A stretch of DNA of 64,000 bases from Roseomonas sp. Its GTDB lineage: Bacteria; Pseudomonadota; Alphaproteobacteria; Acetobacterales; Acetobacteraceae. The stretch covers positions 1-64,000 of the forward strand of contig JADCFN010000033.1 of NCBI GenBank assembly GCA_020249505.1. The letters run 5' to 3'. The notes under the pieces were generated by a model. It saw only the letters and a program-made list of their open reading frames with translations, did not search any database and was not told the DNA's origin. Of this stretch, positions 1-64,000 are shown in pieces. Position 1 is the stretch's first letter; each line of letters opens with the position of its first letter. The translations under genes were made by a program, and so were the position numbers.

Positions 1-348
1 AGTTGCTGGTGGTGGCAGCATGACGCCCGGAATCCGTCCAGGGCGTGCCGCCAGGGCCAAAAGGTCACTGAAAATGGTTGTATTCAGGCGAAAGCAGCGT
101 TGAAAACATGCGCGCAAGCTAAAATCGCGATGCTCAATGAGGGCTTTTCAGCAGCCTGCTAGGCTGCGGCACACAGTTTTGCTCCGGTCGGCCCTTTTAG
201 GGAAGATGAACCGAACCCACCATGAACGGGTGCTGGGCTTCTGGCAGGGCGAAGCCCTGCCAAGGCCAGAGGAGTTCATTACTTGAAGACTCATAACGGT
301 CCATGATTTGGACATCCGCTGCGTATTGAGAATGGTTGTTCAATATTC
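1..348. other. Intergenic or unresolved region at the left window edge
   Basis: No convincing gene. One frame on the + strand is open from base 2 to a TGA at 101-103 and could be the last 33 codons of a gene beginning outside the window; its tail is arginine/lysine-rich and I do not recognise it. A perfect 9-bp stem with a 3-base loop lies at 242-262. Base composition is more mixed than in the formate dehydrogenase genes to the right. Confidence 0.3.
242..262. repeat. Perfect hairpin, 9-bp stem
   Basis: Bases 242-250 (TGGCAGGGC) are the exact reverse complement of 254-262, with loop GAA. It lies about 90 bp beyond the stop of the leftward DACNV-like gene, so it could help terminate that transcript. 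No T-tract follows on either strand, so the role is undecided. Confidence 0.4.
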
Positions 349-1674
349 TCACTTAATGAAGGAACTATTCTCCTGAAGGGGAATCGCAATGTCCTTGTTC
401 ATGGTTGGTCTATCCGGATACGCAGGGTCCCACCAGAATGCCGTCACGCCACCATCCTGAGAGATAACGAAAGCTACATCACGCTTGTGGTTCAGGACAT
501 GGGCGGCTGTAGATTGGTGGCGCATGCCGCCGATCTTTTCTATGGCAATAAGCTCACCCTTGGTCGGGGGCGAGGCTGATTTCAAACTGCCGCTTTTCTT
601 GGGTGATAGCTTCGCCCCGAAACCAAGGATGGACGCGTTCTTGCCAAGAATGACACACCCGTCCACCGCAGCCATCTCTGCGACAGCCTTCGCGTGGTCA
701 AACACAGCTGTTCGTATTGCTTCGACTTTGCCGATATATGTGCCATCCCCGTTTTTCTCACGCTGTCCGGACAGGGAGGTATCCACAAATTCATGGATCA
801 AATTCAGTATCGGCTTGATAGTGGGATTTGTGGATTCAGCGGAATATTTCACTCCGATCTGGCCATCGGGGTTTAGGTTTACTTGGGGCGTGAATATCAG
901 CGTTCCACCCTGACGAAGGGCTACAGCGTGTCTTACCGCCGCAGTCAACCAAGCTCTTAAATACTGGTCAATACACCTATTTTTCAGCGAAATAAAATCA
1001 GATTTTCCTGAAGCCGGCTCCCGCTTCAGGAGCTTTCGATCGCCGACCAGTGCAAGCAATGAATCCCACCCGGCTTCCGGAAATCTTGAAAGAACCCTGG
1101 CGGTACCTCGGATGTATTGCGTAGACTGAGCGATCCCAGAAACACGAATGTGCCCTGGGTCTAGAATCTCCACCATCAAGGGTGACTGTGGAGAGGCCCC
1201 AAGGATATTCACGTTTACTTTACCAAACTCCATTGGATGACGATCTGCCAAAACATTCGCGAGTCCAATTATCTTTGGCTGGTCGTCTGTTAGCTTGATC
1301 GCTAGCGCCCTATTGGGCGCCTGGCACGCGGGCGATAATTTTGCTATATCGTTTGTACTCAATGGCATTGCGTTAGCGAACTGAATCAGGTCTTTGATAT
1401 AAAATCCATCCAGACATAACAGGATTCTTGCGCGACATGGACGAGACTCTTCAATGGTGAGACTCGCGTAAAATGCAGTTCTTATCATCTCGGCAAGGGT
1501 TCCATCAGGACAACTTTCGGCTAATCGCGCATCATCATTTTCTCGAATCCATTGCTCAGAGAAATCCGCGTACTCCTCTGGCGACATTTCTTTGCCGTGT
1601 TTGGGCGGCGGCGGCCCACCTCGTCCGACAAGGGTTACCATTGCACTGCGTATCACTTCAGAATAAGGGCTCAT
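349..1674 (-). CDS. DACNV-type sensor domain protein with degenerate diadenylate-cyclase-like C-terminus
   Basis: 441 aa, no signal peptide or membrane segment. The N-terminal half carries an EESRP block (75-79) and an LDPGHIRV block (171-178), which I associate with the DACNV sensor domain. The C-terminal part resembles the DisA_N/DAC fold: a DGC triplet (338-340) where active cyclases have DGA, and RHQ (385-387) where they have RHR, then an SQDG strand (405-408). Known from the family: DACNV domains were predicted by comparative genomics to be nucleotide-linked sensors. Inference: a non-canonical, perhaps inactive, nucleotide-binding protein. Codon use is visibly less GC-rich than its neighbours (AAA, ATA, TTT frequent), suggesting transfer. 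The family call is from remembered motifs, and function is unknown. Confidence 0.55.
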   Translation of the reverse strand: MSPYSEVIRSAMVTLVGRGGPPPPKHGKEMSPEEYADFSEQWIRENDDARLAESCPDGTLAEMIRTAFYASLTIEESRPCRARILLCLDGFYIKDLIQFANAMPLSTNDIAKLSPACQAPNRALAIKLTDDQPKIIGLANVLADRHPMEFGKVNVNILGASPQSPLMVEILDPGHIRVSGIAQSTQYIRGTARVLSRFPEAGWDSLLALVGDRKLLKREPASGKSDFISLKNRCIDQYLRAWLTAAVRHAVALRQGGTLIFTPQVNLNPDGQIGVKYSAESTNPTIKPILNLIHEFVDTSLSGQREKNGDGTYIGKVEAIRTAVFDHAKAVAEMAAVDGCVILGKNASILGFGAKLSPKKSGSLKSASPPTKGELIAIEKIGGMRHQSTAAHVLNHKRDVAFVISQDGGVTAFWWDPAYPDRPTMNKDIAIPLQENSSFIK

Positions 1675-1736
1675 TGTCTAATTTACCTCTCGACGTCTTT
1701 TGACTGCTCCTGGCGCAGAATTTGCTGCCGAAGCCC

Positions 1737-2987
1737 TCAAAACACCGCCCCAAAGGGCAATACCGCCACACGATCACCAGGGGCCACCGCCGTGATGTCT
1801 TCTGGCAATTCCGCAAAAGCATCGGATTGCGTAAGGGATGTGAGCAAGCCCGCCCCTTCACGCGCAAACTTGCGTGCGCGCGGCAGGCCGCCCGTGGCAT
1901 GCAGGCTGATGCGCACATATTCGCGCCGCCCGGCCTTTTTGCGGTAGCTGAAATCAGCCTCGGCGACAAAGCGCGGCAGGGCTTCGGGCAAGGCACCCGC
2001 CAGGCGCAGCACCAAGGGGCGCGCCAGATGCAGGAACGTCACCACCGCGGCCACGGGATTGCCGGGCAGGCCAAGCACCGGCGTGCCGCGCACCAACCCC
2101 ATAGCGGCAGGCCGGCCAGGCTTCACGGCCAGGCGCCAGAACACCAGCCGCCCGCCGGCTTCGATGGCCGCGCGCACATGGTCTTCCTCACCGGTGGAGA
2201 CACCGCCACTGGTCAGCAGCAGATCATGGCTGGCGGCGGCGTCATGCAACGCCGCTTCGGTCGCGGCGCGGTCATCTGGCAGGATGCCAAGGTCATGCGC
2301 TTCCACCGGCAGCGCCGCCAGAAGCGCCAGCAGGGTGAAGCGGTTGCTGTCATAGCTCTGCGCGGGGCCGAGCGTGCTGCCAGGGCTCGCCAATTCATCG
2401 CCGGTCGAAAACACGCCGACCTTAAGGCGCGGGCGCACCGCAAGCCGCGCCTGACCCAAGGCTGCCGCCAAGCCAATCTCGGCGGGGCCAAGAATTTTGC
2501 CCTCGGGCAGCGCCAGCGCGCCGGCGGCGATGTCCTCACCGGCGGGGCGCGCATTGGCGCCGGGCTTGAGACCGGGCGGGACGAAAATCGCTTTACCGTC
2601 GCGGCGGACATCTTCCTGCATTATGGCGGTATCAGCGCCTTGCGGCATGGGGGCGCCGGTGAAAACGCGCATCGCCTCACCGGCCGCAACGCCGCGCGAA
2701 GGGGCTTGCCCGGCGGCGATACGGCCTACTTCGGTCAGGGCGGTCTCGGCGCCAGGGGTCAAATCCGCATGGCGAAAGGCCCAGCCATCCACGGCAGCGT
2801 TGAAGAAGAGCGGCAAGGGCAAGGGCGCCATCAGCGGTGCGGCCAGCACGCGCCCGCGCGCGGCGGCTAGTGCCACCATCTCAGTGCCTGTGGCCGGCGG
2901 GATGCGTTCCAGGATCAGCGCCTGGGCTTCTTCCACTGCCATCAGCGCGCCGCCAAAGGCGAAGCAATCATCCGAAAGCTGCGCCAT
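1737..2987 (-). CDS. moeA: Molybdopterin molybdotransferase MoeA
   Basis: 416 aa. MoeA inserts molybdate into adenylylated molybdopterin, the last step before nucleotide attachment for bis-MGD enzymes such as the formate dehydrogenase encoded here. Visible signatures: the VDGWAF motif near residue 66, the STGDEL motif of the central MPT-binding domain, and the TSGGVSTGEEDHV and LPGNPVAA motifs of the same domain, with a C-terminal domain IV. Length is normal. The ATG overlaps the mobB stop by one base (TAATG), so the two are probably translationally coupled. It is the last gene of the torD-fdh-mobB-moeA run. Confidence 0.95.
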   Translation of the reverse strand: MAQLSDDCFAFGGALMAVEEAQALILERIPPATGTEMVALAAARGRVLAAPLMAPLPLPLFFNAAVDGWAFRHADLTPGAETALTEVGRIAAGQAPSRGVAAGEAMRVFTGAPMPQGADTAIMQEDVRRDGKAIFVPPGLKPGANARPAGEDIAAGALALPEGKILGPAEIGLAAALGQARLAVRPRLKVGVFSTGDELASPGSTLGPAQSYDSNRFTLLALLAALPVEAHDLGILPDDRAATEAALHDAAASHDLLLTSGGVSTGEEDHVRAAIEAGGRLVFWRLAVKPGRPAAMGLVRGTPVLGLPGNPVAAVVTFLHLARPLVLRLAGALPEALPRFVAEADFSYRKKAGRREYVRISLHATGGLPRARKFAREGAGLLTSLTQSDAFAELPEDITAVAPGDRVAVLPFGAVF

Positions 2988-3505
2988 TACCCCTCCGTCC
3001 AGGGAATGTCCTTGATCTCTCGTGCGTGCGCCAGCACCAGATCGGCGATGGCTTCCACCTCATCCAACCCAGCGCGGGGCAGATCATAAGGGGGCGGCGT
3101 ATCGGATGCCACAGCGACAATGCCGGGCATATCCGGGTGCATCCAGGGCTTGCCATTGGCGGCGCGATGCACTTCCAGCTTGGGATGTGCGTCCTGCTTG
3201 AAGCCTTCCACGATCACCAGATCAACCGCATCCATGCGCGCCAGCAATTCCGGCAGGCGCGGTTCGGCCGCGCTGCGCAATTCCGTCATCAGCGCCCAGC
3301 GCGCGCCGGACGCCACCATTACCTGCTGCGCGCCGGCTTGCCGATGCTGCCAGGAATCCTTGCCCGGCACATCCACATCAAAGCGATGATGCGCATGCTT
3401 CAGCGTAGAAACACCAATCCCCCGCCCGATCAGGCAGGGGATCAGTTTCACCATCAAGGTTGTTTTGCCGGCCCCGCTCCAGCCGGCGAGGCCGATCACG
3501 CGCAT
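2987..3505 (-). CDS. mobB: Molybdopterin-guanine dinucleotide biosynthesis adaptor MobB
   Basis: 172 aa. A small P-loop GTPase that assists MobA in forming the guanine dinucleotide form of the molybdenum cofactor. The Walker A motif GWSGAGKT is at residues 8-15, followed by the TLKHAHH segment and the LVIVEGFK Walker-B-like segment typical of MobB. It starts 8 bp after the fdhC stop and its own stop overlaps the moeA start, placing it in the FDH operon. Length is normal. Confidence 0.93.
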   Translation of the reverse strand: MRVIGLAGWSGAGKTTLMVKLIPCLIGRGIGVSTLKHAHHRFDVDVPGKDSWQHRQAGAQQVMVASGARWALMTELRSAAEPRLPELLARMDAVDLVIVEGFKQDAHPKLEVHRAANGKPWMHPDMPGIVAVASDTPPPYDLPRAGLDEVEAIADLVLAHAREIKDIPWTEG

Positions 3506-3513
3506 GGGTTAAG

Positions 3514-4503
3514 TCAGTCAGCGCCGGAAGGCTTGGCACCGGGCGGCGCTTCCGCCGCGCGGCCCTTGGCCATTTCCTCCTGCACCCAAAGCGGGTGGTG
3601 CTGCTTGGCCCAGTTCAAGTCCACCTGGCCCGAGCCCATGGCATCAAAGGCACCATCCATGCCGACAGAGCCAATATAGATATGCGCGAGCAAGGCCGCG
3701 ATCATCAGCACCGACAGCAGGCTATGGATAATGTGGCTCAGCTGCATCCCGGCGATATCGGTGAAGACGAAGGGGAAAACCAGCAGATAGCCTGAGATCG
3801 CCACCACCGCGCCACCCAGCACCGTGATCCAAAACACCATCTTCTGCCCGCCATTGAAGCGGCCGGCTTCCGGATGCTTATTGCCGATCAAGCCGCCACC
3901 CGCCTTGAACCAAGCGATGTCGCGCGCGTTCGGGATATTGTCCTTCACCCAGATCAGCAGCATCACCACCAGGCCCAGCGTGAAGGGGAAGGCCAGGAAG
4001 TTATGGGCGTATTTGCCCCATTGGCTGATGGCGGTGAAAGCCTCAGGCCCCACGATTGGCAGCAGGATATGCCGCCCGAAGGTCAGGTTCAGGCCAGACA
4101 GCGCCAGGATGATGAAGGTGGAAGCCACCATCCAGTGATTGGCGCGTTCCAGCGTGTTGAAGCGGAGAATGGTGCGCCCCGAGCGGCCGCCTTCAATCGG
4201 GATGCGCCCCTTGGTCAGGCGGAACACCGTCAGGATTGCCAGCATGCCTAGCACGGCAATGCCACCCACCCAGGCGAGCGTGTAGTTATGGAAGTCACGC
4301 CATTCGCGCCCGACGGGCTGAATAAGCGTAGCCGCCCGATCATCCGGAATGGTGATGCGGCCCTGGATCTGGCTGCCGCGCAGCAGCGCCTGCACTTCCA
4401 TTTCTTCCGCCATGGAAGGCGCGCGCGGCGCGGTTTGCGCCAATACGGGTGCCGCCGCGCCCATTAGCAGCGCGGCAAGCAGGGCAAGGATGCGGAGCTT
4501 CAT
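3514..4503 (-). CDS. fdhC: Formate dehydrogenase gamma subunit, cytochrome b556 type
   Basis: 329 aa integral membrane subunit expected to bind two b haems and pass electrons from FdhB to quinone. It begins with a cleavable signal peptide (MKLRILALLAALLMGAAAPVLAQ region). Then come four to five membrane segments, with histidine-bearing helices in ERANHWMVAS, KYAHNFLAF and LSHIIHSLLSVL as haem-ligand candidates. The proline/alanine-rich tail is cytoplasmic or periplasmic spacer. It lies 15 bp downstream of fdhB. The extra N-terminal soluble stretch before the first core helix is usual for the alphaproteobacterial form. Confidence 0.9.
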   Translation of the reverse strand: MKLRILALLAALLMGAAAPVLAQTAPRAPSMAEEMEVQALLRGSQIQGRITIPDDRAATLIQPVGREWRDFHNYTLAWVGGIAVLGMLAILTVFRLTKGRIPIEGGRSGRTILRFNTLERANHWMVASTFIILALSGLNLTFGRHILLPIVGPEAFTAISQWGKYAHNFLAFPFTLGLVVMLLIWVKDNIPNARDIAWFKAGGGLIGNKHPEAGRFNGGQKMVFWITVLGGAVVAISGYLLVFPFVFTDIAGMQLSHIIHSLLSVLMIAALLAHIYIGSVGMDGAFDAMGSGQVDLNWAKQHHPLWVQEEMAKGRAAEAPPGAKPSGAD

Positions 4504-4518
4504 GGTTCAGCCCGCCCT

Positions 4519-5115
4519 TCAGATCGCAACGGTTTCGCGATAGGCAGTACGCCAGCCCCAGGCGCCCGTGCCATAGCCGCGGCGCTGCACACGCTCCCGA
4601 TAGATGGAGGCAATGATCTGCCCATCACCGGCCAGCAGCGCCTTGGTCGAACACATTTCAGCGCAAAGCGGCAGCTTGCCTTCCGCCAGACGGTTCGACC
4701 CGTATTGGATGTATTCCGCCTGGGTATTGTCGGCCTGCGGGCCGCCGGCGCAGAAGGTGCACTTATCCATCTTCCCGCGAGAGCCGAAATTGCCGAGGCG
4801 CGGGAATTGCGGCGCGCCGAAGGGGCAGGCGTAGAAGCAATAGCCGCAGCCGATGCAAAGGTCCTTGTCATGCAGCACCACCTGATCGGCGGTGGTGTAA
4901 AAACAGGAAACCGGGCAGACGGCGGCGCAGGGCGCATCCGTGCATTGCATGCAAGCCATGGAGATTGAACGCTCACCTGGCTTGCCGTCATTGATGGTGA
5001 CGACGCGCCGGCGATTGATGCCCCAGGGCACTTCATGTTCGTTCTTGCACGCCGTGACGCAGGCATTGCATTCGATGCAGCGTTCCGCGTCCAACAGGAA
5101 TTTCATACGAGCCAT
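4519..5115 (-). CDS. fdhB: Formate dehydrogenase beta subunit, 4x[4Fe-4S] ferredoxin-like (FDH3 type)
   Basis: 198 aa. Cysteine groups CIECNACVTACKNE near the N-terminus, CMQCTDAPCAAVCP, CIGCGYCFYACP, and CTFC plus CAEMC form the binding set of a DMSO-reductase-family beta subunit with four [4Fe-4S] clusters. It relays electrons from FdhA to the cytochrome b subunit. Unlike E. coli FdnH/FdoH it lacks a C-terminal membrane anchor, consistent with the shorter FDH3-type subunit. There are 15-bp gaps to fdhA upstream and to fdhC downstream. Confidence 0.93.
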   Translation of the reverse strand: MARMKFLLDAERCIECNACVTACKNEHEVPWGINRRRVVTINDGKPGERSISMACMQCTDAPCAAVCPVSCFYTTADQVVLHDKDLCIGCGYCFYACPFGAPQFPRLGNFGSRGKMDKCTFCAGGPQADNTQAEYIQYGSNRLAEGKLPLCAEMCSTKALLAGDGQIIASIYRERVQRRGYGTGAWGWRTAYRETVAI

Positions 5116-5130
5116 TGTTCTTGCCCCCCT

Positions 5131-8058
5131 TTATGCCGCGCGGATCTGACAAAGCGTGACCTTGGTTTCCTGCATGAAGGTCACCGGGTCATAGCCATAG
5201 GTGGTTACTGCATTGACGCTTTCGCCAAGCACGATCGGGTCCGTACCGGTTGGGTATTTGCGCCTTTGGTCTTCCTGCATGAACCAGCCAGCGAAGTGGA
5301 AGGGCATCCAAGCCACGCCGGGCCCGACGCGTTCCGTCACCAAAGCCTTCATGCGGGTTGACTTGTTGGCGGGCATTTCCGGGCCCGTCACCAGCACCCA
5401 GGCGCCATCCTGGATGTTGCGCGCCGCTGCATCACGAGGACTGATTTCCACGAACATGTCCTGCTGCAATTCCGCGAGCCACTTATTGGACCGCGTTTCT
5501 TCCCCGCCGCCTTCATATTCAACCAGGCGCCCGGAAGTCAGGATGATCGGGAAATTCGGCGCCACCTGATGCGAACGGTTCTGCACCGTCTGCCCCAGAT
5601 GCGGCAGGCGGAAGCCGCGCCGATCTGGCAGCGTCGGATACTGCGCAATCAAATCCGTGCGCGGCGTATAGATCGGCTCACGATGCACCGGCACGGGATC
5701 GGGCAGGTTCCAGGCCACGGCACGCGCCTTGGCATTGCCGTAAGCCATCACGCCATGATTCATGGTGATGCGAATGATCCCCATGGAAAGATCAGTCGCC
5801 CAGGAAGCAGTGCCACCCTGCCGCGCGAGTGATGCGCGCTCAGCATCCGTATATTCAGCGTCCCAACCCAGGCGCTGCATCACCGCGGTGGTGAATTCCG
5901 GATAACCATCGGTGATTTCCGAGCCCTTAGAATAGGACCCTTCCGCCAGCAGCGTCACGCCATTGCGTTCCACACCAAAGCGCGCACGGAAGGTGCCGCC
6001 GCCTTCCTTCACATGAAGGTTGGTGTTGTAAAGGATATGCGTGCCCGGATGGCGCATTTCCGGCGTGCCCCAGCAGGGCCAGGGCAGGCCGTAAAAATCG
6101 CCCTTGATTTCGGCTGGTGCATCCGCCTTGGCGCGCAGCGTCACCAGATCGAACTTGTCCTGATGCGCCATATGCGCCTTCAAGCGTTCCGGTGATTGGC
6201 CCGTATAGCCCGTGCTGATCGCGCCGCGATTGATCTCCCGCAGCACGCTTTCGGGTACTGGTTCCTGGCCGCGCACTTCGATGCTCTTGAACATATCGGC
6301 CTGGAAGCGGATCGGCATATTGCGCTTTTCCGCCGCCTTATCGAGGGCACCAGCAAGGCGATACATCACCTCATAATCATTCTTGCTCTCGAAAATCGGC
6401 TTCACCACCTGATCGCCCCATTGGACAGAACGGTTGGAAGCGGTGCGGCTGCCCGCGCATTCAAACTGCGTGCAGATGGGCAGCAGATAGGTATTTTCCT
6501 TGCGGTTCGCGAGGACCGCGAAGGTGGTCGGATGCGGGTCCGCCACCACCAGCAGATCAAGCGCCTCAAGCCCCTTCACCGCTTCCGGCATGCGCGTGAC
6601 GGTATTGCCGCCATGGCCAAACACGAGCATGGCCTTGAAATTGTCGCGCTGCTGCACCTGATCTTTGGGCAGCGTCACGGCATCGAAATACCGCGTGGTC
6701 GGGATGCCGGGCGTGCCCATCAGGGCCGGGCTGTCAAAGCGCGCGACCATGGATTCATAGGGCACATTCCAAACGCGCGACCAATGCCGCCAGGCGTTTT
6801 CGTCCAAACCATAATAGGCCGGCAGCGTCGTGACATCGAGGCCGAAATCAGTCGCCCCCTGCACATTGCAATGGCCGCGGAAGATATTGGCGCCCGTGCC
6901 TTCCGACCCGACATTGCCGGTCGCGAGCAGCAGGATGGAGAAGGCGCGCACATTGGCGGTGCCCACGGTCTTTTGCGTGGCCCCCATGCACCAGATCAGC
7001 GTCGCGGGCTTTTGTGTCGCGAACATTTCCGCAACCTTGCGGAGCTGCGCGCCCGGCACGCCGGAAACACGCTCAACTTCGGCCGGCGTCCATTTCGCGA
7101 CCTCGGCGCGGATTTCATCCATGCCATGCACGCGCTGGCGGATGAATTCCTTGTCTTCCCAGCCATTGGCGAAGATGTGGTGCAGCATGCCCCACATCAC
7201 CGGAATATCGGTGCCCGGGCGGATGCGCACATATTCGCTGGCATGCGCGGCAGTGCGCGTGAAGCGCGGGTCAATCACGATCAGATTGGCGCGGTTCTGT
7301 TCCTTGCCGGCAAGAACATGCTGCAGGCTGACCGGGTGCGCTTCCGCCGGATTGCCGCCCATGATGATCATGGTCTTGGCGTTGCGGATATCGTTATAGG
7401 AATTGGTCTGCGCGCCATAACCCCAGGTATTGGCCACTCCGGCGACCGTGGTGGAGTGGCAGATGCGCGCCTGGTGATCCACGTTATTCGTGCCCCAGAA
7501 GGCCGCAAATTTGCGATACAGATACGCACCTTCATTGGAGAATTTCGCGCTGCCCAGCCAGAAGGTGGCATCCGGCCCGCTTTTCTGACGGGTTTCCATC
7601 AGCTTGTCGGCAATTTCGGTCATCGCATTGTCCCAGGACATGCGCTGCCATTGGCCGTTCACCAGCTTCATCGGATATTTGATGCGCCGGTCGCCATGGA
7701 CCAATTCGCGCACCGAAGCGCCCTTGGCGCAATGCGTGCCGCGATTGATCGGCGATTCCCAAGCCGGTTCCTGGCCGACCCAAACGCCATTCTGCACTTC
7801 GGCAATCACGGTGCAGCCAACCGAACAATGCGTGCAGATATTCTTCACGCGCTGCACGGGCTTTGAATGATCCATCGGCCCCGCTTCGGCAGGACGCATG
7901 GTGGAAAGCGGAATGGCGCCAAGGGCGGCAAGCCCCGCCCCGCCAAGCCCGGCTTGGCGCAAAAAGGCCCGACGATCGAGCCCGCCGGCAGAAAGACCCT
8001 GATAGGCAGAAGCAAGGCGCTGCTTGGCGGCCTTGCCATCGGTGCGTTTGATCAGCAT
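5131..8058 (-). CDS. fdhA: Formate dehydrogenase alpha (catalytic) subunit, Tat-exported, cysteine type
   Basis: 975 aa bis-MGD molybdenum (or tungsten) oxidoreductase oxidising formate to CO2 in the periplasm. Residues 29-50 hold a twin-arginine signal (RRAFLRQAGLGGAG). The proximal [4Fe-4S] ligands are Cys75, Cys78, Cys82 and Cys110. The metal ligand is Cys200 in ARICH, next to His201; it is encoded by TGC, so this is a Cys, not a selenocysteine, enzyme. The molybdopterin-binding domains follow, and the C-terminal molydopterin_dinuc domain is present. Length fits respiratory FDH-N/O/FDH3 alpha subunits. An AAGGGAAG ribosome site precedes the ATG. Confidence 0.95.
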   Translation of the reverse strand: MLIKRTDGKAAKQRLASAYQGLSAGGLDRRAFLRQAGLGGAGLAALGAIPLSTMRPAEAGPMDHSKPVQRVKNICTHCSVGCTVIAEVQNGVWVGQEPAWESPINRGTHCAKGASVRELVHGDRRIKYPMKLVNGQWQRMSWDNAMTEIADKLMETRQKSGPDATFWLGSAKFSNEGAYLYRKFAAFWGTNNVDHQARICHSTTVAGVANTWGYGAQTNSYNDIRNAKTMIIMGGNPAEAHPVSLQHVLAGKEQNRANLIVIDPRFTRTAAHASEYVRIRPGTDIPVMWGMLHHIFANGWEDKEFIRQRVHGMDEIRAEVAKWTPAEVERVSGVPGAQLRKVAEMFATQKPATLIWCMGATQKTVGTANVRAFSILLLATGNVGSEGTGANIFRGHCNVQGATDFGLDVTTLPAYYGLDENAWRHWSRVWNVPYESMVARFDSPALMGTPGIPTTRYFDAVTLPKDQVQQRDNFKAMLVFGHGGNTVTRMPEAVKGLEALDLLVVADPHPTTFAVLANRKENTYLLPICTQFECAGSRTASNRSVQWGDQVVKPIFESKNDYEVMYRLAGALDKAAEKRNMPIRFQADMFKSIEVRGQEPVPESVLREINRGAISTGYTGQSPERLKAHMAHQDKFDLVTLRAKADAPAEIKGDFYGLPWPCWGTPEMRHPGTHILYNTNLHVKEGGGTFRARFGVERNGVTLLAEGSYSKGSEITDGYPEFTTAVMQRLGWDAEYTDAERASLARQGGTASWATDLSMGIIRITMNHGVMAYGNAKARAVAWNLPDPVPVHREPIYTPRTDLIAQYPTLPDRRGFRLPHLGQTVQNRSHQVAPNFPIILTSGRLVEYEGGGEETRSNKWLAELQQDMFVEISPRDAAARNIQDGAWVLVTGPEMPANKSTRMKALVTERVGPGVAWMPFHFAGWFMQEDQRRKYPTGTDPIVLGESVNAVTTYGYDPVTFMQETKVTLCQIRAA

Positions 8059-8073
8059 GGGGTGCTTCCCTTC

Positions 8074-8313
8074 TTATGTATCGCTGGAACGATTGGTGCG
8101 ATAGAAAGCCTGCACATGCGGGCTATTGGCCTGGTAGCGGGCCTTCAGCCGATCCGCCTGGTTTTCCTTGCGCGCGGTGCCGGCCGGCACGGCATCGGCG
8201 CGGAGCGGCGCTGAGGCCTCAGCCGCTGTTGCTGCCACTGCGCCACCGGCAGCAAGGCCCAGGGTTTTCAAAAAGCCGCGGCGTTGCGCCACTCGTTGGT
8301 CATCAGCACTCAT
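8074..8313 (-). CDS. Small twin-arginine-signal protein of the formate dehydrogenase operon
   Basis: 79 aa. I chose the ATG at 8313 because GGGAGGG stands 7 nt upstream; an in-frame start six codons earlier has no such site. Nearly the whole N-terminal half is a Tat signal (RRGFLKTLGLAAGGAVAATAA), followed by a short charged tail with KARYQ and FYRTNR. This matches the formate-dehydrogenase-region Tat-target family (TIGR02811), which occurs immediately upstream of FDH alpha genes. Function is unknown. It may be an export chaperone-like partner or a small periplasmic subunit. It lies 15 bp before fdhA. Confidence 0.85.
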   Translation of the reverse strand: MSADDQRVAQRRGFLKTLGLAAGGAVAATAAEASAPLRADAVPAGTARKENQADRLKARYQANSPHVQAFYRTNRSSDT

Positions 8314-8337
8314 GTTCAACCCTCCCAGCAAAAAACA

Positions 8338-8940
8338 TCAGACGGGCAGTTCCTGCGCCGCCAATTCAACCTCAATGGCCATGCGGCCAAGTGCGCCGAC
8401 GGCGCGGTAAAAGCTTGCGGCTTCCGCCGCTTCCAGATCCGCAAAGAAGCGCCCCGCCCAGGGGCGGAGATGGCGGGCGAAAAACGCCTCGGCCGCCGCG
8501 GCACCACCTGGAAACACGCCTGAAAGCAACCCGGCAAAGCTTTCGCATTCCGATGCGATGTGATCCTCGGGCTCGGCAACGCCTTCGGCGCGTTCAATGC
8601 CAAGCCGCGCGAGGTCCCCGCGCAAATCCGCCAGCGGGCGTTCATGCAAAAAGCCCGTGATGTAATAGGAAGCGAAGGGCAGCAATTCGCCGCGGCCAAG
8701 CCCGATGAAAAGATCGTGAAATTCGCGCTCTACCCGCACGGCATCGGTGGCGGCGGCCGCTTCGGCCAGCGCGCTGTACCGTTTCCCGAGTGGCGTGGAA
8801 TCGCCCGGCAGGGCGGCCAGCGCAGCGAGCAGATGGGTGTCCGGGGCGGCGACCAGCAAACGACCGAGCAGCGCGAAAAGCCGCGCCCTTTCGGTGGCCA
8901 TGGCATCTTGTGCCTGATCTTGCTGCGTCATGGGCCGCAT
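8338..8940 (-). CDS. TorD/DmsD-family molecular chaperone for FdhA
   Basis: 200 aa, all-helical TorD-like protein. Such proteins bind the Tat signal of a molybdoenzyme and hold it until the cofactor is inserted. Visible family features: ERARLFALLGRLLVAAPD near residue 20, the YYITGFLHERPLADLRGDLARLG region, EPEDHIASECESFAGLL (the E-x-PDH-type motif), and FFADLEAAEAASFYRAVG near the C-terminus. A strong GAGGAGGT site sits 10 nt before the ATG at 8940. It is the first gene of the structural FDH operon, behind the AT-rich region 8941-9154. Confidence 0.9.
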   Translation of the reverse strand: MRPMTQQDQAQDAMATERARLFALLGRLLVAAPDTHLLAALAALPGDSTPLGKRYSALAEAAAATDAVRVEREFHDLFIGLGRGELLPFASYYITGFLHERPLADLRGDLARLGIERAEGVAEPEDHIASECESFAGLLSGVFPGGAAAAEAFFARHLRPWAGRFFADLEAAEAASFYRAVGALGRMAIEVELAAQELPV

Positions 8941-9154
8941 TCCGGCCGTTACCTCCTCATGTCTAAATTATAATCCGGCGTGGCCTTGATTCCCGTTCAG
9001 TGAAATGACAGAATGGTAACATTCCGATATCATTCCAGTTATACAAAGGAAAAAAGCCATTTCGAATTTCCGACTCTTATACTCAAATTGCGTATCAAGA
9101 TGCAATAGGCGAGTTACCTGCCCTGACATTGACAGTATTTCTGTCTAGAAAAAT
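8941..9154 (-). promoter_or_regulatory. AT-rich control region upstream of the torD-fdh operon
   Basis: 214 bp with no reading frame and far lower G+C than its surroundings. Read leftward it contains an exact TATAAT at 8967-8972, about 27 bp before the torD start, with no good -35 at 17 bp, suggesting an activator-dependent promoter. The half-site GAATG/CATTC occurs at 9011-9015, 9020-9024 (an inverted pair with a 4-bp spacer) and again at 9031-9035, 11 bp on. A second inverted repeat, GACAG-N5-CTGTC, is at 9131-9145. The regulator is not identifiable from sequence. Confidence 0.55.
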
Positions 9155-9757
9155 TTACACTGGCAGGGCGCTGCCATGGCGGCGGGGGCGCGGCGCCAGG
9201 GGCCCCGGCGCTGCCTCTGGCTCAGGCATGGCCTCGGCAATGGCGGGCCCAGGGGGTTCGGGCGCTGCCTCAATTGGCGGGGCCTCAGCCAGGGCAGCGG
9301 GCTCCGCCGGGGTTGCCTCAGGCTTGGCCGAATCGGGCTTAGGGGCCGGGGCATCGAGGCCCAGCGCATGGGACAGCAGCTTCATCGCATCCCCGCCCAA
9401 TTCCAGCGCAAAGCCCGGCACGCCATCCGGCGCATTGTAATCCCAGGCGTAATCCGCCGGGCCAATGAAATCCCGGATGGAGGGGTCAAGGCTCCAGGCG
9501 CGGCGAAGCGCGGCGGAGCGCAGTTCCAAGGGCACCTTGCGGTGCAAAAAGGCCTTGAAGTCACTCTCGACCGTCAGGCTTTCAATCGACGGCAGGCTGG
9601 CCGGGTCGAACTCATCTTCGGGCTCGGCGGGCGGCAGCGCCTCGGGCGTCGCCTCAAGCGGGGTGGGCGGCGCAGCTTCCTCGGGCGCGCGGCCTTCCAG
9701 CACGGCGCGCTTGCGGCGCGACCAGCGGGAGAGGAAGCCCTCATTCTCCTCGCTCAT
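9155..9757 (-). CDS. DUF3306 domain protein
   Basis: 200 aa. The N-terminus MSEENEGFLSRWSRRK and the central block LPSIESLTVESDF...FLHRKVP...LRRAWSLDPSIRDFIGPADYAWDYNAPD are the DUF3306 signature. The C-terminal third is low-complexity proline/alanine/glutamate and probably disordered. There is no signal peptide or metal motif. It starts with an ATGA overlap on the DUF3305 gene and ends the five-gene leftward accessory run. DUF3305/DUF3306 pairs are typically found beside formate dehydrogenase genes; their molecular role is not established. Confidence 0.82.
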   Translation of the reverse strand: MSEENEGFLSRWSRRKRAVLEGRAPEEAAPPTPLEATPEALPPAEPEDEFDPASLPSIESLTVESDFKAFLHRKVPLELRSAALRRAWSLDPSIRDFIGPADYAWDYNAPDGVPGFALELGGDAMKLLSHALGLDAPAPKPDSAKPEATPAEPAALAEAPPIEAAPEPPGPAIAEAMPEPEAAPGPLAPRPRRHGSALPV

Positions 9758-10266
9758 GGGCCATCCACCCGGCTGCGCCGGCCAAGCCCGTCAAGCTCGG
9801 CCTTGTCGCGCTTGCGCTTATGAAAGCCGCGGTCGCGGTGGTGCTCCGCCACAAAGGCTTCCAGCGCGGCGCGAATGCCGGGGGGTAGCGGCACGGCCTC
9901 CATCAGGTCTGAACCCGAATCGGCATAAAGATGCGCCTCACCGGCATCCACCGTCACGCGTTGCAGGGCGAAGCCCGGCGCTGCTTCCACCGGGCGCAGC
10001 ACCACCCAAATGCTGGGGTTGGAGCTTTCCAGATTGTGCTTATAATTATCCGTATCGGTTGGGTGCAAAGCCACGTCTGCATTGCCGGCAAAGAACAGGC
10101 TGCGCCCGGCTTCTTCGCGCATCAGCGTCCAGGCGGGCAAAGCGGGCGCATCTTCCAAAACCTCCACCGCGCGCCAGGCATAATCCGCCCATGGCGTGAC
10201 ACCAGGGCGGCGTTCCACCACCACGCCCACGGGGATGGAGACGGTGCCGGGGATGATCAGGTTCAT
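9754..10266 (-). CDS. DUF3305 domain protein
   Basis: 170 aa, taking the ATG at 10264-10266, which overlaps the DUF6352 stop as ATGA. The frame remains open upstream, but that part is a shadow of the neighbour. The sequence begins with IPVGVVVERRPGVTPWADYAWR and continues with FFAGNADVALHPTDTDNYKHNL, SNPSIWVVLRP and VTVDAGEAHLYADSGSDLMEAVP, the recognisable DUF3305 core. The arginine/lysine-rich tail FHKRKRDKAELDGLGRRSR may contact a partner or nucleic acid. It is inferred to work with DUF3306 in formate dehydrogenase biogenesis. Confidence 0.82.
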   Translation of the reverse strand: MNLIIPGTVSIPVGVVVERRPGVTPWADYAWRAVEVLEDAPALPAWTLMREEAGRSLFFAGNADVALHPTDTDNYKHNLESSNPSIWVVLRPVEAAPGFALQRVTVDAGEAHLYADSGSDLMEAVPLPPGIRAALEAFVAEHHRDRGFHKRKRDKAELDGLGRRSRVDGP

Positions 10267-11303
10267 GCGCCCTTCTCCGCGGTCAGCAGCGGCAGGCCGG
10301 CCACCAGGTTTTGCGGCTTCATGCGCAGCCGATTGGCCGCATCCATGGCGAGCGCCAGATAGATTGGCTTGCCCGCCACGCGCGGCAGCACGCGCGCGGG
10401 ATCGGCGAATTCCAGTACGCCAAGCCAAAGAATGCGCGCCAGCCGCGCCTGCGCCACCTTCTTGCCCTGCCAAAGATCATTGGTGATGGATGTGGCTTCC
10501 GTATCAAGCCCGATATGCCAGCGCCAATCGCGATCTTCGATGGTGGGCACGGCGCGGATCGTCACTTCCTCGCCGAACAAATGCCGGATGAAGCGCGCGA
10601 TGGCGCGCGCGAGCCCATGCTGACCGGGCCGCCCTTCGGCAATATCCAGCGCAAAATCATGCGCATCTGAGCGCCCGTGATAGAGATGGGCATTGCTGTC
10701 GGACAGCACATCAATCTCAATTTCTCGTGGCGGCGCGCCGGCTTCGACCAGCAATTGGCCAAGTGTGCCGAACCCGCCATCGCGCCCGCGCATTTCGAGC
10801 ACTTCCTCATCCGCCAGCAGGAGCGAGCCCTGATTGATGGCCGCGCGTTGCGGGCGATAGAAAAGCTCAGCGGCACGCAGCGCAAATGGGTCGCCCTCCC
10901 CTTCCATCGCAGCGCGGGCCACCAGATGCGTCAGCATTTGCAGGAAGATCGGCGGGATGCCGCCGACATCGCCGCGATAGAGCGCAAGCCAGGCTTCCTC
11001 CAGGCTGGGCGCGGCGCGGACGCGATCCCGAAAGCCCAGGAAATACCGCCAATTTTCCTGCGCATCCGCATCGGCAAGGGCGGCGATGCGCGCAGCATCC
11101 ACCGGCTGTTCGGGGGACACCAAAAGCGCGGCATGCAGCGCCACTTCAGCGGCGCAGGCTTCGTCTGGCGGCACCAATTCCGGCCTTGCCAGGAAGGCGC
11201 GCCATAGATCAGGTGTTGCACGCAGCCGGCCATGCGGCGCGGCCTCACATAAATGATGCCCGGAAGCGACCCAGAAATCGCCGGGGGAGAGCATGGCGCT
11301 CAT
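10263..11303 (-). CDS. DUF6352-family protein, formate dehydrogenase associated
   Basis: 346 aa, cytoplasmic by appearance. The opening DFWVASGHHLCEAAPHGRL, the central QMLTHLVARAAMEGEGDPF and RAAELFYRPQRAAI, and the late AMDAANRLRMKPQNLVAGLPL are as I remember DUF6352. No catalytic motif is visible. The 4-bp ATGA overlaps at both ends couple it to DUF6505 and DUF3305. The composition (many His/Glu/Asp) would allow cofactor or metal binding, but nothing proves it. The family name is from memory, while the gene itself is certain. Confidence 0.75.
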   Translation of the reverse strand: MSAMLSPGDFWVASGHHLCEAAPHGRLRATPDLWRAFLARPELVPPDEACAAEVALHAALLVSPEQPVDAARIAALADADAQENWRYFLGFRDRVRAAPSLEEAWLALYRGDVGGIPPIFLQMLTHLVARAAMEGEGDPFALRAAELFYRPQRAAINQGSLLLADEEVLEMRGRDGGFGTLGQLLVEAGAPPREIEIDVLSDSNAHLYHGRSDAHDFALDIAEGRPGQHGLARAIARFIRHLFGEEVTIRAVPTIEDRDWRWHIGLDTEATSITNDLWQGKKVAQARLARILWLGVLEFADPARVLPRVAGKPIYLALAMDAANRLRMKPQNLVAGLPLLTAEKGA

Positions 11304-11854
11304 GCTTCGCGCTTTCCGATTTTGGTCAGATCAGGGCGAAGGATGGGTTCATCATCCTCCTCGCCATGCGTTTCCACACTCGCGAAAACCGGCAGGCTTT
11401 CAAAACTGCGGTGCTGTTCAGCGCGCAGATGGAGCGTGCGGAAACGTTCGCGCTGTTCGCCGCCTTCAATGCTGCGCGTCAAGGCGAGCACCGTGCCGGG
11501 CGGGTGATCACAAAGCTGTTCGGCAAAGGCCAATTCCTCCTCAGCCGCGGCGCGGGCGGCTGCCTCATCCGGCGCGCCATGGACCAGATGGATATGCGCG
11601 GCAAGCGCGGCAAGCGCAGCCGCACGGTCGGCAGCGCTGGCTTCCGCCACTTCCACCAGCGTCGCCCAGCCAAAGCTGCCGAGGCCAAGGAAGCCGCCGC
11701 GAAAGGCCTGCCGGCGCTTGCCGGACATTTGCGCGGGGTCTTCATCCCAGAAGGAAAACCCACCCGGCACGGCCCATTCGCCGGGCGCGGCGGCCTGATC
11801 GAAGATGACAGTATCGGAGGCATCAAGGCGGATGGTGCGGGGCAGACGGATCAT
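11300..11854 (-). CDS. DUF6505-family protein, formate dehydrogenase associated
   Basis: 184 aa. It starts MIRLPRTIRLDASDTVIFD and contains AAPGEWAVPGGFSFW, GKRRQAFRGGFLGLGSFGWATLVEV and a run of acidic residues before the C-terminus, as in the DUF6505 family. No known active-site motif is present. It overlaps the ligase-like gene upstream and DUF6352 downstream by ATGA in both cases. Inference: part of an obligate complex or relay with its neighbours supporting the formate dehydrogenase. Confidence 0.75.
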   Translation of the reverse strand: MIRLPRTIRLDASDTVIFDQAAAPGEWAVPGGFSFWDEDPAQMSGKRRQAFRGGFLGLGSFGWATLVEVAEASAADRAAALAALAAHIHLVHGAPDEAAARAAAEEELAFAEQLCDHPPGTVLALTRSIEGGEQRERFRTLHLRAEQHRSFESLPVFASVETHGEEDDEPILRPDLTKIGKREA

Positions 11855-12555
11855 GCCAAAGCCTCTGCCAAGGAAAGCGTTTCGCGCCCTGCCCCGCCTT
11901 CCAGGACCAGATCGCCACTGGCCGGCACAATGCCGCGCCGCGCGCCGGCGCCAAGCTTGGGGTCAAGCCGCGCCAGATAGCGCTCGGCCAGGGTTTTGAA
12001 GCCGCGCCCCTGCCAATCCGCGACCGTCGCCATGAAATGCCGCGCCCAGGCGGCGACCAGAAGCGCGGGCGTCAGATCATCATAGCCTTCCCCGAGCAAG
12101 GAGGTCCGGTCCGGGCTTTCGCCGGGCTCCCCATCGGCATATTCGGCAAAGCGAAGTTCCATCCCGACCACGAGCCATGGCGGCGTGGCATCCGGCGGGA
12201 GATCGGGCGGCAGGCCAAGGCGGGTCTGCCCGACCACTGCGCCATTGAGGCGCAGGGTGCGCGGCCAATCGAAAATCAGCGGGATATCAGGCGGGCCATA
12301 GGCGCCAAGCGCATCAGCCAGAGCGATACTCGCGGCATGGAGCGCCAGCCGCGCGGCGGGCAAGGCTTCTTCCGGTTCCAGCACCAGGGCGGCTTCCGCC
12401 CGCGCCCAGGACCGCACCCAAACCAGCGTGCCGGCGCCCTTTTCCGGGGCCAGGGCGCAGGCATGCGCCAAGGCATCGCCACCCTCGCGCAGCGCGATGA
12501 TCGGCGTGAAAACGCTTGGCAATGCGGGTAAATCCTCAACCACCCTTGGCCTCAT
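11851..12555 (-). CDS. Biotin/lipoate protein ligase-fold protein lacking the usual catalytic motif
   Basis: 234 aa. It resembles the BPL/LPL-fold family annotated with a DUF4444 tail: LVWVRSWARAEAALVLEPEE, then LHAASIALADALGAYGPP, then FDWPRTLRLNGAVVGQTRLGLP near residues 95-116. In BirA-type ligases the equivalent stretch reads KWPND followed by a second lysine before the AG pair. Here residues 96-100 read DWPRT, and no lysine follows, so ordinary ligation of biotin or lipoate is doubtful. First gene of the five-gene coupled operon, 76 bp from the divergent Fe-S protein gene. Confidence 0.78.
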   Translation of the reverse strand: MRPRVVEDLPALPSVFTPIIALREGGDALAHACALAPEKGAGTLVWVRSWARAEAALVLEPEEALPAARLALHAASIALADALGAYGPPDIPLIFDWPRTLRLNGAVVGQTRLGLPPDLPPDATPPWLVVGMELRFAEYADGEPGESPDRTSLLGEGYDDLTPALLVAAWARHFMATVADWQGRGFKTLAERYLARLDPKLGAGARRGIVPASGDLVLEGGAGRETLSLAEALA

Positions 12556-12631
12556 CCCTCGTCAGCTTGTCTTGGGTGCCATATAAGCCGCGCCAAGCGG
12601 TCTTCACAGCCGGGGGGTAGGACAGAACATC

Positions 12632-14686
12632 ATGGGCGAGGAAAAGGGGCGGATCGCCCTGATCTGCAGTTGCGAAGATACCATGCTGCTGGATGGCAAG
12701 GCCCTGGCGCGCGGCTGTGGCGCTGGCGTTGAAATCCGCGGCGCCGAGCAGCTTTGCGTGGCCCAGCTTGATCGCTTTGAAGCCGCACTCGCCACCGGGC
12801 GCCCACTCACCATCGCCTGCACCGCCCAGGCGCCGCTTTTCACGCAGGAAGCCGAGGCCGCCGGCGCCGCCACCCCGCTTTTCGTCAATATCCGGGAGAC
12901 CGCCGGCTGGTCGGCCGAGGGCAAACAGGCCGGGCCGAAAATGGCCGCGCTGATCGCCGCCGCCGCCGAGCCCATGCCGGAAATCCCCCTGGTCAGCCTT
13001 CAAAGCAGCGGCATCGCCCTGGTGCTGGGCCGCGATGAGGTGGCGATCACCGCCGCCGCCCGCTTGCAGGAAAAGCTCGACATCACCGTATTGCTGACCG
13101 GCGATGTACCGGTGGCGCCGGCACGTCAGGCGGCGTTTCCGGTGATGCGCGGGCGGGCGCGTTCCGCCAGCGGTTATCTGGGCGCATTCGAAGTGACCGT
13201 GGATGGCGCAGCGGCGCCAAGCCCATCCTCGCGCGCCGCTTACGCCTGGGGCAAGGGCAAGGATGGCGCGATCAGCCGCGCGGATATCATCCTGGATTTG
13301 ACCGGCGCCGCGCCGCTATTTCCGGCGCATGAGGTGCGGCAGGGGTATCTTCGCGCCGATCCCACCGATGGCGCCGCGCTGGAACGCGCGATTGTCGCGG
13401 CGGGCGAATTGGTCGGCAGTTTCGACAAGCCGCGTTTCGTGAGTTTCGACGGCAAGCTTTGCGCCCATGCGCGCAACAAGCGCGAAGGCTGCCGGCGCTG
13501 CCTTGACCTTTGCCCAACTGGCGCGATTACGCCGGGCGTCGGTCCGCTCAAGGACCAGGTGGTGATCAGTGCGGAGATTTGCGCGGGCTGCGGCGCCTGT
13601 GCCGCCGTGTGCCCGACGGGTGCCGCGACTTATGCGCTGCCGCCGACCCAGGCTTTGCTGCGCCGCCTCAGGCGTTTGCTGCTGAGCTATGCCGATGCGG
13701 GCGGTGAGGCGCCGGTGGTGCTGTTCCATGATGAAGCCCATGGCGAGGCGTTGATTGATGCCCTCGCCCGGCATGGCGATGGCTTGCCGGCGCGCGTGCT
13801 GCCAATGCGCGTCAATGAGGTTTCATCGCTGGATTTGGCGGTTTTCGCCGGCGCCTTTGCCTGGGGCGCGGCGGCGGTGCGGCTGCTCGCACCGGCCAAG
13901 CGCGGCCATGGCGTGGATGGCGTGTTGCGCAACATTGATTACGCGGCGGCGGTGCTTGATGGGCTTGGGCTGACCGGCCCCGCCCCGCGCGCAGCGCTGA
14001 TTGAAACCGATGATCCGTTCTCAATGGGTGAGGCTTTGGCCGCCCTACCCCGCATGGCGCCTGGCTTTGCGCCTGCGCGGTTTGAAGCCTTGGGCAGCCC
14101 GCGCGAGATGGCGCAGCAAGGCTTCCGCGCTTTGCGAGAAGCTGCCGGGGCGCGCGTTGCGATGGTCGCCCTGCCGGAAAAGGCGCTTTTCGGCCTGGCA
14201 CTTGTGGAGCAGGCGGGCTGCACGCTTTGCCTTGCCTGCACCAGCGTCTGCCCGACCAGCGCCTTCAGCGCCAATCCTGACCGGCCGGAATTGCGCTTTT
14301 TGGAAGATGCCTGCGTGCAATGCGGGCTTTGCGCCGCAACCTGCCCGGAGAAGGTGATTACGCTGGAACCGCGGCTGAATTTCGCGCCCGAAGCTGCACA
14401 GCCTTTTGTGGTGAAGGCGGAAGAACCCGCCGCCTGCCCGCGCTGCAACAAGCTGTTTGGTACGAAATCCTCCATCGCGCGGGTGAAGGCGAAGCTTTCG
14501 GCGCATTGGATGTTCGCCGATCCGGCGCGGCAGGCCGTATTGGACCTATGCGAAGATTGCCGCGTTTTGGAAGCAACGAATGGCGGCATTGATCCTTACG
14601 CCGGCGCACCGCGACCTGTGACGAAAACGACTGAGGATTATTTGCGCGAGGCGGAGCGGGCGAAGCGGGACGATACCAAAACCTAA
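12632..14686 (+). CDS. Multi-cluster 4Fe-4S protein of the formate dehydrogenase locus
   Basis: 684 aa cytoplasmic Fe-S protein. The N-terminus ALICSCEDTMLLDG resembles the opening of HdrA-like proteins. Two ferredoxin-type cysteine sets lie near residues 286-325 (CRRCLDLCP, CAGCGACAAVCP) and two more near 529-570 (CTLCLACTSVCP, CVQCGLCAATCP). A CPRC...CEDC pair near 602-642 looks like a zinc ribbon or further cluster site. Four [4Fe-4S] clusters are therefore likely. There is no flavin motif. It is divergent from the ligase-like operon. Inference: an intracellular electron-transfer partner or maturation factor for the FDH. Confidence 0.85.
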   Translation: MGEEKGRIALICSCEDTMLLDGKALARGCGAGVEIRGAEQLCVAQLDRFEAALATGRPLTIACTAQAPLFTQEAEAAGAATPLFVNIRETAGWSAEGKQAGPKMAALIAAAAEPMPEIPLVSLQSSGIALVLGRDEVAITAAARLQEKLDITVLLTGDVPVAPARQAAFPVMRGRARSASGYLGAFEVTVDGAAAPSPSSRAAYAWGKGKDGAISRADIILDLTGAAPLFPAHEVRQGYLRADPTDGAALERAIVAAGELVGSFDKPRFVSFDGKLCAHARNKREGCRRCLDLCPTGAITPGVGPLKDQVVISAEICAGCGACAAVCPTGAATYALPPTQALLRRLRRLLLSYADAGGEAPVVLFHDEAHGEALIDALARHGDGLPARVLPMRVNEVSSLDLAVFAGAFAWGAAAVRLLAPAKRGHGVDGVLRNIDYAAAVLDGLGLTGPAPRAALIETDDPFSMGEALAALPRMAPGFAPARFEALGSPREMAQQGFRALREAAGARVAMVALPEKALFGLALVEQAGCTLCLACTSVCPTSAFSANPDRPELRFLEDACVQCGLCAATCPEKVITLEPRLNFAPEAAQPFVVKAEEPAACPRCNKLFGTKSSIARVKAKLSAHWMFADPARQAVLDLCEDCRVLEATNGGIDPYAGAPRPVTKTTEDYLREAERAKRDDTKT

Positions 14687-14994
14687 CGCCTGGTCGGCAG
14701 CCGCGTATTCGCGCCGATTTCATAAGGGGTGCGCGGCGGGGAAAGGTCCTGATGCTGCGCATGGGGGTCATAGCTGCGAAGCTTTTCCTCCGCGCGGTCG
14801 CGGTCCAAATCCTGCTGCAGCGTGGACATGGCACGCCCAGTCCCCGCCTGACCAGTCACGGGCAGGTTGGATGGCGTTGGCGCGGGGGTTGAAGTGGCGC
14901 GCGGCGCTGAAGGCGTGCTGGGCGCGGGGGCTGGGGCTTCGGCGCAGGCAGCCAGCGCCAAGGCGATGAACAAAACCCCGCGCCGGATGATCAC
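14683..14994 (-). CDS. Small predicted lipoprotein in the fdhD-mobA run
   Basis: 103 aa, starting at GTG 14992-14994, where GTGA overlaps the stop of the 41-aa gene upstream. The N-terminus is a lipoprotein signal (hydrophobic VLFIALALAA then C, lipobox LAAC), so the mature protein should be lipid-anchored in the periplasm. A proline/alanine/threonine-rich linker follows, then a charged segment with TLQQDLDRDRAEEKLRSYD and a tail ending in RLPTRR. The stop overlaps that of the convergent Fe-S gene. No family recognised. The longer open frame upstream is not the real start because it has no lipoprotein signal at its N-terminus. Confidence 0.65.
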   Translation of the reverse strand: MIIRRGVLFIALALAACAEAPAPAPSTPSAPRATSTPAPTPSNLPVTGQAGTGRAMSTLQQDLDRDRAEEKLRSYDPHAQHQDLSPPRTPYEIGANTRLPTRR

Positions 14995-15116
14995 AACCGG
15001 ACGCCGGTGGTGGCGAAAGCGACCTCGGCAGATTGCTGGACATTGCGGTCCAGATAAAGTGCCGCGCCAATGGCGATGACGATGGCGATGCAAACGCCGC
15101 TGATAATGCCGTTCAT
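14991..15116 (-). CDS. 41-aa single-pass membrane protein
   Basis: ATG at 15114-15116, with GGGGAGAA ending 5 nt upstream. The peptide has a short polar start (MNG), one strongly hydrophobic helix (IISGVCIAIVIAIGAALYL), then a polar tail. It stops at TGA 14991-14993, which forms a GTGA overlap with the lipoprotein gene, and begins 25 bp after the mobA stop. The ribosome site, coupling and clean membrane-helix composition support a real gene, though it is too short for standard callers. Function is unknown. It could assist the membrane FDH subunit or anchor a partner. Confidence 0.6.
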   Translation of the reverse strand: MNGIISGVCIAIVIAIGAALYLDRNVQQSAEVAFATTGVRL

Positions 15117-15141
15117 TGCGGTTCTCCCCGGAACTTAGCCT

Positions 15142-15774
15142 TTAGAGGCTTATGCCTTGGGCAAGGCTGATTTGCAAGATTTCCTCCGCCTCCGCCAAAT
15201 CCTCGGGCGCATTGGCGTTGAAGAACGGGTCATAGGGGGTGGCGGGCCAGGCAGCCTCCGCACAGCCGAATCGCGCGGTCCAACGGTCTATCTTGCGCTC
15301 CCCGGCCAAAAGGGCGGCGCGCAATTCGCCGCGGAGCGCAACAGGCCAAAGGGCCGCCGGCGGGTGGCTTTGCCCGCCTGAGGAGGCGGCGGCCATGGGC
15401 ACGCCGGCTGCTTCCCGCGCGGCATGCAACCGCGCCACGAAATCGCCTGGGATGAAGGGGCAATCCCCAGGGATTGAGGCCACCCAGGCGAGGTCCGGCC
15501 GATGCTCTGCCGCCCATTCAAGCCCGGCCAGAATCCCCGCGAGCGGCCCGGGGTGATCCGGCAGCGGGTCCGCCACCACCGGCAGGCCAAAACCAGCGAA
15601 GCGCGCGGGATCGCCATTCGCATTCAGCACCACAGCCGCAACCTGCGGCGTGATGCGCGCCAGCACATGATCCAGCAAGGGCCGCCCACCAAGCAGGCGC
15701 AGGGGCTTATCCCCGCCCCCCATGCGCCGCGCGAGCCCGCCCGCCAGCACAAGCCCCAGCGTTTCAGCCGCCAT
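15142..15774 (-). CDS. mobA: Molybdenum cofactor guanylyltransferase MobA
   Basis: 210 aa from the ATG at 15772-15774, the start that places the [18 protein letters not shown] nucleotide-binding loop at residues 8-25 as in the family. MobA transfers GMP from GTP to molybdopterin, giving the MGD cofactor needed by FdhA. Other motifs: [20 protein letters not shown], and the SIPGDCPF metal-binding segment followed by NANAPEDL. It overlaps the end of fdhD by 11 bp and is probably co-transcribed. An upstream in-frame extension of 36 codons lies inside fdhD and is not used. Confidence 0.92.
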
Positions 15775-16651
15775 CGCGTTCCGCTTCCGCGCTGTTCTTG
15801 CGCCAATGCTTGGCACTTTCTTCTTCAACGTAACGGAGATCAGCATCGAAAATGATGCGTTCTTCCCCCGCCAAGGCCACAAAGCGCTTGCCCTTGCAGC
15901 GCCCGATCAGCATCACGCCGGCCTCGCGCGCAAGCTCCACCCCCCAGGCAGTGAAGCCGGAGCGTGAGACAAGGATGGGAATGCCCATGCGTACGGTCTT
16001 GATCACCATCTCGGACGTGAGCCGCCCGGTGGTGTAGAAAATCTTATCGCCAGGCGCTTCCTTATTGCGAAACATCCAGCCCGCGATCTTATCCACCGCA
16101 TTATGCCGCCCGACATCTTCCATATAGACCAGCGGCTCATCCTGCCGACACAGCGCGCAGCCATGAATGGCGCCGGCTTCCAGATAGAGTGTCGGCAGGG
16201 AATTGATCCGATGCAGCAGGCGATAAAGCCAGGATGTGCGGAGTTCCGCGCGCGGCAGCTTCGCTTCCGCAAAGCCTTCCATCAGATCGCCAAAGGCCGT
16301 GCCCTGGGCGCAGCCTGAGGTGAGGGTTTTCTTGCGCAGCTTTTCCTCATAATCCGTCCGCCGCGCGGTGCGCACAATCACCACCGCCAGATCATCATCA
16401 TAATCAACGCCGGTCACGTCATCATCGGCGTGCAGCATGCCCTGATTGAGCAAATAGCCGAGCGCCAAATCCTCTGGCCGGTCGCCAATCGTCATCATGG
16501 TGACGATTTCCTGGCCGTTCAGAAATAGCGTGAGCGGGCGTTCGACGGTGACGCTGGCTTCAATCGCCGCCCCCGTATGGTCGCGCCCCGAAACACGGCG
16601 CGTCAGGCGCGGGTCGGCAGGATCGGGGCGAATGATCAGGCTATCGGGCAT
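15764..16651 (-). CDS. fdhD: Formate dehydrogenase accessory sulfurtransferase FdhD
   Basis: 295 aa. FdhD takes sulfur from a cysteine desulfurase and delivers it to the molybdenum centre of formate dehydrogenase. The functional CxxC pair is Cys165/Cys168 (IHGCALCRQ), and the conserved SGCAQG with Cys114 is also present, as are VGRHNAVDK and [12 protein letters not shown]. Length is slightly above the E. coli protein. First gene of the run fdhD-mobA-41 aa-lipoprotein. Confidence 0.95.
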
Positions 16652-16698
16652 GGCTTGCAGATGGGCGAGGCACGGCGCCGGTGCAAGGATCGCGCCCC

Positions 16699-18186
16699 TT
16701 ACGCCGCAGGCGGCGGCGCGGGATCAAACCCGTCAGGCGTAATGCCGCGCGGCCTGATCATGGCGTAGGGTCCACGCGGCAGGAAGCGGCCAGTGCCGGG
16801 TTCCGCTTGCACCTTGCCATCGCGCATCACCACCTCACCACGCCGAATGGTCATGACTGGCCATCCCGTGACCTCCATCCCCTCATAGGGGGTGTAGTCA
16901 ATCGCGTGCTGCATCAAAGCATTGGTAATGGTGACTTTCTTTTTTGGGTCCCACAGCGCCAAATCCGCATCCGCACCGATGGCAATCGCGCCCTTACGCG
17001 GTGCGAGGCCCATCAGCCGTGCGGGATTGGTGCTGGTCAGGCGCACGAATTCATCCAGGCTGATACGGCCCTTGGAAACACCTTCGCTGAAAATGATCGG
17101 CAGGCGCGCGGTAAAGCCTGGAATGCCATTCGGGATATCGCGGAATACCGCATCCGAACCATTCTGACGCTTCCCGCTATCACCTTCAAAGGAAAACGCG
17201 CAGTGATCGGATGAAATCACATCCAAGGTGCCGCGCCTGATCATTTCCCACACGCGTTCATGTTCCGTGCGGCTGCGTGGTGCTGGGCTGCACATGAATT
17301 TGGCGCCCTCAAAGCCAGGACGATCCATATCGGCGGTGGTCAGGCTGATATATTGCGGGCAGGTTTCGCCCCATACCTTCACACCACGCGCCTGGGCGCG
17401 CGCGATTTCCTCGGCCGCTTCTTCGCAGGAGACATGGAAGATCTGGATCGGCTGATCCACCAATTCCGCGAGCGCAATGGCGCGATGCGTCGCTTCACGT
17501 TCCACCACCGGCGGGCGCGCCCAGGCGTGGTATTTCGGCGCGGTCATGCCATGCTTCAGCAATTCATGGGTGCGCCAATTGATCGCCTCATAATTCTCGC
17601 AATGCACCGTCACAAGACAGCCGAGCGTGCGCGCCTTGGTGAGAACACGCAGATATTGCGCATCATTCAAATGAAGCGGTTCGTAGGTCAGAAACACCTT
17701 GAGGCTGCGCACCCCTTCGGCGACAAGCTTTGGTATTTCCTCATCCATCACCGCATCGGTCGGGTCGCTGATGATCTGGTGGAAGGAATGGTCAATCATG
17801 CCGCGGGCGGCGCGGGCGCGGTAATCCGTATAGCGTTCCCAAACGCCATAGCCCTTCCATTGTGGAATGAAGCACACAACGGAGGTTGTGCCACCCGCAA
17901 AGGCGGCGGCGGAGGCGGTGGCGAAGCTTTCCTCATTCACCGTGATCGGTGGTTCTGCGAGGCCGGTACTCGCATAGCCGCCGCGTGAGGGCTCCTCGAT
18001 ATGGCAATGGCTATCCACGCCGCCGGGCAGCACCAAAGTGCCAGCGGCATCCACCACACGCGCGCCATCGGCAAGCTTTTCGCCAAGGGCCACAATGCGC
18101 CCATCCTTCACGCCAATATCGCAGCGCGTTGTGCCGAAACCTGTCGCCACCTCTCCGCCGCGTACCACCAGATCGAATTCTGCCAT
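16699..18186 (-). CDS. Dihydropyrimidinase/D-hydantoinase-family amidohydrolase
   Basis: 495 aa from ATG 18184-18186, which has AGGGG about 6 nt upstream; an ATG two codons earlier is too close to that site. All binuclear metal ligands of the family are visible: His60 and His62 (HCH), the carbamylated lysine candidate Lys163 (SLKVFLTY), His195, His251 and Asp327 (SSDHCAF). The enzyme should open a cyclic diamide such as dihydropyrimidine or hydantoin. Exact substrate is not readable. Last gene of the catabolic run that starts with the PrpF-like gene. The racemase-family gene at 40.9 kb could be a functional companion. Confidence 0.88.
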   Translation of the reverse strand: MAEFDLVVRGGEVATGFGTTRCDIGVKDGRIVALGEKLADGARVVDAAGTLVLPGGVDSHCHIEEPSRGGYASTGLAEPPITVNEESFATASAAAFAGGTTSVVCFIPQWKGYGVWERYTDYRARAARGMIDHSFHQIISDPTDAVMDEEIPKLVAEGVRSLKVFLTYEPLHLNDAQYLRVLTKARTLGCLVTVHCENYEAINWRTHELLKHGMTAPKYHAWARPPVVEREATHRAIALAELVDQPIQIFHVSCEEAAEEIARAQARGVKVWGETCPQYISLTTADMDRPGFEGAKFMCSPAPRSRTEHERVWEMIRRGTLDVISSDHCAFSFEGDSGKRQNGSDAVFRDIPNGIPGFTARLPIIFSEGVSKGRISLDEFVRLTSTNPARLMGLAPRKGAIAIGADADLALWDPKKKVTITNALMQHAIDYTPYEGMEVTGWPVMTIRRGEVVMRDGKVQAEPGTGRFLPRGPYAMIRPRGITPDGFDPAPPPAA

Positions 18187-18201
18187 GATCATCCCCTATT
18201 G

Positions 18202-19398
18202 CTAACACCGCTGAACATCCATGCGCCCGGCCGCCAAGCCCGCCGCGCGACCCGTGCTGAAACAGGCTTGCAGCAAATAGCCACCCGTCGGTGCTTCCCA
18301 ATCCAGCATTTCGCCACAGGCGAAAACGCCAGGCAAGCGGCGGAGCATCAGGTTTTCATCTACCTCAGACCACGAAAGCCCGCCGGCCGAGGAAATGGCG
18401 CGCGCGATCGGGAAAGCGCCCGTCACCAGCAGCGGCAAAGCCTTGATCAGGGCGGCAAGATCTGGGGTTGCGGCACTGGATTTCAGCGTTTCCTGAATCA
18501 GGGCAATCCCAACCGGCGGAAGCCCCGCATTGCGCCGCAAATGATTGGACAATGAAAGGCTACGCCGCCGGCCCGCCAGGCGCGCAGAAAGCTCGGCAAG
18601 GCCAAGATCAGGCCGAAGATCGAGATGCAGCGTGACGCTGTGCTGCCCTTCCAAAGCATCGCGAATCGCGGCACTCAGCGCATACACCGCACCGCCTTCA
18701 ATGCCTGCCTCGGTGATCATCGCCTCACCTCGCTGCGTGATGCCACCGAAAGACAACGCAATGCGCTTGAGCGGTGTGCCGGCGAAACGCTGCCGCAGAT
18801 GATCAGACCAGGCAATGGCAAAGCCCATATTGGATGGCGCGAAGGGGCGCGTCGCAATACCGGGCAGAAGCGCGGGCCAGGTGCCATCCGACCCAAGCCG
18901 CGGCCAGGAAGCACCACCGAGTGCCAGCACGGTCGCTGTAGCCTTGATCTGGGTTTCGCCATCCGGCGTCGCAAAACGCGCTGCACCATCCGGCGCGAAG
19001 CCAAGCCAGCGATGGCGCGTGAGTAGTTGCACACCAAGCGCGGATAGTCGCGCGATCCAGGCACGCAGCAGCGGCGATGCCTTCATGGAGCGCGGAAAAA
19101 CGCGGCCGGAGGAACCGATGAAGCAAGCCTGCCCGAGCCCTTCTGCCCAGGCGATCAGGGCTTCTGGTGGGAAGGCGTGGATATGCGGCGCAAGATGCGC
19201 TTCCGCCGTGCCATAGTGCTTCAGAAATTGTCGCAGCGCTTCCGAATGCGTCAGATTAAGCCCGCCGCGCCCGGCAATCAGCAGTTTGCGCGCGGGCGAT
19301 GGCATGTGATCGGCCACCACAACCGCAGCACCGGATTGCGCCGCGGCTTCCGCCGCCATCAAGCCGGCGGGGCCGGCGCCAATGACAAGAACACTCAG
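18202..19398 (-). CDS. HI0933/BaiN-type NAD(P)/FAD-dependent oxidoreductase, probable CTG start
   Basis: The dinucleotide-binding glycine loop VIGAGPAGL lies upstream of the first usual start codons (TTG 19360-19362, ATG just after), so those starts would delete the FAD site. The frame stays open back to a CTG at 19396-19398 that overlaps the upstream stop as CTGA, giving 398 aa beginning with a proper Rossmann strand. Other family marks: GRGGLNLTHS, GSSGRVFP, LALGGASWP, and the C-terminal GGYLLQACFSTGRAAG. This is the TIGR03862/HI0933 flavoprotein group. The reaction is unknown. It is coupled to the VOC gene upstream. Confidence 0.82.
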   Translation of the reverse strand: MSVLVIGAGPAGLMAAEAAAQSGAAVVVADHMPSPARKLLIAGRGGLNLTHSEALRQFLKHYGTAEAHLAPHIHAFPPEALIAWAEGLGQACFIGSSGRVFPRSMKASPLLRAWIARLSALGVQLLTRHRWLGFAPDGAARFATPDGETQIKATATVLALGGASWPRLGSDGTWPALLPGIATRPFAPSNMGFAIAWSDHLRQRFAGTPLKRIALSFGGITQRGEAMITEAGIEGGAVYALSAAIRDALEGQHSVTLHLDLRPDLGLAELSARLAGRRRSLSLSNHLRRNAGLPPVGIALIQETLKSSAATPDLAALIKALPLLVTGAFPIARAISSAGGLSWSEVDENLMLRRLPGVFACGEMLDWEAPTGGYLLQACFSTGRAAGLAAGRMDVQRC

Positions 19399-19778
19399 GC
19401 GCTGCGTTCCAGCAATTCAATCGCGACATTCTCCGGCCCGCGCACAAAGCAAATGCGAATACCGGGGCGGATCGCGGTGGGTTCCATGGTGAATTCCGCG
19501 CCCTTGGCCTTCAATTCAGCCACCACTCCATCAAGACCGGTCACGGCTAGGCCTATGTGTTCCAAGCCGCGATAGGGCATGCTGGGCGGTGGCGCCGTAT
19601 TGTCGCCCTTGATGGGAGCTATGAAAATGATCTGTCCGCCAAGCCGGATATCCACGCGCGGCTCGCCCTGCTGGGTAGAACGCAAAACCTCAGCCCCAAA
19701 CATACGCTCATAAAAAACCGCTGTTGCTTCGGGATCGGGGCTGCGTAGATGAATATGGTCGAAGGTGAATTGGGCCAT
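19395..19778 (-). CDS. VOC (glyoxalase/bleomycin-resistance fold) family protein
   Basis: 127 aa from ATG 19776-19778, preceded by AGGGGGAAA. It has the paired beta-alpha-beta-beta-beta modules of the vicinal-oxygen-chelate fold. FDHIHLRSPDPEATAVFYERMFG gives the first metal histidine, GLEHIGLAVTGLDGV the second, and the glutamate in ENVAIELLE near the C-terminus completes the usual metal set. It may isomerise or cleave a CoA-thioester or keto intermediate of the surrounding pathway, since methylmalonyl-CoA epimerases belong to this fold. Substrate not known. Confidence 0.85.
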   Translation of the reverse strand: MAQFTFDHIHLRSPDPEATAVFYERMFGAEVLRSTQQGEPRVDIRLGGQIIFIAPIKGDNTAPPPSMPYRGLEHIGLAVTGLDGVVAELKAKGAEFTMEPTAIRPGIRICFVRGPENVAIELLERSA

Positions 19779-19792
19779 GGTTTCCCCCTGTT

Positions 19793-20980
19793 TCAAATTG
19801 CGCCAGCGGCGCGGAGCTTTTCGCGTGCCGCAGCATCATAGCCAAGCTCGGCCAGGATGGCATCATTATCGCGCCCAAGCGTTGGCGGCGGCGTATCCAC
19901 GCGCGGGCCGCCATGCGCAAATCCAAACGCCGCAACGGGGACCGAGAATGGACCCGTCACGCCCGGTGCGCCTTCAAAGTGATGCACCACGCCGCGCCCC
20001 TTGATCTGCGGATCCGCGAGCGATTCCGCGAGGTTACGCACACGTCCCGCCGGCACATGGCGTGCCTGCAAATAGCTCTCCCATTCAGTCGCCGTCTTGG
20101 CCTTCAATAGCTCTGCCAGCGTCGCCGCCTCATTGGCGCGATCGGCATGGCGCGCTTCGTTGCTGTCCTTCACCATATCGGGCCGACCGAGCGCATGCCA
20201 CAGCCGGCGTTGTTGGCGAAGATTGCTCGCACCAATCATCACCAGCCCATCTGCCGTTTCATAGCAGCTATTCGTTGCATATTCATGATCATTGCCACGC
20301 GGGCGCGCGGGCTTGCCGCTGCGCGCATAGGAAGTGACATGGCTTGCCATCATCATCATCGCGACATCCAGCATGGCAAGATCAATATGCTGGCCGCGCC
20401 CGGTTTTCTCACGCTGGAACAAGGCAGCCGAAAGCGCGAAGGCGCCCATTGTGCCGGTGGCGTAATCAATCGCCGGTGCGCCGAATTTGATCGGATTGAC
20501 TTCCGGCGTGCCGGTGCAGGCCATGATGCCTGATGTTGCTTGGATCACATGATCATAGGCAGTCTGCTCACCACGCGGCCCGCCATGACCAAAGGCCGAG
20601 ATCGAGCAATAGATCAGCCGCGGATTGATCTTCAGCAAATCCTCATAGCCTAGACCCAAAGCCGCAAAGGCACCGGGGCGAAAATTCTCCACCAGCACAT
20701 CGGCGCCCGCGATCAGCTCACGAAAAACATCACGCGCGGCTTCCTGCTTCAGGTCAAGCGTCAGGCTGCGCTTGTTTGATCCCTGGGTCAGATATTGGCA
20801 GCCCATACCGGCTTCGTTCAAGGGCATATCGCTGCCATTCACGCGGCTTTGATCAGGATCATCCGGATGCTCAATCTTGATCACATCCGCACCCAACAGG
20901 CCGAGCTGATAGGCCGCGAAGGGGCCGGCCAAAACATGGGTTGCATCAATGATGCGGATACCTTCGAAGGGGCGGGTCAT
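19793..20980 (-). CDS. Class III CoA-transferase (CaiB/BaiF family)
   Basis: 395 aa. The FEGIRIIDATHVLAGPFA opening, ADVIKIEHP, LVENFRPG and SAFGHGGP motifs mark the family. The catalytic aspartate that forms the acyl-anhydride is Asp172 (APAIDYATG). It transfers CoA between carboxylic acids; the acid pair is not readable. It sits between the VOC gene and a second CoA-transferase, 30 bp apart, in a leftward run. Full length. Confidence 0.9.
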   Translation of the reverse strand: MTRPFEGIRIIDATHVLAGPFAAYQLGLLGADVIKIEHPDDPDQSRVNGSDMPLNEAGMGCQYLTQGSNKRSLTLDLKQEAARDVFRELIAGADVLVENFRPGAFAALGLGYEDLLKINPRLIYCSISAFGHGGPRGEQTAYDHVIQATSGIMACTGTPEVNPIKFGAPAIDYATGTMGAFALSAALFQREKTGRGQHIDLAMLDVAMMMMASHVTSYARSGKPARPRGNDHEYATNSCYETADGLVMIGASNLRQQRRLWHALGRPDMVKDSNEARHADRANEAATLAELLKAKTATEWESYLQARHVPAGRVRNLAESLADPQIKGRGVVHHFEGAPGVTGPFSVPVAAFGFAHGGPRVDTPPPTLGRDNDAILAELGYDAAAREKLRAAGAI

Positions 20981-21010
20981 TGGCGATTCCTCGGGTCTTT
21001 ATGATGGCGC

Positions 21011-22231
21011 TTAAAGCAGTACGCCATCGCGCTTGAGTGCGGTAATTTCATCCTCGGTCATGCCAGCCGCGGCCAGCAACGCCGCGCCATCCTGCCCAAG
21101 CCGTGGCGCTGGCCGACCGGGCGCTGCATTGCCGCCGGAAAAGCGATTGGGCTGGCCGATGGCGTAGGTGGCACCCTCGGTCGGGTGTTGTTCTTCCTGC
21201 ACCATGCCAACCGCGCGCAAATGCGGATCATCCAGCAAGCCCGCGATGGTGTTGTAGGGTGAGGCCGGCACATCAAGCCTATCAAAAATCTCCAGCCATT
21301 CGGCTGATGTCTTGCCCTTCAGCCCGCCGGCGCGAATGGCGAAATAATCGCGCGTATTGGCGGTGCGCCCGGCAATCGTCGCAAAGCGCGAATCGGTCTT
21401 CAATTCAGGCCGGCCAATCGCCTCAAAAAACGCATGCGCTTGCGCATCCGTATTGGCGGAAATGCAGATATAGCCATCAGCGGTGGGCAGGGGCCGCGCA
21501 TCGGGGCTGAGCACGCGGTGATCACCAGGCGGGCCGAGTGCAGGGCGGAAGGACATGGCGCCAAGATGTTCCATCATCACATAGGCGGCCATGTTTTCGA
21601 ACATCGGCACTTCAATCGCCTCACCCATACCGGTTTTCTCGCGGCGATAGAGTGCGAAGCCAATCGTCTGCGCGGCGATCAGCCCAACAGTGTGGTCCGC
21701 CACCAGCATCGGCACATAGCGCGGTTCCCCGGTGGAGGCTTCAAAACAGCCCGCAACACCCGCAGCACCCTGGATCACCGTGTCATAGGCTGGCCTGCCG
21801 GCATAAGGCCCGCCAGAGCCGAAACCCGTGATGGCGCAATGGATCAGGCGGGGTGCGATGGCGTGCAGGCTTGCAGCATCCACACCAAGCCGCGCCTGCG
21901 CATCAGGGCGGATATTGCTGACAAAGACATCCACTGTCGCGGCTAGGCGATGCAACGCCGCAAGCCCTGCCGGTGCCTTCAGATCAAGTGCAATGGATTT
22001 CTTGCCACGATTGAAATTGAGGAATTTGCCATTCATGCCCGGCGAACGGCCCTTGCCGGCAAGCTGACGCAGCAAATCGCCGCCAGGGCTTTCAAGCTTG
22101 ATCACCTCTGCGCCATGTTCCGCCAATACGCCGGTGCATACCGGCCCAACGACAACCGAGGAAAGATCAAGCACGCGAATACCTGCGAGAGGTCCGTTCA
22201 TCCGTTCTTGCACTGTCTTGGTTCCAGTCAT
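21011..22231 (-). CDS. Class III CoA-transferase (CaiB/BaiF family), second copy
   Basis: 406 aa. Family motifs: LAGIRVLDLSSVVVGP, AEVIKLESPGGD, VFVSNIRPD, and Asp179 in LVADHTVG as the catalytic residue. Identity to the neighbouring copy is low, so this is an old paralogue, not a recent duplication. The ATG overlaps the stop of the amidohydrolase gene as ATGA, tying it to that gene. The pair suggests sequential activation of a dicarboxylate or hydroxy acid by CoA exchange. Confidence 0.9.
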   Translation of the reverse strand: MTGTKTVQERMNGPLAGIRVLDLSSVVVGPVCTGVLAEHGAEVIKLESPGGDLLRQLAGKGRSPGMNGKFLNFNRGKKSIALDLKAPAGLAALHRLAATVDVFVSNIRPDAQARLGVDAASLHAIAPRLIHCAITGFGSGGPYAGRPAYDTVIQGAAGVAGCFEASTGEPRYVPMLVADHTVGLIAAQTIGFALYRREKTGMGEAIEVPMFENMAAYVMMEHLGAMSFRPALGPPGDHRVLSPDARPLPTADGYICISANTDAQAHAFFEAIGRPELKTDSRFATIAGRTANTRDYFAIRAGGLKGKTSAEWLEIFDRLDVPASPYNTIAGLLDDPHLRAVGMVQEEQHPTEGATYAIGQPNRFSGGNAAPGRPAPRLGQDGAALLAAAGMTEDEITALKRDGVLL

Positions 22232-23067
22232 GAAAACCCATAAAGCCGCGCGGGGTTATCCACCAAAAGCTGCTGCAACGCAGCGGCATCTGCGAAGCGT
22301 GGCAGCAAATCCACCAGATCAGCCTCATCCGGTTCCCAGCGCACATTGGGGTGTGGCCAATCGGTGCCCCACAGCACGCGATCAGGTGCCGCCGCAATCA
22401 GGCGTTGCGCGAAGGGAATAGCATCCACAAAGGGCGGACCGGATACGGAAATACGCTCCGCCCCAGATACCTTTACCCACCAATTCGGGCGCTTCAGCAA
22501 TTCCAACAACAGGCGAAAGGGGGTTTGATCCAGCCCACCGCGCACCGGCACGCGCCCCATATGGTCTACCACCACCGGTAGGGAGAATTCGCCGAAAAAT
22601 TCGAGAAAATCCGGAATGTTCCCGGCATCCAAATGCAGCACCAAATGCCAACCCATGGGCGCAATACGCGCCGCTGTGCGCCGTACCAACGCCAAATCCG
22701 GCACACCGCCCAAATGCTTCACAAAGCCAAAACGCACCCCGCGCACGCCGCCTTCATGCAGGGCACGAAACGCGGCATCATCAAAGCTTTCATCAATAAG
22801 TGCCACACCGCGCCAGCGGCCATTGCTCCGCGCAATACCATCCAGCATGGCGCGATTATCAGCCTTATAGACCGTGGTCTGCACAATCACGGCGCGGTCC
22901 ACGCCAAGCCTTGCGTGCAAGGCCACCAAATCATCGCTGGTGCGTTCTGGCGGCGTATAGGGTGCGCCCTTGGCCAAAGGGAAGCGAACAAAAGGCCCCC
23001 AGATATGCACATGCGTATCGCAGGCGCCGCGCGGCAGGCGGAAGGCAGGTTTGCGCATCATTTCCAT
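22228..23067 (-). CDS. Amidohydrolase of the 2-pyrone-4,6-dicarboxylate lactonase-like group
   Basis: 279 aa from the ATG at 23065-23067; an upstream in-frame stretch reaches into the PrpF-like gene and is discarded. The N-terminal GACDTHVHIWGP supplies the HxH motif, VVVDHMGR a further ligand histidine, and LWGTDWPHPN the conserved aspartate and WPH signature of PDC-lactonase (LigI)-type enzymes. It may hydrolyse a lactone or a related cyclic acid. The next gene upstream is a PrpF/4-oxalomesaconate-tautomerase-like isomerase. The same pairing occurs in gallate/protocatechuate 4,5-cleavage pathways, but the other genes of that pathway are absent here. Confidence 0.85.
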   Translation of the reverse strand: MEMMRKPAFRLPRGACDTHVHIWGPFVRFPLAKGAPYTPPERTSDDLVALHARLGVDRAVIVQTTVYKADNRAMLDGIARSNGRWRGVALIDESFDDAAFRALHEGGVRGVRFGFVKHLGGVPDLALVRRTAARIAPMGWHLVLHLDAGNIPDFLEFFGEFSLPVVVDHMGRVPVRGGLDQTPFRLLLELLKRPNWWVKVSGAERISVSGPPFVDAIPFAQRLIAAAPDRVLWGTDWPHPNVRWEPDEADLVDLLPRFADAAALQQLLVDNPARLYGFS

Positions 23068-23083
23068 CTTCACCCAAGACCGA

Positions 23084-24226
23084 TCAAACCAGCGCTGCCG
23101 GCACAGCAACCTGCCCCTGCATCAGGCGCCTGGCACTCCGATAAACCACAGCGCTTTCCGCGTGCCAGCCGGCGCTGCCTTGGCGCACTTCAGCGCCAAC
23201 TGAGAGAATACCGGAAGGATTGGCCACCCGCGTTTCATCCGCGCGCGCCGGCGGCCCAGCCAATTGGTGAGGCACGCTGCCATGGATGCGGCTGGCGACG
23301 CCAAGACACATCGCGCCGGTCAGTGGCACGGCGCGATGGGAGCGTTCCATGGAAATCATGCGCACCGCGATATCATGGGTATCGGCAGCGAAGGCCGCGC
23401 CATCAAGCGCGCGATAAGCCGCGGGCGATGCGACCACGGCAATCTTCGGCAATGCAAGGCCAACTTGCTCCGGCGTTTCGGCGAGGCCCATCATCACACC
23501 TGCCTTGCGGCGCAGCGCATCAAGTAGCGCCATGCGCGCAGGGTCCACTTCAATCGCATCAGGGCTTTCAGTACCGGTCAGTCCCAAATCGTGCGCATCA
23601 AAGAAAGCGCAGGCATTGGCAGCATCTATCAGGCTCACGGCATAAGCGCGCCCTTCGTGATGCAGCATATCCTGCGCATTGCCGGTCGGCAGCAGGCGCC
23701 CTGTCGCGCCGCCACTAGGCGCCAGAAAATCAAGTCTGATGCGCGCGCCAGAACCTGAAACGCCAGCCATGGTGAAATCGCCGGTGGTCACGGCCTTGCC
23801 ATCACGCACCGGAAAGCGCGCATGGATGATGCGTTTGGTGTTGACCTGATGGATGCGCACCAGCGCCTCACCATCGGCCACGCGCACCAGCCCCTCATCT
23901 ACCGCAAAGGGACCAACAGCCGAGGATAGATTGCCGCAATTGCTGGACCAATCCACCACGGGCTTGTCCACCGCGACTTGCGCGAAAAGATAATCCACAT
24001 CGCCATCGGGGTGCGTCGGCGGGCCGATGATCACGGCTTTGGAAAGTGATGAAATACCACCACCCATGCCATCCAATTGCCGGCCATAGGGATCCGGGCT
24101 GCCGAGCACCGCGAGGAAAATCGCATCCAGTTTCGCGCGATCGGCTGGCAGATCGCGGGCGTGAAAGAACACGCCCTTGCTGGAACCGCCGCGCATGAAA
24201 ATGGCGGGGATGAAGGCTTGATCCAT
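23084..24226 (-). CDS. PrpF-family isomerase (2-methylaconitate / 4-oxalomesaconate type)
   Basis: 380 aa. FMRGGSSKGVFF at the N-terminus, GGGISSLSKAVII, WSSNCGNLSSAVGPFAV with the conserved cysteine, and SIERSH-like ISMERSHRAVPLTG near the end define the PrpF fold (a diaminopimelate-epimerase-like fold). Members move double bonds in tricarboxylates. It opens the catabolic run, followed after 16 bp by the lactonase-like amidohydrolase. Choice between methylaconitate and oxalomesaconate is not possible from motifs, but the neighbour favours the aromatic-catabolism branch. Confidence 0.88.
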   Translation of the reverse strand: MDQAFIPAIFMRGGSSKGVFFHARDLPADRAKLDAIFLAVLGSPDPYGRQLDGMGGGISSLSKAVIIGPPTHPDGDVDYLFAQVAVDKPVVDWSSNCGNLSSAVGPFAVDEGLVRVADGEALVRIHQVNTKRIIHARFPVRDGKAVTTGDFTMAGVSGSGARIRLDFLAPSGGATGRLLPTGNAQDMLHHEGRAYAVSLIDAANACAFFDAHDLGLTGTESPDAIEVDPARMALLDALRRKAGVMMGLAETPEQVGLALPKIAVVASPAAYRALDGAAFAADTHDIAVRMISMERSHRAVPLTGAMCLGVASRIHGSVPHQLAGPPARADETRVANPSGILSVGAEVRQGSAGWHAESAVVYRSARRLMQGQVAVPAALV

Positions 24227-24263
24227 GGGCTCCCTCCGGAAAGCTGGGCGCAGTCTTGCGCCC

Positions 24264-25037
24264 TCAGCCCGTCAAGGCAATCGCCGAGAGCTGATGCCCA
24301 ATCGGCCCGCCACCAGCCAGGGTATTGCGCCGATGGCTGAAGAAGCGCGCCTCATCAGCCAGCGTGTCATGCGCCAGGATACTAACCGCCACACCAAGGG
24401 CCGAAAGCCGCGTGGCGCAATAGCCAGGCAGGTCAAACTGCCAACGCCCTTCGCGCTTGCCGGTTGCGAAAAACTGCGCATCGGCAGGATCACGCGCGAG
24501 CACCGCATCGCGCAAATCTGCAGCGACTTCATAGGATGGCTGATGAATGCAGGGCCCCACCACAGCGATAATATCACGTCGCGCCGCGCCAAGCCCTTCC
24601 ATGGCGAAAACCGTTTCCTCCAAAACACCCAGCACCGCACCGCGCCACCCGGCATGGGCACCGCCAATCACACCAGCAGAGCGATCCGCGAAAAGCACCG
24701 GCGCGCAATCGCCGGTGATGATGCCAAGGACAAGACCCGCGCGCCGTGTGACCACACCATCGGCTTCAGGGCGTTGGCCTTCCGGCCAGGCTTCTTCGGC
24801 CACCACAACGCGCTTGCCATGCACTTGCGTGAGGCCACAAAGCGCTTGATGCGGCAGGCCAAGCGCCGCTGCCGCGCGCGTGCGATTTTTTCGCACCGCC
24901 GCAGCATCATCCTTGCCGGAAAGCGAGCAATTCAGCGACGCGAAAGCCCCCGTTGAAACGCCGCCATTGCGCGTAAAAAAACCGTGCTTCAGGCCCGGTA
25001 GCTGCAAGGGATCGGCGGTCAGGAACTCAGCGCTCAT
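24264..25037 (-). CDS. pgeF: Peptidoglycan editing factor PgeF (YfiH/laccase-domain)
   Basis: 257 aa from ATG 25035-25037, overlapping the midA stop as ATGA. PgeF removes mis-incorporated L-serine from UDP-MurNAc in the cytoplasm, and other members show purine-nucleoside or polyphenol activity. Visible: GFFTRNGGVSTGAFASLN, LTQVHGKRV, ADGVVTRRAGLVLGIITGDCAPVLFAD with the metal-site cysteine, GGAHAGWRG with the metal histidine, and IGPCI-like VGPCIHQPSYEV. Length is normal. Confidence 0.9.
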   Translation of the reverse strand: MSAEFLTADPLQLPGLKHGFFTRNGGVSTGAFASLNCSLSGKDDAAAVRKNRTRAAAALGLPHQALCGLTQVHGKRVVVAEEAWPEGQRPEADGVVTRRAGLVLGIITGDCAPVLFADRSAGVIGGAHAGWRGAVLGVLEETVFAMEGLGAARRDIIAVVGPCIHQPSYEVAADLRDAVLARDPADAQFFATGKREGRWQFDLPGYCATRLSALGVAVSILAHDTLADEARFFSHRRNTLAGGGPIGHQLSAIALTG

Positions 25038-26056
25038 GCGGTTTCGAATCCAGCGGGTATTGGCAGGCTTGAATCGCATAGCGCCAGTGCCTTGAATAGC
25101 CTTCCCATGGCTTCCGGCGCTGTCAGCCGATGCGCGGCCGCAAGCTGCGCCTGGGCGCGCGCGGGATCAAGCCGGGCAAGCATTGCAGCGCGCGTCATGA
25201 AGCCCAGCCGCTGCAAGAACACGCCCTGCGGCAAAGGGCCATGCGCCACGGCACCCGCCCCGCGCGCGGCGGCAGCGACGGCTGCGAAATCCACATGCGC
25301 GGTGATATCCACCTCACCAGGCGCGGCGAGCGGATCAACCGGCTGGCCCGCGCGCATGGCTTGCAGGCTATCGCCAAAACCGCTTTCCGTCGGGCCATAA
25401 TCAATCAATAGCGCTGCGCCGCCATGGCGCTTCAAGCGCGCACCAAGCCAGCCCGCAAAACGCAGCGCCGCTTCATTCACTTCCTGCACCACCCCGTCCG
25501 GTGCGTCTTCCGGCAGGGAGGCATCGCTTGGTACTTCGATAAATGCACCATCCAATACAAAGCGTTCATGCCAAACACTACCTCGGCGAATGAATTGGCG
25601 AATAGGCAGCGCATCCAGAAATTCATTTGCCAAAAGGATCATCGGCGCTTCCGGCAGCACTGCCACATCCTCATGCCAAGTGGCACCGGCCGCACCCAGC
25701 TTCGCCGCCTGCGCTTCACGCAAACGCGGCGATGTTTCCACCAGATGCACACGCAAGGCCGCGCGAAAATCCGGCATCATTTCGGTAATGGCGCGGAGTG
25801 CATCCGCCATCAGGCTACCGCGCCCGGGTCCGCATTCCACCAATAGCACCGGATCAGGCCGCCCCATTGCCTGCCAGGTGACTGCCGCCCAAAGCCCCAG
25901 ACACTCACCAAAAGCCTGAGATATTTCCGGCGATGTCGCGAAATCCTGAAACGGGTCACGCGCTGCGTAATAGGCGGCCGCGGCGCGCGCCATGAAATGG
26001 TCAAGCCGCTCCGCACCCTTGGGCGCAACAGTGATGTGAGGTGGCGCGCTGGTCAT
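25034..26056 (-). CDS. MidA/NDUFAF7-type SAM-dependent methyltransferase
   Basis: 340 aa. The N-terminal DHFMARAAAAYYAARDPF and DFATSPEISQAFGE motifs, the SAM loop VECGPGRGSLMADALRA, and the NEFLDALPIRQF segment are those of the MidA/NDUFAF7 family. Mitochondrial members methylate an arginine of complex I subunit NDUFS2, and bacterial members are presumed to do the same. Translationally coupled to pgeF; in many alphaproteobacteria both follow lgt, which here is 25 kb away at 50.5 kb. Confidence 0.88.
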   Translation of the reverse strand: MTSAPPHITVAPKGAERLDHFMARAAAAYYAARDPFQDFATSPEISQAFGECLGLWAAVTWQAMGRPDPVLLVECGPGRGSLMADALRAITEMMPDFRAALRVHLVETSPRLREAQAAKLGAAGATWHEDVAVLPEAPMILLANEFLDALPIRQFIRRGSVWHERFVLDGAFIEVPSDASLPEDAPDGVVQEVNEAALRFAGWLGARLKRHGGAALLIDYGPTESGFGDSLQAMRAGQPVDPLAAPGEVDITAHVDFAAVAAAARGAGAVAHGPLPQGVFLQRLGFMTRAAMLARLDPARAQAQLAAAHRLTAPEAMGRLFKALALCDSSLPIPAGFETA

Positions 26057-26124
26057 GTGGTTTCCGACAAAGGTATCCTGACACCTTGTCGCAGATCAGC
26101 CGCGCCGCCGGCAAGGGCCGCGCT

Positions 26125-27108
26125 TTAATCCACCTTGGCCCCCGATGCACGGATCACGGGCGCAAGCTTCGCCTGCTGCGCTGCACGGAACGCGGTGATT
26201 TCCGCAACACTCGTGTACCAAGCCATCGCACCTTGGTCGCGGAAGGATCTCACCAGATCGGGATGTTCCAAAGCCTGCTTGCTGAAATGGGACATCCTAT
26301 CCGTCACATCCTTGGGCAACCCGGCGGGGGCGCAAACACAGGTCCAGGAAATCACGTCAAATCCCGGCAGAAACTCAGCAATCGCCGGCAAGTCAGGTTC
26401 AATCGGGCTACGCTTTTCACTGGTCACCGCCAAGGCCCGCACCTTGCCCTGACGCGATAGCGCCAGGATAGAAGGCATATTATCGAACATCATATGAATG
26501 CGCCCGGCCATGAGATCCACAAGCCCCGGTGCCGCGCCCCGATAGGGCACATGTTCCATATTCACACCCGCCAATTGCTTGAACATCTCACCCGAGAGAT
26601 GCAGCGTGGTGCCAGAACCGGCCGAACCGAAGGAGTACTTGCCTGGATTGGCCTTCAGCAGCGCAATCAGTTCCGGCACATTGCGCGCCGGCAGATCAAG
26701 ATTGACGCCGAGCAGATTGGGCAATTGCCAAAGCCCGGTGATGAAGGTGAAATCCTTCTCGGGATCGAAATTAAGGTTGCTGTATAGTGTCGGCGCAATA
26801 GCGTGGGAGGCGATACCACCAAGCCCGATCGTATAGCCATCCGGCGCTGATTTCGCGACCGTATCCACACCGACATTGCCGCCCGCGCCACCGCGATTCT
26901 CAACAACAAAACTCTGCCCCGTCAATTCAGACATGCGCGCGCAATAAATGCGCGATAGCACATCCGTGGAACCGCCGGCGGGAAAGGGATTGATGTAGCG
27001 CACCGGACGGCGCGGCCAATCACCTGCTTGCGCGCGGGCAATCCCAGGCATTGCCAAAAGGCTGGTGCCGGCCAGAACGGCGCGGCGCGAAAGATGCGGT
27101 TTGATCAT
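26125..27108 (-). CDS. Tripartite-tricarboxylate-transporter (Bug/TctC) substrate-binding protein
   Basis: 327 aa periplasmic binding protein. A Tat-like signal (SRRAVLAGTSLLAMPGIARAQ) is followed by the Bug core: WPRRPVRYINPFPAGGSTDVLSR, VVENRGGAGGNVGVDTVAKSAPDGYT, and PYRGAAPGLVDLMAGRIHMMFD. Bug proteins bind small carboxylates or similar acids through the first two loops. No TctA/TctB membrane genes are near, so it is an orphan receptor. An AGGGGAG site precedes the ATG. It lies between midA and maeB, and no link to either is evident. Confidence 0.92.
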   Translation of the reverse strand: MIKPHLSRRAVLAGTSLLAMPGIARAQAGDWPRRPVRYINPFPAGGSTDVLSRIYCARMSELTGQSFVVENRGGAGGNVGVDTVAKSAPDGYTIGLGGIASHAIAPTLYSNLNFDPEKDFTFITGLWQLPNLLGVNLDLPARNVPELIALLKANPGKYSFGSAGSGTTLHLSGEMFKQLAGVNMEHVPYRGAAPGLVDLMAGRIHMMFDNMPSILALSRQGKVRALAVTSEKRSPIEPDLPAIAEFLPGFDVISWTCVCAPAGLPKDVTDRMSHFSKQALEHPDLVRSFRDQGAMAWYTSVAEITAFRAAQQAKLAPVIRASGAKVD

Positions 27109-27206
27109 TGGCGTACTCCCCTGAAAGAAGCGGTCTTTGCGCCGCGTCTCTTCAGGGGAAGGCTGCCCGAATCCGGGCCAAGGTCAAGAAAAAAGCGAAG
27201 GCACTG

Positions 27207-29510
27207 CTATCCGCGCGTCACCGCGGCATGCGCGGCAAGGCAGGCCACATCCACAATCTGATTGACACCCGCCTGCATGGGCACGATTTGCGCGGAATGC
27301 GAAAGCCCGGTCAGCAGCGGCCCAATCACCGTACTACTGGTCAGCTGCGGGACGGCGCGTGTCAGGATATGCGCCGCGTGAATGCCGGGCATGATCAGCA
27401 CATTGGCAGGTCCGGTCAGGCGGCAGAAGGGATAAAGCGCAGCCCGTAGCGCGGGATCAAGCGCAACATCCGCCGACATTTCGCCATCGAATTCAAAATC
27501 AGCGCCGCGTTCTGTCAGCAGCTTCACCGCTTCACGAATACTGCCCGGGATGGTGCCGCGCGGATCGCCAAAGGTGGAAAAGGAAAGAAACGCCACGCGC
27601 GGCTCCATCCCCAAACGCCGCGCAGCGGCCGCCGAACCGCGCGCAATGCCGGCCAGCGTCGCCGCATCCGGTCTTTCATGAATGGCAGTATCTGCCACCA
27701 GCACCGTGCCCGCCTGGCGAGAGATGATGATGGAAACCCCAAAGGCAACGCGCCCTGGCACCGGGTCTATCGCCATGTTGATGCCTTCAAGTGCCGCCGA
27801 ATAGGAACGCGTCGTGCCAGTCACCACCGCATCCGCATCACCGGTCGCAACCATGCAGGAAGCGAAGACATTGCGATCCTGATTGACCAAGCGCTGGCAA
27901 TCGCGTTGCAGGAAGCCATCGCGCTGACGCTTGCCATAGAGAAATTCCGCATAGCGGCGCGTGGAATCCGAAAGCCGCGCATTCTGGATTTCAATGCCCT
28001 CTGGCAGGGGAATGCCGATGGCATTGGCCACCGCCGCAATCCGATCCTCCCGGCCCACCAGAATCGGCGTACCATAGCCCGCATTGCGGAAACCAATCGC
28101 GGCGCGGATCACCTTTTCTTCCTCGCCTTCCGCGAATACCACGCGCTTCGGGTTCTGCCGCACGCTTTCGGCAATGGCTTCCAAGGCCCCCACCGTCGCA
28201 TCCAGCCTATTCGCCAAATCCCGCGCATAGCGCTGCAGATCGGCCAAGGGCTTGCGCGCCACGCCGCTTTCCATCGCAGCCTTGGCAACGGCCGGTGAAA
28301 CGCGTGAAATGAGCCGCGGATCAAAAGCATTGGGGATGATGTATTCCGGCCCGAAGCGAAGCGCCTTGCCCGCCCCTGCGCCCGAGACTTCTTCCGGCAC
28401 ATCTTCGCGCGCCAACATGGCCAGCGATTCAGCGGCAGCGATTTTCATCGCGTCATTGATGGTGGAAGCGCGCACATCCAGCGCGCCACGGAAAATGAAG
28501 GGAAAGCCCAGAACATTATTGACCTGGTTCGGGTAATCTGAACGTCCGGTCGCGATAATGCAATCCGGCCGCGCCGCGCGCGCCTCATCCGGGGTGATTT
28601 CCGGATCGGGATTGGCCATGGCGAAAATGATCGGCTTTGGCGCCATGGCCCTGATCATCTCAGGCGTCAGCGCGCCCTTCACCGACAGGCCAAAGAACAC
28701 ATCCGCGCCATCCAGTGCCTGCGTCAGCGTGCGCGCGGAAGTGGTCACCGCATGGGCGGATTTCCACTGATTCATGCCTTCCTGTCGGCCGCGCCAGATC
28801 ACGCCCTTGGTGTCACATAGAATGACATTTTCGGGCCGCATGCCCATGGCCTTCACCAACTCGGCACAGGCAATGGAAGCGGCACCCGCGCCATTGATCA
28901 CCAGCTTCGTCGTCTTCAAATCGCGCCCGGTCAGATGGCAGGCATTGATCAAGCCGGCGGCGGCGACAATCGCAGTGCCATGCTGGTCATCATGAAATAC
29001 CGGAATATCCATCAATTCGCGTAGCCGCTGTTCAATCACAAAGCATTCCGGCGCCTTGATGTCTTCCAGATTGATCCCGCCAAAAGTCGGCCCCAGATAG
29101 CGCACAGCATTGATGAAAGCGTCCGGGTCTTCGGTATCAACACAAAGATCCATCGAATCCACATCGGCAAAGCGCTTGAATAGCGCTGCCTTGCCTTCCA
29201 TCACGGGCTTCGATGCCAGCGCGCCCAGATTGCCAAGGCCCAGCACCGCCGTGCCATTGGAAATCACGGCCACGAAATTGCCCTTCGCCGTGTAATCATA
29301 AGCAAGGCTCGGGTCGCGATGGATATGCAAGCAAGGTTCCGCCACACCAGGCGAATAGGCCAGGCTCAAATCCCGCGCCGTGATCAGCGGCTTGGTCAGG
29401 CGGATTTCAAGCTTCCCGGGCCGCCCTTCCCGGTGCATTGCCAGCGCTTCTTCGGCAGTGACGCGCGCCGTGCGCGTATCCTCAACCGGCGTTTTCTTCG
29501 CGTCATCCAT
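27207..29510 (-). CDS. maeB: NADP-dependent malic enzyme, MaeB type with PTA-like C-terminal domain
   Basis: 767 aa from ATG 29508-29510 (a GTG four codons earlier is also possible). The N-terminal malic domain contains [11 protein letters not shown] and the catalytic region [12 protein letters not shown]. The NAD(P)-binding domain has [15 protein letters not shown], and the last ~330 residues are a phosphotransacetylase-like regulatory domain ([32 protein letters not shown]). It decarboxylates malate to pyruvate with NADPH formation. The fused domain is normal for proteobacterial MaeB, where acetyl-CoA acts as an allosteric ligand. Confidence 0.94.
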
Positions 29511-29601
29511 CCTAGCCACCACTCCTCAAATCAGCCCCATCATGCCGGTTTGTGCCGCGCCCCGCGAGGCCCCAGCTTCGCAGGCGCAGCAATTCGCGCC
29601 C

Positions 29602-31191
29602 TCAGACCCGCCGGACATTCCAGGGATAGGGCGAGGAGCCCTGTAAAATCCCGGTGATATTGCGTCGGAAAGCAGTCCTGATCCTGAATTGGCCAAGCGG
29701 GATGAAGGCCGCATCTTCCAGCGCAAGGCGCCCAAGGCGGGACGCGATTTGCTTCTGCTCCGCCTCATTCGGGGCGAAAAGCCAGGATTCGGCCATGGCT
29801 TCCGCCTCATCGCTTTTCCACCAGCCGAACCAGCCGCCTGTGCCCTGGCCACGCACCAGGAAGGAAACGGCGGGATTGGCCCAAGCGGTTGCTCCACCCG
29901 TGGTGTGCAGGATGGACCAGCCACCGCGATCCACCGACTCACGATTGCTCCGCCGCTGCACCACCGTGCCCCAATCGCTTTCGGCCAATTCTATATTCAT
30001 GCCGATCCGCTTCAGCCGATCGGCCGTGACTTGGCCAAGCGGCCCAATATCCGGGAAATCCGTGGGATTGATCACGACAACGCGCTGATTGGCGTAACCC
30101 GCTTCACGCAGCGCAGCGCGGGCGCGGTCCAGACTGCCCGGCATCATCGCCTCACCCAAATCTTCGTAATAGGGTGTCTCCCGCGGCCAAAGGCTGCGGC
30201 AGAGATCCCAATCCGTGCGATCATCCCCGCGTGAGGCGCGCATATAATCTTCCTGCAATACCGAAAGCCGGATGGCGCGGCGGATGCGCACATCATCAAA
30301 GGGCGGGTGCAGGTTATTCATGCGCAGCACGGCCATACGCCCGCCCGTGTCTGACACTTCGCGGCGCACATCACGCGCGCGGGCCAATAGCGGCTGCAAA
30401 TCCGGGTGCGGCCTTTCCCACCAATCCACTTCGCCATTCTGCAAGGCCGCCGCCGCGGTCGCAGGGTCTGGCAGGATATGCCATTCAATGCGTCGGAAAT
30501 GCGCAATTTTCGCGCCCGATGTCCAGGAAGGCGCTTCCTGGCGCGGCTGATAGGCATCAAACTTCTCATAAACCACGCGGCTGCCGGAATTGTATTCTCC
30601 CGCGATGAAGCGATAAGGGCCGGATCCGATCATCTCGGTCACGCCACGATTGGGATCAGTCTCAGCCAAGCGTTCTGGCATGATGAAGGGTACGGCTGAA
30701 TCAGGCTTGGCCAGCGCATCCAGCAAAAGCGGGAAGGCGCGCTTAAGGCGGATTTCGATGGTGCGGTCATCCACCGCGCGCCATTCATCCACTTGGCGTA
30801 AAAGCAATTGTCCGAAGGGCTCACGCGCGCACCAGCGCTTGATGCTGGCGATGCAATCGCGTGCGCGTACTGGTTCGCCATCATGGAAGCGCAACCCAGC
30901 GCGCAGCGTGATGCGCCAGCGCTTGCCATCATCCAGAACCTCAGCGCCTTCAGCCATTTGTGGCTTGGGCTTCAATTCCGCATCCACGCCATAAAGTGTA
31001 TCGAACACATGCCAGCCGTGATTGCCGGTCACGGTTGCGGTGGTGAAAACAGGGTCCAGCACGCTCAGATTGGCTTGTGGCACGAAGCGGAGCGTTTGCG
31101 CGCGCATATCCTGCGCGAGTGATGGCGCGGGTAGTGCCGCCGCCGCCCCCATCGCCAGGATTGATCTGCGGCCAATACCGGATGCTGTCAT
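29602..31191 (-). CDS. Peptide-type ABC transporter substrate-binding protein (SBP_bac_5)
   Basis: 529 aa. A Tat-like export signal (GRRSILAMGAAAALPAPSLAQ) precedes a cluster-C binding protein: DPVFTTATVTGNHGWHVFDTLYG, GLRFHDGEPVRARDCIASIKRW, the GSGPYRF hinge, and IRRAIRLSVLQEDYM. Family members bind peptides, nickel complexes, or glutathione-like ligands. No permease or ATPase gene adjoins it, so it is another orphan receptor. It is divergent from mutS across 110 bp. Confidence 0.9.
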   Translation of the reverse strand: MTASGIGRRSILAMGAAAALPAPSLAQDMRAQTLRFVPQANLSVLDPVFTTATVTGNHGWHVFDTLYGVDAELKPKPQMAEGAEVLDDGKRWRITLRAGLRFHDGEPVRARDCIASIKRWCAREPFGQLLLRQVDEWRAVDDRTIEIRLKRAFPLLLDALAKPDSAVPFIMPERLAETDPNRGVTEMIGSGPYRFIAGEYNSGSRVVYEKFDAYQPRQEAPSWTSGAKIAHFRRIEWHILPDPATAAAALQNGEVDWWERPHPDLQPLLARARDVRREVSDTGGRMAVLRMNNLHPPFDDVRIRRAIRLSVLQEDYMRASRGDDRTDWDLCRSLWPRETPYYEDLGEAMMPGSLDRARAALREAGYANQRVVVINPTDFPDIGPLGQVTADRLKRIGMNIELAESDWGTVVQRRSNRESVDRGGWSILHTTGGATAWANPAVSFLVRGQGTGGWFGWWKSDEAEAMAESWLFAPNEAEQKQIASRLGRLALEDAAFIPLGQFRIRTAFRRNITGILQGSSPYPWNVRRV

Positions 31192-31301
31192 GGGAACCTC
31201 CTCCCTGGTTGGTTCTTATTGCAAGCAGTTTGGAACCTTCAGCGCCATTACGCCAGCCCGGCGTTTGGCGCCGGCGCCACCCATCTGTATCCTGCGCAGG
31301 C

Positions 31302-33959
31302 ATGCCCCCCGCCCAAGCCCCCTTAGGCCCGATTCCCGATGCCAGTGGCGCCACGCCGGCCATGGCGCAATGGTTCGCGGCCAAGGCCGCGCATCCAGAT
31401 GCGCTGGTGTTTTTCCGCATGGGCGATTTCTATGAGCTGTTCTTCGCCGATGCCGAGGCCGCCGCCGCGGCCTTGGATATCGCGCTGTCTTTCCGGGGGG
31501 AGCATCGCGGCCAGAAAATCGCCATGTGCGGCGTGCCGGCCCATGCGCATGAAAGCTATCTGGCGCGGCTGATCCGCCAGGGTTTTCGCGTTGCCATTTG
31601 CGATCAGATGGAAACGCCAGAACAGGCCAAGGCGCGCAAGGCGCCGACCATCCGGCGCGACATCACACGGCTGGTGACGGCTGGCACCGTCACGGAAGAA
31701 ACCCTGCTGGAAGCCGCGCGCCCTGCCTGGCTGTTGGCGTTGGCACCGCTTGAAGATCGGATCGGTGCCGCTTGGCTTGACGTTTCAACCGGCGCCTTCG
31801 GGACGGAATCCCTACCGCGCGGGGAAATCCAGGCCCTGCTGGCGCGGCTTGAGCCCGCCGAAATTCTGGCCCCAGATGGGGTTTTTGAAGGCGAAGTGGC
31901 GGCGCGCATCACGCCGGCTGACCCGCCACGCGATGCTGCGCGACGCCTCGCCGAGGCTTTTGATGTCTCAACCCTGGATGGGTTTGGCAGTTTCAGCGCG
32001 GAAGAACTCGCTGCCGCCGCCATGGCCTTGGATTATGTGCGGGCAACCCAGGCGGGCGCCCTGCCGCGCTTGGCGCCGCCCAGCCCCATGGGGGGGCGCG
32101 GCTTGTTGCAGATGGATGCGGCGACGCGCCGATCCTTGGAAATCCTGAAAAGCGAAAGGGGGGAGGCGCGGCATTCGCTTCTCGCCGCTGTGGACCGCAC
32201 CGTGACCGCTGCCGGAGCACGGGAATTGGCCGCGCGCCTTGCCTCGCCACTTGCCGAAGCCGCCCCCATTCTGGCGCGGCATGAGGCGGTGGGGTGGATG
32301 CTCGCAGCACCTTCCGAACGGGCGGCGTTGAGGGCAGCGTTGAAGGGCTCACCCGATATGGCGCGGGCCTTGGCGCGGCTTTCGCTTGATCGGTTTGCGC
32401 CGCGTGATCTGGCCGCGATCCGTGATGGGCTGGCGCGGGCCGAAGCTATGGCAGCGGCACTTGATGCGGCAGGCGGGCTGCGGCCCGCCCTGATTGAAGC
32501 AGCGCGCGGCGCGCTGGTGCCGGAAGCCTCGCCACAGGCGGAATTGCAGCGCGCCTTGGCGGAAACCCTGCCGGCGCGACTTGAAGATGGTGGGCTGATT
32601 GCGGCTGGCTATGACGGCGAATTGGATGCGCTGAGGCGACTGCGTGATGGCGGGCGGGATGCCATTGCCGCTTTGCAATTGGATTTGGCGCAGGCTTGGG
32701 GCGTGGCGGCGCTGCGTATTCGCCATCATCAGCAATTCGGCTTTCTTGCCGAAATGCCTTTGGCCGCCGGTGAGAAATTGCTGCGCGCCGCCATCGCGGA
32801 AGGCCCCAATTGCCCGATCCATCGCCAAACCATGTCGAATGCCATGCGCTTCACCTGCCCCGCCTTGGCCGAACTTGATCGCAAGGTGGCGGAAGCTGGC
32901 GATCAGGCGGCGCGGCGGGAACGCATGGTCGCGCAGCATTTGCGAAGGCTCTGTCTGAATGCGGCGCCGGAGATTGCCGCTGCTGCTGCCGCCATGGCGG
33001 AATTGGATGTGCATGCGGCAGCGGCGGAATTGGCAGCCGGCGGCGGCTGGTGCCGGCCAGAAATCACCGAAAGGCCTGATTTCGCCATCAAGGCCGGCCG
33101 GCATCCGGTGGTGGAAGCGGCCCTTGCCCGCGCGCGCGGCCCGGCCTTTGTGCCCAATGATTGCGACCTTTCCGCCGGCCAGCGGCTTTGTTTGCTCACC
33201 GGGCCGAATATGGCCGGTAAATCCACGTATTTGCGGCAAAACGCGCTATTTGTGATCCTGGCCCAGGCCGGGCTTTTCCTGCCCGCCGAAGCCGCGCGGC
33301 TTGGCCTGGTGGATCGGCTGTTTTCTCGCGTTGGCGCGGCGGATGACATTGCCGGCGGGCGTTCCACCTTCATGGTGGAGATGGCCGAAACAGCGGCGAT
33401 ATTGAACCTGGCCAGCGCGCAATCCCTAGTGGTCTTGGATGAGGTCGGGCGCGGCACCGCCACCTGGGATGGGCTTGCGATTGCGTGGTCGGTGCTGGAA
33501 GCTTTGCATGACCGCATCCGCTGCCGCACCATCTTCGCCACGCATTTCCATGAATTGACGTCGCTTGCAGCCAAATTGCCGGAACTGGCGCTGGCCACCA
33601 TGCAGGTGCGCGAATGGCGCGGGCAGGTGATTTTCCGCCATAGCGTTGGCCCCGGTGCCGCCGAGAAATCCTGGGGCCTGCATGTGGCGAAGCTTGCCGG
33701 CGTGCCGCGTGATGTGCTGCGGCGTGCAGAGGCTGTGCTCGCCTCCCTTGAAGCCCGCGCCAAAGGGCTTGACCCCATGTCTGAGGAATTGCCGCTTTTC
33801 GCGCGCCCCGGCCCCGCCGCGCCGCCATCCCATCCGGCGCTGGAAGCGCTTGCACAACTGGACCTGGATGCACTCAGTCCGCGAGAAGCGCAGGAGTTTC
33901 TCTACCGCGTTAAATCGCTTTTGGAGACTGTCCCAGCGCCGCCGGACGCGATATTGTGA
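31302..33959 (+). CDS. mutS: DNA mismatch repair protein MutS
   Basis: 885 aa from ATG 31302, which puts the mismatch-reading motif FFRMGDFYELFF at the expected place near residue 40; the open frame extends 75 codons further upstream over the neighbouring promoter and is not used. MutS recognises base mismatches and recruits MutL. The ABC-type ATPase carries Walker A TGPNMAGKST, then VDRLFSRVGAADDIAGGRSTFMVEM and Walker B LVVLDEVGRGTATWDG. All connector and lever regions are present, so it should be functional. It overlaps glnD by 4 bp. Confidence 0.95.
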   Translation: MPPAQAPLGPIPDASGATPAMAQWFAAKAAHPDALVFFRMGDFYELFFADAEAAAAALDIALSFRGEHRGQKIAMCGVPAHAHESYLARLIRQGFRVAICDQMETPEQAKARKAPTIRRDITRLVTAGTVTEETLLEAARPAWLLALAPLEDRIGAAWLDVSTGAFGTESLPRGEIQALLARLEPAEILAPDGVFEGEVAARITPADPPRDAARRLAEAFDVSTLDGFGSFSAEELAAAAMALDYVRATQAGALPRLAPPSPMGGRGLLQMDAATRRSLEILKSERGEARHSLLAAVDRTVTAAGARELAARLASPLAEAAPILARHEAVGWMLAAPSERAALRAALKGSPDMARALARLSLDRFAPRDLAAIRDGLARAEAMAAALDAAGGLRPALIEAARGALVPEASPQAELQRALAETLPARLEDGGLIAAGYDGELDALRRLRDGGRDAIAALQLDLAQAWGVAALRIRHHQQFGFLAEMPLAAGEKLLRAAIAEGPNCPIHRQTMSNAMRFTCPALAELDRKVAEAGDQAARRERMVAQHLRRLCLNAAPEIAAAAAAMAELDVHAAAAELAAGGGWCRPEITERPDFAIKAGRHPVVEAALARARGPAFVPNDCDLSAGQRLCLLTGPNMAGKSTYLRQNALFVILAQAGLFLPAEAARLGLVDRLFSRVGAADDIAGGRSTFMVEMAETAAILNLASAQSLVVLDEVGRGTATWDGLAIAWSVLEALHDRIRCRTIFATHFHELTSLAAKLPELALATMQVREWRGQVIFRHSVGPGAAEKSWGLHVAKLAGVPRDVLRRAEAVLASLEARAKGLDPMSEELPLFARPGPAAPPSHPALEALAQLDLDALSPREAQEFLYRVKSLLETVPAPPDAIL

Positions 33960-36760
33960 CAGTAATGAGACTGCCCGAAACCGCCCCTGCCCTTACCGAG
34001 CCGCTGCCCCGTCGCGGGCCAATTGGTCCTGGCGTGGTGGCGGAACAGCCCCTGATATTGGCTGATCTGTTGGCGGAATTGCTGCCAGCGGGCCAACCGA
34101 TACCGCGTGATGCGGCCTTGGCCCTGCTGCGCCGGCATTTGGGGCGCATTCAGGGCCGCGTGCAGCAGGCTTTTGAGGCGCGTGAATTATCCGGCCTTCC
34201 CGCCGCACGCTGGCTGGCAGCGCTGACCGATACGCTAATGGTGGGCATTCATCGCTATACCGAAGCGCTGCACCCGCCTGATCGCAGCGAGAAATCCCAC
34301 GCCTTGGTCGCGACCGGTGGTTATGGCCGCGGCGTGCTGGCGCCATTTTCCGATATTGATCTGCTTTTCCTGACCGACAGCAGCATGGGGGCAAAGGGCA
34401 GGAAGGCCGTTGAATTCATGCTCTATCTGCTCTGGGATATGGGGCTGAAGGTCGGGCATGCCACCAGGTCGCGCAGCGAATGCCTGCAGGAAGCCAAGAA
34501 CGACGCAACGGTGATGACCGCGCTTTTGGATGCGCGACTGATTGCCGGCGATCCTTCCATTTTCACCCGCTTTGATGAGGCATTTCGTGCCGCGCGCGCG
34601 CGTATCGGGCTGAAACCCTTTCTTGAAGCGAAGCTTGCCGAGCGGCAGAAGCGCCATCGCCGCTACGGCGATAGCCCATACGTGGTGGAACCCCATGTCA
34701 AGGAAGGGCGCGGCGCGCTGCGTGATCTGCAAACGCTTTATTGGCTGGCGCGCTATGCGTTCAATGTGCAGCGCATGCCGGGACTGGTTGGCCCCGATAG
34801 CCCCGGCGGTGGCCTGCTGACAGCCAGTGAAGCGCGTGCCATTCGCCGCGCCTGGGATTTTCTCTGGACCGTGCGCTTTCATTTGCACATGGTGACGGGC
34901 CGCGCGGAAGAACGTCTGACCTTTGACTTGCAGCCGGTAGTTGGCGCCCGCATGGGCTATACGCGGCGCGGGCTTCAGGATGGCGTTGAACGCTTCATGA
35001 AGCATTTCTTCCTGACGGTGCGCGATGTGGCGCGTTTCACGCGTATTCTGGAACCGGCCATTATTCGCGCCGCCCTTGGTCGCCCTGCCGTGCTGCCCGC
35101 GCCTGACAAGGCACTGACGGAAGCGGGCTTTGGCCTCGCTGATGGTAAGATCATCGCGGCACCGGGCTTTGATTTCACGGTTGAACCCGTGTTGATGCTG
35201 CGTATCTTTCGGCTTGCGCGTGATCGGGGGTTGGAGATTCACCCCCTCGCTTTCCGCGCCATTATTCGCCATGCGCGGCAACTCGCGCGGTTGCGTGGTG
35301 ACCCGGCGGCGAGTGCGGAGTTTCTTGATATCCTGTCCGGCAAGGACCCGCATATTTGGCTGAGGATGTTGAATGAAGCCGGGTTGATCGCGGCACTTTT
35401 GCCGGATTGGCAGCGTGTGGTCGGGCTGATGCAGTTCGACACCTATCACGTATTTACGGTGGATGAGCATACCATTGAAGCCGTTGGCGTTCTGGGCGCA
35501 ATGGAGCGCGGTGAATTGACCGAGGTGGCGCCTGTCGCCAGTGAACTGATCGGCCAGGTGCAATCCCGCCGCGCGCTTTATGTTGCGATGTTGCTGCATG
35601 ATGCCGCCAAGGGCCGCGGCGGCGATCATTCCGAATTGGGCGCGGAATTGGCCTTGCATGTCTGCCCCGCGCTTGGCCTGACGCCAGAGGAGACCGAGAC
35701 GGTTTCCTGGCTGGTGCTGCATCATCTGCTGATCAGCGAAACCGCCTTCCGCCGCGATATCGAAGACCCGAAAACCATCCTGGATATTGCCGAGATTGTG
35801 CAAAGCCCGGAACGACTACGGCTTTTGCTGGTGCTGACGGTGGCTGATATGCGGGCGGTCAGCGCCAAGGTCTGGAATGGCTGGAAAGCGACGTTGCTGC
35901 GCGAACTTTACTGGCGTGTGGCCGAAGTGCTGGCGGGCGGGCTTTCCGTGCCGGAACGCGATGTGCGCGTGGCGCGCGCCAAGGATGCGGCGGCGAAATT
36001 GCTCGCAGGGCACCCGCGTGCGGCGGTGGATCATTACCTTGGCCTTGGTTATCCGGGCTATTGGCTTTCCTTCGATCCTGAAACCCATGCGCGCCATGCG
36101 GCGATGATCCAGGAAGCACGCGCGACGAAGGCACCACTCACGGTGCACACACGCGTTTTGGAAAATCGCGCGGTGACGGAAGTAACCGTCTATTGCACCG
36201 ATCATCCCGGGCTATTCAGCAAAATCGCCGGCGCCTTGGCGGTGGCGGGGGCGAGCATTGTGGATGCGCGCATTCATACCATGACCGATGGCATGGCCTT
36301 GGATACCTTCTGGGTGCAGGATTATCAGGGCGGGCCTTTGGATGCGCCGCATCGCCTGGCCCGGCTTTCCGTTCTGGTGGAACAATCACTTTCTGGGCGG
36401 CTTCGCCTCAAGGATGAGATCCGCAAGCTGAAGCGCGAGCCCGCCAGGCTCCGTGCCGTCACCGTGCCGCCGCGCGTGGTGATCGACAATCACGCTTCCA
36501 ATACGCATACGGTCATTGAGGTGAATGGCCGTGACCGGCCTGGGCTTTTGCATGACGTGACTGCGGCCATGAGCGATCAGGGCATGCAAATCGCCTCCGC
36601 CCATATCACCACCTATGGGGTGCGCGCGATTGACGTCTTTTACGTGAAGGATGTTTTCGGCCTCAAGGTTGAAAATGAACGCAAGCTCGCTTCACTGCGC
36701 GGCGCGCTGGAGGCCGCCCTTGTGCCGCCCGAGCTTGAAGCCAAGGCAGCAGCAGGATGA
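33956..36760 (+). CDS. glnD: [Protein-PII] uridylyltransferase / uridylyl-removing enzyme GlnD
   Basis: 934 aa, GTG start overlapping the mutS stop (GTGA). GlnD senses glutamine and adds or removes UMP on PII proteins. The nucleotidyltransferase motif is ATGGYGRGVLAPFSDIDLLF. The HD hydrolase motif is MLLHDAAKGRGGDHSELGA. Two C-terminal ACT domains (VTVYCTDHPGLFSKIAGAL and IEVNGRDRPGLLHDVTAAM) form the glutamine sensor. Complete and of normal length. Operon with mutS and an Mpo1-like gene. Its regulatory partner GlnE is encoded 20 kb away. Confidence 0.95.
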   Translation: MTVMRLPETAPALTEPLPRRGPIGPGVVAEQPLILADLLAELLPAGQPIPRDAALALLRRHLGRIQGRVQQAFEARELSGLPAARWLAALTDTLMVGIHRYTEALHPPDRSEKSHALVATGGYGRGVLAPFSDIDLLFLTDSSMGAKGRKAVEFMLYLLWDMGLKVGHATRSRSECLQEAKNDATVMTALLDARLIAGDPSIFTRFDEAFRAARARIGLKPFLEAKLAERQKRHRRYGDSPYVVEPHVKEGRGALRDLQTLYWLARYAFNVQRMPGLVGPDSPGGGLLTASEARAIRRAWDFLWTVRFHLHMVTGRAEERLTFDLQPVVGARMGYTRRGLQDGVERFMKHFFLTVRDVARFTRILEPAIIRAALGRPAVLPAPDKALTEAGFGLADGKIIAAPGFDFTVEPVLMLRIFRLARDRGLEIHPLAFRAIIRHARQLARLRGDPAASAEFLDILSGKDPHIWLRMLNEAGLIAALLPDWQRVVGLMQFDTYHVFTVDEHTIEAVGVLGAMERGELTEVAPVASELIGQVQSRRALYVAMLLHDAAKGRGGDHSELGAELALHVCPALGLTPEETETVSWLVLHHLLISETAFRRDIEDPKTILDIAEIVQSPERLRLLLVLTVADMRAVSAKVWNGWKATLLRELYWRVAEVLAGGLSVPERDVRVARAKDAAAKLLAGHPRAAVDHYLGLGYPGYWLSFDPETHARHAAMIQEARATKAPLTVHTRVLENRAVTEVTVYCTDHPGLFSKIAGALAVAGASIVDARIHTMTDGMALDTFWVQDYQGGPLDAPHRLARLSVLVEQSLSGRLRLKDEIRKLKREPARLRAVTVPPRVVIDNHASNTHTVIEVNGRDRPGLLHDVTAAMSDQGMQIASAHITTYGVRAIDVFYVKDVFGLKVENERKLASLRGALEAALVPPELEAKAAAG

Positions 36761-37086
36761 GCGACCGCTTCAAGAACTTTGCTGAATTCTGGCCTTATTA
36801 CCTGAGCGAACACGCCAAACCCGCCACGCGCGCCTTGCATTTTGCCGGCACGGGCGCCGGGCTTCTGCTGTCCTTGTTCGGGCTGATTTCGGGCAATTAC
36901 TGGCTGCTGCTGGTGGCGCTGATCTGCGGCTATGGTCCCGCCTGGGTCGGGCATTTCTTCATTGAAAAGAACCGCCCCGCGACGTTTCGCCACCCGTTCT
37001 GGTCGCTGATCGCGGATTTCCGCATGTTCCTATTCTTCATCACCGGGCGGCTCGGCACAGAGCTTCGCCGCCTCGGCATCAAATAA
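36757..37086 (+). CDS. DUF962/Mpo1-like small membrane protein
   Basis: 109 aa. It has the Mpo1 pattern: FAEFWPYYLSEHAKPATRALHFAGT with the conserved HxxxxxxxxxHF spacing, two membrane helices, GPAWVGHFFIEKNRPATFRHPFWSL, and a final basic helix. The yeast relative is an iron-dependent dioxygenase in phytosphingosine/2-hydroxy fatty-acid alpha-oxidation. The histidines needed for iron are present here. The ATG overlaps the glnD stop (ATGA). It ends 2 bp from the stop of a convergent ABC permease. Confidence 0.88.
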   Translation: MSDRFKNFAEFWPYYLSEHAKPATRALHFAGTGAGLLLSLFGLISGNYWLLLVALICGYGPAWVGHFFIEKNRPATFRHPFWSLIADFRMFLFFITGRLGTELRRLGIK

Positions 37087-37088
37087 CT

Positions 37089-38003
37089 TTACCCCTTCAC
37101 ATCCATCGCCTGACGCAAGCCATCGCTCACCAGATTGAAACAGATGGAGGTCACGAAAATGCACACCCCCGGCAGTACGGCGATCCAGGGCTGCACATAA
37201 ATCGCGGTGCGGAGCGTATTCAGCATCAAGCCCCATTCCGGTTCCGGCGGCTTGGTACCAAGCCCCAGGAAGGACAGGCCAGAGGCCAAAATCATCGAAA
37301 CGCTGATCAGCGATGTTGCATAGACAAAGATCGGCCCCAGTACATTGCCCAGCACATGCACGCGCACAATGGTGAAGGCATTGGCGCCCGAGGCGCGCGC
37401 CGCATCCACGAAATCCAGATTGCGCACGCCTGTCGTTACGGTTTCCGCCACACGAATTATGGGTGGGATGAAGACCAGCGTTAGCGCCAGAATGGCATTC
37501 ACAATGCCCGCACCAAGCGCGCCCGAAATCGCCACCGCCAGCAGCACGGATGGGAAGGCGTAGAACACATCGGTCACGCGCATAATGGCCATATTGGTCT
37601 TGCCACCGGCATAACCCGCCAACACGCCCAGCACAGTGCCAATCACAAAAGCCAGCGCTACAGGCGTAATACCCATGAACCAGGAAAGCCGACCGCCATA
37701 GAGCAGACGCGTCAGCATATCGCGCCCGAGTTCATCCGTACCCAGAATATAATTCGGCGTGCCAATCGGCCGCAGGCGACGGATCATGCTGCCTTGATAG
37801 GGATCATGCGGCGCAATCAGTGGCGCGAAAACAATCGCCAGCAGCATCAGCAACAGCACCGAGGCACAGAAGATCGTCACCGGATCACGCCGCACGCGCT
37901 TCCAGACACCAGCCCAATAGCCGGTGGAGCTTTCTGCCGCCTGACGCGCCTGGACCGCGAGTTCAGCTTCTGCCGCCGAAGGGGTGGTCGCGCTATTGGA
38001 CAT
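37089..38003 (-). CDS. Dipeptide-type ABC transporter permease, DppC-like
   Basis: 304 aa. A cytoplasmic N-terminus, one membrane helix (ILLLMLLAIVFAPLIAPH), then the BPD_transp_1 domain with five more helices. The EAA loop is AARASGANAFTIVRVHVLGNVLGPIFVY. YILGTDELGRDMLTRLLYGGRLS is typical of DppC/OppC. It pairs with the DppB-like gene 4 bp upstream. There is no ATPase gene downstream, where the next gene is convergent. Confidence 0.92.
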   Translation of the reverse strand: MSNSATTPSAAEAELAVQARQAAESSTGYWAGVWKRVRRDPVTIFCASVLLLMLLAIVFAPLIAPHDPYQGSMIRRLRPIGTPNYILGTDELGRDMLTRLLYGGRLSWFMGITPVALAFVIGTVLGVLAGYAGGKTNMAIMRVTDVFYAFPSVLLAVAISGALGAGIVNAILALTLVFIPPIIRVAETVTTGVRNLDFVDAARASGANAFTIVRVHVLGNVLGPIFVYATSLISVSMILASGLSFLGLGTKPPEPEWGLMLNTLRTAIYVQPWIAVLPGVCIFVTSICFNLVSDGLRQAMDVKG

Positions 38004-38007
38004 GGCC

Positions 38008-38961
38008 TCAGCCCCGCTTGATGCGCGGATCGAGCGCGGTTTGCATCAGATCCACCAAAAGATTGAGTGCGACAAAGAACATGGCCAACACCAGAATGGT
38101 GCCTTGCAGCACCGGCAAATCACGCTGGAAGATGGCGTTGTTCAGCAAAAGCCCGGTGCCGGGCCAGGAGAATACGGTCTCCACCAGAATAGACCCGCCC
38201 ATCAGATAGCCAAGCTGCAACCCCATCACCGCAAGCGCGGTGGGGGCGGCATTCTTCACCACATGCACGAATACGCCGCGCCGCGTGAGGCCCTTGCCAC
38301 GCAGCGCAGTCACGAATTCCTGGTTCATGATTTCAGCGATGATGCCGCGCACCGTGCGCGTCACGATTCCCATCGGAATAACGCAGAGTGTCACGGTTGG
38401 CAGGATCAGATGCTTGATATGCTCCCAATCCCAGGCCCAATCGGAAGACCCGCCCGGCCCCGCGCCCATGGCCGGCAGCCAATTCAATTGGACGGAGAAA
38501 ATCACCACCATCACCATGCCAAGCCAGTAATGCGGCACGGAAACGCCGCCCACGGCAATCGTCACCGCCACGCGATCAAGCCAGGAACCGCGGAAGGTGC
38601 CGGCAAGCCCACCCAGCACACAGCCCAGAATGAATCCCAACAGAGAAGCGGAGGCCGCCAGCATCAGCGTATTGCCGATGGCGCTTGAAAGATCAGACCA
38701 AACCGGCCGACCGGAAGCGAGAGAACGGCCAAGATCCCCCTGCACCACTTTCAGCAGCCAAAGCCCGAATTGCACGGGCAAGGGCTTATCCAGCCCGTAA
38801 TCACGCCGCACCTGTTCCACCACATCGCCCGGCGCATCGGGTGGTACGATGGCGTTGATCGGATCACCAGGTGCGATTTGCACCAGCATGAAACAGACAA
38901 ACCCAACCGCAAGCGCGATCGGGATGGCATAGGCAATGCGGCGGATCAGGTAGAAGAACAT
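38008..38961 (-). CDS. Dipeptide-type ABC transporter permease, DppB-like
   Basis: 317 aa, with six membrane helices. The opening MFFYLIRRIAYAIPIALAVGFVCF and VPPDAPGDVVEQVRRDYGLDKPLPVQF are characteristic of DppB/OppB. The EAA loop TALRGKGLTRRGVFVHVVKNAAPT contacts the ATPase, and LVETVFSWPGTGLLLNNAI is conserved. It lies between the binding protein (49 bp upstream) and the DppC-like permease (4 bp downstream). Confidence 0.92.
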   Translation of the reverse strand: MFFYLIRRIAYAIPIALAVGFVCFMLVQIAPGDPINAIVPPDAPGDVVEQVRRDYGLDKPLPVQFGLWLLKVVQGDLGRSLASGRPVWSDLSSAIGNTLMLAASASLLGFILGCVLGGLAGTFRGSWLDRVAVTIAVGGVSVPHYWLGMVMVVIFSVQLNWLPAMGAGPGGSSDWAWDWEHIKHLILPTVTLCVIPMGIVTRTVRGIIAEIMNQEFVTALRGKGLTRRGVFVHVVKNAAPTALAVMGLQLGYLMGGSILVETVFSWPGTGLLLNNAIFQRDLPVLQGTILVLAMFFVALNLLVDLMQTALDPRIKRG

Positions 38962-39010
38962 CGTCTCTCCAGGTATCGCCGGGCGGTGATGGCCGCCCGG
39001 CGATCAGGTA

Positions 39011-40627
39011 TTACTGAATGAAGGGCAGGCGCAGATCCACAAACCAGCTCTGCGGCTGCACATAACCGCGTACACGCGGGCTCATGGCACGCGGGGATAC
39101 GTCATGTGCAATCCAGATGAACAGCGCCTCATCCACACCGGCGGCATGCAGGCGGGCAAGGGCGGCATCACGCGCGGCCGGTTCGAAAGAATTGCGTGCT
39201 TCCGCAATCATCGCGTCAAAGCGCGGATTGTTGAAGAAGCCCCAATTGTTTGAAACCGGCGGCGCCATTTTCGAATCCCAGAAGCGCACCATGGCAAAGA
39301 AGGGGTCCATGGCAGCGAAGGAGACATTGGTGGCATGCGCCCCGCGCGCCGAGGCATGGGTGCAGCCCTGGCGCCAATTTGCGAACAAGGTGTTCCATTC
39401 CACGACATCGAATTCGACATTCACGCCGATTTGCTTGAGGTCCTGCTGAAGGAACTCATTCATCGGCAGCGGCTGCATCTGGCCCGAACCGGAAGCCGAG
39501 ATTTGCACCTTCAGCGTCAGCGGGCGCTGGGCCGTATAGCCCGCTTCCGCCAGCAGGCGGCGCGCTTCGGCCTTGTCAGTGCGGATATTGAAGCTTGGGT
39601 TGCCGAACCACGGATGGCCGCGCGGCACTGTGCCGACTGGCACCGACATCATGCCCCCCAGCAAGGTGCGCAGTCCCTCGCGGTCAATGCCAAGATTGAT
39701 GGCCTGACGCACACGCACATCGCGAAGCGGCGAGCCTTCCGCAAAGCAGGGCTGCCAGGGCCAGACATGCGGCTGCGCATTGCTGGTAATGACCATGCCG
39801 CGCTGGCGAAGCTGCGGAATGGCATCCGGCGAAGGCGCTTCAATCCAATCCACCTGGTTGGACAGCAGCGCGGCGGTGCGCGCATTGGCTTCCGGGATCG
39901 GCAGAACCACAATGCGATCAAGCTTCGCCTTGTCGGACCAATAGCCATCGAAACGCGCATATTCCGCGCGTTCACGCGGGACAAAGCGCGTCATGCGGAA
40001 GGGGCCGGTGCCGGATGGCTCACGCGCAAAGGCGTTCCAGGTCGCTTCCGCGCTGGGATTCGCGGCGCGCAGCCTTTCCCATTGCGTCGGGCTTGCCATG
40101 AAAAGATTGGTCAGGTTGATCGGCAGCAGGCTGTCCGGCTCCGCCGTGAACAGGGCCACGGTGTGATCATCAATCTTTTCCGCGCGGCGCAGCGTGGGCA
40201 TGCGGGTTGCGGTAATGCCGACCTGACGTGGGTCATAATGCGGCGCTTCGCGATCCAGGATCTTGCGCACATTCCACACCACGGCATCGGCGTTGAAATC
40301 CGACCCGTCATGGAATTTCACGCCGCGACGCAGGCGAAATACCCAGCGCGTCCTGTCATTGGCATCCACGGCCCATTCCGTCGCCAGACCCGGGATCACC
40401 ACGGAAGGCCGATCAGCTGAGGACAGATCCCACATGGTCAGGCTGTCATACAGCGGAATGCCGGTGAAACGGTTGCCCTCAAAACCCTGGTCGGGCTGGC
40501 CATGCGTCAGCGGGATATCCGCCGCCGTCATGCCGATACGCAGCGTGCCCTGCGCATGCGCGACAGACGCGCCAAGCACCGGCAGCGCCACCAGGCAGGC
40601 TGTCATCAAGAATTTCTTCAATCGCAT
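39011..40627 (-). CDS. Peptide-type ABC transporter substrate-binding protein
   Basis: 538 aa with a Sec signal peptide (MRLKKFLMTACLVALPVLGASVAHA). The SBP_bac_5 fold is shown by GVKFHDGSDFNADAVVWNVRKILD, GTGPFRMTRFVPRE, AINLGIDREGLRTLLGG and ARRLLAEAGY. First gene of the SBP-permease-permease operon. The ligand, possibly a peptide or opine-like compound, cannot be read from sequence. The ATPases needed to energise the system are not in the window. Confidence 0.92.
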   Translation of the reverse strand: MRLKKFLMTACLVALPVLGASVAHAQGTLRIGMTAADIPLTHGQPDQGFEGNRFTGIPLYDSLTMWDLSSADRPSVVIPGLATEWAVDANDRTRWVFRLRRGVKFHDGSDFNADAVVWNVRKILDREAPHYDPRQVGITATRMPTLRRAEKIDDHTVALFTAEPDSLLPINLTNLFMASPTQWERLRAANPSAEATWNAFAREPSGTGPFRMTRFVPRERAEYARFDGYWSDKAKLDRIVVLPIPEANARTAALLSNQVDWIEAPSPDAIPQLRQRGMVITSNAQPHVWPWQPCFAEGSPLRDVRVRQAINLGIDREGLRTLLGGMMSVPVGTVPRGHPWFGNPSFNIRTDKAEARRLLAEAGYTAQRPLTLKVQISASGSGQMQPLPMNEFLQQDLKQIGVNVEFDVVEWNTLFANWRQGCTHASARGAHATNVSFAAMDPFFAMVRFWDSKMAPPVSNNWGFFNNPRFDAMIAEARNSFEPAARDAALARLHAAGVDEALFIWIAHDVSPRAMSPRVRGYVQPQSWFVDLRLPFIQ

Positions 40628-40917
40628 CGCGTCACTCTCCCTTCGTCGCGTTTGGGCAGTCTCAGAGGAAACTGCCGCCTGAACTTCATTGCCGCGCGCG
40701 CCCTAACGGGGGCAGCGCGAGCAGTCATCAGCATCTGATGGCAGCAAAGCCCGTGCCACCCCCCGGCCTTAGGCCAGCGGTCAGGAAAATTCATCCCTGC
40801 CTAATTTGATGGCAGCACTGCCCGACCATGCGGCGCCGCGCGCCGGGGCGCAATAGGCAAAAAACGGCGCTGCCCCTGCCCTTGCCAGAGCAGGCAGCAA
40901 AGCGGCAGAAGCGCGCC
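40628..40917. other. Divergent intergenic region, 290 bp
   Basis: It separates the leftward binding-protein operon from the rightward racemase-family gene, so it should hold both promoters. I see no clear -35/-10 pair, no long palindrome and no small gene; a weak open frame beginning at 40828 joins the racemase gene but lacks coding character. Confidence 0.4.
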
Positions 40918-41673
40918 ATGCGCATCCTGCTTCTGAACGGCAATACCGATCCCGCCATCACCGCCCTGATCGCTGCCCGAGCAAGGGAAGCCCTGCCCCG
41001 GCTTGGCCTGCCCGCCTGTGATCTGGTGCCGGCCACCGCCCCCTTCGGCGGGCGCTACATCGCGACCCGCGCGGCGGTCGCCATTGCCGGCCATGCGGTG
41101 CTGACTGGCCTTGCGGAGCATATCGGTGCGGAAAACCCGCAAGGTTTTGGCGCTGCCATCATCGCCTGTTTCGGCGAACCGGCCATTGAAGCGGCGCGCG
41201 AATTGCTGCCCATTCCGGTGATCGGCATGGCGGAAGCCTCCATCACGCTTGCCCTGGAACAGGCGCCGCGCATTGCACTTCTGACCGGGGGCGCCGCCTG
41301 GGTGCGGATGCTGGAAGAATTCGCGCTCATTCGCGGCCATGGGCGGGACCGCGTGCAGGTGCGCTCCGTCCCGCCCACCGGCGATATGATTGCGCGCGAA
41401 CCCGAAAAGGCCCTTGGGCTGATCGCCGAGGAAGCGCGGCAGGCCGTGGCCGCAGGTGCGGGCGTGGTGGTGCTGGGCGGGGCAGGCCTGGTGGGCCTTG
41501 CCCCCAAGCTTGCCGCCCTGCTGCCCGTGCCGGTGCTGGATAGCCTGGATTGCGCCCTGGTGATGGCCTGCCGGGCCGGGCAGGCGCCGGCCCGCGTGGC
41601 GCAGGCGCCGCAAACCGGGCTGGAACCGGGCCTTGCACGGTTTATGACCGGAGAAATCGCAAAATCTAAGTAA
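40918..41673 (+). CDS. Asp/Glu/hydantoin racemase-family protein lacking the second catalytic cysteine
   Basis: 251 aa from ATG 40918. MRILLLNGNTD at the start and the two-lobed pattern are those of hydantoin/allantoin racemases and maleate isomerase relatives. The first catalytic cysteine is Cys84 (IIACFGEP). The second normally lies about 105 residues later in a G-C-A-G motif; here the motif reads LGGAG with Gly188. Two-base racemisation is therefore doubtful, though Cys212 and Cys218 are nearby. It may be a one-base lyase, isomerase or decarboxylase, or a dead enzyme. No hydantoinase adjoins it; one is at 16.7 kb. Confidence 0.82.
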   Translation: MRILLLNGNTDPAITALIAARAREALPRLGLPACDLVPATAPFGGRYIATRAAVAIAGHAVLTGLAEHIGAENPQGFGAAIIACFGEPAIEAARELLPIPVIGMAEASITLALEQAPRIALLTGGAAWVRMLEEFALIRGHGRDRVQVRSVPPTGDMIAREPEKALGLIAEEARQAVAAGAGVVVLGGAGLVGLAPKLAALLPVPVLDSLDCALVMACRAGQAPARVAQAPQTGLEPGLARFMTGEIAKSK

Positions 41674-41692
41674 GGACTACTTACCTTTTTTT
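41670..41692. terminator. Short inverted repeat followed by T7
   Basis: GTAAG (41670-41674) and CTTAC (41680-41684) form a 5-bp stem around GACTA, directly over the racemase stop codon, and seven Ts follow at 41686-41692. It may be a weak intrinsic terminator for that gene, or an operator of the ilvE promoter, since GTAAG-type palindromes are also regulator sites. Confidence 0.35.
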
Positions 41693-41744
41693 GCGTCCGA
41701 GGCTAATCTCACGCAAGAAATCAAAACCCCGAGGATACGCAGCA

Positions 41745-42818
41745 ATGGCTTCCTTCCCGATCACCCGCACCACCACCCCCAAGGTGAAGCCCGCCGATGA
41801 TGAGCTTTCCTTCGGCAAGGTGCTGACCGATCACATGTTCCTGATGGATTATCAGGAAGCGAAGGGCTGGCATTCGCCGCGGATCGTGCCCTATGGGCCG
41901 CTCAGCCTGGATCCCGCGACATCCGTGCTGCATTACGGTCAGGCGATTTTCGATGGGCTGAAGGCATTCCGTGGCGATGATGACCAAATCCGCCTATTCC
42001 GCCCGGATCGCCATGCGGAACGCTTCAATCGCTCTGGCCAGATCATGTGCATGCCGGAATTGCCGGTGGATATCATTCGCCAAAGCTTTGATGCGCTGGT
42101 GGGGCTTGAACATGAATGGGTGCCGCGCAAGCCGGGCACGGCGCTTTATCTGCGCCCCACCATCATCGCGACCGATGTGATGCTGGGCGTGCATCCGGCG
42201 CATAATTACCTTTACTTCCTGATCCTCTCGCCCGTTGGCACCTATTACAAGGAAGGCGTGAAGCCGGTGAAAATCCTGGCTTCCGACACGCACGTGCGCG
42301 CCGTGAAGGGCGGCACTGGGGAAGCCAAGACGGCCGGCAATTATGCCGCGAGCCTCGCTGGCCAGCGTGATGCCGCGAAGGCTGGTTATTCGCAGGTGCT
42401 CTATCTGGATGGTGTGAACCGCAAATACCTTGATGAGGTCGGCACGATGAATATCATGCTCCGCATCGGTAATGAGGTGATCACGCCGCCGCTCACGGGC
42501 ACCATCCTGGATGGCGTGACGCGCGCCAGCACCATGCAATTGATGCGCGATTGGGGGCTGAACGTCACTGAACGCCAGATCGCGATTGAGGAAGTGATGT
42601 CGGCCGGCCGCGATGGTACGCTCAAGGAAATGTGGGGCACGGGCACGGCGGCGGTGGTCTCACCGGTTGGGACGCTCGGCTATAAGGGCGAGGATGTGCT
42701 GATCAATGGTGGTGAGATCGGCGATGTCACGCGCCGGCTTTATGATGCCATTACTGGCCTGCAATATGGCCGCAGCAATGATCCGCATGGCTGGATGAGC
42801 ATCGTCCGCAAAGGGTGA
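41745..42818 (+). CDS. ilvE: Branched-chain amino acid aminotransferase IlvE
   Basis: 357 aa from ATG 41745 with a GAGGA site upstream. PLP fold type IV transaminase of the longer (BCAT II-like) class, performing the last step of valine, leucine and isoleucine synthesis or the first of breakdown. Seen: GPLSLDPATSVLHYGQAIFDGLKAFR, FRPDRHAERFNRS, the PLP-lysine segment GGTGEAKTAGNYAASL, EVGTMNIM, and GTGTAAVVSPVG. Full length. The downstream NAD(P)-binding gene starts 2 bp after the stop. Confidence 0.95.
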   Translation: MASFPITRTTTPKVKPADDELSFGKVLTDHMFLMDYQEAKGWHSPRIVPYGPLSLDPATSVLHYGQAIFDGLKAFRGDDDQIRLFRPDRHAERFNRSGQIMCMPELPVDIIRQSFDALVGLEHEWVPRKPGTALYLRPTIIATDVMLGVHPAHNYLYFLILSPVGTYYKEGVKPVKILASDTHVRAVKGGTGEAKTAGNYAASLAGQRDAAKAGYSQVLYLDGVNRKYLDEVGTMNIMLRIGNEVITPPLTGTILDGVTRASTMQLMRDWGLNVTERQIAIEEVMSAGRDGTLKEMWGTGTAAVVSPVGTLGYKGEDVLINGGEIGDVTRRLYDAITGLQYGRSNDPHGWMSIVRKG

Positions 42819-42820
42819 GG

Positions 42821-43459
42821 ATGAAGCTCCTCGTCCTTGGTGGCACGGGCCGCATAGGGCGTGAGATTGTCGCGCAAGCCCTGACGCGCGGGCATGGCAT
42901 CACTGCACAAAGCCGCAGCACCAGCCCGCATGGCCTGCCGCCCTCGGTCACGATGGTGCAGGCCGACCCAAGCGACAAGGCAGCGCTTGCCGCTGCCTTG
43001 GTTGGGCAGGACGCCGTGATTTACGCCCTTGGCTTCCGCGCGCGGGGTGAGGTCTCTTTTTTCTCGGCAACCACCAAGGCGCTGATTGCCGCCATGCAGG
43101 CCAGCGGGCCTCAGCGCCTGATTGCCATCACCGGCGTTGGCGCGGGCGATACCAAGGGGCATGGCGGTATTTTCTATGACTTCCTGATCTATCCGCTGTT
43201 CACGAAAAACCTCTATGCCGACAAGGATCGGCAGGAGGCACTCATCCGCGCGAGCCGCCTTGACTGGACCATTCTGCGCCCGGCGCCCTTCACATCACGG
43301 CCTGGCAATGAGCCGTTTCACACCCTGACCGCCATTGCGCCCGGCACGCGTTTATCCAGCGTCACGCCAGCGGAAGTCGCCGGCCTTGCGCTTGATTGCG
43401 CAGAACAGGGGCTGCATCGGCATGAGGCTGTATTCTTTGGCCACGGTGTCGCGGCTTAA
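42821..43459 (+). CDS. NAD(P)-binding SDR-like (NmrA/YwnB type) protein
   Basis: 212 aa from ATG 42821, which has AAAGGG 5 nt upstream; a GTG at 42815 overlapping the ilvE stop is possible. The Rossmann loop KLLVLGGTGRIGREIV is at the N-terminus, then DAVIYALGF, LIAITGVGAGD and LDWTILRPAPF, typical of atypical short-chain dehydrogenases that bind NADP and often act as flavin or quinone-linked reductases or redox sensors. Substrate unknown. Probably co-transcribed with ilvE. Confidence 0.85.
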   Translation: MKLLVLGGTGRIGREIVAQALTRGHGITAQSRSTSPHGLPPSVTMVQADPSDKAALAAALVGQDAVIYALGFRARGEVSFFSATTKALIAAMQASGPQRLIAITGVGAGDTKGHGGIFYDFLIYPLFTKNLYADKDRQEALIRASRLDWTILRPAPFTSRPGNEPFHTLTAIAPGTRLSSVTPAEVAGLALDCAEQGLHRHEAVFFGHGVAA

Positions 43460-43464
43460 CGCCA

Positions 43465-43593
43465 AGCGGGCAGCGCCTAGTCTTCCTTCTTCGCCCCATC
43501 GATCACGGCGCGCAGCTTGGCGCTCTCAGACGCAAGCCGTGCGCGTTCGGCTTTGGTCTGCCCATATTTGGCACGGTTTTCCGCCGCCTTGGC
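43465..43593 (-). pseudogene. Truncated duplicate of the DUF4169 gene (C-terminal part)
   Basis: This 129-bp block aligns without gaps to 44322-44450, with about 14 mismatches by eye. It reproduces the last 38 codons and the TAG stop (43477-43479) of the intact DUF4169 gene, and the first 42 bases are identical. Homology ends abruptly at 43593 inside the codons for the AKAAENR region, so the N-terminal half is missing. No start with a ribosome site is present. See the intact copy at 44334-44510. Confidence 0.75.
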
Positions 43594-43750
43594 GCATTTT
43601 CGTATGCGCCGCGTCGACGCGAGGCTTCGGCGCCCAGGTCCCCCTCACTGTAGCTGCGGGGACCACGTTTCAGGCCACTGTTCGCATTTTTTGGTTGAAG
43701 TCTGGGGTGCGACCAAATCAGGTATCACCGGGTTGTGAGAAATGGAGTGA

Positions 43751-44215
43751 ATGGCCGTGATCAACGATGCTGTGCGAGAGGATATACGCAATTCGGTTCT
43801 GTGCTGGCTCGCGACCGTGGACGAGAAAGGCCAGCCCAACGTAAGCCCCAAGGAAATCTTCACCGACCACGGCAATGATGCGATCCTCATCGCAGACATT
43901 GCGTCGCCGGTGAGCATGCGCAACATCGCTCGCCATCCGCTCGTCTGCGTCAGCTTTGTCGATGTGTTCCGTCAGCGCGGGTTCAAGATTGCCGGGCGGG
44001 CGCGCCTGATTGCGCCAGAGCATCCGGACTTCGCCACCACCGGCGCGCGCCTTCAGGAGATGGCCGGCACGGACTTCAAGGTGCGCCGGGCGATCCACGT
44101 CACGGTGAACCGGATCTCGCGCATTTGGGCGCCGAGCTATGCGCTATTCCCCGACCGCACCGTCGAGGAGCAGCAGGCCCTTGGCTACGCCACCTATGGG
44201 GTCCGCCCCGCCTGA
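43751..44215 (+). CDS. Pyridoxamine 5'-phosphate oxidase-fold flavoprotein
   Basis: 154 aa split-barrel FMN-binding protein. WLATVDEKGQPNVSPKEIF, AILIADIASPVSMRNIARHPLVCVSFVDVF and RGFKIAGRARLI follow the PNPOx-like stress-protein and flavin-reductase pattern. The conserved substrate arginines of true PdxH are not evident, so a general FMN- or F420-dependent reductase is likelier. Codon usage differs mildly from the neighbours (more CTC, GTC and ATC). It lies alone between the two DUF4169-derived repeats, hence probably inserted. Confidence 0.82.
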   Translation: MAVINDAVREDIRNSVLCWLATVDEKGQPNVSPKEIFTDHGNDAILIADIASPVSMRNIARHPLVCVSFVDVFRQRGFKIAGRARLIAPEHPDFATTGARLQEMAGTDFKVRRAIHVTVNRISRIWAPSYALFPDRTVEEQQALGYATYGVRPA

Positions 44216-44220
44216 TACCG

Positions 44221-44253
44221 GGCGCACAAAGGCCCAACACTTTGGGTTGCGCC
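44221..44253 (+). terminator. Imperfect hairpin after the flavoprotein gene
   Basis: GGCGCA (44221-44226) pairs with TGCGCC (44248-44253), and CAAAG (44227-44231) pairs with CTTTG (44240-44244). This makes an 11-bp stem with a 3-base bulge, 6 bp after the stop codon. No T-tract follows, so termination strength is uncertain. Confidence 0.45.
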
Positions 44254-44333
44254 GAACCAGTCGGTCGTGATCCAGAGCATGGGTATCGCGACGGCGGCGG
44301 TGTAGGTTCGGAGCTTAAGGGAGCGGGCAGCGC

Positions 44334-44510
44334 CTAGTCTTCCTTCTTCGCCCCATCGATCACAGCGCGCAGCTTGGCCTTTTCAGCCGTCAGGCGCGCG
44401 CGTTCAGCCTTGGTCTGCCCGTATCTGGCGCGGTTTTCCGCCGCCTTGGCTTCGGCGGCTTCGCGTGCCTTCATTTTGCGCGCGTGCTTCAGGTTGACGA
44501 TTTCAGCCAT
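44334..44510 (-). CDS. DUF4169 family small basic protein
   Basis: 58 aa from ATG 44508-44510. The sequence AEIVNLKHARKMKAREAAEAKAAENRARYGQTKAE is the DUF4169 signature. It is highly charged, lysine/arginine/alanine-rich and predicted wholly helical. Function is unknown; such proteins are common in alphaproteobacteria. It is divergent from the dienelactone hydrolase. The C-terminal two thirds of its sequence is duplicated at 43465-43593. Confidence 0.85.
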   Translation of the reverse strand: MAEIVNLKHARKMKAREAAEAKAAENRARYGQTKAERARLTAEKAKLRAVIDGAKKED

Positions 44511-44551
44511 GCCATCAGGATAGGCACATCTCACTTGGAAGGAAAACGCCC

Positions 44552-45217
44552 ATGCCGATGATCTCCCTTACCGCTGCTGATGGTTTTCGCCTGCAAGCCT
44601 ATCGCACCGGCCCGCAGGATGCCGCGCGCGCCCTGGTGGTGACGCAGGAAATTTTTGGCGTGAACCGCCATATCCGCAAGCTTTGCGATGATTTCGCGGC
44701 GGCCGGCTATGCCGTGATCGCGCCGCAGCTTTTTGATCGCGCGGAACGCAATGTGGAGCTTGGCTATGACGCCGCCGATCTGGCGCGCGGGCGCGAATTG
44801 CGCGGCAAGATTGATGCGGGCAAGACCGTCCTGGATGTACTGGCCGCTGCCGCTGCCCTGCCCCGCCAGGCCAAGCGCGGCATTGTCGGCTATTGCTGGG
44901 GCGGCACCGTCGCCTGGCATGGCGCAACCCGCACCAGCGCCTTCTCAGCCTCAGTCGGCTGGTATGGCGGCGGTGTCGCCGCGGCAAAGGATGAGGTGCC
45001 GAATTGCCCGACGCAGCTCCATTTCGGCGAAACCGATGCCTCAATCCCAATGAGCGATGTGGAAGCCGTTCGCGCGGCGCGGAAGGAAGTGGAAGTCTTC
45101 GTCTATATGGGCGCCGGCCACGGCTTTGGTTGCGATGAGCGCGGGTCTTACGTGGCGAAGGATGCCGCGCTGGCGCAGGAACGCACGCTGGCCTTCTTCG
45201 CCAAGCATCTCGGCTGA
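44552..45217 (+). CDS. Dienelactone hydrolase family protein
   Basis: 221 aa alpha/beta hydrolase. The complete DLH active site is visible: Glu33 (TQEIFG), nucleophile Cys115 (GYCWGG), Asp162 (GETDASIP) and His190 (GAGHGF). Such enzymes open dienelactones of chlorocatechol breakdown, or related esters. No aromatic-ring cleavage genes adjoin it, so the substrate is open. A GGAAGGAA site lies upstream. It converges on the phasin gene through a strong hairpin. Confidence 0.9.
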   Translation: MPMISLTAADGFRLQAYRTGPQDAARALVVTQEIFGVNRHIRKLCDDFAAAGYAVIAPQLFDRAERNVELGYDAADLARGRELRGKIDAGKTVLDVLAAAAALPRQAKRGIVGYCWGGTVAWHGATRTSAFSASVGWYGGGVAAAKDEVPNCPTQLHFGETDASIPMSDVEAVRAARKEVEVFVYMGAGHGFGCDERGSYVAKDAALAQERTLAFFAKHLG

Positions 45218-45224
45218 AGATATC

Positions 45225-45247
45225 GGCGCGGGGCGTGTCCCCGCGCC
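45225..45247. terminator. Bidirectional hairpin between dienelactone hydrolase and phasin genes
   Basis: GGCGCGGGG (45225-45233) and CCCCGCGCC (45239-45247) form a perfect 9-bp GC stem with loop CGTGT, placed between two converging stop codons. No T-run accompanies it, but the position and strength suit a shared terminator in a high-G+C genome. Confidence 0.55.
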
Positions 45248-45254
45248 CAATCCG

Positions 45255-45689
45255 TCACGCCTTCTTGTCGCTGGAAAAGCTTTTCACTTCTTCCATCGCC
45301 TCGGCAAAGCGCTTCTGCAACAGCGATAGCGCCTCACCGCTCGATTTCTGGATCAGATCGGCCAATTCCTGCATCTGCCCAACGGCGCGTTCATAAGCGG
45401 CCTTGGCCATCTCAGCGCGTTTGGCGGCCTGTTCCTGCACATCGGCCGGGTTTGCCATGGACCGCATGGCATCCTGCATTTCCGCGACCGATTGCTGGAC
45501 GATTTCCATATGCCGTTCGGCGACCGCGCGCGCCCCTTCCAGCGCAACCTTATTCGCTGCCGAGATGGCCTCCAGATTTTTCTGCTGCGCCTTGGCGAGT
45601 TCGGTCATGTCCGGCATGGCGGGCATACGAAACTCAGCCATGATTTTTGTGATGTCCAGATTAGGCTTGAAGCTGAAAGGGTCGCTCAT
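45255..45689 (-). CDS. Phasin family protein
   Basis: 144 aa, almost wholly amphipathic helix. FRMPAMPDMTELAKAQQKNLEAISAANKVALEGARAVAERHMEIVQ is the phasin (TIGR01841) pattern, followed by heptad-like alanine-rich helices and a lysine-rich end. Phasins coat polyhydroxyalkanoate granules and control their size, which implies PHA storage in this organism. No PHA synthase gene is in the window. A TetR-type gene lies immediately upstream and may regulate it. Confidence 0.88.
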   Translation of the reverse strand: MSDPFSFKPNLDITKIMAEFRMPAMPDMTELAKAQQKNLEAISAANKVALEGARAVAERHMEIVQQSVAEMQDAMRSMANPADVQEQAAKRAEMAKAAYERAVGQMQELADLIQKSSGEALSLLQKRFAEAMEEVKSFSSDKKA

Positions 45690-45737
45690 GGGGGCCTCCG
45701 TTGATGGAGCGCTATTTATAGTCCCCCGCGCCCAAGG

Positions 45738-46355
45738 TCACGAAGTTTCCGCAGCTTCCGCGGCAGGTGCTGGCGTGGCTTCACCGCGGAGCAGACCAAG
45801 CGGGCGGGCGATGCGTTCCGCACGGTCAAGCGCTGAATCGAGCGCAGCCATGGTCGCCCCCATATCGGGGCTGTCATCGCGCGCCCAAGCCCGGATGGTC
45901 GCCAGCCATACGCCAGCAAGGCCAAGCGCCAGCAGCCGCGCTTCGCAGCTTTTCCCCTCAACCTCAGCCGCTTCCAGCATCCAGCGCATGGCAATGCCGA
46001 TATGGGGCGCGAGCGCCAGCGCAAGCGCGGGATCGCGGCGCATATCTTCGAACAGGCGTAGAATGCCCTCCCGATGCGGCTGCATGGCATCCAGCCGACG
46101 CATTAGCACATCAAAGATACGGTCCCTTTCCGTGCCGCCCTGACCCGGAATGGTGCCGGCCAGCACGGCCTGATCCATCATCCGGCCATGCAGCAACAAC
46201 AGACCAAGCCGGGTTGGGAAGCGTTCGCGCAGGCTGGCGGTATCGATGCCCGCTTCGGCGGCCAGGCGGCGCATGGTCAGCCCTGGCCAGCCATGCGCGG
46301 CAATAACGCGCCAGAGCGCGGCAATCAGGGCTTCGTCGGAAGAGGTCGTTGACAT
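45738..46355 (-). CDS. TetR/AcrR-type transcriptional regulator
   Basis: 205 aa from ATG 46353-46355. N-terminal helix-turn-helix: ALIAALWRVIAAHGWPGLTMRRLAAEAGIDTASLRERFPTRLGLLLLHGRMMD. The C-terminal ligand domain is alanine/leucine-rich, with a COQ9-like feel. The gene lies 48 bp upstream of the phasin gene in the same direction, so control of phasin or of itself is possible. No operator palindrome is obvious in 46356-46500. Confidence 0.82.
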   Translation of the reverse strand: MSTTSSDEALIAALWRVIAAHGWPGLTMRRLAAEAGIDTASLRERFPTRLGLLLLHGRMMDQAVLAGTIPGQGGTERDRIFDVLMRRLDAMQPHREGILRLFEDMRRDPALALALAPHIGIAMRWMLEAAEVEGKSCEARLLALGLAGVWLATIRAWARDDSPDMGATMAALDSALDRAERIARPLGLLRGEATPAPAAEAAETS

Positions 46356-46500
46356 GGCTTCAGAGTAAGCCAAACCAGACGACTAACGCCAGCGGAGAGT
46401 AAACCCCAGCTACGCCGACACCAGTGCAATTCACCTGTTGCGCCATGGGATCAATCCTAAAGGCACGGAACGAACGGGCGCATCAGACCTTCCAATCAGC

Positions 46501-47430
46501 CTAGAACGCGCCGAGAGCACGGAACGCCGTGAGAAAGCTGGCCTCGGCCTTGGCCGGTGAGTAAGCCGCCGCAGTTTCACGGCCCGCCACGATCATGGCT
46601 GCCACCGCCGGATCACCGCGCTGCAGCGCATCCAAAACCTCGGCGAGCGCATCAATCACCCCTTCCACCTCATCATGGCCGAACCAGCGGCCATTGGCGC
46701 TATTCGCGTAATCAAGCCCCCCCCAGCCGTGATACCCGACCACGGCGCAACCCGATGCCATGGCCTCAATAGGCGTGAGCGGCAGCGCTTCCCTGTGACA
46801 TAGGCTGAGGAAGACGGCGCTACCGCCCATCAGCGCAGCCACTTGTGGTTCGGGTAGGCGTTCAATGCGCTGCACAGGGATAGAAGCGAGATGGGGATGA
46901 AGTTGCCGCAGCCCTGCGATAATGGCGTCGCATTCGCCAGGCAGTTTCCGGGGTACGGTGCATATCTGAAGCGTTTTTTCTCTCGGCCGAAAAATCTGAC
47001 CATCCACCGCGATCTGGACCACATGGATCGCGGCCACGCCACTGACCCTTTGCACGATGCGGGCATTGCATACCCCAACGGTAATCGCCCCATCCCAGAC
47101 AAAAGGTGCGGGGTCCCTGAAGCGTGTCCTGAGGTAATGAAACGGATTTTGACAAAAGAGAATACGGCGGGGCGAGGCACCTTGCAGCAACTGCAGCGCT
47201 GCCGAGGCAGGCACATCTTCGGGCAGAACGACCAGGTCATTTTCGCTGAGGGGCGGACGATCCTGACAATGCGGCGCATCAGACGCGAACCATCCTGGGC
47301 GCCCATCCCGCTGCCAGACCACGGCATCGGCCCCGTGACGCGCCAACATCCCAGCAGCCCAGTAGATCATTTTCTGACCGCCCGAGACCACATTGCTGCG
47401 GAACGGTAACGCGAAGACAATACGTGGCAT
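46501..47430 (-). CDS. GT4-like glycosyltransferase
   Basis: 309 aa. The N-terminus RIVFALPFRSNVVSGGQKMIYWAAGMLARHGADAVVW resembles the acceptor domain start of GT-B enzymes. The C-terminal PEPQVAALMGGSAVFLSLCHREALPLTPIEAMASGCAVVGY matches the donor-binding E-x7-E region of GT4 (E-A-L-P-L-T-P-I-E). It is shorter than typical GT4 proteins. It stands alone, with none of the other sugar or polysaccharide genes around it, and its codon use is a little less GC-biased. Sugar donor and acceptor unknown. Confidence 0.75.
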   Translation of the reverse strand: MPRIVFALPFRSNVVSGGQKMIYWAAGMLARHGADAVVWQRDGRPGWFASDAPHCQDRPPLSENDLVVLPEDVPASAALQLLQGASPRRILFCQNPFHYLRTRFRDPAPFVWDGAITVGVCNARIVQRVSGVAAIHVVQIAVDGQIFRPREKTLQICTVPRKLPGECDAIIAGLRQLHPHLASIPVQRIERLPEPQVAALMGGSAVFLSLCHREALPLTPIEAMASGCAVVGYHGWGGLDYANSANGRWFGHDEVEGVIDALAEVLDALQRGDPAVAAMIVAGRETAAAYSPAKAEASFLTAFRALGAF

Positions 47431-47532
47431 ATCGAAAAATACCTTTGTCGATGAAGATAACGCGACGTTTTACAATCTGCCGCGCTGCGCTGAAATCCGT
47501 CAGAAGTGGTCTGGGCGTGCCTGATCCCCGTT

Positions 47533-47558
47533 CCGGATAACGGCCCTCGCTATTCCGG
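47533..47558 (-). terminator. Possible hairpin after proC
   Basis: CCGGATA (47533-47539) can pair with TATTCCGG (47551-47558) with one bulged base, immediately downstream of the proC stop on the minus strand. There is no T-tract, so this is a weak call. Confidence 0.3.
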
Positions 47559-47560
47559 CG

Positions 47561-48373
47561 CTAGCCCGCCAATTCCCGCGCCCGATCCGTGGCTGCCTGA
47601 ATGGCACGCGACATGGATTTGGGCCAGGCATCCGGTTCCATCAATACCGCAAGTGCACGTTCCGTGGTGCCTTTCGGGCTGGTCACAGCGCGGCGGAGAT
47701 CGGCAGCGTCCTGTTCACTGGCACCCAAAAGCGCACCAGACCCCGCCACTGTTGCCCGCGCCATACGCCGCGCCAGATCGCGCGGCAGGCCTTGCTCAAC
47801 CGCGGCGGCTTCCAACACCTCGGCCAGCAGAAACACATAGGCCGGGCCACCGCCGGAGACTGCGGTGACCGGATTGATCTGATCTTCCTGATCCACCCAG
47901 GCGACTTCGCCAATGGCGGCCAGCAGCGCATCGGCCAGAGAGCGTTGTTCTGGCGTCACTCCCGGCCCAGCGAAGGCCGCCGTGAACCCTTGGCGAATGG
48001 CCGCCGGCGTATTGGGCATGGCGCGGACCACGGCAGTGCCTGCGCCAAGCGCTGCCTGCATGGAAGCAATGGAACGCCCTGCCATGATGGATAGGAACAA
48101 GGCGCCCTGCCCGGCAAAGCGCGCATAGGCCGGCAAGCTTGCCGGCGCTTCCTGGGGTTTGATCGCGGCCACAACGGCTGCCGGGCGGAAATCGGCCGGG
48201 ATCGCCCCGGCATCCGCCACCACGCGCACCCGCCCGGCAAAGGCGGCTACCGCTGGCGCATGGGGCTCGACCACCACGGCGTCAGTCAGGCCCTGTTCCA
48301 GCCAGCCGGACAGCATGGCGCCGCCCATCTTGCCGCAGCCAATGAGAAGTATCGGGGGGAGTTTTTCGCTCAT
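47561..48373 (-). CDS. proC: Pyrroline-5-carboxylate reductase ProC
   Basis: 270 aa. Final step of proline synthesis, reducing pyrroline-5-carboxylate with NAD(P)H. The Rossmann loop ILLIGCGKMGGAMLSGW is at the start. VVAAIKPQ, VVRAMPNTPAAIRQG and ITAVSGGGPAYVF-like VTAVSGGGPAYVF with the substrate-binding serine are present, as is the C-terminal DLRRAVTSPKGTTERAL. Complete. It follows ybjN by about 55 bp in the same direction. Confidence 0.95.
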   Translation of the reverse strand: MSEKLPPILLIGCGKMGGAMLSGWLEQGLTDAVVVEPHAPAVAAFAGRVRVVADAGAIPADFRPAAVVAAIKPQEAPASLPAYARFAGQGALFLSIMAGRSIASMQAALGAGTAVVRAMPNTPAAIRQGFTAAFAGPGVTPEQRSLADALLAAIGEVAWVDQEDQINPVTAVSGGGPAYVFLLAEVLEAAAVEQGLPRDLARRMARATVAGSGALLGASEQDAADLRRAVTSPKGTTERALAVLMEPDAWPKSMSRAIQAATDRARELAG

Positions 48374-48428
48374 ACCCCCAGATTGCCTTTGAAATCAGGC
48401 GCGGGCAATCACCCCCGCGCCGAAACCA

Positions 48429-48932
48429 TTATGCCTCTCCGATGCAATCCAGCATCGCCGCCGCCAGCGCATCGGCCGGGCTTTTCCCGCCCCACAGCAC
48501 GAATTGGAAAGCCGGGAAGAAGCGCTCGCATTCCGTCAGCGCGATATCCACCATATCTTCCAGGCTTTCGGCCGAGGCCCCCGGCGCGCCCCGCAGCAGC
48601 ACGGAATGGCGGAACACCGGCACGCCTTCTTCCGATTCAATGCCGAAATGCCCGATCCACAGCCGGTCATTGGCGAGTGCCAGCAATTCATAGAGCTTTT
48701 CCCGCCGCGCCGCGGGCACCTTCAGATCAAAGGCGCAGGTAAAGGCCATGGCGCTCATCTCAGAGGACCAGGAGAAATGCAGCCCGTAATCGCACCATTT
48801 GCCAGGCGCTTCGGCAGCCATTTCTTCGTCAGACCGGCGTTCAAACACCCATTCATTGCCGGCGATGATCTGTTCCAGCACGTCCAAGGGATTGATAACG
48901 CGGTCGATTTCAGTATGCAGAGAGGCGGACAT
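48429..48932 (-). CDS. YbjN domain-containing protein
   Basis: 167 aa. The YbjN fold is indicated by PLDVLEQIIAGNEWVFERRSDEEMAAEA, YGLHFSWSSEMSAMAFTCAFDLKVP, RREKLYELLALANDRLWIGHFGIESEEGVPVFRHSVLLRG, and EDMVDIALTECERFFPAFQFVLWGGKSP. YbjN proteins resemble type III secretion chaperones in fold; their role is unclear (stress and motility effects reported in enterobacteria). It lies between ubiK and proC, a grouping common in related genomes. Confidence 0.88.
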   Translation of the reverse strand: MSASLHTEIDRVINPLDVLEQIIAGNEWVFERRSDEEMAAEAPGKWCDYGLHFSWSSEMSAMAFTCAFDLKVPAARREKLYELLALANDRLWIGHFGIESEEGVPVFRHSVLLRGAPGASAESLEDMVDIALTECERFFPAFQFVLWGGKSPADALAAAMLDCIGEA

Positions 48933-49065
48933 CGGAAACTCCCCCTTTCCGATCAGCCAGCCTGCACCCCAACATCTGGTGTGCGAATCGGGCCGGCGAC
49001 CACAAGCGGGAGATTACGCAGGTGCGGAATCCCGCTGCAAGGGCGAATAGGTTACAAAACTGTCT

Positions 49066-49422
49066 TCACGTACCGGATGAGGATTTGCCGCCGCCTTTCG
49101 GAACCGCCTTGGAATGTTTTGTCGCATTTTCCGAGTCGCCAAGTGATGCCACTTGGCTTGAAAATGCTTTGGCTTCCAGCGCTTCCACCCGGGCAGCCAG
49201 GTCTTCCGCCTGTTCCCGGGCACGGCGCGCCACATCCATGGCCGCGTCCAATTCTTCCCGCCGGACCAGATCCAGCCGGCGAATAATAGCTTCCGCCTGG
49301 GCCTTGGCGATGGCCTCAATCTCCGCCCGAATGCCGGTCAGCACCGAAAAGGCGCCGCCTGCCACGCCGGCCAGATCGTCCATCATGCGGGCACGCCCGC
49401 CACCCTGATCCTTCATCGCCAT
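49066..49422 (-). CDS. ubiK: UbiK-type accessory factor (BMFP family)
   Basis: 118 aa from ATG 49420-49422; the next ATG, two codons on, has better AAAGGG spacing and may be the true start. DDLAGVAGGAFSVLTGIRAEIEAIAKAQAEAIIRRLDLVRREELDAAMDVARRAREQAEDLAARVEALEAK is the coiled-coil BMFP/UbiK region, here with a serine/lysine-rich tail. UbiK assists the ubiquinone biosynthesis complex in E. coli. Frame upstream of 49422 is open but overlaps the divergent hldD promoter. Confidence 0.82.
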   Translation of the reverse strand: MAMKDQGGGRARMMDDLAGVAGGAFSVLTGIRAEIEAIAKAQAEAIIRRLDLVRREELDAAMDVARRAREQAEDLAARVEALEAKAFSSQVASLGDSENATKHSKAVPKGGGKSSSGT

Positions 49423-49511
49423 GCCCTTTCGGCCTTTGCTTGCCGGTCCATCCACGCACGGCCTATACGCTTGACAGGTATCGCTCAAGGCCGAGGGTAA
49501 AAAGACCGCCT

Positions 49512-50495
49512 ATGCATATTGTCACTGGCGGGGCCGGTTTCATCGGCTCCAACCTGGTTGCAGCGCTTTGCGCCCGCGGGGCCGAGGTGATGGTGGTGGA
49601 CCGCCTGCGCCAGGGGGTGAAATGGCGGAACCTTGCCAAGCATCCAATCGCCGGCGTGATCCCGCCCGAGGGGCTGTGGGATTTCCTGGGGGCTGGGGCA
49701 CCGGTGGAAGTAGTGTTTCATATGGGTGCGATCAGCGCCACCACGGAGTCCGATGGCGATCTGGTGGCGGCGGTGAACATCACCCTGTCGCAGCGCCTGT
49801 GGGATTGGTGCGCCAAGCGCGGCGTGCCTTTCATCTATGCATCTTCCGCCGCGACTTATGGCGATGGTTCGCTTGGGTTTGATGATGATGGGTCGGAAGC
49901 CGCGCTCGCGAAACTACGGCCGCTCAACCTTTACGGCTGGTCCAAGCTCGCCTTCGATCGGCGGGTGGCGCAGATGCTGGCGCGCGGACGGGCGCGGCCG
50001 CCGCAATGGGCGGGGTTGCGCTTCTTCAATGCCTATGGCCCGAATGAACACCATAAGGGGCGCATGGCGAGTGTGGTGCTGCATAAATTCCGCCAGATCA
50101 TGGCCGGGGAGGCCGCGACACTTTTCGCCTCAGACCGTGACGGCATCGCCGATGGCGCACAGCAGCGCGATTTCGTGCATGTGGATGATTGTGTGGCGGC
50201 GATGCTGTGGTTGCACGACAATCCCGGTGTTTCCGGCCTGTTCAATATCGGCAGCGGGGAGGCACGGAGCTTCCTTGACCTGACACGCGCGATCTACGCG
50301 GCCTTGGACCGTGCGCCCGATATCCGCTTTGTGCCAATGCCGGATGATCTGAAGGGCAATTACCAGTATTTCACCGAAGCGCGCATGGAACGCCTACGCG
50401 CTGCCGGCTTTCGCAAGAACCCGATCACGCTGGAAGCGGGTGTCGCTTCCTATGTGCGTGATGTGCTGCTGCGGGCCGAGGATCCCTTCGCCTGA
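49512..50495 (+). CDS. rfaD: ADP-L-glycero-D-manno-heptose 6-epimerase
   Basis: 327 aa from ATG 49512, where the NAD loop MHIVTGGAGFIGSNLV begins at residue 1. Short-chain-dehydrogenase epimerase making the heptose precursor of LPS core. YASSAATYGDGSLGF supplies the catalytic serine/threonine region, NLYGWSKLAFD the Tyr-x3-Lys pair, and FFNAYGPNEHHKGRMASVV the substrate loop characteristic of HldD. Overlaps lgt at TGATG. No other heptose genes are in the window. Confidence 0.92.
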   Translation: MHIVTGGAGFIGSNLVAALCARGAEVMVVDRLRQGVKWRNLAKHPIAGVIPPEGLWDFLGAGAPVEVVFHMGAISATTESDGDLVAAVNITLSQRLWDWCAKRGVPFIYASSAATYGDGSLGFDDDGSEAALAKLRPLNLYGWSKLAFDRRVAQMLARGRARPPQWAGLRFFNAYGPNEHHKGRMASVVLHKFRQIMAGEAATLFASDRDGIADGAQQRDFVHVDDCVAAMLWLHDNPGVSGLFNIGSGEARSFLDLTRAIYAALDRAPDIRFVPMPDDLKGNYQYFTEARMERLRAAGFRKNPITLEAGVASYVRDVLLRAEDPFA

Positions 50496-51304
50496 TGTTT
50501 CTCGCCCTGCCCTTTCCGATGATTGACCCGGTGCTTGTGCAGATCGGGCCCTTTGCCATTCGTTGGTATGCGCTGGCTTATATCGCCGGGATCGTGTTGG
50601 GCTGGCGGCTTGCGCGGCGGTTGGTGGTGCTGGGGCCGAAGGCCGCCACTCCGGAACAGGTGGATGATTTCGTCACCTGGGTCACGCTTGGCATTATTCT
50701 GGGTGGGCGCTTTGGTTATGTGATCTTTTATCGCCCCGATATTTTCCTGAGGGCGCCTTGGGAAATCCTTTATTTGTGGCAGGGCGGCATGTCCTTCCAT
50801 GGCGGTGCCCTTGGCGTGATTCTGGCGCTGTATTTCTTCACGCGCCGCCAGGGGCTGGATTGGGTGGCGTTTTCCGATCGCGTGGTCTGCGTGGTGCCGA
50901 TTGGAATCTTTCTTGGGCGCTTGGCGAATTTCATCAATGGAGAGCTCTGGGGCCGGGTGAGTGACGTACCCTGGGCCATGGTTTTTCCGGGCGCAGGGCC
51001 TGATCCCCGCCACCCATCGCAGCTTTACCAGGCAGGGCTTGAGGGGTTGTGCCTGTTCATCCTGCTGATGGTTTTGGTCTCCCGCCCAGCGGTGCGCGCA
51101 CGTATCGGCGTGCTTTCCGGCGTTTTCCTGGCCGGCTATGGCGTGGCGCGCTTCATTGGTGAGTTCTTCCGCCAGCCCGATGCGCATCTGGGCTTTCTGT
51201 TCGCCGGCGCCACCATGGGGCAAATGCTGTCGCTGCCCATGATTGCGGCGGGGGCTTGGCTGGTGCTGCGCGGGCTGCGCGCTGCGCCGCGCAGCGCCAA
51301 CTGA
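50495..51304 (+). CDS. lgt: Phosphatidylglycerol-prolipoprotein diacylglyceryl transferase Lgt
   Basis: 269 aa, seven membrane helices. Lgt attaches diacylglyceryl to the lipobox cysteine, including that of the small lipoprotein at 14.7 kb. Signatures: IRWYALAYIAGIVLGWRLA, GGRFGYVIFYRPD, GGMSFHGGALGVIL with the essential histidine, GRLANFINGELWGR, PRHPSQLYQAGLEG, and the late GYGVARFIGEFFRQPDAHLG. The ATG overlaps the rfaD stop by one base (TGATG). Confidence 0.95.
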   Translation: MFLALPFPMIDPVLVQIGPFAIRWYALAYIAGIVLGWRLARRLVVLGPKAATPEQVDDFVTWVTLGIILGGRFGYVIFYRPDIFLRAPWEILYLWQGGMSFHGGALGVILALYFFTRRQGLDWVAFSDRVVCVVPIGIFLGRLANFINGELWGRVSDVPWAMVFPGAGPDPRHPSQLYQAGLEGLCLFILLMVLVSRPAVRARIGVLSGVFLAGYGVARFIGEFFRQPDAHLGFLFAGATMGQMLSLPMIAAGAWLVLRGLRAAPRSAN

Positions 51305-51322
51305 AGCACGCTGCGCGCCGCG

Positions 51323-51718
51323 TCAAAGCTTGCCCTGTTCCTTCAGCACTTCCTCCGCCACACGCAGCGCGTCAATGGCGGCGGGAAAGCCGCAATAAGC
51401 GACGGCATGGGTGAAGATTTCGGAGATTTCTTCGGCCGTGCAGCCATTATTCAAGGCCGCTACCAGATGGATGCGAAGCTCATGCGGGCGATTGAGCGCA
51501 CAGATCATGGCCAGCGTGACCAGGCTGCGTTCGCGCCGATCAAGCCCCGGCCTTTGCCAAAGCGTGGCATAGGCGAATTCCTCTGACAGCCGGCGTACTG
51601 CAGCGTTGAAGGGATTGGTGCCCGCATCGCGCTTTTCCATATAGGCGCGGCCCAGCACTTCCCACATCACCGCACGGCCTTCAGCGCGCAGCGCATCATG
51701 GGCTTCCTGTTGATCCAT
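51323..51718 (-). CDS. Carboxymuconolactone decarboxylase family protein
   Basis: 131 aa, AhpD-like fold. RRLSEEFAYATLWQRPGLDRRERSLVTLAMICALNRPHELRIHLVAALNNGCTAEEISEIFTHAVAYCGFPAAIDALRVAEE matches the PcaC-type gamma-carboxymuconolactone decarboxylase core. The AhpD CxxC peroxidase motif is absent, favouring the decarboxylase branch. A standalone gene with no protocatechuate genes near. It is 28 bp from the MBL hydrolase, same direction, so the two may be co-transcribed. Confidence 0.88.
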   Translation of the reverse strand: MDQQEAHDALRAEGRAVMWEVLGRAYMEKRDAGTNPFNAAVRRLSEEFAYATLWQRPGLDRRERSLVTLAMICALNRPHELRIHLVAALNNGCTAEEISEIFTHAVAYCGFPAAIDALRVAEEVLKEQGKL

Positions 51719-51746
51719 TATTCTGTCCTTTCAGGGATTGTCGCGT

Positions 51747-52517
51747 TCACGCGGAAGGCTGCGCCAGGGAAAACATCGTCGTGTCCTGCAAATCCTTGCC
51801 GAACCAGGAACGTATGCCGGCGCTATGGCTGGATAATGCGCGCGGCACGCCATTTTCCACCATCACCGGCACATCATGGCCGGGGATAAGCACGCAGCCC
51901 GGATGGGTGCGGCAGATCTCCCACACCATTTCAATGGTGGCGCGGCTGACCGCCGGGTCATAGGTCATATCCGTGGTGCGGGTGGTCAGCTCCACGCGGT
52001 TCTTCACCGCGTCCTGCAACAGCACCACCGCCTGCGGCGCACCTTCAATCAGGAACAGCAAGTGCCCAGGCGTATGGCCCGCCGAAAGATGCGCCGTGAT
52101 GCCAGGCAGCACTTCCTGCCCATCATCCATCAATTGCATGGTCGGCCAACGGCTGAGCGCTTCAACCGCGTGTTCCGGCACGGCAGTCTCACCCCATCCC
52201 ACGCCAAGCGCCCAGGCCAATTCCTTGCGCCCGACATGAATCCGCGCATCGCGGAACATGGGCCAATTCACCACATGATCATGATGCAAATGGCTGACCA
52301 GCAAATCAGTCACATCGGAAAGCTTCACGCCCTGCTTGCCAAGTGCTTCAACCAGGGGCTTGCGCATGCCATAGCCGCCGCCATCCAGCACCACGATGTG
52401 ACCATGGCCGCGCAGCAGCGCAACCGTGCTCCAGCCCAAGCCGCCATGCTGGGTGGATTTACCGGGATAGCCCTGGATCAGAACATCAATCCGCCAATCG
52501 CCGCTGGTGAATTGCAT
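51747..52517 (-). CDS. MBL-fold metallo-hydrolase (lactonase-like)
   Basis: 256 aa from ATG 52515-52517, with GGAAGGA about 8 nt upstream; the open frame extends further but lacks such a site. The zinc signature HLHHDH is near residue 86, followed by SAGHTPGHL and a late PGHDVPVM. This arrangement is that of N-acyl-homoserine-lactonase-type MBL enzymes. Substrate is not determined. The adjoining carboxymuconolactone decarboxylase-like gene hints at a lactone intermediate (inference only). Confidence 0.85.
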   Translation of the reverse strand: MQFTSGDWRIDVLIQGYPGKSTQHGGLGWSTVALLRGHGHIVVLDGGGYGMRKPLVEALGKQGVKLSDVTDLLVSHLHHDHVVNWPMFRDARIHVGRKELAWALGVGWGETAVPEHAVEALSRWPTMQLMDDGQEVLPGITAHLSAGHTPGHLLFLIEGAPQAVVLLQDAVKNRVELTTRTTDMTYDPAVSRATIEMVWEICRTHPGCVLIPGHDVPVMVENGVPRALSSHSAGIRSWFGKDLQDTTMFSLAQPSA

Positions 52518-52619
52518 GGCGCGCTTCCTTCCCACCTGTTTGATCGCAGCATCCCCAAAGAATGCGCTTTGGTCCAGCCCCGGCACTATGCCTTGAACAG
52601 CAGCACGGCAGATCACGTG

Positions 52620-55600
52620 CTATTGCCGCGGCGCCTGCCCTGCCGGTTCCTGACCAATCCCAAATATGCCACGCAGGAAACCAGGTGTGAGCGCCGCCAA
52701 GGGGTTGATGGTGGTCTGCGGATCATTGAGCGGCCCACGCATACGATAGGAAACGGCGAATAGCCCGCCGCCTTCCTCCGGGCTGAACAGTCGGCCAAAA
52801 ATCGGTATGCGGCCAAATAGCGTATTGAAAATATAGGCTGGCACAATGGTGCCTTCCGTATCAATCACGTCATTCCTACGATCGATGCGCCCCTTAGCCG
52901 TCAGCCCAAGAGACGAGGAAAAGGCCCGCGCATCCTGCAATACCAGGGCATCCGGGCTCAGGCTGAAGGGAATGGTGGCGCGGGTGAAATTGAGGCCAGG
53001 GCCGCTCAACGCATCCACCAGCCCGTAAAGCGTCATGGCCTGCAACAGCTTGCCAAGCCCAGGCGCATCACGCACCGAAAAATCCTCAAGCACCGCATCG
53101 CCAGTGAGCGTCGCGCCGGGGCGGGAGTGTTCATAGCTGCCGGCCACCGTCAGCTTGCCGCCCTGAATGGTTTTCAGCACGTCAAAGACGCGCAGCAATT
53201 CGCCGCCATTATCGCTGGTAAGGTCGAAGGCGCGGCGTTGACCTTCGGGCGTAATGCTCGCGGTAAAGCTGCCGCGCCCTGGCAAGCGCGCGGTGAGCTT
53301 GGCCTGCCGCGTAACGCCGACGGCATTGACCTGGAGTTGCGCCTCAAGCCCTGTGATTTCCTTGCCATGCGGCAGCAATACGCGATCAAAGCGCGCCATA
53401 ATCTGTGCCGCCGCGCCTTCTTCAGTGGGCTTGTCAGGTGCCAGATGCGACTCAAGCGCCGGCGCCATATCCAATAACGGCCCGCGCAAGCTAATGGCCC
53501 ATTGGCCACCAACACGCGTAGCGGGCGGGCGCAGCTCACCGGTGAAACGAGATCGGCCCAAAGTCGCAGCATTCAATTCAATTCGCTGCGGGACGTTCTG
53601 GCGCACCTCACTCGCGCGGCCGCGAATGAGGGAATCAGGTGTCTCGATGCGGAAGCTTTCAATCAGCGTCACTGCGCCGCCTTGCATCAGTACCATCGCT
53701 TCAGCGCTGCCAGCGGTGCCAGATGGCTTGCTCCAGGCCAGGGGTTCAAGGCTGAGTGTCGCGGCGCGCAAATCAGCCCGCACCGAAAGCCGCGCCTGAC
53801 CATTGCGGCGTGTTTCATTGCGAAGATCAAGCTGCACCGGCCCTTCCAGGAGAGGTCGGCCATCAAGGCCAAGTGCCGCCAATTGCCTGGCATCGGCGCG
53901 CGCCGAGATGATTTCGCGCGCCACAATATCCGTCGGCGCGCCATTGCGAAAATCGGTTTCTTGCCGGATGCGCGCTTCAATATCGCCGAGCACACCCGTG
54001 CCGGTTGCCGTGAGCCCGCTATTGCGCAGTGAAACACTGGCCACACCGCGTTCCAGGTCACGGTCAAAGGCAATGCGCGGAATACGCAAATCACGCACAT
54101 CAAGTTCGGCCTGGATATCAATATCCTCAATATCCAGCGTCTTGATCAGCGGAAAAACAAGTTTCAGCGTGCCGCTGGCAAGCGTACCAGTCGGGTCATT
54201 GATCGGCGGCGGGCGTTTTTCGAAAATCTTCAGCCGTGGATGGCGTAGAATAGCCCAGGCATCGGCCAGCGGGCCACGCAGCTTGGCTTCAATACGCGTT
54301 ATTTCCGGATCAGTCGCGAAGCTGATCGAAACCGTGGCGCCATCCGTCACAATGCCGGTGCCGGATTGCTGGCCGCTGGTCGCTGAAATTTCGATCTTAT
54401 CAAGCGAGAAGCGAGCCTCTCCGCTCGCGCCTTCAAAGGGTGGGATGGGCCGCAGCCAATGCACGGTAACGCCATCCGCGCGCGCTATCCCGCTCAGGCC
54501 GGTAATTTCCGCCGCACCACCATCAGCGCCAATCCGCGCAGCCAAACGCCAATTGCCTTCGCGCAGCATGCCGGCAGTCAGGTTTTCCGCCAGCCATTCG
54601 CGTTGCTTGGGCGCAATGCTCGGCGGCCAGTAATGTGGCAGATCGGCAATATCCATTCCGCGCAAGCTGACCTCGGCGGCCGTCTGCCAAAACCCATCCT
54701 GCAAGCGGGCCTCTCCGCTCGCGCGGATGATCGGCGGCGGGGCTGCGCCTGGGCGCGGCGATGGCTGGGGGGCCAGGGCCAAGCGTTCCACGCGCACCAC
54801 ATCCTCAGCCAGGGTTGCATCAAGCAGGATGGAAGCGAAGGGCAGATCACCGCGATTTTCGGGAATATGCAGCACCCCCGCCCCGGTGCGCAGCCGCGCC
54901 ATCAGCAAATCCGGCTGCGGCGTGCCGGCGAAACGCGCGATCAGGGTAACTTCTGCTTCGGCATCCAGCGCGGCCAAAGGCGCCAATTCCGCGCTGGCTT
55001 TGGCAAGATCAGCCGGGCGAATTCCGCGCGCTGTCAGCGACGCTTCCCCACGCCAAAGCGCGCGATCCAGATTGCCGGCGACTTCCACAGGAATGCGCTG
55101 ATCCGCGGCAGCGAGCATCGCACGGCCGGCCAGGTCCAGCCCCCCCGCCGCGCGGCGTTGCAACACCAGGGACGCAAGTTGGGCGCGCACCACTCGCCCA
55201 GATGCCTCATCGGATAGTGCCAGGCTGGTATCCAAAAGCGCGATGCGCCTTATCGCCGAAAGCGCGGTTTCCTCATGGGGTGGCTCAAGCCAGGCAGTGA
55301 TGATCTCGGCCAAGGCATCAAGCGCAGTGTCCGGCGCTTCGATGGTCTCGGCCTTTGTGGTCGCGGCCAACCCAAGCGAAAGCGCCCCCGCCTTATCACG
55401 GTTTGCCAGCAGGCTGAGCCCGCGCAATTCCAGTGCGCGCAAGCCGATATGCCCGCGCAGCAAGCCGCCAAGTGAAAGGGAAGCATCTACCTGCGGCAGA
55501 ACGGCAATCAGCCCATCATCCTTGTCAACAAGCCGAATATCCGAAAAGCGCACCGCAATCGGCGAACGATGCCCTTCCCGCCAGCCCGCCCATGAAATCG

Positions 55601-55808
55601 TGGCCTCGGTGATCGCCACCTTTTGGCCGGCCAGTGCCTGATTGGCTGCGCCTGCCGCCTGACGGGCCAGCCAGGGCAGGCTGATCGGGCCCTGTTCCAG
55701 CCGCCAAATCAGCCCGGCCAAGGCAAGGCCCAGCACTAGCGACAGGGTCAGGGTGACCCTTGCCAGCAGCTTCAATCCCCGCCCCGCTTGACCTGCGACC
55801 CGCCTCAC
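52620..55808 (-). CDS. Large AsmA/DUF3971 (YhdP-like) envelope protein
   Basis: 1062 aa. GTG start at 55806-55808 with AGGGAAAGA just upstream. One N-terminal membrane anchor (VTLTLSLVLGLALAGLIW) is followed by a long beta-rich periplasmic region with repeated short strands. The C-terminal AsmA_2-like segment is marked by GQTG-type FSLSPDALVLQDARAFSSSLGLTAKGRIDRRNDVIDTEGTIVPAYIFN. YhdP-type proteins are bridge-like carriers of phospholipid to the outer membrane in E. coli. The end is proline/glutamine-rich. It is divergent from glnE with starts 18 bp apart. Confidence 0.85.
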   Translation of the reverse strand: MRRVAGQAGRGLKLLARVTLTLSLVLGLALAGLIWRLEQGPISLPWLARQAAGAANQALAGQKVAITEATISWAGWREGHRSPIAVRFSDIRLVDKDDGLIAVLPQVDASLSLGGLLRGHIGLRALELRGLSLLANRDKAGALSLGLAATTKAETIEAPDTALDALAEIITAWLEPPHEETALSAIRRIALLDTSLALSDEASGRVVRAQLASLVLQRRAAGGLDLAGRAMLAAADQRIPVEVAGNLDRALWRGEASLTARGIRPADLAKASAELAPLAALDAEAEVTLIARFAGTPQPDLLMARLRTGAGVLHIPENRGDLPFASILLDATLAEDVVRVERLALAPQPSPRPGAAPPPIIRASGEARLQDGFWQTAAEVSLRGMDIADLPHYWPPSIAPKQREWLAENLTAGMLREGNWRLAARIGADGGAAEITGLSGIARADGVTVHWLRPIPPFEGASGEARFSLDKIEISATSGQQSGTGIVTDGATVSISFATDPEITRIEAKLRGPLADAWAILRHPRLKIFEKRPPPINDPTGTLASGTLKLVFPLIKTLDIEDIDIQAELDVRDLRIPRIAFDRDLERGVASVSLRNSGLTATGTGVLGDIEARIRQETDFRNGAPTDIVAREIISARADARQLAALGLDGRPLLEGPVQLDLRNETRRNGQARLSVRADLRAATLSLEPLAWSKPSGTAGSAEAMVLMQGGAVTLIESFRIETPDSLIRGRASEVRQNVPQRIELNAATLGRSRFTGELRPPATRVGGQWAISLRGPLLDMAPALESHLAPDKPTEEGAAAQIMARFDRVLLPHGKEITGLEAQLQVNAVGVTRQAKLTARLPGRGSFTASITPEGQRRAFDLTSDNGGELLRVFDVLKTIQGGKLTVAGSYEHSRPGATLTGDAVLEDFSVRDAPGLGKLLQAMTLYGLVDALSGPGLNFTRATIPFSLSPDALVLQDARAFSSSLGLTAKGRIDRRNDVIDTEGTIVPAYIFNTLFGRIPIFGRLFSPEEGGGLFAVSYRMRGPLNDPQTTINPLAALTPGFLRGIFGIGQEPAGQAPRQ

Positions 55809-55825
55809 TCTTTCCCTATTCCCCC

Positions 55826-58807
55826 ATGACCCTTGCCCCAGCAGCTTTCCCCCTGCCTCGCGGATTCGACAAGGCCGCCGCCGCCCTCGCCCAGGCGCAT
55901 TTCGCCGAAAAGGGGGAAGCGGAACGTCGCTTTGCCGAAAGCGCGGAGGGCGCGGCGATATTGGAAGCGCTTGGCGGTCATAGCCCCTATCTAGCCGATT
56001 TGGCGGTGCGGGAGGGAGCCACCCTGCTTTTCATGGCCGAACGCGGCCCGGATGAGGCTTTTACGCGCGCGATGGACCCGCTGCTGCGCCTTGACCCCGC
56101 CACACCGCGGCCCGCCTTGGCGACGCTGCTCCGCCAAGCCAAGCGCCAGGGCGCTTTGGTGGCGGGGCTTGCCGATATCCGTGGGCTTTGGGGGCTGGAT
56201 CGCGTCACTGGGGCGCTGTCCGAATTGGCGGAGCTCAGCATAGACACTGCCTGCGCCCATTTGTTGCGCGATGCCGCCGCGCGGGGTGATTTGCGCCATA
56301 CCGGTGGCAGCCGGACTGATGCGAAATCCATCGGGCGGCAATCAGGCTTGGTCATTCTTGGCATGGGCAAGCTTGGCGCGCGGGAGCTGAATTACTCATC
56401 CGATGTGGATCTGATGGTGCTTTACGATCCGGCCGCCGTGCAGGACCCGGATCGTGCCCAGGCGATTTATGTGCGCATCGCGCGTGACCTGGTGCGGCTG
56501 ATGGAAGAACGCACCGCCGATGGTTATGTGTTCCGCACGGATTTGCGCCTGCGGCCTGATCCGGCCGCCACACCGCTTGCGGTCTCCATCCCCGCTGCCA
56601 TCACCTATTACGAAAGCATGGGCCAAAATTGGGAACGCGCTGCCATGATCAAGGCGCGGCCTGTTGCGGCGGATCGTGCGGCGGGCGAGGCATTCCTGCG
56701 CGAAATCCGTCCCTTTGTTTGGCGCCGTTACCTAGATTTTGCGGCAGTCGCGGATATCCATTCCATCAAGCGGCAGATCCACGCCCATAAGGGGGCGAAG
56801 GGCGCGCATGATACGGTGCAATTGGCCGGGCATGATGTGAAGCTTGGCCGGGGCGGCATTCGCGAAATCGAATTCACCGCGCAGGTGCTGCAATTGATCT
56901 GGGGCGGGCGCGATCCTGCTTTGCGAGACCCGACCACGCTTGGCGCGCTTTCCGCCCTTGCCGGCGCAGGCAAGATAGAACGTCGCGCCGCCGCTGACCT
57001 GGCCGATGCCTATGGCTTCCTGCGCCGCCTGGAACATCGGCTGCAAATGGTGGCGGATCGGCAAACACATCGCCTGCCGGAAGATGCGGAAGGGATCGCG
57101 CGCATCGCCTCCTTCCTGGGCTACGCCGATAGCGCCAGTTTTGCTGAGGAATTCGCGCATCATCTTCGCCGTGTGGAACAGCATTACGGGCGCATGTTTG
57201 AAGCGGAACCAACACTCGCCGCCGATGCGGTGCAGGGTGATCTGGTCTTTACCGGCGTGGAAGATGACCCCGCGACCATCGCAACCCTGCGCGCCATGGG
57301 CTACGCCAATCCGGGCAGTATCGCGGCCACGGTACGTGGCTGGCATCACGGCCATGCGCGCGCCATTCGCAGCGAACGCGCGCGCGAATTGCTGACCGCA
57401 CTCATGCCAAGCCTGCTGGCGGCCTTTGGGAAGCAGCGTGATCCGGATGCGGCGCTGATGCGCCTTGATGCTTTATTCGGGCGCCTGACCACGGGTGTGC
57501 AGGTCTTGAGCCTATTGCATCGCAACCCGCCCATGCTGGACCGTCTTGCCGGCATTCTGGGCGCCGCGCCGCAATTGGCGGATCATTTGGCGCATCAGAC
57601 GGCAGCGCTTGAGGGGCTACTGGTGGGGGCGGGTGGCGGCATTGGCAGCGCTGCCTCCGCCTTGCCGGCGCTGGTGAAGGAAGCGCGCTATTTCGAAGAA
57701 GCGATGGAAGCGTCGCGCCGCCTAGTCCAAGAAGGCAAATTCGACATTGATGCCGCAACCCTGGAAGGCGCGATAGACCCCGATGCCGCGGGCGAAGCAC
57801 GCAGCGCGCTGGCAGATGCTGCGATTGCGGCGCTGCTGCCACATGTGACGGCTGAATTCGCCGCGCGGCACGGCGTGGTGAAAGGCGGCCAGCTTGCCGT
57901 GGTGGCTTTGGGCAAGCTCGGCGGGCGGGAAATGCTGCCCGGATCCGATCTTGATCTGATCCTGGTTTATGATCACGCAGCGGAAGCCGAAGCGAGCGAA
58001 GCCAAGGCCAAACGCGGCGCGCCCCCGATCCGCCCCTTGCCCAGCATTCAGTATTTCACACGCCTTGCGCATCAAATGGTCGGTGCCATCACCGCCCCGG
58101 GCGCTGAGGGCAAATTGTACGAAGTGGATATGCGGCTTAGGCCTTCGGGATCGAAGGGGCCGGTGGCAGTCTCACTTGGCGCGTTCCAGCGCTATCAGGC
58201 GGAAGATGCCTGGAGCTGGGAACGCATGGCGCTGACGCGCGCCCGCGTGGTGGCGGGGCCGCCGACGCTATCACGGCGCATTGCTGCGGCGATTCGCGCT
58301 GCCTTGTCCAACCCGGAAAAAGCCAAGACCGCCATTGCCGATGCGCTTGCCATGCGCCAGCGCATGCTGCGCGAATTGCCCGCCGCTGGGCCATGGGATG
58401 TGAAGCTGAGCCCCGGCGGGTTGGTGGAAGTGGAATTCATCGCCCAGGCGCTGCAATTGCACCACGCGCCGCGCCACCCTGAAGTGCTGGCCACCACCAC
58501 GCGCATAGCCATCGCCAATCTGGCCAAAATTGGCGCACTGGATAGCCGCGAAGCAGCAGCGCTGATCGCTGCCGAACGGCTTTGGCGTGGCATCAGCGGC
58601 ATTCTGCGCCTGACCCTTGGCCCCTGGCGAGAGGATGTGCTGCCCGAACCCGCCGCTTCCGCCGTGCTGCGCGTTGCAGGCCCGCTTTGCGCCTCACCAC
58701 CCGTTGACCTTCCGGGGCTCCGCGCACAGATGGAAGCAAGCGCAGCCTTGGTGCGCCAAGTTTTCGAAGCCCGGCTTGGCCGGCTGGATCAGGGGAATCA
58801 GTCATGA
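55826..58807 (+). CDS. glnE: Bifunctional glutamine synthetase adenylyltransferase/deadenylase GlnE
   Basis: 993 aa. Two nucleotidyltransferase modules: the N-terminal deadenylase with GMGKLGARELNYSSDVDLMVLYD and the C-terminal adenylylase with ALGKLGGREMLPGSDLDLILVYD. The first converts GS-AMP to active GS, and the second modifies it, both under PII control set by GlnD. LGRGGIREIEF and SPGGLVEVEF linkers are present. The ATG at 55826 has pyrimidine-rich sequence and no ribosome site upstream. The frame is open another 22 codons, so the start is less certain than the gene. Confidence 0.94.
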   Translation: MTLAPAAFPLPRGFDKAAAALAQAHFAEKGEAERRFAESAEGAAILEALGGHSPYLADLAVREGATLLFMAERGPDEAFTRAMDPLLRLDPATPRPALATLLRQAKRQGALVAGLADIRGLWGLDRVTGALSELAELSIDTACAHLLRDAAARGDLRHTGGSRTDAKSIGRQSGLVILGMGKLGARELNYSSDVDLMVLYDPAAVQDPDRAQAIYVRIARDLVRLMEERTADGYVFRTDLRLRPDPAATPLAVSIPAAITYYESMGQNWERAAMIKARPVAADRAAGEAFLREIRPFVWRRYLDFAAVADIHSIKRQIHAHKGAKGAHDTVQLAGHDVKLGRGGIREIEFTAQVLQLIWGGRDPALRDPTTLGALSALAGAGKIERRAAADLADAYGFLRRLEHRLQMVADRQTHRLPEDAEGIARIASFLGYADSASFAEEFAHHLRRVEQHYGRMFEAEPTLAADAVQGDLVFTGVEDDPATIATLRAMGYANPGSIAATVRGWHHGHARAIRSERARELLTALMPSLLAAFGKQRDPDAALMRLDALFGRLTTGVQVLSLLHRNPPMLDRLAGILGAAPQLADHLAHQTAALEGLLVGAGGGIGSAASALPALVKEARYFEEAMEASRRLVQEGKFDIDAATLEGAIDPDAAGEARSALADAAIAALLPHVTAEFAARHGVVKGGQLAVVALGKLGGREMLPGSDLDLILVYDHAAEAEASEAKAKRGAPPIRPLPSIQYFTRLAHQMVGAITAPGAEGKLYEVDMRLRPSGSKGPVAVSLGAFQRYQAEDAWSWERMALTRARVVAGPPTLSRRIAAAIRAALSNPEKAKTAIADALAMRQRMLRELPAAGPWDVKLSPGGLVEVEFIAQALQLHHAPRHPEVLATTTRIAIANLAKIGALDSREAAALIAAERLWRGISGILRLTLGPWREDVLPEPAASAVLRVAGPLCASPPVDLPGLRAQMEASAALVRQVFEARLGRLDQGNQS

Positions 58808-59274
58808 GCGAATTGGCCGAAGGCAAAAAGGCGCCCGCCTTCAAAATGGCGGCAAGCGGCGGGCGGGAGGTTTCCTCAGCCAGCCTGAAGGGCAAGCCCT
58901 ATCTGCTGTATTTCTACCCCAAGGCGGATACGCCCGGCTGCACCAAGCAGGCTTGCGGCGTGCAGGAAGCGCTGCCCCAACTTGGCAAGCTTGGCCTGAC
59001 GGTGATTGGCGTGTCGCCGGATGCCATGCCGCCGATTGAAAAATTCGCCAAAAAATACGGCCTGGAATTTCCCTTGGCGTCGGACCCCGAACACAAGGCG
59101 GCCGAGGCCTATGGCGTTTGGGTCGAGAAATCCATGTATGGCAAGAAATACATGGGGGTGGAGCGGTCCAGCTTTCTGGTCGGCGCCGATGGCAAGATCG
59201 TGAAAATCTGGCGCAAGGTGAAGCCGGAAGCCCATGCGGCCGAGGTGCTGGCTTCAGCGAAAACCCTTGGATGA
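58804..59274 (+). CDS. bcp: Peroxiredoxin, Bcp/PrxQ type
   Basis: 156 aa thiol peroxidase. The peroxidatic cysteine is Cys46 in ADTPGCTKQACG, and Cys51, five residues on, is the usual resolving cysteine of Bcp, giving an intramolecular disulfide. YLLYFYPKAD and SSFLVGADGKIVKIWRKVKPEAHA complete the thioredoxin fold. ATGA overlap with glnE, so it is translated from the same message. Confidence 0.93.
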   Translation: MSELAEGKKAPAFKMAASGGREVSSASLKGKPYLLYFYPKADTPGCTKQACGVQEALPQLGKLGLTVIGVSPDAMPPIEKFAKKYGLEFPLASDPEHKAAEAYGVWVEKSMYGKKYMGVERSSFLVGADGKIVKIWRKVKPEAHAAEVLASAKTLG

Positions 59275-59287
59275 ACGGAACCGCGGT

Positions 59288-59797
59288 CTAGTCTTCTCCA
59301 CGCCCTTGGAGGTTTTCAAACACTTCCTCGGCACGCTTGAAGATTTCCTCTGCATTTTGGCGCTTAACCGGATCGGTCTGCTTATCCGGATGGTAACGCC
59401 GGCGAAAGGCGCGGCGCACTTCCACAATCAGCCAAAGCGGCGCATTGGGCGCCAGATAGACTCGCGCGTGCTGGCTGCCATCCGCTGGGGTTTCCTTGAG
59501 CTGCTTCAGCTCTGCCTCCGCATCCGCAAGGCGCTTACGCAGCACTGCGATTTCCTCCGCCGCAATCGCCAGATAGCGGCGCATTTCCTCGGGCGGCGCG
59601 CCGCGGCCTGGCAACTTGGTCAGGATATTCGCAAGATAGTTCTCAATCCGACGCGCAATCAGCTTCGCCCGCGCGCCGGGCCGGCGTTCGGTTTCAATAA
59701 GCAATTGGGAAAGCAGGACGCGATCCCCCTTATGCTGCGCCGCATGTTCGGCGAGCTGATCCAAGGGCCATTCCCTGAAAGGCCTGTCATCGGCCAT
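59288..59797 (-). CDS. Protein with C-terminal J-domain-like segment
   Basis: 169 aa from ATG 59795-59797; longer upstream frame overlaps the promoter of the next gene. The middle is a charged helical segment (RRYLAIAAEEIAVLRKRLADAEAELKQLKE), probably coiled coil. The last 50 residues, LWLIVEVRRAFRRRYHPDKQTDPVKRQNAEEIFKRAEEVFENL, match J-domain helices II-III with the HPD motif. Helix I is weak. J-domains stimulate Hsp70 ATPase, so it is probably a specialised DnaK co-chaperone. Converges with bcp (13-bp gap). Confidence 0.8.
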   Translation of the reverse strand: MADDRPFREWPLDQLAEHAAQHKGDRVLLSQLLIETERRPGARAKLIARRIENYLANILTKLPGRGAPPEEMRRYLAIAAEEIAVLRKRLADAEAELKQLKETPADGSQHARVYLAPNAPLWLIVEVRRAFRRRYHPDKQTDPVKRQNAEEIFKRAEEVFENLQGRGED

Positions 59798-59925
59798 CGT
59801 TACCCGGATTCCCTTTCGAAAGACGCATGATGGCCAATGCCGCCCCGGCTGAATAGGGGCAGCCCGCTTCGCAGAAGGGCCGCAATAGGCGAAACTGGCG
59901 CCATTACCGTCCGGGAGAACACCTG

Positions 59926-60897
59926 ATGACCCCTGCCCTGCCCCGCCGCGCCCTTTTGCTGGCCGCCGCCACTGCGCCGCTCGCCACCCCAACGCTTGCC
60001 CAGGCGCCTTGGCCCGCAAGGCCGGTGCGTATCGTCGTTCCCTTCCCGCCCGGCGGGTCCAACGACGTTGTCGCCCGCCCCTTGGCCGAGCGTTTGCAAG
60101 CCCGCCTTGGCCAGCCCGTGGTAATTGACAATCGCGCCGGTGCGGGCGGGGCGATTGGTGCCACTGCCGTCGCGCAGTCTCCGGCGGATGGCTATACGCT
60201 CATGGTCTCCTCCTCCTCCTTCGCCACAACTTCCATCACGCAGCGCGTGCCCTGGGGCGTTTTGGAGAATTTCACGCCCGTCGCGCTACTCGCGCGTTCG
60301 CCCTTCATTGTGCTGGTGCACCCGGATTTCCCGGCGCGCAGCGTGACCGACCTTGTGCGCATGGCGCGCGAAAGGCCAGGCGCGATTGACTATGGCTCCT
60401 CCGGCCCCGGCGGCATCAATCACTTTGTCACCGAATTTTTTTGCCTGCGCGCCGGCATCAAGATGAATCACGTGCCGTATCGCGGCATGCCGCCCGCCGT
60501 GACGGATTTGGTCGCGGGCCATATCCCCGTGCTGATCACCACCATGCCAAGCGCGGCCGGCGTGGTGCGCGAAGGCCGAGTGCGGCTTTTGGCCTATACC
60601 GCGCCGGGTGCGCCGGATGGCTCACCCCCCGGCCCCACCGTCAAGGAAGCCGGCATTGATTATGAAAGCGATATCTGGTGGGGGCTGTTTGCGCCGCGCG
60701 GCCTGCCGCCCGAAATCCTTGCGCGCCTGAATACGGAAGCCAATGCTGCGCTCGCTGATCCGGAAATGGCGAAGCTACTGCAAACCGAAGGTGCCCGCCC
60801 ATCACCCACCACACCGCAAGCCTTCAGCGAAATCCTGCGCGTTGAACTCGCGCGCTGGCGCGAAGTGGCCACCGCCGCCAACATCAAGTTGGACTGA
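59926..60897 (+). CDS. Bug/TctC-type substrate-binding protein
   Basis: 323 aa. Tat-like or Sec signal (LPRRALLLAAATAPLATPTLAQA), then WPARPVRIVVPFPPGGSNDVVARPLAERL, VVIDNRAGAGGAIGATAVAQSPADGYT, and HVPYRGMPPAVTDLVAGHIPVLI. The ribosome site CGGGAG precedes the ATG. It is followed after 4 bp by a CoA-transferase in the same direction, so uptake and CoA activation of the same acid is a reasonable hypothesis. No TctA/B genes. Confidence 0.92.
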   Translation: MTPALPRRALLLAAATAPLATPTLAQAPWPARPVRIVVPFPPGGSNDVVARPLAERLQARLGQPVVIDNRAGAGGAIGATAVAQSPADGYTLMVSSSSFATTSITQRVPWGVLENFTPVALLARSPFIVLVHPDFPARSVTDLVRMARERPGAIDYGSSGPGGINHFVTEFFCLRAGIKMNHVPYRGMPPAVTDLVAGHIPVLITTMPSAAGVVREGRVRLLAYTAPGAPDGSPPGPTVKEAGIDYESDIWWGLFAPRGLPPEILARLNTEANAALADPEMAKLLQTEGARPSPTTPQAFSEILRVELARWREVATAANIKLD

Positions 60898-60901
60898 TCC
60901 C

Positions 60902-62125
60902 ATGGCCGAAATGCACCGCAAAAATTTCGACCCAACCGCGAAGGGCGCCATGAATGGCGTGCGCGTTATTGACCTCTCGCGCCTCGTCGCCGGCAATATC
61001 CTGACCAAGGTTTTCGCTGATCACGGCGCGGAAGTGATCAAAGTGGAACCGCCCGAAGGCGACACATTACGCGCCTGGCGCGTGGGCGGCGTGGAGACAA
61101 GTTGGAAGACCATCTGCCGCAACAAGAAAAGCGTCTGCCTAGACCTGAAAAGTGCCGAGGGCATCGCCGCGGTGCACGCCCTTACCCGGGGCGCCGCCAT
61201 GCTGGTGGAAAGCTTCCGCCCCGGCGTACTGGAAGCCATGGGGCTTGATCCCGCCGAGTTGCTTGCCGCCAATCCGCGCCTGGTCATCGCGCGCGTTTCC
61301 GGCTGGGGACAAGACGGTCCCTATCGCCACAAGCCTGGCTTCGGCACCTTGGTCGAAGGCTATTCCGGCTTCGCCGCCATCAATGGTTTTGAAGACCGCG
61401 AACCGGTGCTGCCACCCATGTTCATGGGCGATGCCTATGCCGGGCTTTATGGTTCCGCCGCCGCCATGATCGCGCTGCGCCACGCGGAAGCCACCGGCCA
61501 AGGGCAGGTGATTGATGTCTCGCTCTTTGAACCGCTGTTCAGTGTGCTGGAACCGCAAGTGGCGAATTGGCGCCTGACACGCAAACGCAAACCACGCACC
61601 GGCAGCCGTAGCACCAATACATCCCCCCGCAACGCCTATCGCACCAAGGATGGCGGCTGGGTCTGCCTTTCCGCCTCCACCCAAGGCATGACCGAAAAAC
61701 TGCTGCGCTCGATCGGACAGGAAGCGCTGATCGCTGACCCACGCTTCGCCAATAACCCAGCCCGCGTGAAAAATTGGCAGGAGCTTGATGCCATCATCGG
61801 CGGCTTCATCGGCGCCCGCGACATGGCAGAAAACCTTGCACATTTCGACAAGGCCGGCGTGACCATCGGGCCGATCATGGATACCGAAATGCTCGACAAG
61901 GACCCCTACGCCATTGAACGTGAGGCGCTGATTGAAGTGCCGGACGCCGATATGCCAGGCGGCTGGCTGCCCATGCATGGCATGGTGCCGCGGCTTTCAG
62001 TGACACCGGGGATTCTCGCCCGGCCCGCGCCGAAACTGGGCGAGCATAATAAGGAGATTCTGGGGGCCGCGCTTGGCGCCGCGCGCTACGAAAGCCTGCG
62101 CGCTGCCAAGGTAATACTGGGTTAG
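60902..62125 (+). CDS. Class III CoA-transferase (CaiB/BaiF family), third copy
   Basis: 407 aa from ATG 60902. The earlier in-frame start lies inside the binding-protein gene. MNGVRVIDLSRLVAGNILTKVFADHGAEVIKVEPPEGDTLR opens the enzyme. ESFRPGVLEAMGLD and SGWGQDGPY follow, and Asp177 in MFMGDAYAGLYGS is the catalytic residue. The N-terminus has about 15 extra residues. Paired with the Bug receptor upstream as a probable two-gene operon. Confidence 0.9.
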   Translation: MAEMHRKNFDPTAKGAMNGVRVIDLSRLVAGNILTKVFADHGAEVIKVEPPEGDTLRAWRVGGVETSWKTICRNKKSVCLDLKSAEGIAAVHALTRGAAMLVESFRPGVLEAMGLDPAELLAANPRLVIARVSGWGQDGPYRHKPGFGTLVEGYSGFAAINGFEDREPVLPPMFMGDAYAGLYGSAAAMIALRHAEATGQGQVIDVSLFEPLFSVLEPQVANWRLTRKRKPRTGSRSTNTSPRNAYRTKDGGWVCLSASTQGMTEKLLRSIGQEALIADPRFANNPARVKNWQELDAIIGGFIGARDMAENLAHFDKAGVTIGPIMDTEMLDKDPYAIEREALIEVPDADMPGGWLPMHGMVPRLSVTPGILARPAPKLGEHNKEILGAALGAARYESLRAAKVILG

Positions 62126-62159
62126 GGGCGCCGCACAAATACGCGCGCTTCAGCCCCTA
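62123..62159. terminator. Inverted repeat spanning two converging stop codons
   Basis: TAGGGGC (62123-62129) and GCCCCTA (62153-62159) are exact inverted repeats around a 23-base GC-rich loop. Each contains one of the two facing TAG stop codons (CoA-transferase and Bug gene). There is no T-tract, so a bidirectional terminator is possible but unproved. Confidence 0.3.
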
Positions 62160-63095
62160 TTCCGGCTGAACCCCCAATTCGCGAAACGCCTTGCCGGTCG
62201 CTTCATATTCAGAAGCAAGCAAGCGCCCAAGATCAGCGCGCCCACGGAATTGTGCCACGGCGCCCCAGTTTTCCGCGAAGCGCTTGAAACCTTCGGTTTC
62301 CATCGCGCGGCGGCAGGCTTCCTGCAGCCGATCCAGGATCGGTTCCGGCGTGCCGCGTGTTGCCCAAAGCGCCGCATAGGAAGGCTGGAAGGCATCAACG
62401 CCCTGTTCGCGCGCGGTTGGCACATCCGGAAAGGCCGGGTGGCGCCCTTCAGAGAATACCGCAACCAGCCGCGTCTGCCCCGCCCGCGCCATGGGCACGC
62501 CAGAGGCCACCACAATCGCGGCGAAATCCAAGCGTCCGGCAATCACTTCGGTGAGTGACGCACCATCACCGCGAAAGGGCACATGAGTCCATTGCCCGCC
62601 AGCGGCAACTTGCACGCGATGCACGCCCAGAAACGGCGCGGAATTCGGCCCTGGAGAGCCATAGCTTAAAGGCCGCTGCTTCGCTGCCGCTACCATATCG
62701 GGCAGCGTGCGCCATGGGCTATCGGCCTTCACCATCACGCCAAGAATATTCTCGGTCACATTGCAGACCGGCGCCACGGCATCCGGCCCAAGCCCCGTAT
62801 TGCGCACGAGATGCGGCTGGAACGCGAGCGGCACGAGCGGCGCATAGGCCAGCGTATGCCCATCAGGCGCTGCGGCCATCAAGGCGCGCATGCCGACAAC
62901 GCCCGATGCGCCGGATTGGCTGGTCACCACAAAATTCTGCCCGAAATCGCGTGTGAAGGCATCGGCCAAGGCGCGCGCCGCCGCATCGGTGCTGCTCCCG
63001 GTCGCATAGGGATTGATGATGGTGACCGGCCGATCCGGAAAAGCCTTGGCCGCAAAGGGAATCAGCAGCAGGGCAAGGAATAGCAGGCGCTTCAT
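62157..63095 (-). CDS. Bug/TctC-type substrate-binding protein
   Basis: 312 aa from ATG 63093-63095, which gives a classical Sec signal (MKRLLFLALLLIPFAAKA) and has GAGGAG 8 nt upstream; earlier ATG and GTG codons in frame lie too close to that site. The core FPDRPVTIINPYATGSSTDAAARALA, VVTSQSGASGVVGMRALMAAAPDGHT and HVPFRGDGASLTEVIAGRLDFAA is Bug-like. The first loop, NPYATGSSTD, departs from the usual PFPPGGxxD, so ligand contacts may differ. It is downstream of the cyclase genes and nearly overlaps the first. Confidence 0.9.
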   Translation of the reverse strand: MKRLLFLALLLIPFAAKAFPDRPVTIINPYATGSSTDAAARALADAFTRDFGQNFVVTSQSGASGVVGMRALMAAAPDGHTLAYAPLVPLAFQPHLVRNTGLGPDAVAPVCNVTENILGVMVKADSPWRTLPDMVAAAKQRPLSYGSPGPNSAPFLGVHRVQVAAGGQWTHVPFRGDGASLTEVIAGRLDFAAIVVASGVPMARAGQTRLVAVFSEGRHPAFPDVPTAREQGVDAFQPSYAALWATRGTPEPILDRLQEACRRAMETEGFKRFAENWGAVAQFRGRADLGRLLASEYEATGKAFRELGVQPE

Positions 63096-63100
63096 CCGCA

Positions 63101-63889
63101 TCACTCCTCAATGATCGCAACGGCGCGTGTCCAGCCGGCGGAACCGCGATGCACCTTCACAGGGAAGCAGGAAATCATGAAGCCATCCGGCGGCAGGCTT
63201 TCCAGATTCGTGAGTTTTTCCATGTGGCAATAGCCAATCTCGCGCCCTGCGCGATGGCCTTCCCAGATCAGGGATGCGTCACCGGTTTCCTGCACCTTCT
63301 TCTTGGTCAGCGAAAACGGCGCATCCCAGGACCAGCCATCAATACCCGTCACGCGCACACCCTGTTCCAGCAGCCAAAGCGTCGCCGCCTTGCCAACACC
63401 GCAGCCGCTATGGATGAAATCTTCCTGCCCGTAACGGCTGGCGGCGCGTGTATTCACCACCACAATTTCAAGCGGTTTCAGCGTGTGGCCGATTCGCTTC
63501 AGTTCGGCCTGCACATCGCCAGGCGTCGCGACATAGCCATCCGGGAAATGCCGAAAATCGAGCTTCACGCCAGGCTGAAAGCACCAATCGAGCGGCACTT
63601 CATCAATGCGCCAGGAAGGCTCGCCACCCGGGACGGTTCTTTCATTCATGCGGCTGAAGAAGTGATAGGGTGAATCAAGATGCGTCCCGCTATGGGTTGT
63701 GATGCGCACCACTTCCCGCGCGGCGAATTGGCCTTCGGGCAATTGATCCACGCTGATGCCGAATTCCTGCGCCAAGCGCGGCGCGGTCATGTGATGATCG
63801 TGATACTCAATTTCAGGCAGCATATGTGGTGGGTCTGAAGCAATCCCGCCTTTGAGTGCGACCGAAATATCAATGAAACGGCGTGCCAT
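63101..63889 (-). CDS. Cyclase family protein (kynurenine formamidase-like fold)
   Basis: 262 aa from ATG 63887-63889, with AGGGGGAAG upstream. RRFIDISVALKGGIASDPP at the start and the metal motif THSGTHLDSPYHF are the Cyclase-family (PF04199) marks, with later HSGCG and WSWDAPF. The family includes arylformamidases and isatin hydrolases, using Mn or Zn bound by HxGTHxDxP. The end PPDGFMISCFPVKVHRGSAGWTRAVAII recurs in the next gene upstream, so the pair is a tandem duplication. Probably in one operon with the Bug receptor. Confidence 0.9.
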   Translation of the reverse strand: MARRFIDISVALKGGIASDPPHMLPEIEYHDHHMTAPRLAQEFGISVDQLPEGQFAAREVVRITTHSGTHLDSPYHFFSRMNERTVPGGEPSWRIDEVPLDWCFQPGVKLDFRHFPDGYVATPGDVQAELKRIGHTLKPLEIVVVNTRAASRYGQEDFIHSGCGVGKAATLWLLEQGVRVTGIDGWSWDAPFSLTKKKVQETGDASLIWEGHRAGREIGYCHMEKLTNLESLPPDGFMISCFPVKVHRGSAGWTRAVAIIEE

Positions 63890-63899
63890 GGCTTCCCCC

Positions 63900-64000
63900 T
63901 TATTCTTCAAAAATCGCGACAGCGCGGGTCCAGCCGGCGGAGCCGCGATGCACTTTTACGGGTAGGCAGGAAATGGTGAAGCCATTGGCCGGCAGCTTAT
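63900..64000 (-). CDS. Second cyclase family protein, C-terminal end only (cut by window)
   Basis: The last 33 codons of a leftward gene whose start is beyond base 64000. The translated end, KLPANGFTISCLPVKVH then RGSAGWTRAVAIFEE, is nearly the same as the C-terminus of the neighbouring cyclase. The stop codon is at 63900-63902, and the next gene starts 11 bp later. Full length cannot be judged. Confidence 0.85.
   Translation of the reverse strand, partial: KLPANGFTISCLPVKVHRGSAGWTRAVAIFEE

Follow-up and report, generated by a model that had tools for sequence, protein, structure and literature searches.

Introduction

In known diadenylate cyclases (DACs), two DAC domains have to meet head to head in order to join two ATP molecules (PMC8573169). 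In DacA of Mycobacterium, the exchange of the RHR triplet for AAA kills the activity and the exchange of the Gly of DGA for Ala causes no loss; the passages on DacA mutants in that report describe no single mutant of the third Arg of RHR (PMC3328451). Studies on the CdaA of Leptospira demonstrated that D172A and R203A each abolish activity and that S222A keeps 47.5% conversion, and the SEET motif is named there as a cation site of CdaA (PMC12974146). The E. coli system DS-2, consisting of a phospholipase, a cGAS and a DAC, is like the protein described here a case of a DAC outside of housekeeping; its DAC is needed for defence, and 15 of 30 homologues lie next to CBASS (Science 2026, PMC13092281). 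For the link between DACs and CBASS, the DefensePredictor paper cites Galperin, 'All DACs in a row' (J Bacteriol 2023).

The pairing of a DACNV domain (PF21751) with a DAC domain is an already named architecture. Pfam lists DACNV as a 'probable sensor domain', and in RefSeq the name 'putative sensor domain DACNV-containing protein' is given to WP_243520307.1 of Hymenobacter monticola. None of the papers searched for the word DACNV was found to use it. The name was reportedly introduced in the survey by Galperin.

Here we describe a protein from Roseomonas sp. which, judged by its sequence, is a divergent new member of the scattered, already named DACNV-DAC family and not a proven diadenylate cyclase. 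It shares with the DACNV-DAC proteins the two-part order and the D, R-H and S-Q-D-G pattern, whereas it differs from them in an identity of about 25% at best, in having DGC and RHQ together and in lacking a counterpart in the other genomes of its genus that were searched. Unlike DisA and CdaA (PF02457), it has neither the third Arg of RHR nor the SEET motif, and no DisA or CdaA accessory domain was found in it by Pfam (E <= 1).

Results

Gene and domain organization

The window is the whole stretch of DNA that was analysed (64,000 nucleotides). Its base 1 is also base 1 of the contig and lies inside an insertion sequence. The relevant features are:

1..162, + strand: right end of a multi-copy insertion sequence (repeats in own genome); the contig starts here
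349..1674, - strand: DACNV-DAC protein gene, 441 aa, intact ORF with ATG start, stop codon included
382..990, - strand: DAC-fold domain, about residues 229-431 (predicted fold)
451..462, - strand: SQDG, residues 405-408, in place of SEETG of CdaA (alignment)
514..522, - strand: RHQ, residues 385-387, in place of RHR (31-row alignment)
655..663, - strand: DGC, residues 338-340, in place of DGA (31-row alignment)
1258..1515, - strand: DACNV probable sensor domain, residues 54-139 (PF21751, E 3.1e-13)
1737..2987, - strand: moeA (MoeA domains), upstream neighbour on the same strand, 62 bases from the DACNV-DAC gene

The DACNV model was matched with 50.2 bits (cut-off 27), while the match of residues 334-410 to the DAC model PF02457 stayed under the cut-off (15.9 bits versus 27, E 0.01). 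These were the only Pfam matches at E <= 1, and searches with NCBIfam and PADLOC gave none at this limit. Some other members of the family pass this cut-off (Kurthia with 29.8 bits, Planctomycetota with 28.9 bits). The DAC assignment is firmer than the PF02457 score alone: with a permissive limit of E <= 1, each of the 31 aligned members is matched by both models, the best DAC E being 1.6e-7. Moreover, a profile of the family DAC halves matched 11 other DACs with a probability of 97.5% in global and 96.6% in local comparison. The fold search with the predicted structure of the window protein returned only DACs in its top rows, and the fold comparison was clear; one of the fold alignments covered Foldseek's own top chains only. 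A sequence profile of the DACNV half returned designed repeat proteins (best E 3.8e-6) and other, weak matches in the PDB, all of which we read as composition matches.

Overall, the protein was shown to be a DACNV domain joined to a C-terminal domain with a predicted DAC fold. The initial annotation had proposed a DACNV-like and a DAC-like half and a check by profile and fold searches; the DACNV half was recovered by Pfam, and the DAC half by profile similarity and by a predicted structure with a DAC-like fold.

Distribution and phylogeny of the family

Among 59 relatives, the gene was found only in its own genome (0 of 34 others of the genus and 0 of 24 others of the class). Of the genomes sampled, 2 of 385 in the class and 44 of 398 in the phylum carry a DACNV domain, the own genome being counted in both; several of those in the phylum are Magnetococcales. 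Scanning genome contigs gave 69 family loci, the majority from Magnetococcales, with further copies in Desulfobacterales, Syntrophaceae, Nitrospira, Methylobacter, Planctomycetota, Riflebacteria, Chloroflexi, Kurthia, a cyanobacterium and others. From these 69 loci, 30 were taken into the alignment and 38 into the tree; the selection was made manually, by length and so as to avoid near-copies.

In the 41-row tree, a branch with a support of 98/100 separates two groups: 31 rows share S[QH]DGP, and the other ten lack its Pro. The window protein is among the ten, of which nine have SQDG[GR] and the Hymenobacter row has SQDGA. It forms the longest branch of the tree (4.14), and its place within the group is uncertain as long branches meet there. 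The nearest relatives share 25% (L002) and 24% (L079) identity with it. The longest branch and the low identity could mean a loss of constraint. In Magnetococcales proteins, receiver-PAS or GAF domains precede the DACNV-DAC pair, which is in the output position; DACNV was matched in six of six such proteins scanned and DAC (E <= 0.01) in three of six. These proteins differ from the window protein in their extra sensory domains and in lying, with their Pro, on the other side of the 98/100 branch.

Phage or plasmid carriage of the window gene was considered and rejected, the protein having no match in the plasmids, phages and viral contigs searched. Two family alignments also gave no match in viral contigs, and neither did the Kurthia relative in phages. 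The Chloroflexi, Fimbriiglobus and Kurthia relatives, used as queries, each found the same two Hymenobacter plasmids, which carry the family, one copy being split into two ORFs. On a Hymenobacter volaticus plasmid (L177:11037-12279), the DACNV part and the DAC-like part are annotated as separate ORFs.

Catalytic triplets and conserved motifs

The Asp of the DGA site is present in all 31 aligned rows, with Ala as the third residue in 29, Cys in one (the window protein) and Thr in one. RH is found in 31 of 31 rows as well, followed by N in 13, R in seven, S in five, Q in three, H in two and K in one. D338, G353, G383, R385, H386, F402, V403, S405, Q406, D407 and G408 are invariant in these rows, which span several phyla; the last motif is biased here because the loci were fetched by the pattern FV[IL]S[QH]DG. 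When 30 loci were fetched by DACNV instead (one from the class scan and the 29 best-scoring ones from the phylum scan, many or all of them Magnetococcales), S[QH]DG was present in 28 and the other two were truncated. In the 28 untruncated loci we found DGA in 27 and DCA in one, QDG in 24 and HDG in four, and N (13), S (6), T (3), A (2), G (2), R (1) and H (1) as the third RHx residue. A Magnetococcales copy of the larger tree group (L128:7902-9134), carrying DCA and RHN, is another natural double variant.

In the larger tree group, the third Arg of RHR is present in two of the 31 rows and absent from 29. It is also absent from eight of 11 other DACs, where the third residue is R three times, T twice and K, H, I, A, V and L once each; these 11 were parsed out of 13 (L179 and L201 had no motif by the pattern) from eight carrier genomes and are no general sample. 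The ten-row subgroup of the window protein shows RHR in seven rows and RHQ in three (window, Riflebacteria and Planctomycetota), as well as DGA in eight; only the window copy changes both triplets. The exact DGA and RHR triplets are absent from the window protein, while the D, R-H and S-[QH]-D-G residues of the family are all present. Both residues whose single loss abolishes the activity of Leptospira CdaA are kept.

DGC and RHQ lie where the initial annotation had placed them. Its suggestion that the altered triplets point to a different nucleotide was not confirmed: the third Arg is variable, RHQ recurs in the Riflebacteria and Planctomycetota copies, and DGC leaves the Asp intact. Since loss of the third Arg is common, the triplet changes are no evidence for a new nucleotide and we rejected this inference. 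However, the prevalence of RHR in the subgroup of the window protein itself speaks against dismissing the changes easily, and the protein may possibly be degenerate.

Genomic slot and c-di-AMP machinery of the host

The GC3 of the window gene is 0.51. For comparison, the other ORFs with a length of at least 300 aa in the mechanical list for the window, 27 in all, have an average GC3 of 0.69 (sd 0.04) and a lowest value of 0.62. Bases 1-162 recur at 11 further places in the own genome (at least 123 matching bases, 77-99% identity), eight of which lie no more than about 250 bases from the end of a contig. The insertion sequence was seen at ends of the contigs C95, C3, C83, C15, C34, C93, C67 and C43. 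A longer copy (L211) encodes a DDE transposase (PF01609), and by eye comparison with it bases 1-23 are the last transposase codons (LLVVAA, stop).

On the other side, moeA is present in 43 of the 59 relatives, own genome included (E <= 1e-60). An acyl-CoA dehydrogenase-like gene, recognized by eye, follows moeA in at least six of 29 relatives' loci, with other sequence in the rest; the own copy of this gene is on another contig and has a different neighbour. The varied genes after moeA indicate that the slot is variable and that the window gene is, as far as searched, strain-specific. The window gene occupies a strain-specific slot between moeA and the insertion sequence; the window genes beside it that were scanned with Pfam are moeA, mobB and parts of a formate dehydrogenase. 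Among the plasmids compared, the FdhA of the window resembles those of Methylobacterium, Microvirga and Azospirillum, in keeping with an alphaproteobacterial host.

The own genome contains a single match to the window protein and a single DACNV match. No DAC match at E <= 0.001 and no DarA-type receptor were found in it, and SMODS (PF18144, one CD-NTase model) had no match in its 98 contigs (99.32% complete). We considered whether this genome has another DACNV gene or a canonical DAC and rejected both, none being found. Eight of 19 carrier genomes also have a strong canonical DAC (E 1e-18 or better), while G262, which is of the same class, six carriers of the same phylum and four others have no DAC beyond DACNV-type matches, many of these assemblies being incomplete. 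The genome of Desulfogranum marinum (G787, with L124) is rich in DACs, with six DAC matches at E <= 0.01, canonical and DACNV-type.

The window gene was shown to be acquired, based on its GC3, its absence from the 34 other genus genomes and the adjoining insertion sequence end. The initial annotation had called it a lone, acquired gene of lower G+C, unexpected in Alphaproteobacteria, and each of these points held, loneness for the assembled sequence and rarity for the class genomes sampled.

Neighbourhoods of family genes

In Riflebacteria, the DACNV-DAC gene of the subgroup is located within a type I restriction locus that also contains Mrr and PDC-S26 genes (L075:167-11696). In Chloroflexi (PMKN01000087.1, L108:2371-9278), an EVE-AAA gene with a PDC-M26A match, a DUF2357-PDDEXK_7 gene and the DACNV-DAC gene follow each other on the same strand, which makes this stretch a candidate for a defence operon of three genes that includes a cyclase. 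The DACNV-DAC ORF opens there 24 bases downstream, and the similarity starts about 300 bases further in. A DNA methylase is located 2.8 kb from the Planctomycetota copy and a Zot-family gene 0.8 kb from the Syntrophaceae one, and the neighbours of the G262 copy look like housekeeping genes. Among the best 25 of 164 PADLOC families near the subgroup (50 mechanically listed neighbour ORFs at ten loci, window excluded) were type I restriction, PDC-S26, a methyltransferase and others; around the other group, represented by 64 ORFs at 13 loci, 17 families were matched, including AAA-, TIR- and cyclase-like ones. We make no claim of a defence enrichment near the subgroup, as the sample is too small and the other group also gave PADLOC matches.

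Discussion

With modest confidence, we lean towards the reading that the window gene encodes an acquired, stand-alone DACNV-DAC protein, controlled by its sensor, which would bind ATP or c-di-AMP and may plausibly have kept its cyclase activity. The DACNV half would sense a ligand or a cell state and control the head-to-head meeting of two DAC domains, and the paired domains would join two ATP into c-di-AMP, as known DACs do. Since the Asp, the first Arg, the His and the Ser are kept, the DAC half most likely binds ATP or c-di-AMP, and it may plausibly still be a cyclase, perhaps a slow one. The reading as a whole is favoured by the domain matches, the DAC profile similarity, the predicted structure, the invariant residues, the output position of the pair in Magnetococcales proteins and the published mutants. 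Several points count against it, namely the score below the Pfam DAC cut-off, the longest branch with its identity of about 25%, C340 in place of a nearly invariant Ala, the change of both triplets, SQDG instead of SEET, and an own genome in which canonical DAC, DarA-type receptor and SMODS match were not found. The inactivation of Mycobacterium DacA by RHR to AAA (PMC3328451) belongs here as well.

Alternatively, the DAC fold may be catalytically dead, in which case it would do no more than bind a nucleotide (c-di-AMP, ATP or another one) and act as a sensor or switch; we consider this reading possible but doubtful. It is favoured by a DGC that is unique among the 31 aligned rows, by the double change found in no other row of the subgroup, by the sub-threshold score and the missing SEET, and by the fact that no partner is known. 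However, the protein retains the Asp, the first Arg, the His and the Ser, and the third Arg is so widely missing that its loss alone cannot mean a dead enzyme; moreover, those family members that stand last in a receiver-PAS chain look like outputs. If the gene were decaying mobile cargo, left by an insertion event and now without function, its branch length, foreign composition, adjoining insertion sequence end and absence from the 58 other relatives searched would be expected. We regard this as improbable, given an ORF intact over 441 codons, the preservation of all invariant family positions and a purine-rich stretch before the ATG which, read by eye, resembles a ribosome-binding site.

An anti-phage system, in which the cyclase signals upon infection and a neighbour reads the signal, would be compatible with the sensor-controlled DACNV-DAC protein that we prefer, although there is little to make it likely for this gene. 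The Riflebacteria and Chloroflexi copies and the DAC requirement in DS-2 (PMC13092281) point in this direction. On the other hand, only two of ten subgroup loci (window excluded) are clearly defensive, with a third having the DNA methylase nearby, and the scanned genes beside the window gene are those of moeA, mobB and formate dehydrogenase; its left flank is missing. Defence was tested in DS-2 only, and the genome of the window gene differs from that system in having no SMODS match. A wider proposal, which we hold to be rather unlikely, is that the subgroup without the SQDGP proline comprises mobile, phylum-hopping DACNV-DAC cyclases of phage defence. DACNV would sense infection, DAC would make an adenine cyclic dinucleotide as a signal for variable neighbours to read, and the window gene would be one case in a bacterium without other recognised c-di-AMP machinery. 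If the subgroup is defensive, this would add to the recently published case in which phage defence requires a DAC.

Our comparison indicates that the last Arg of RHR, missing from most rows of the larger group and from most of the other DACs compared, should not count as a strict DAC signature. Moreover, a stand-alone DACNV-DAC protein in a genome whose search returned no canonical DAC offers a clean background for finding out what DACNV proteins make or sense.
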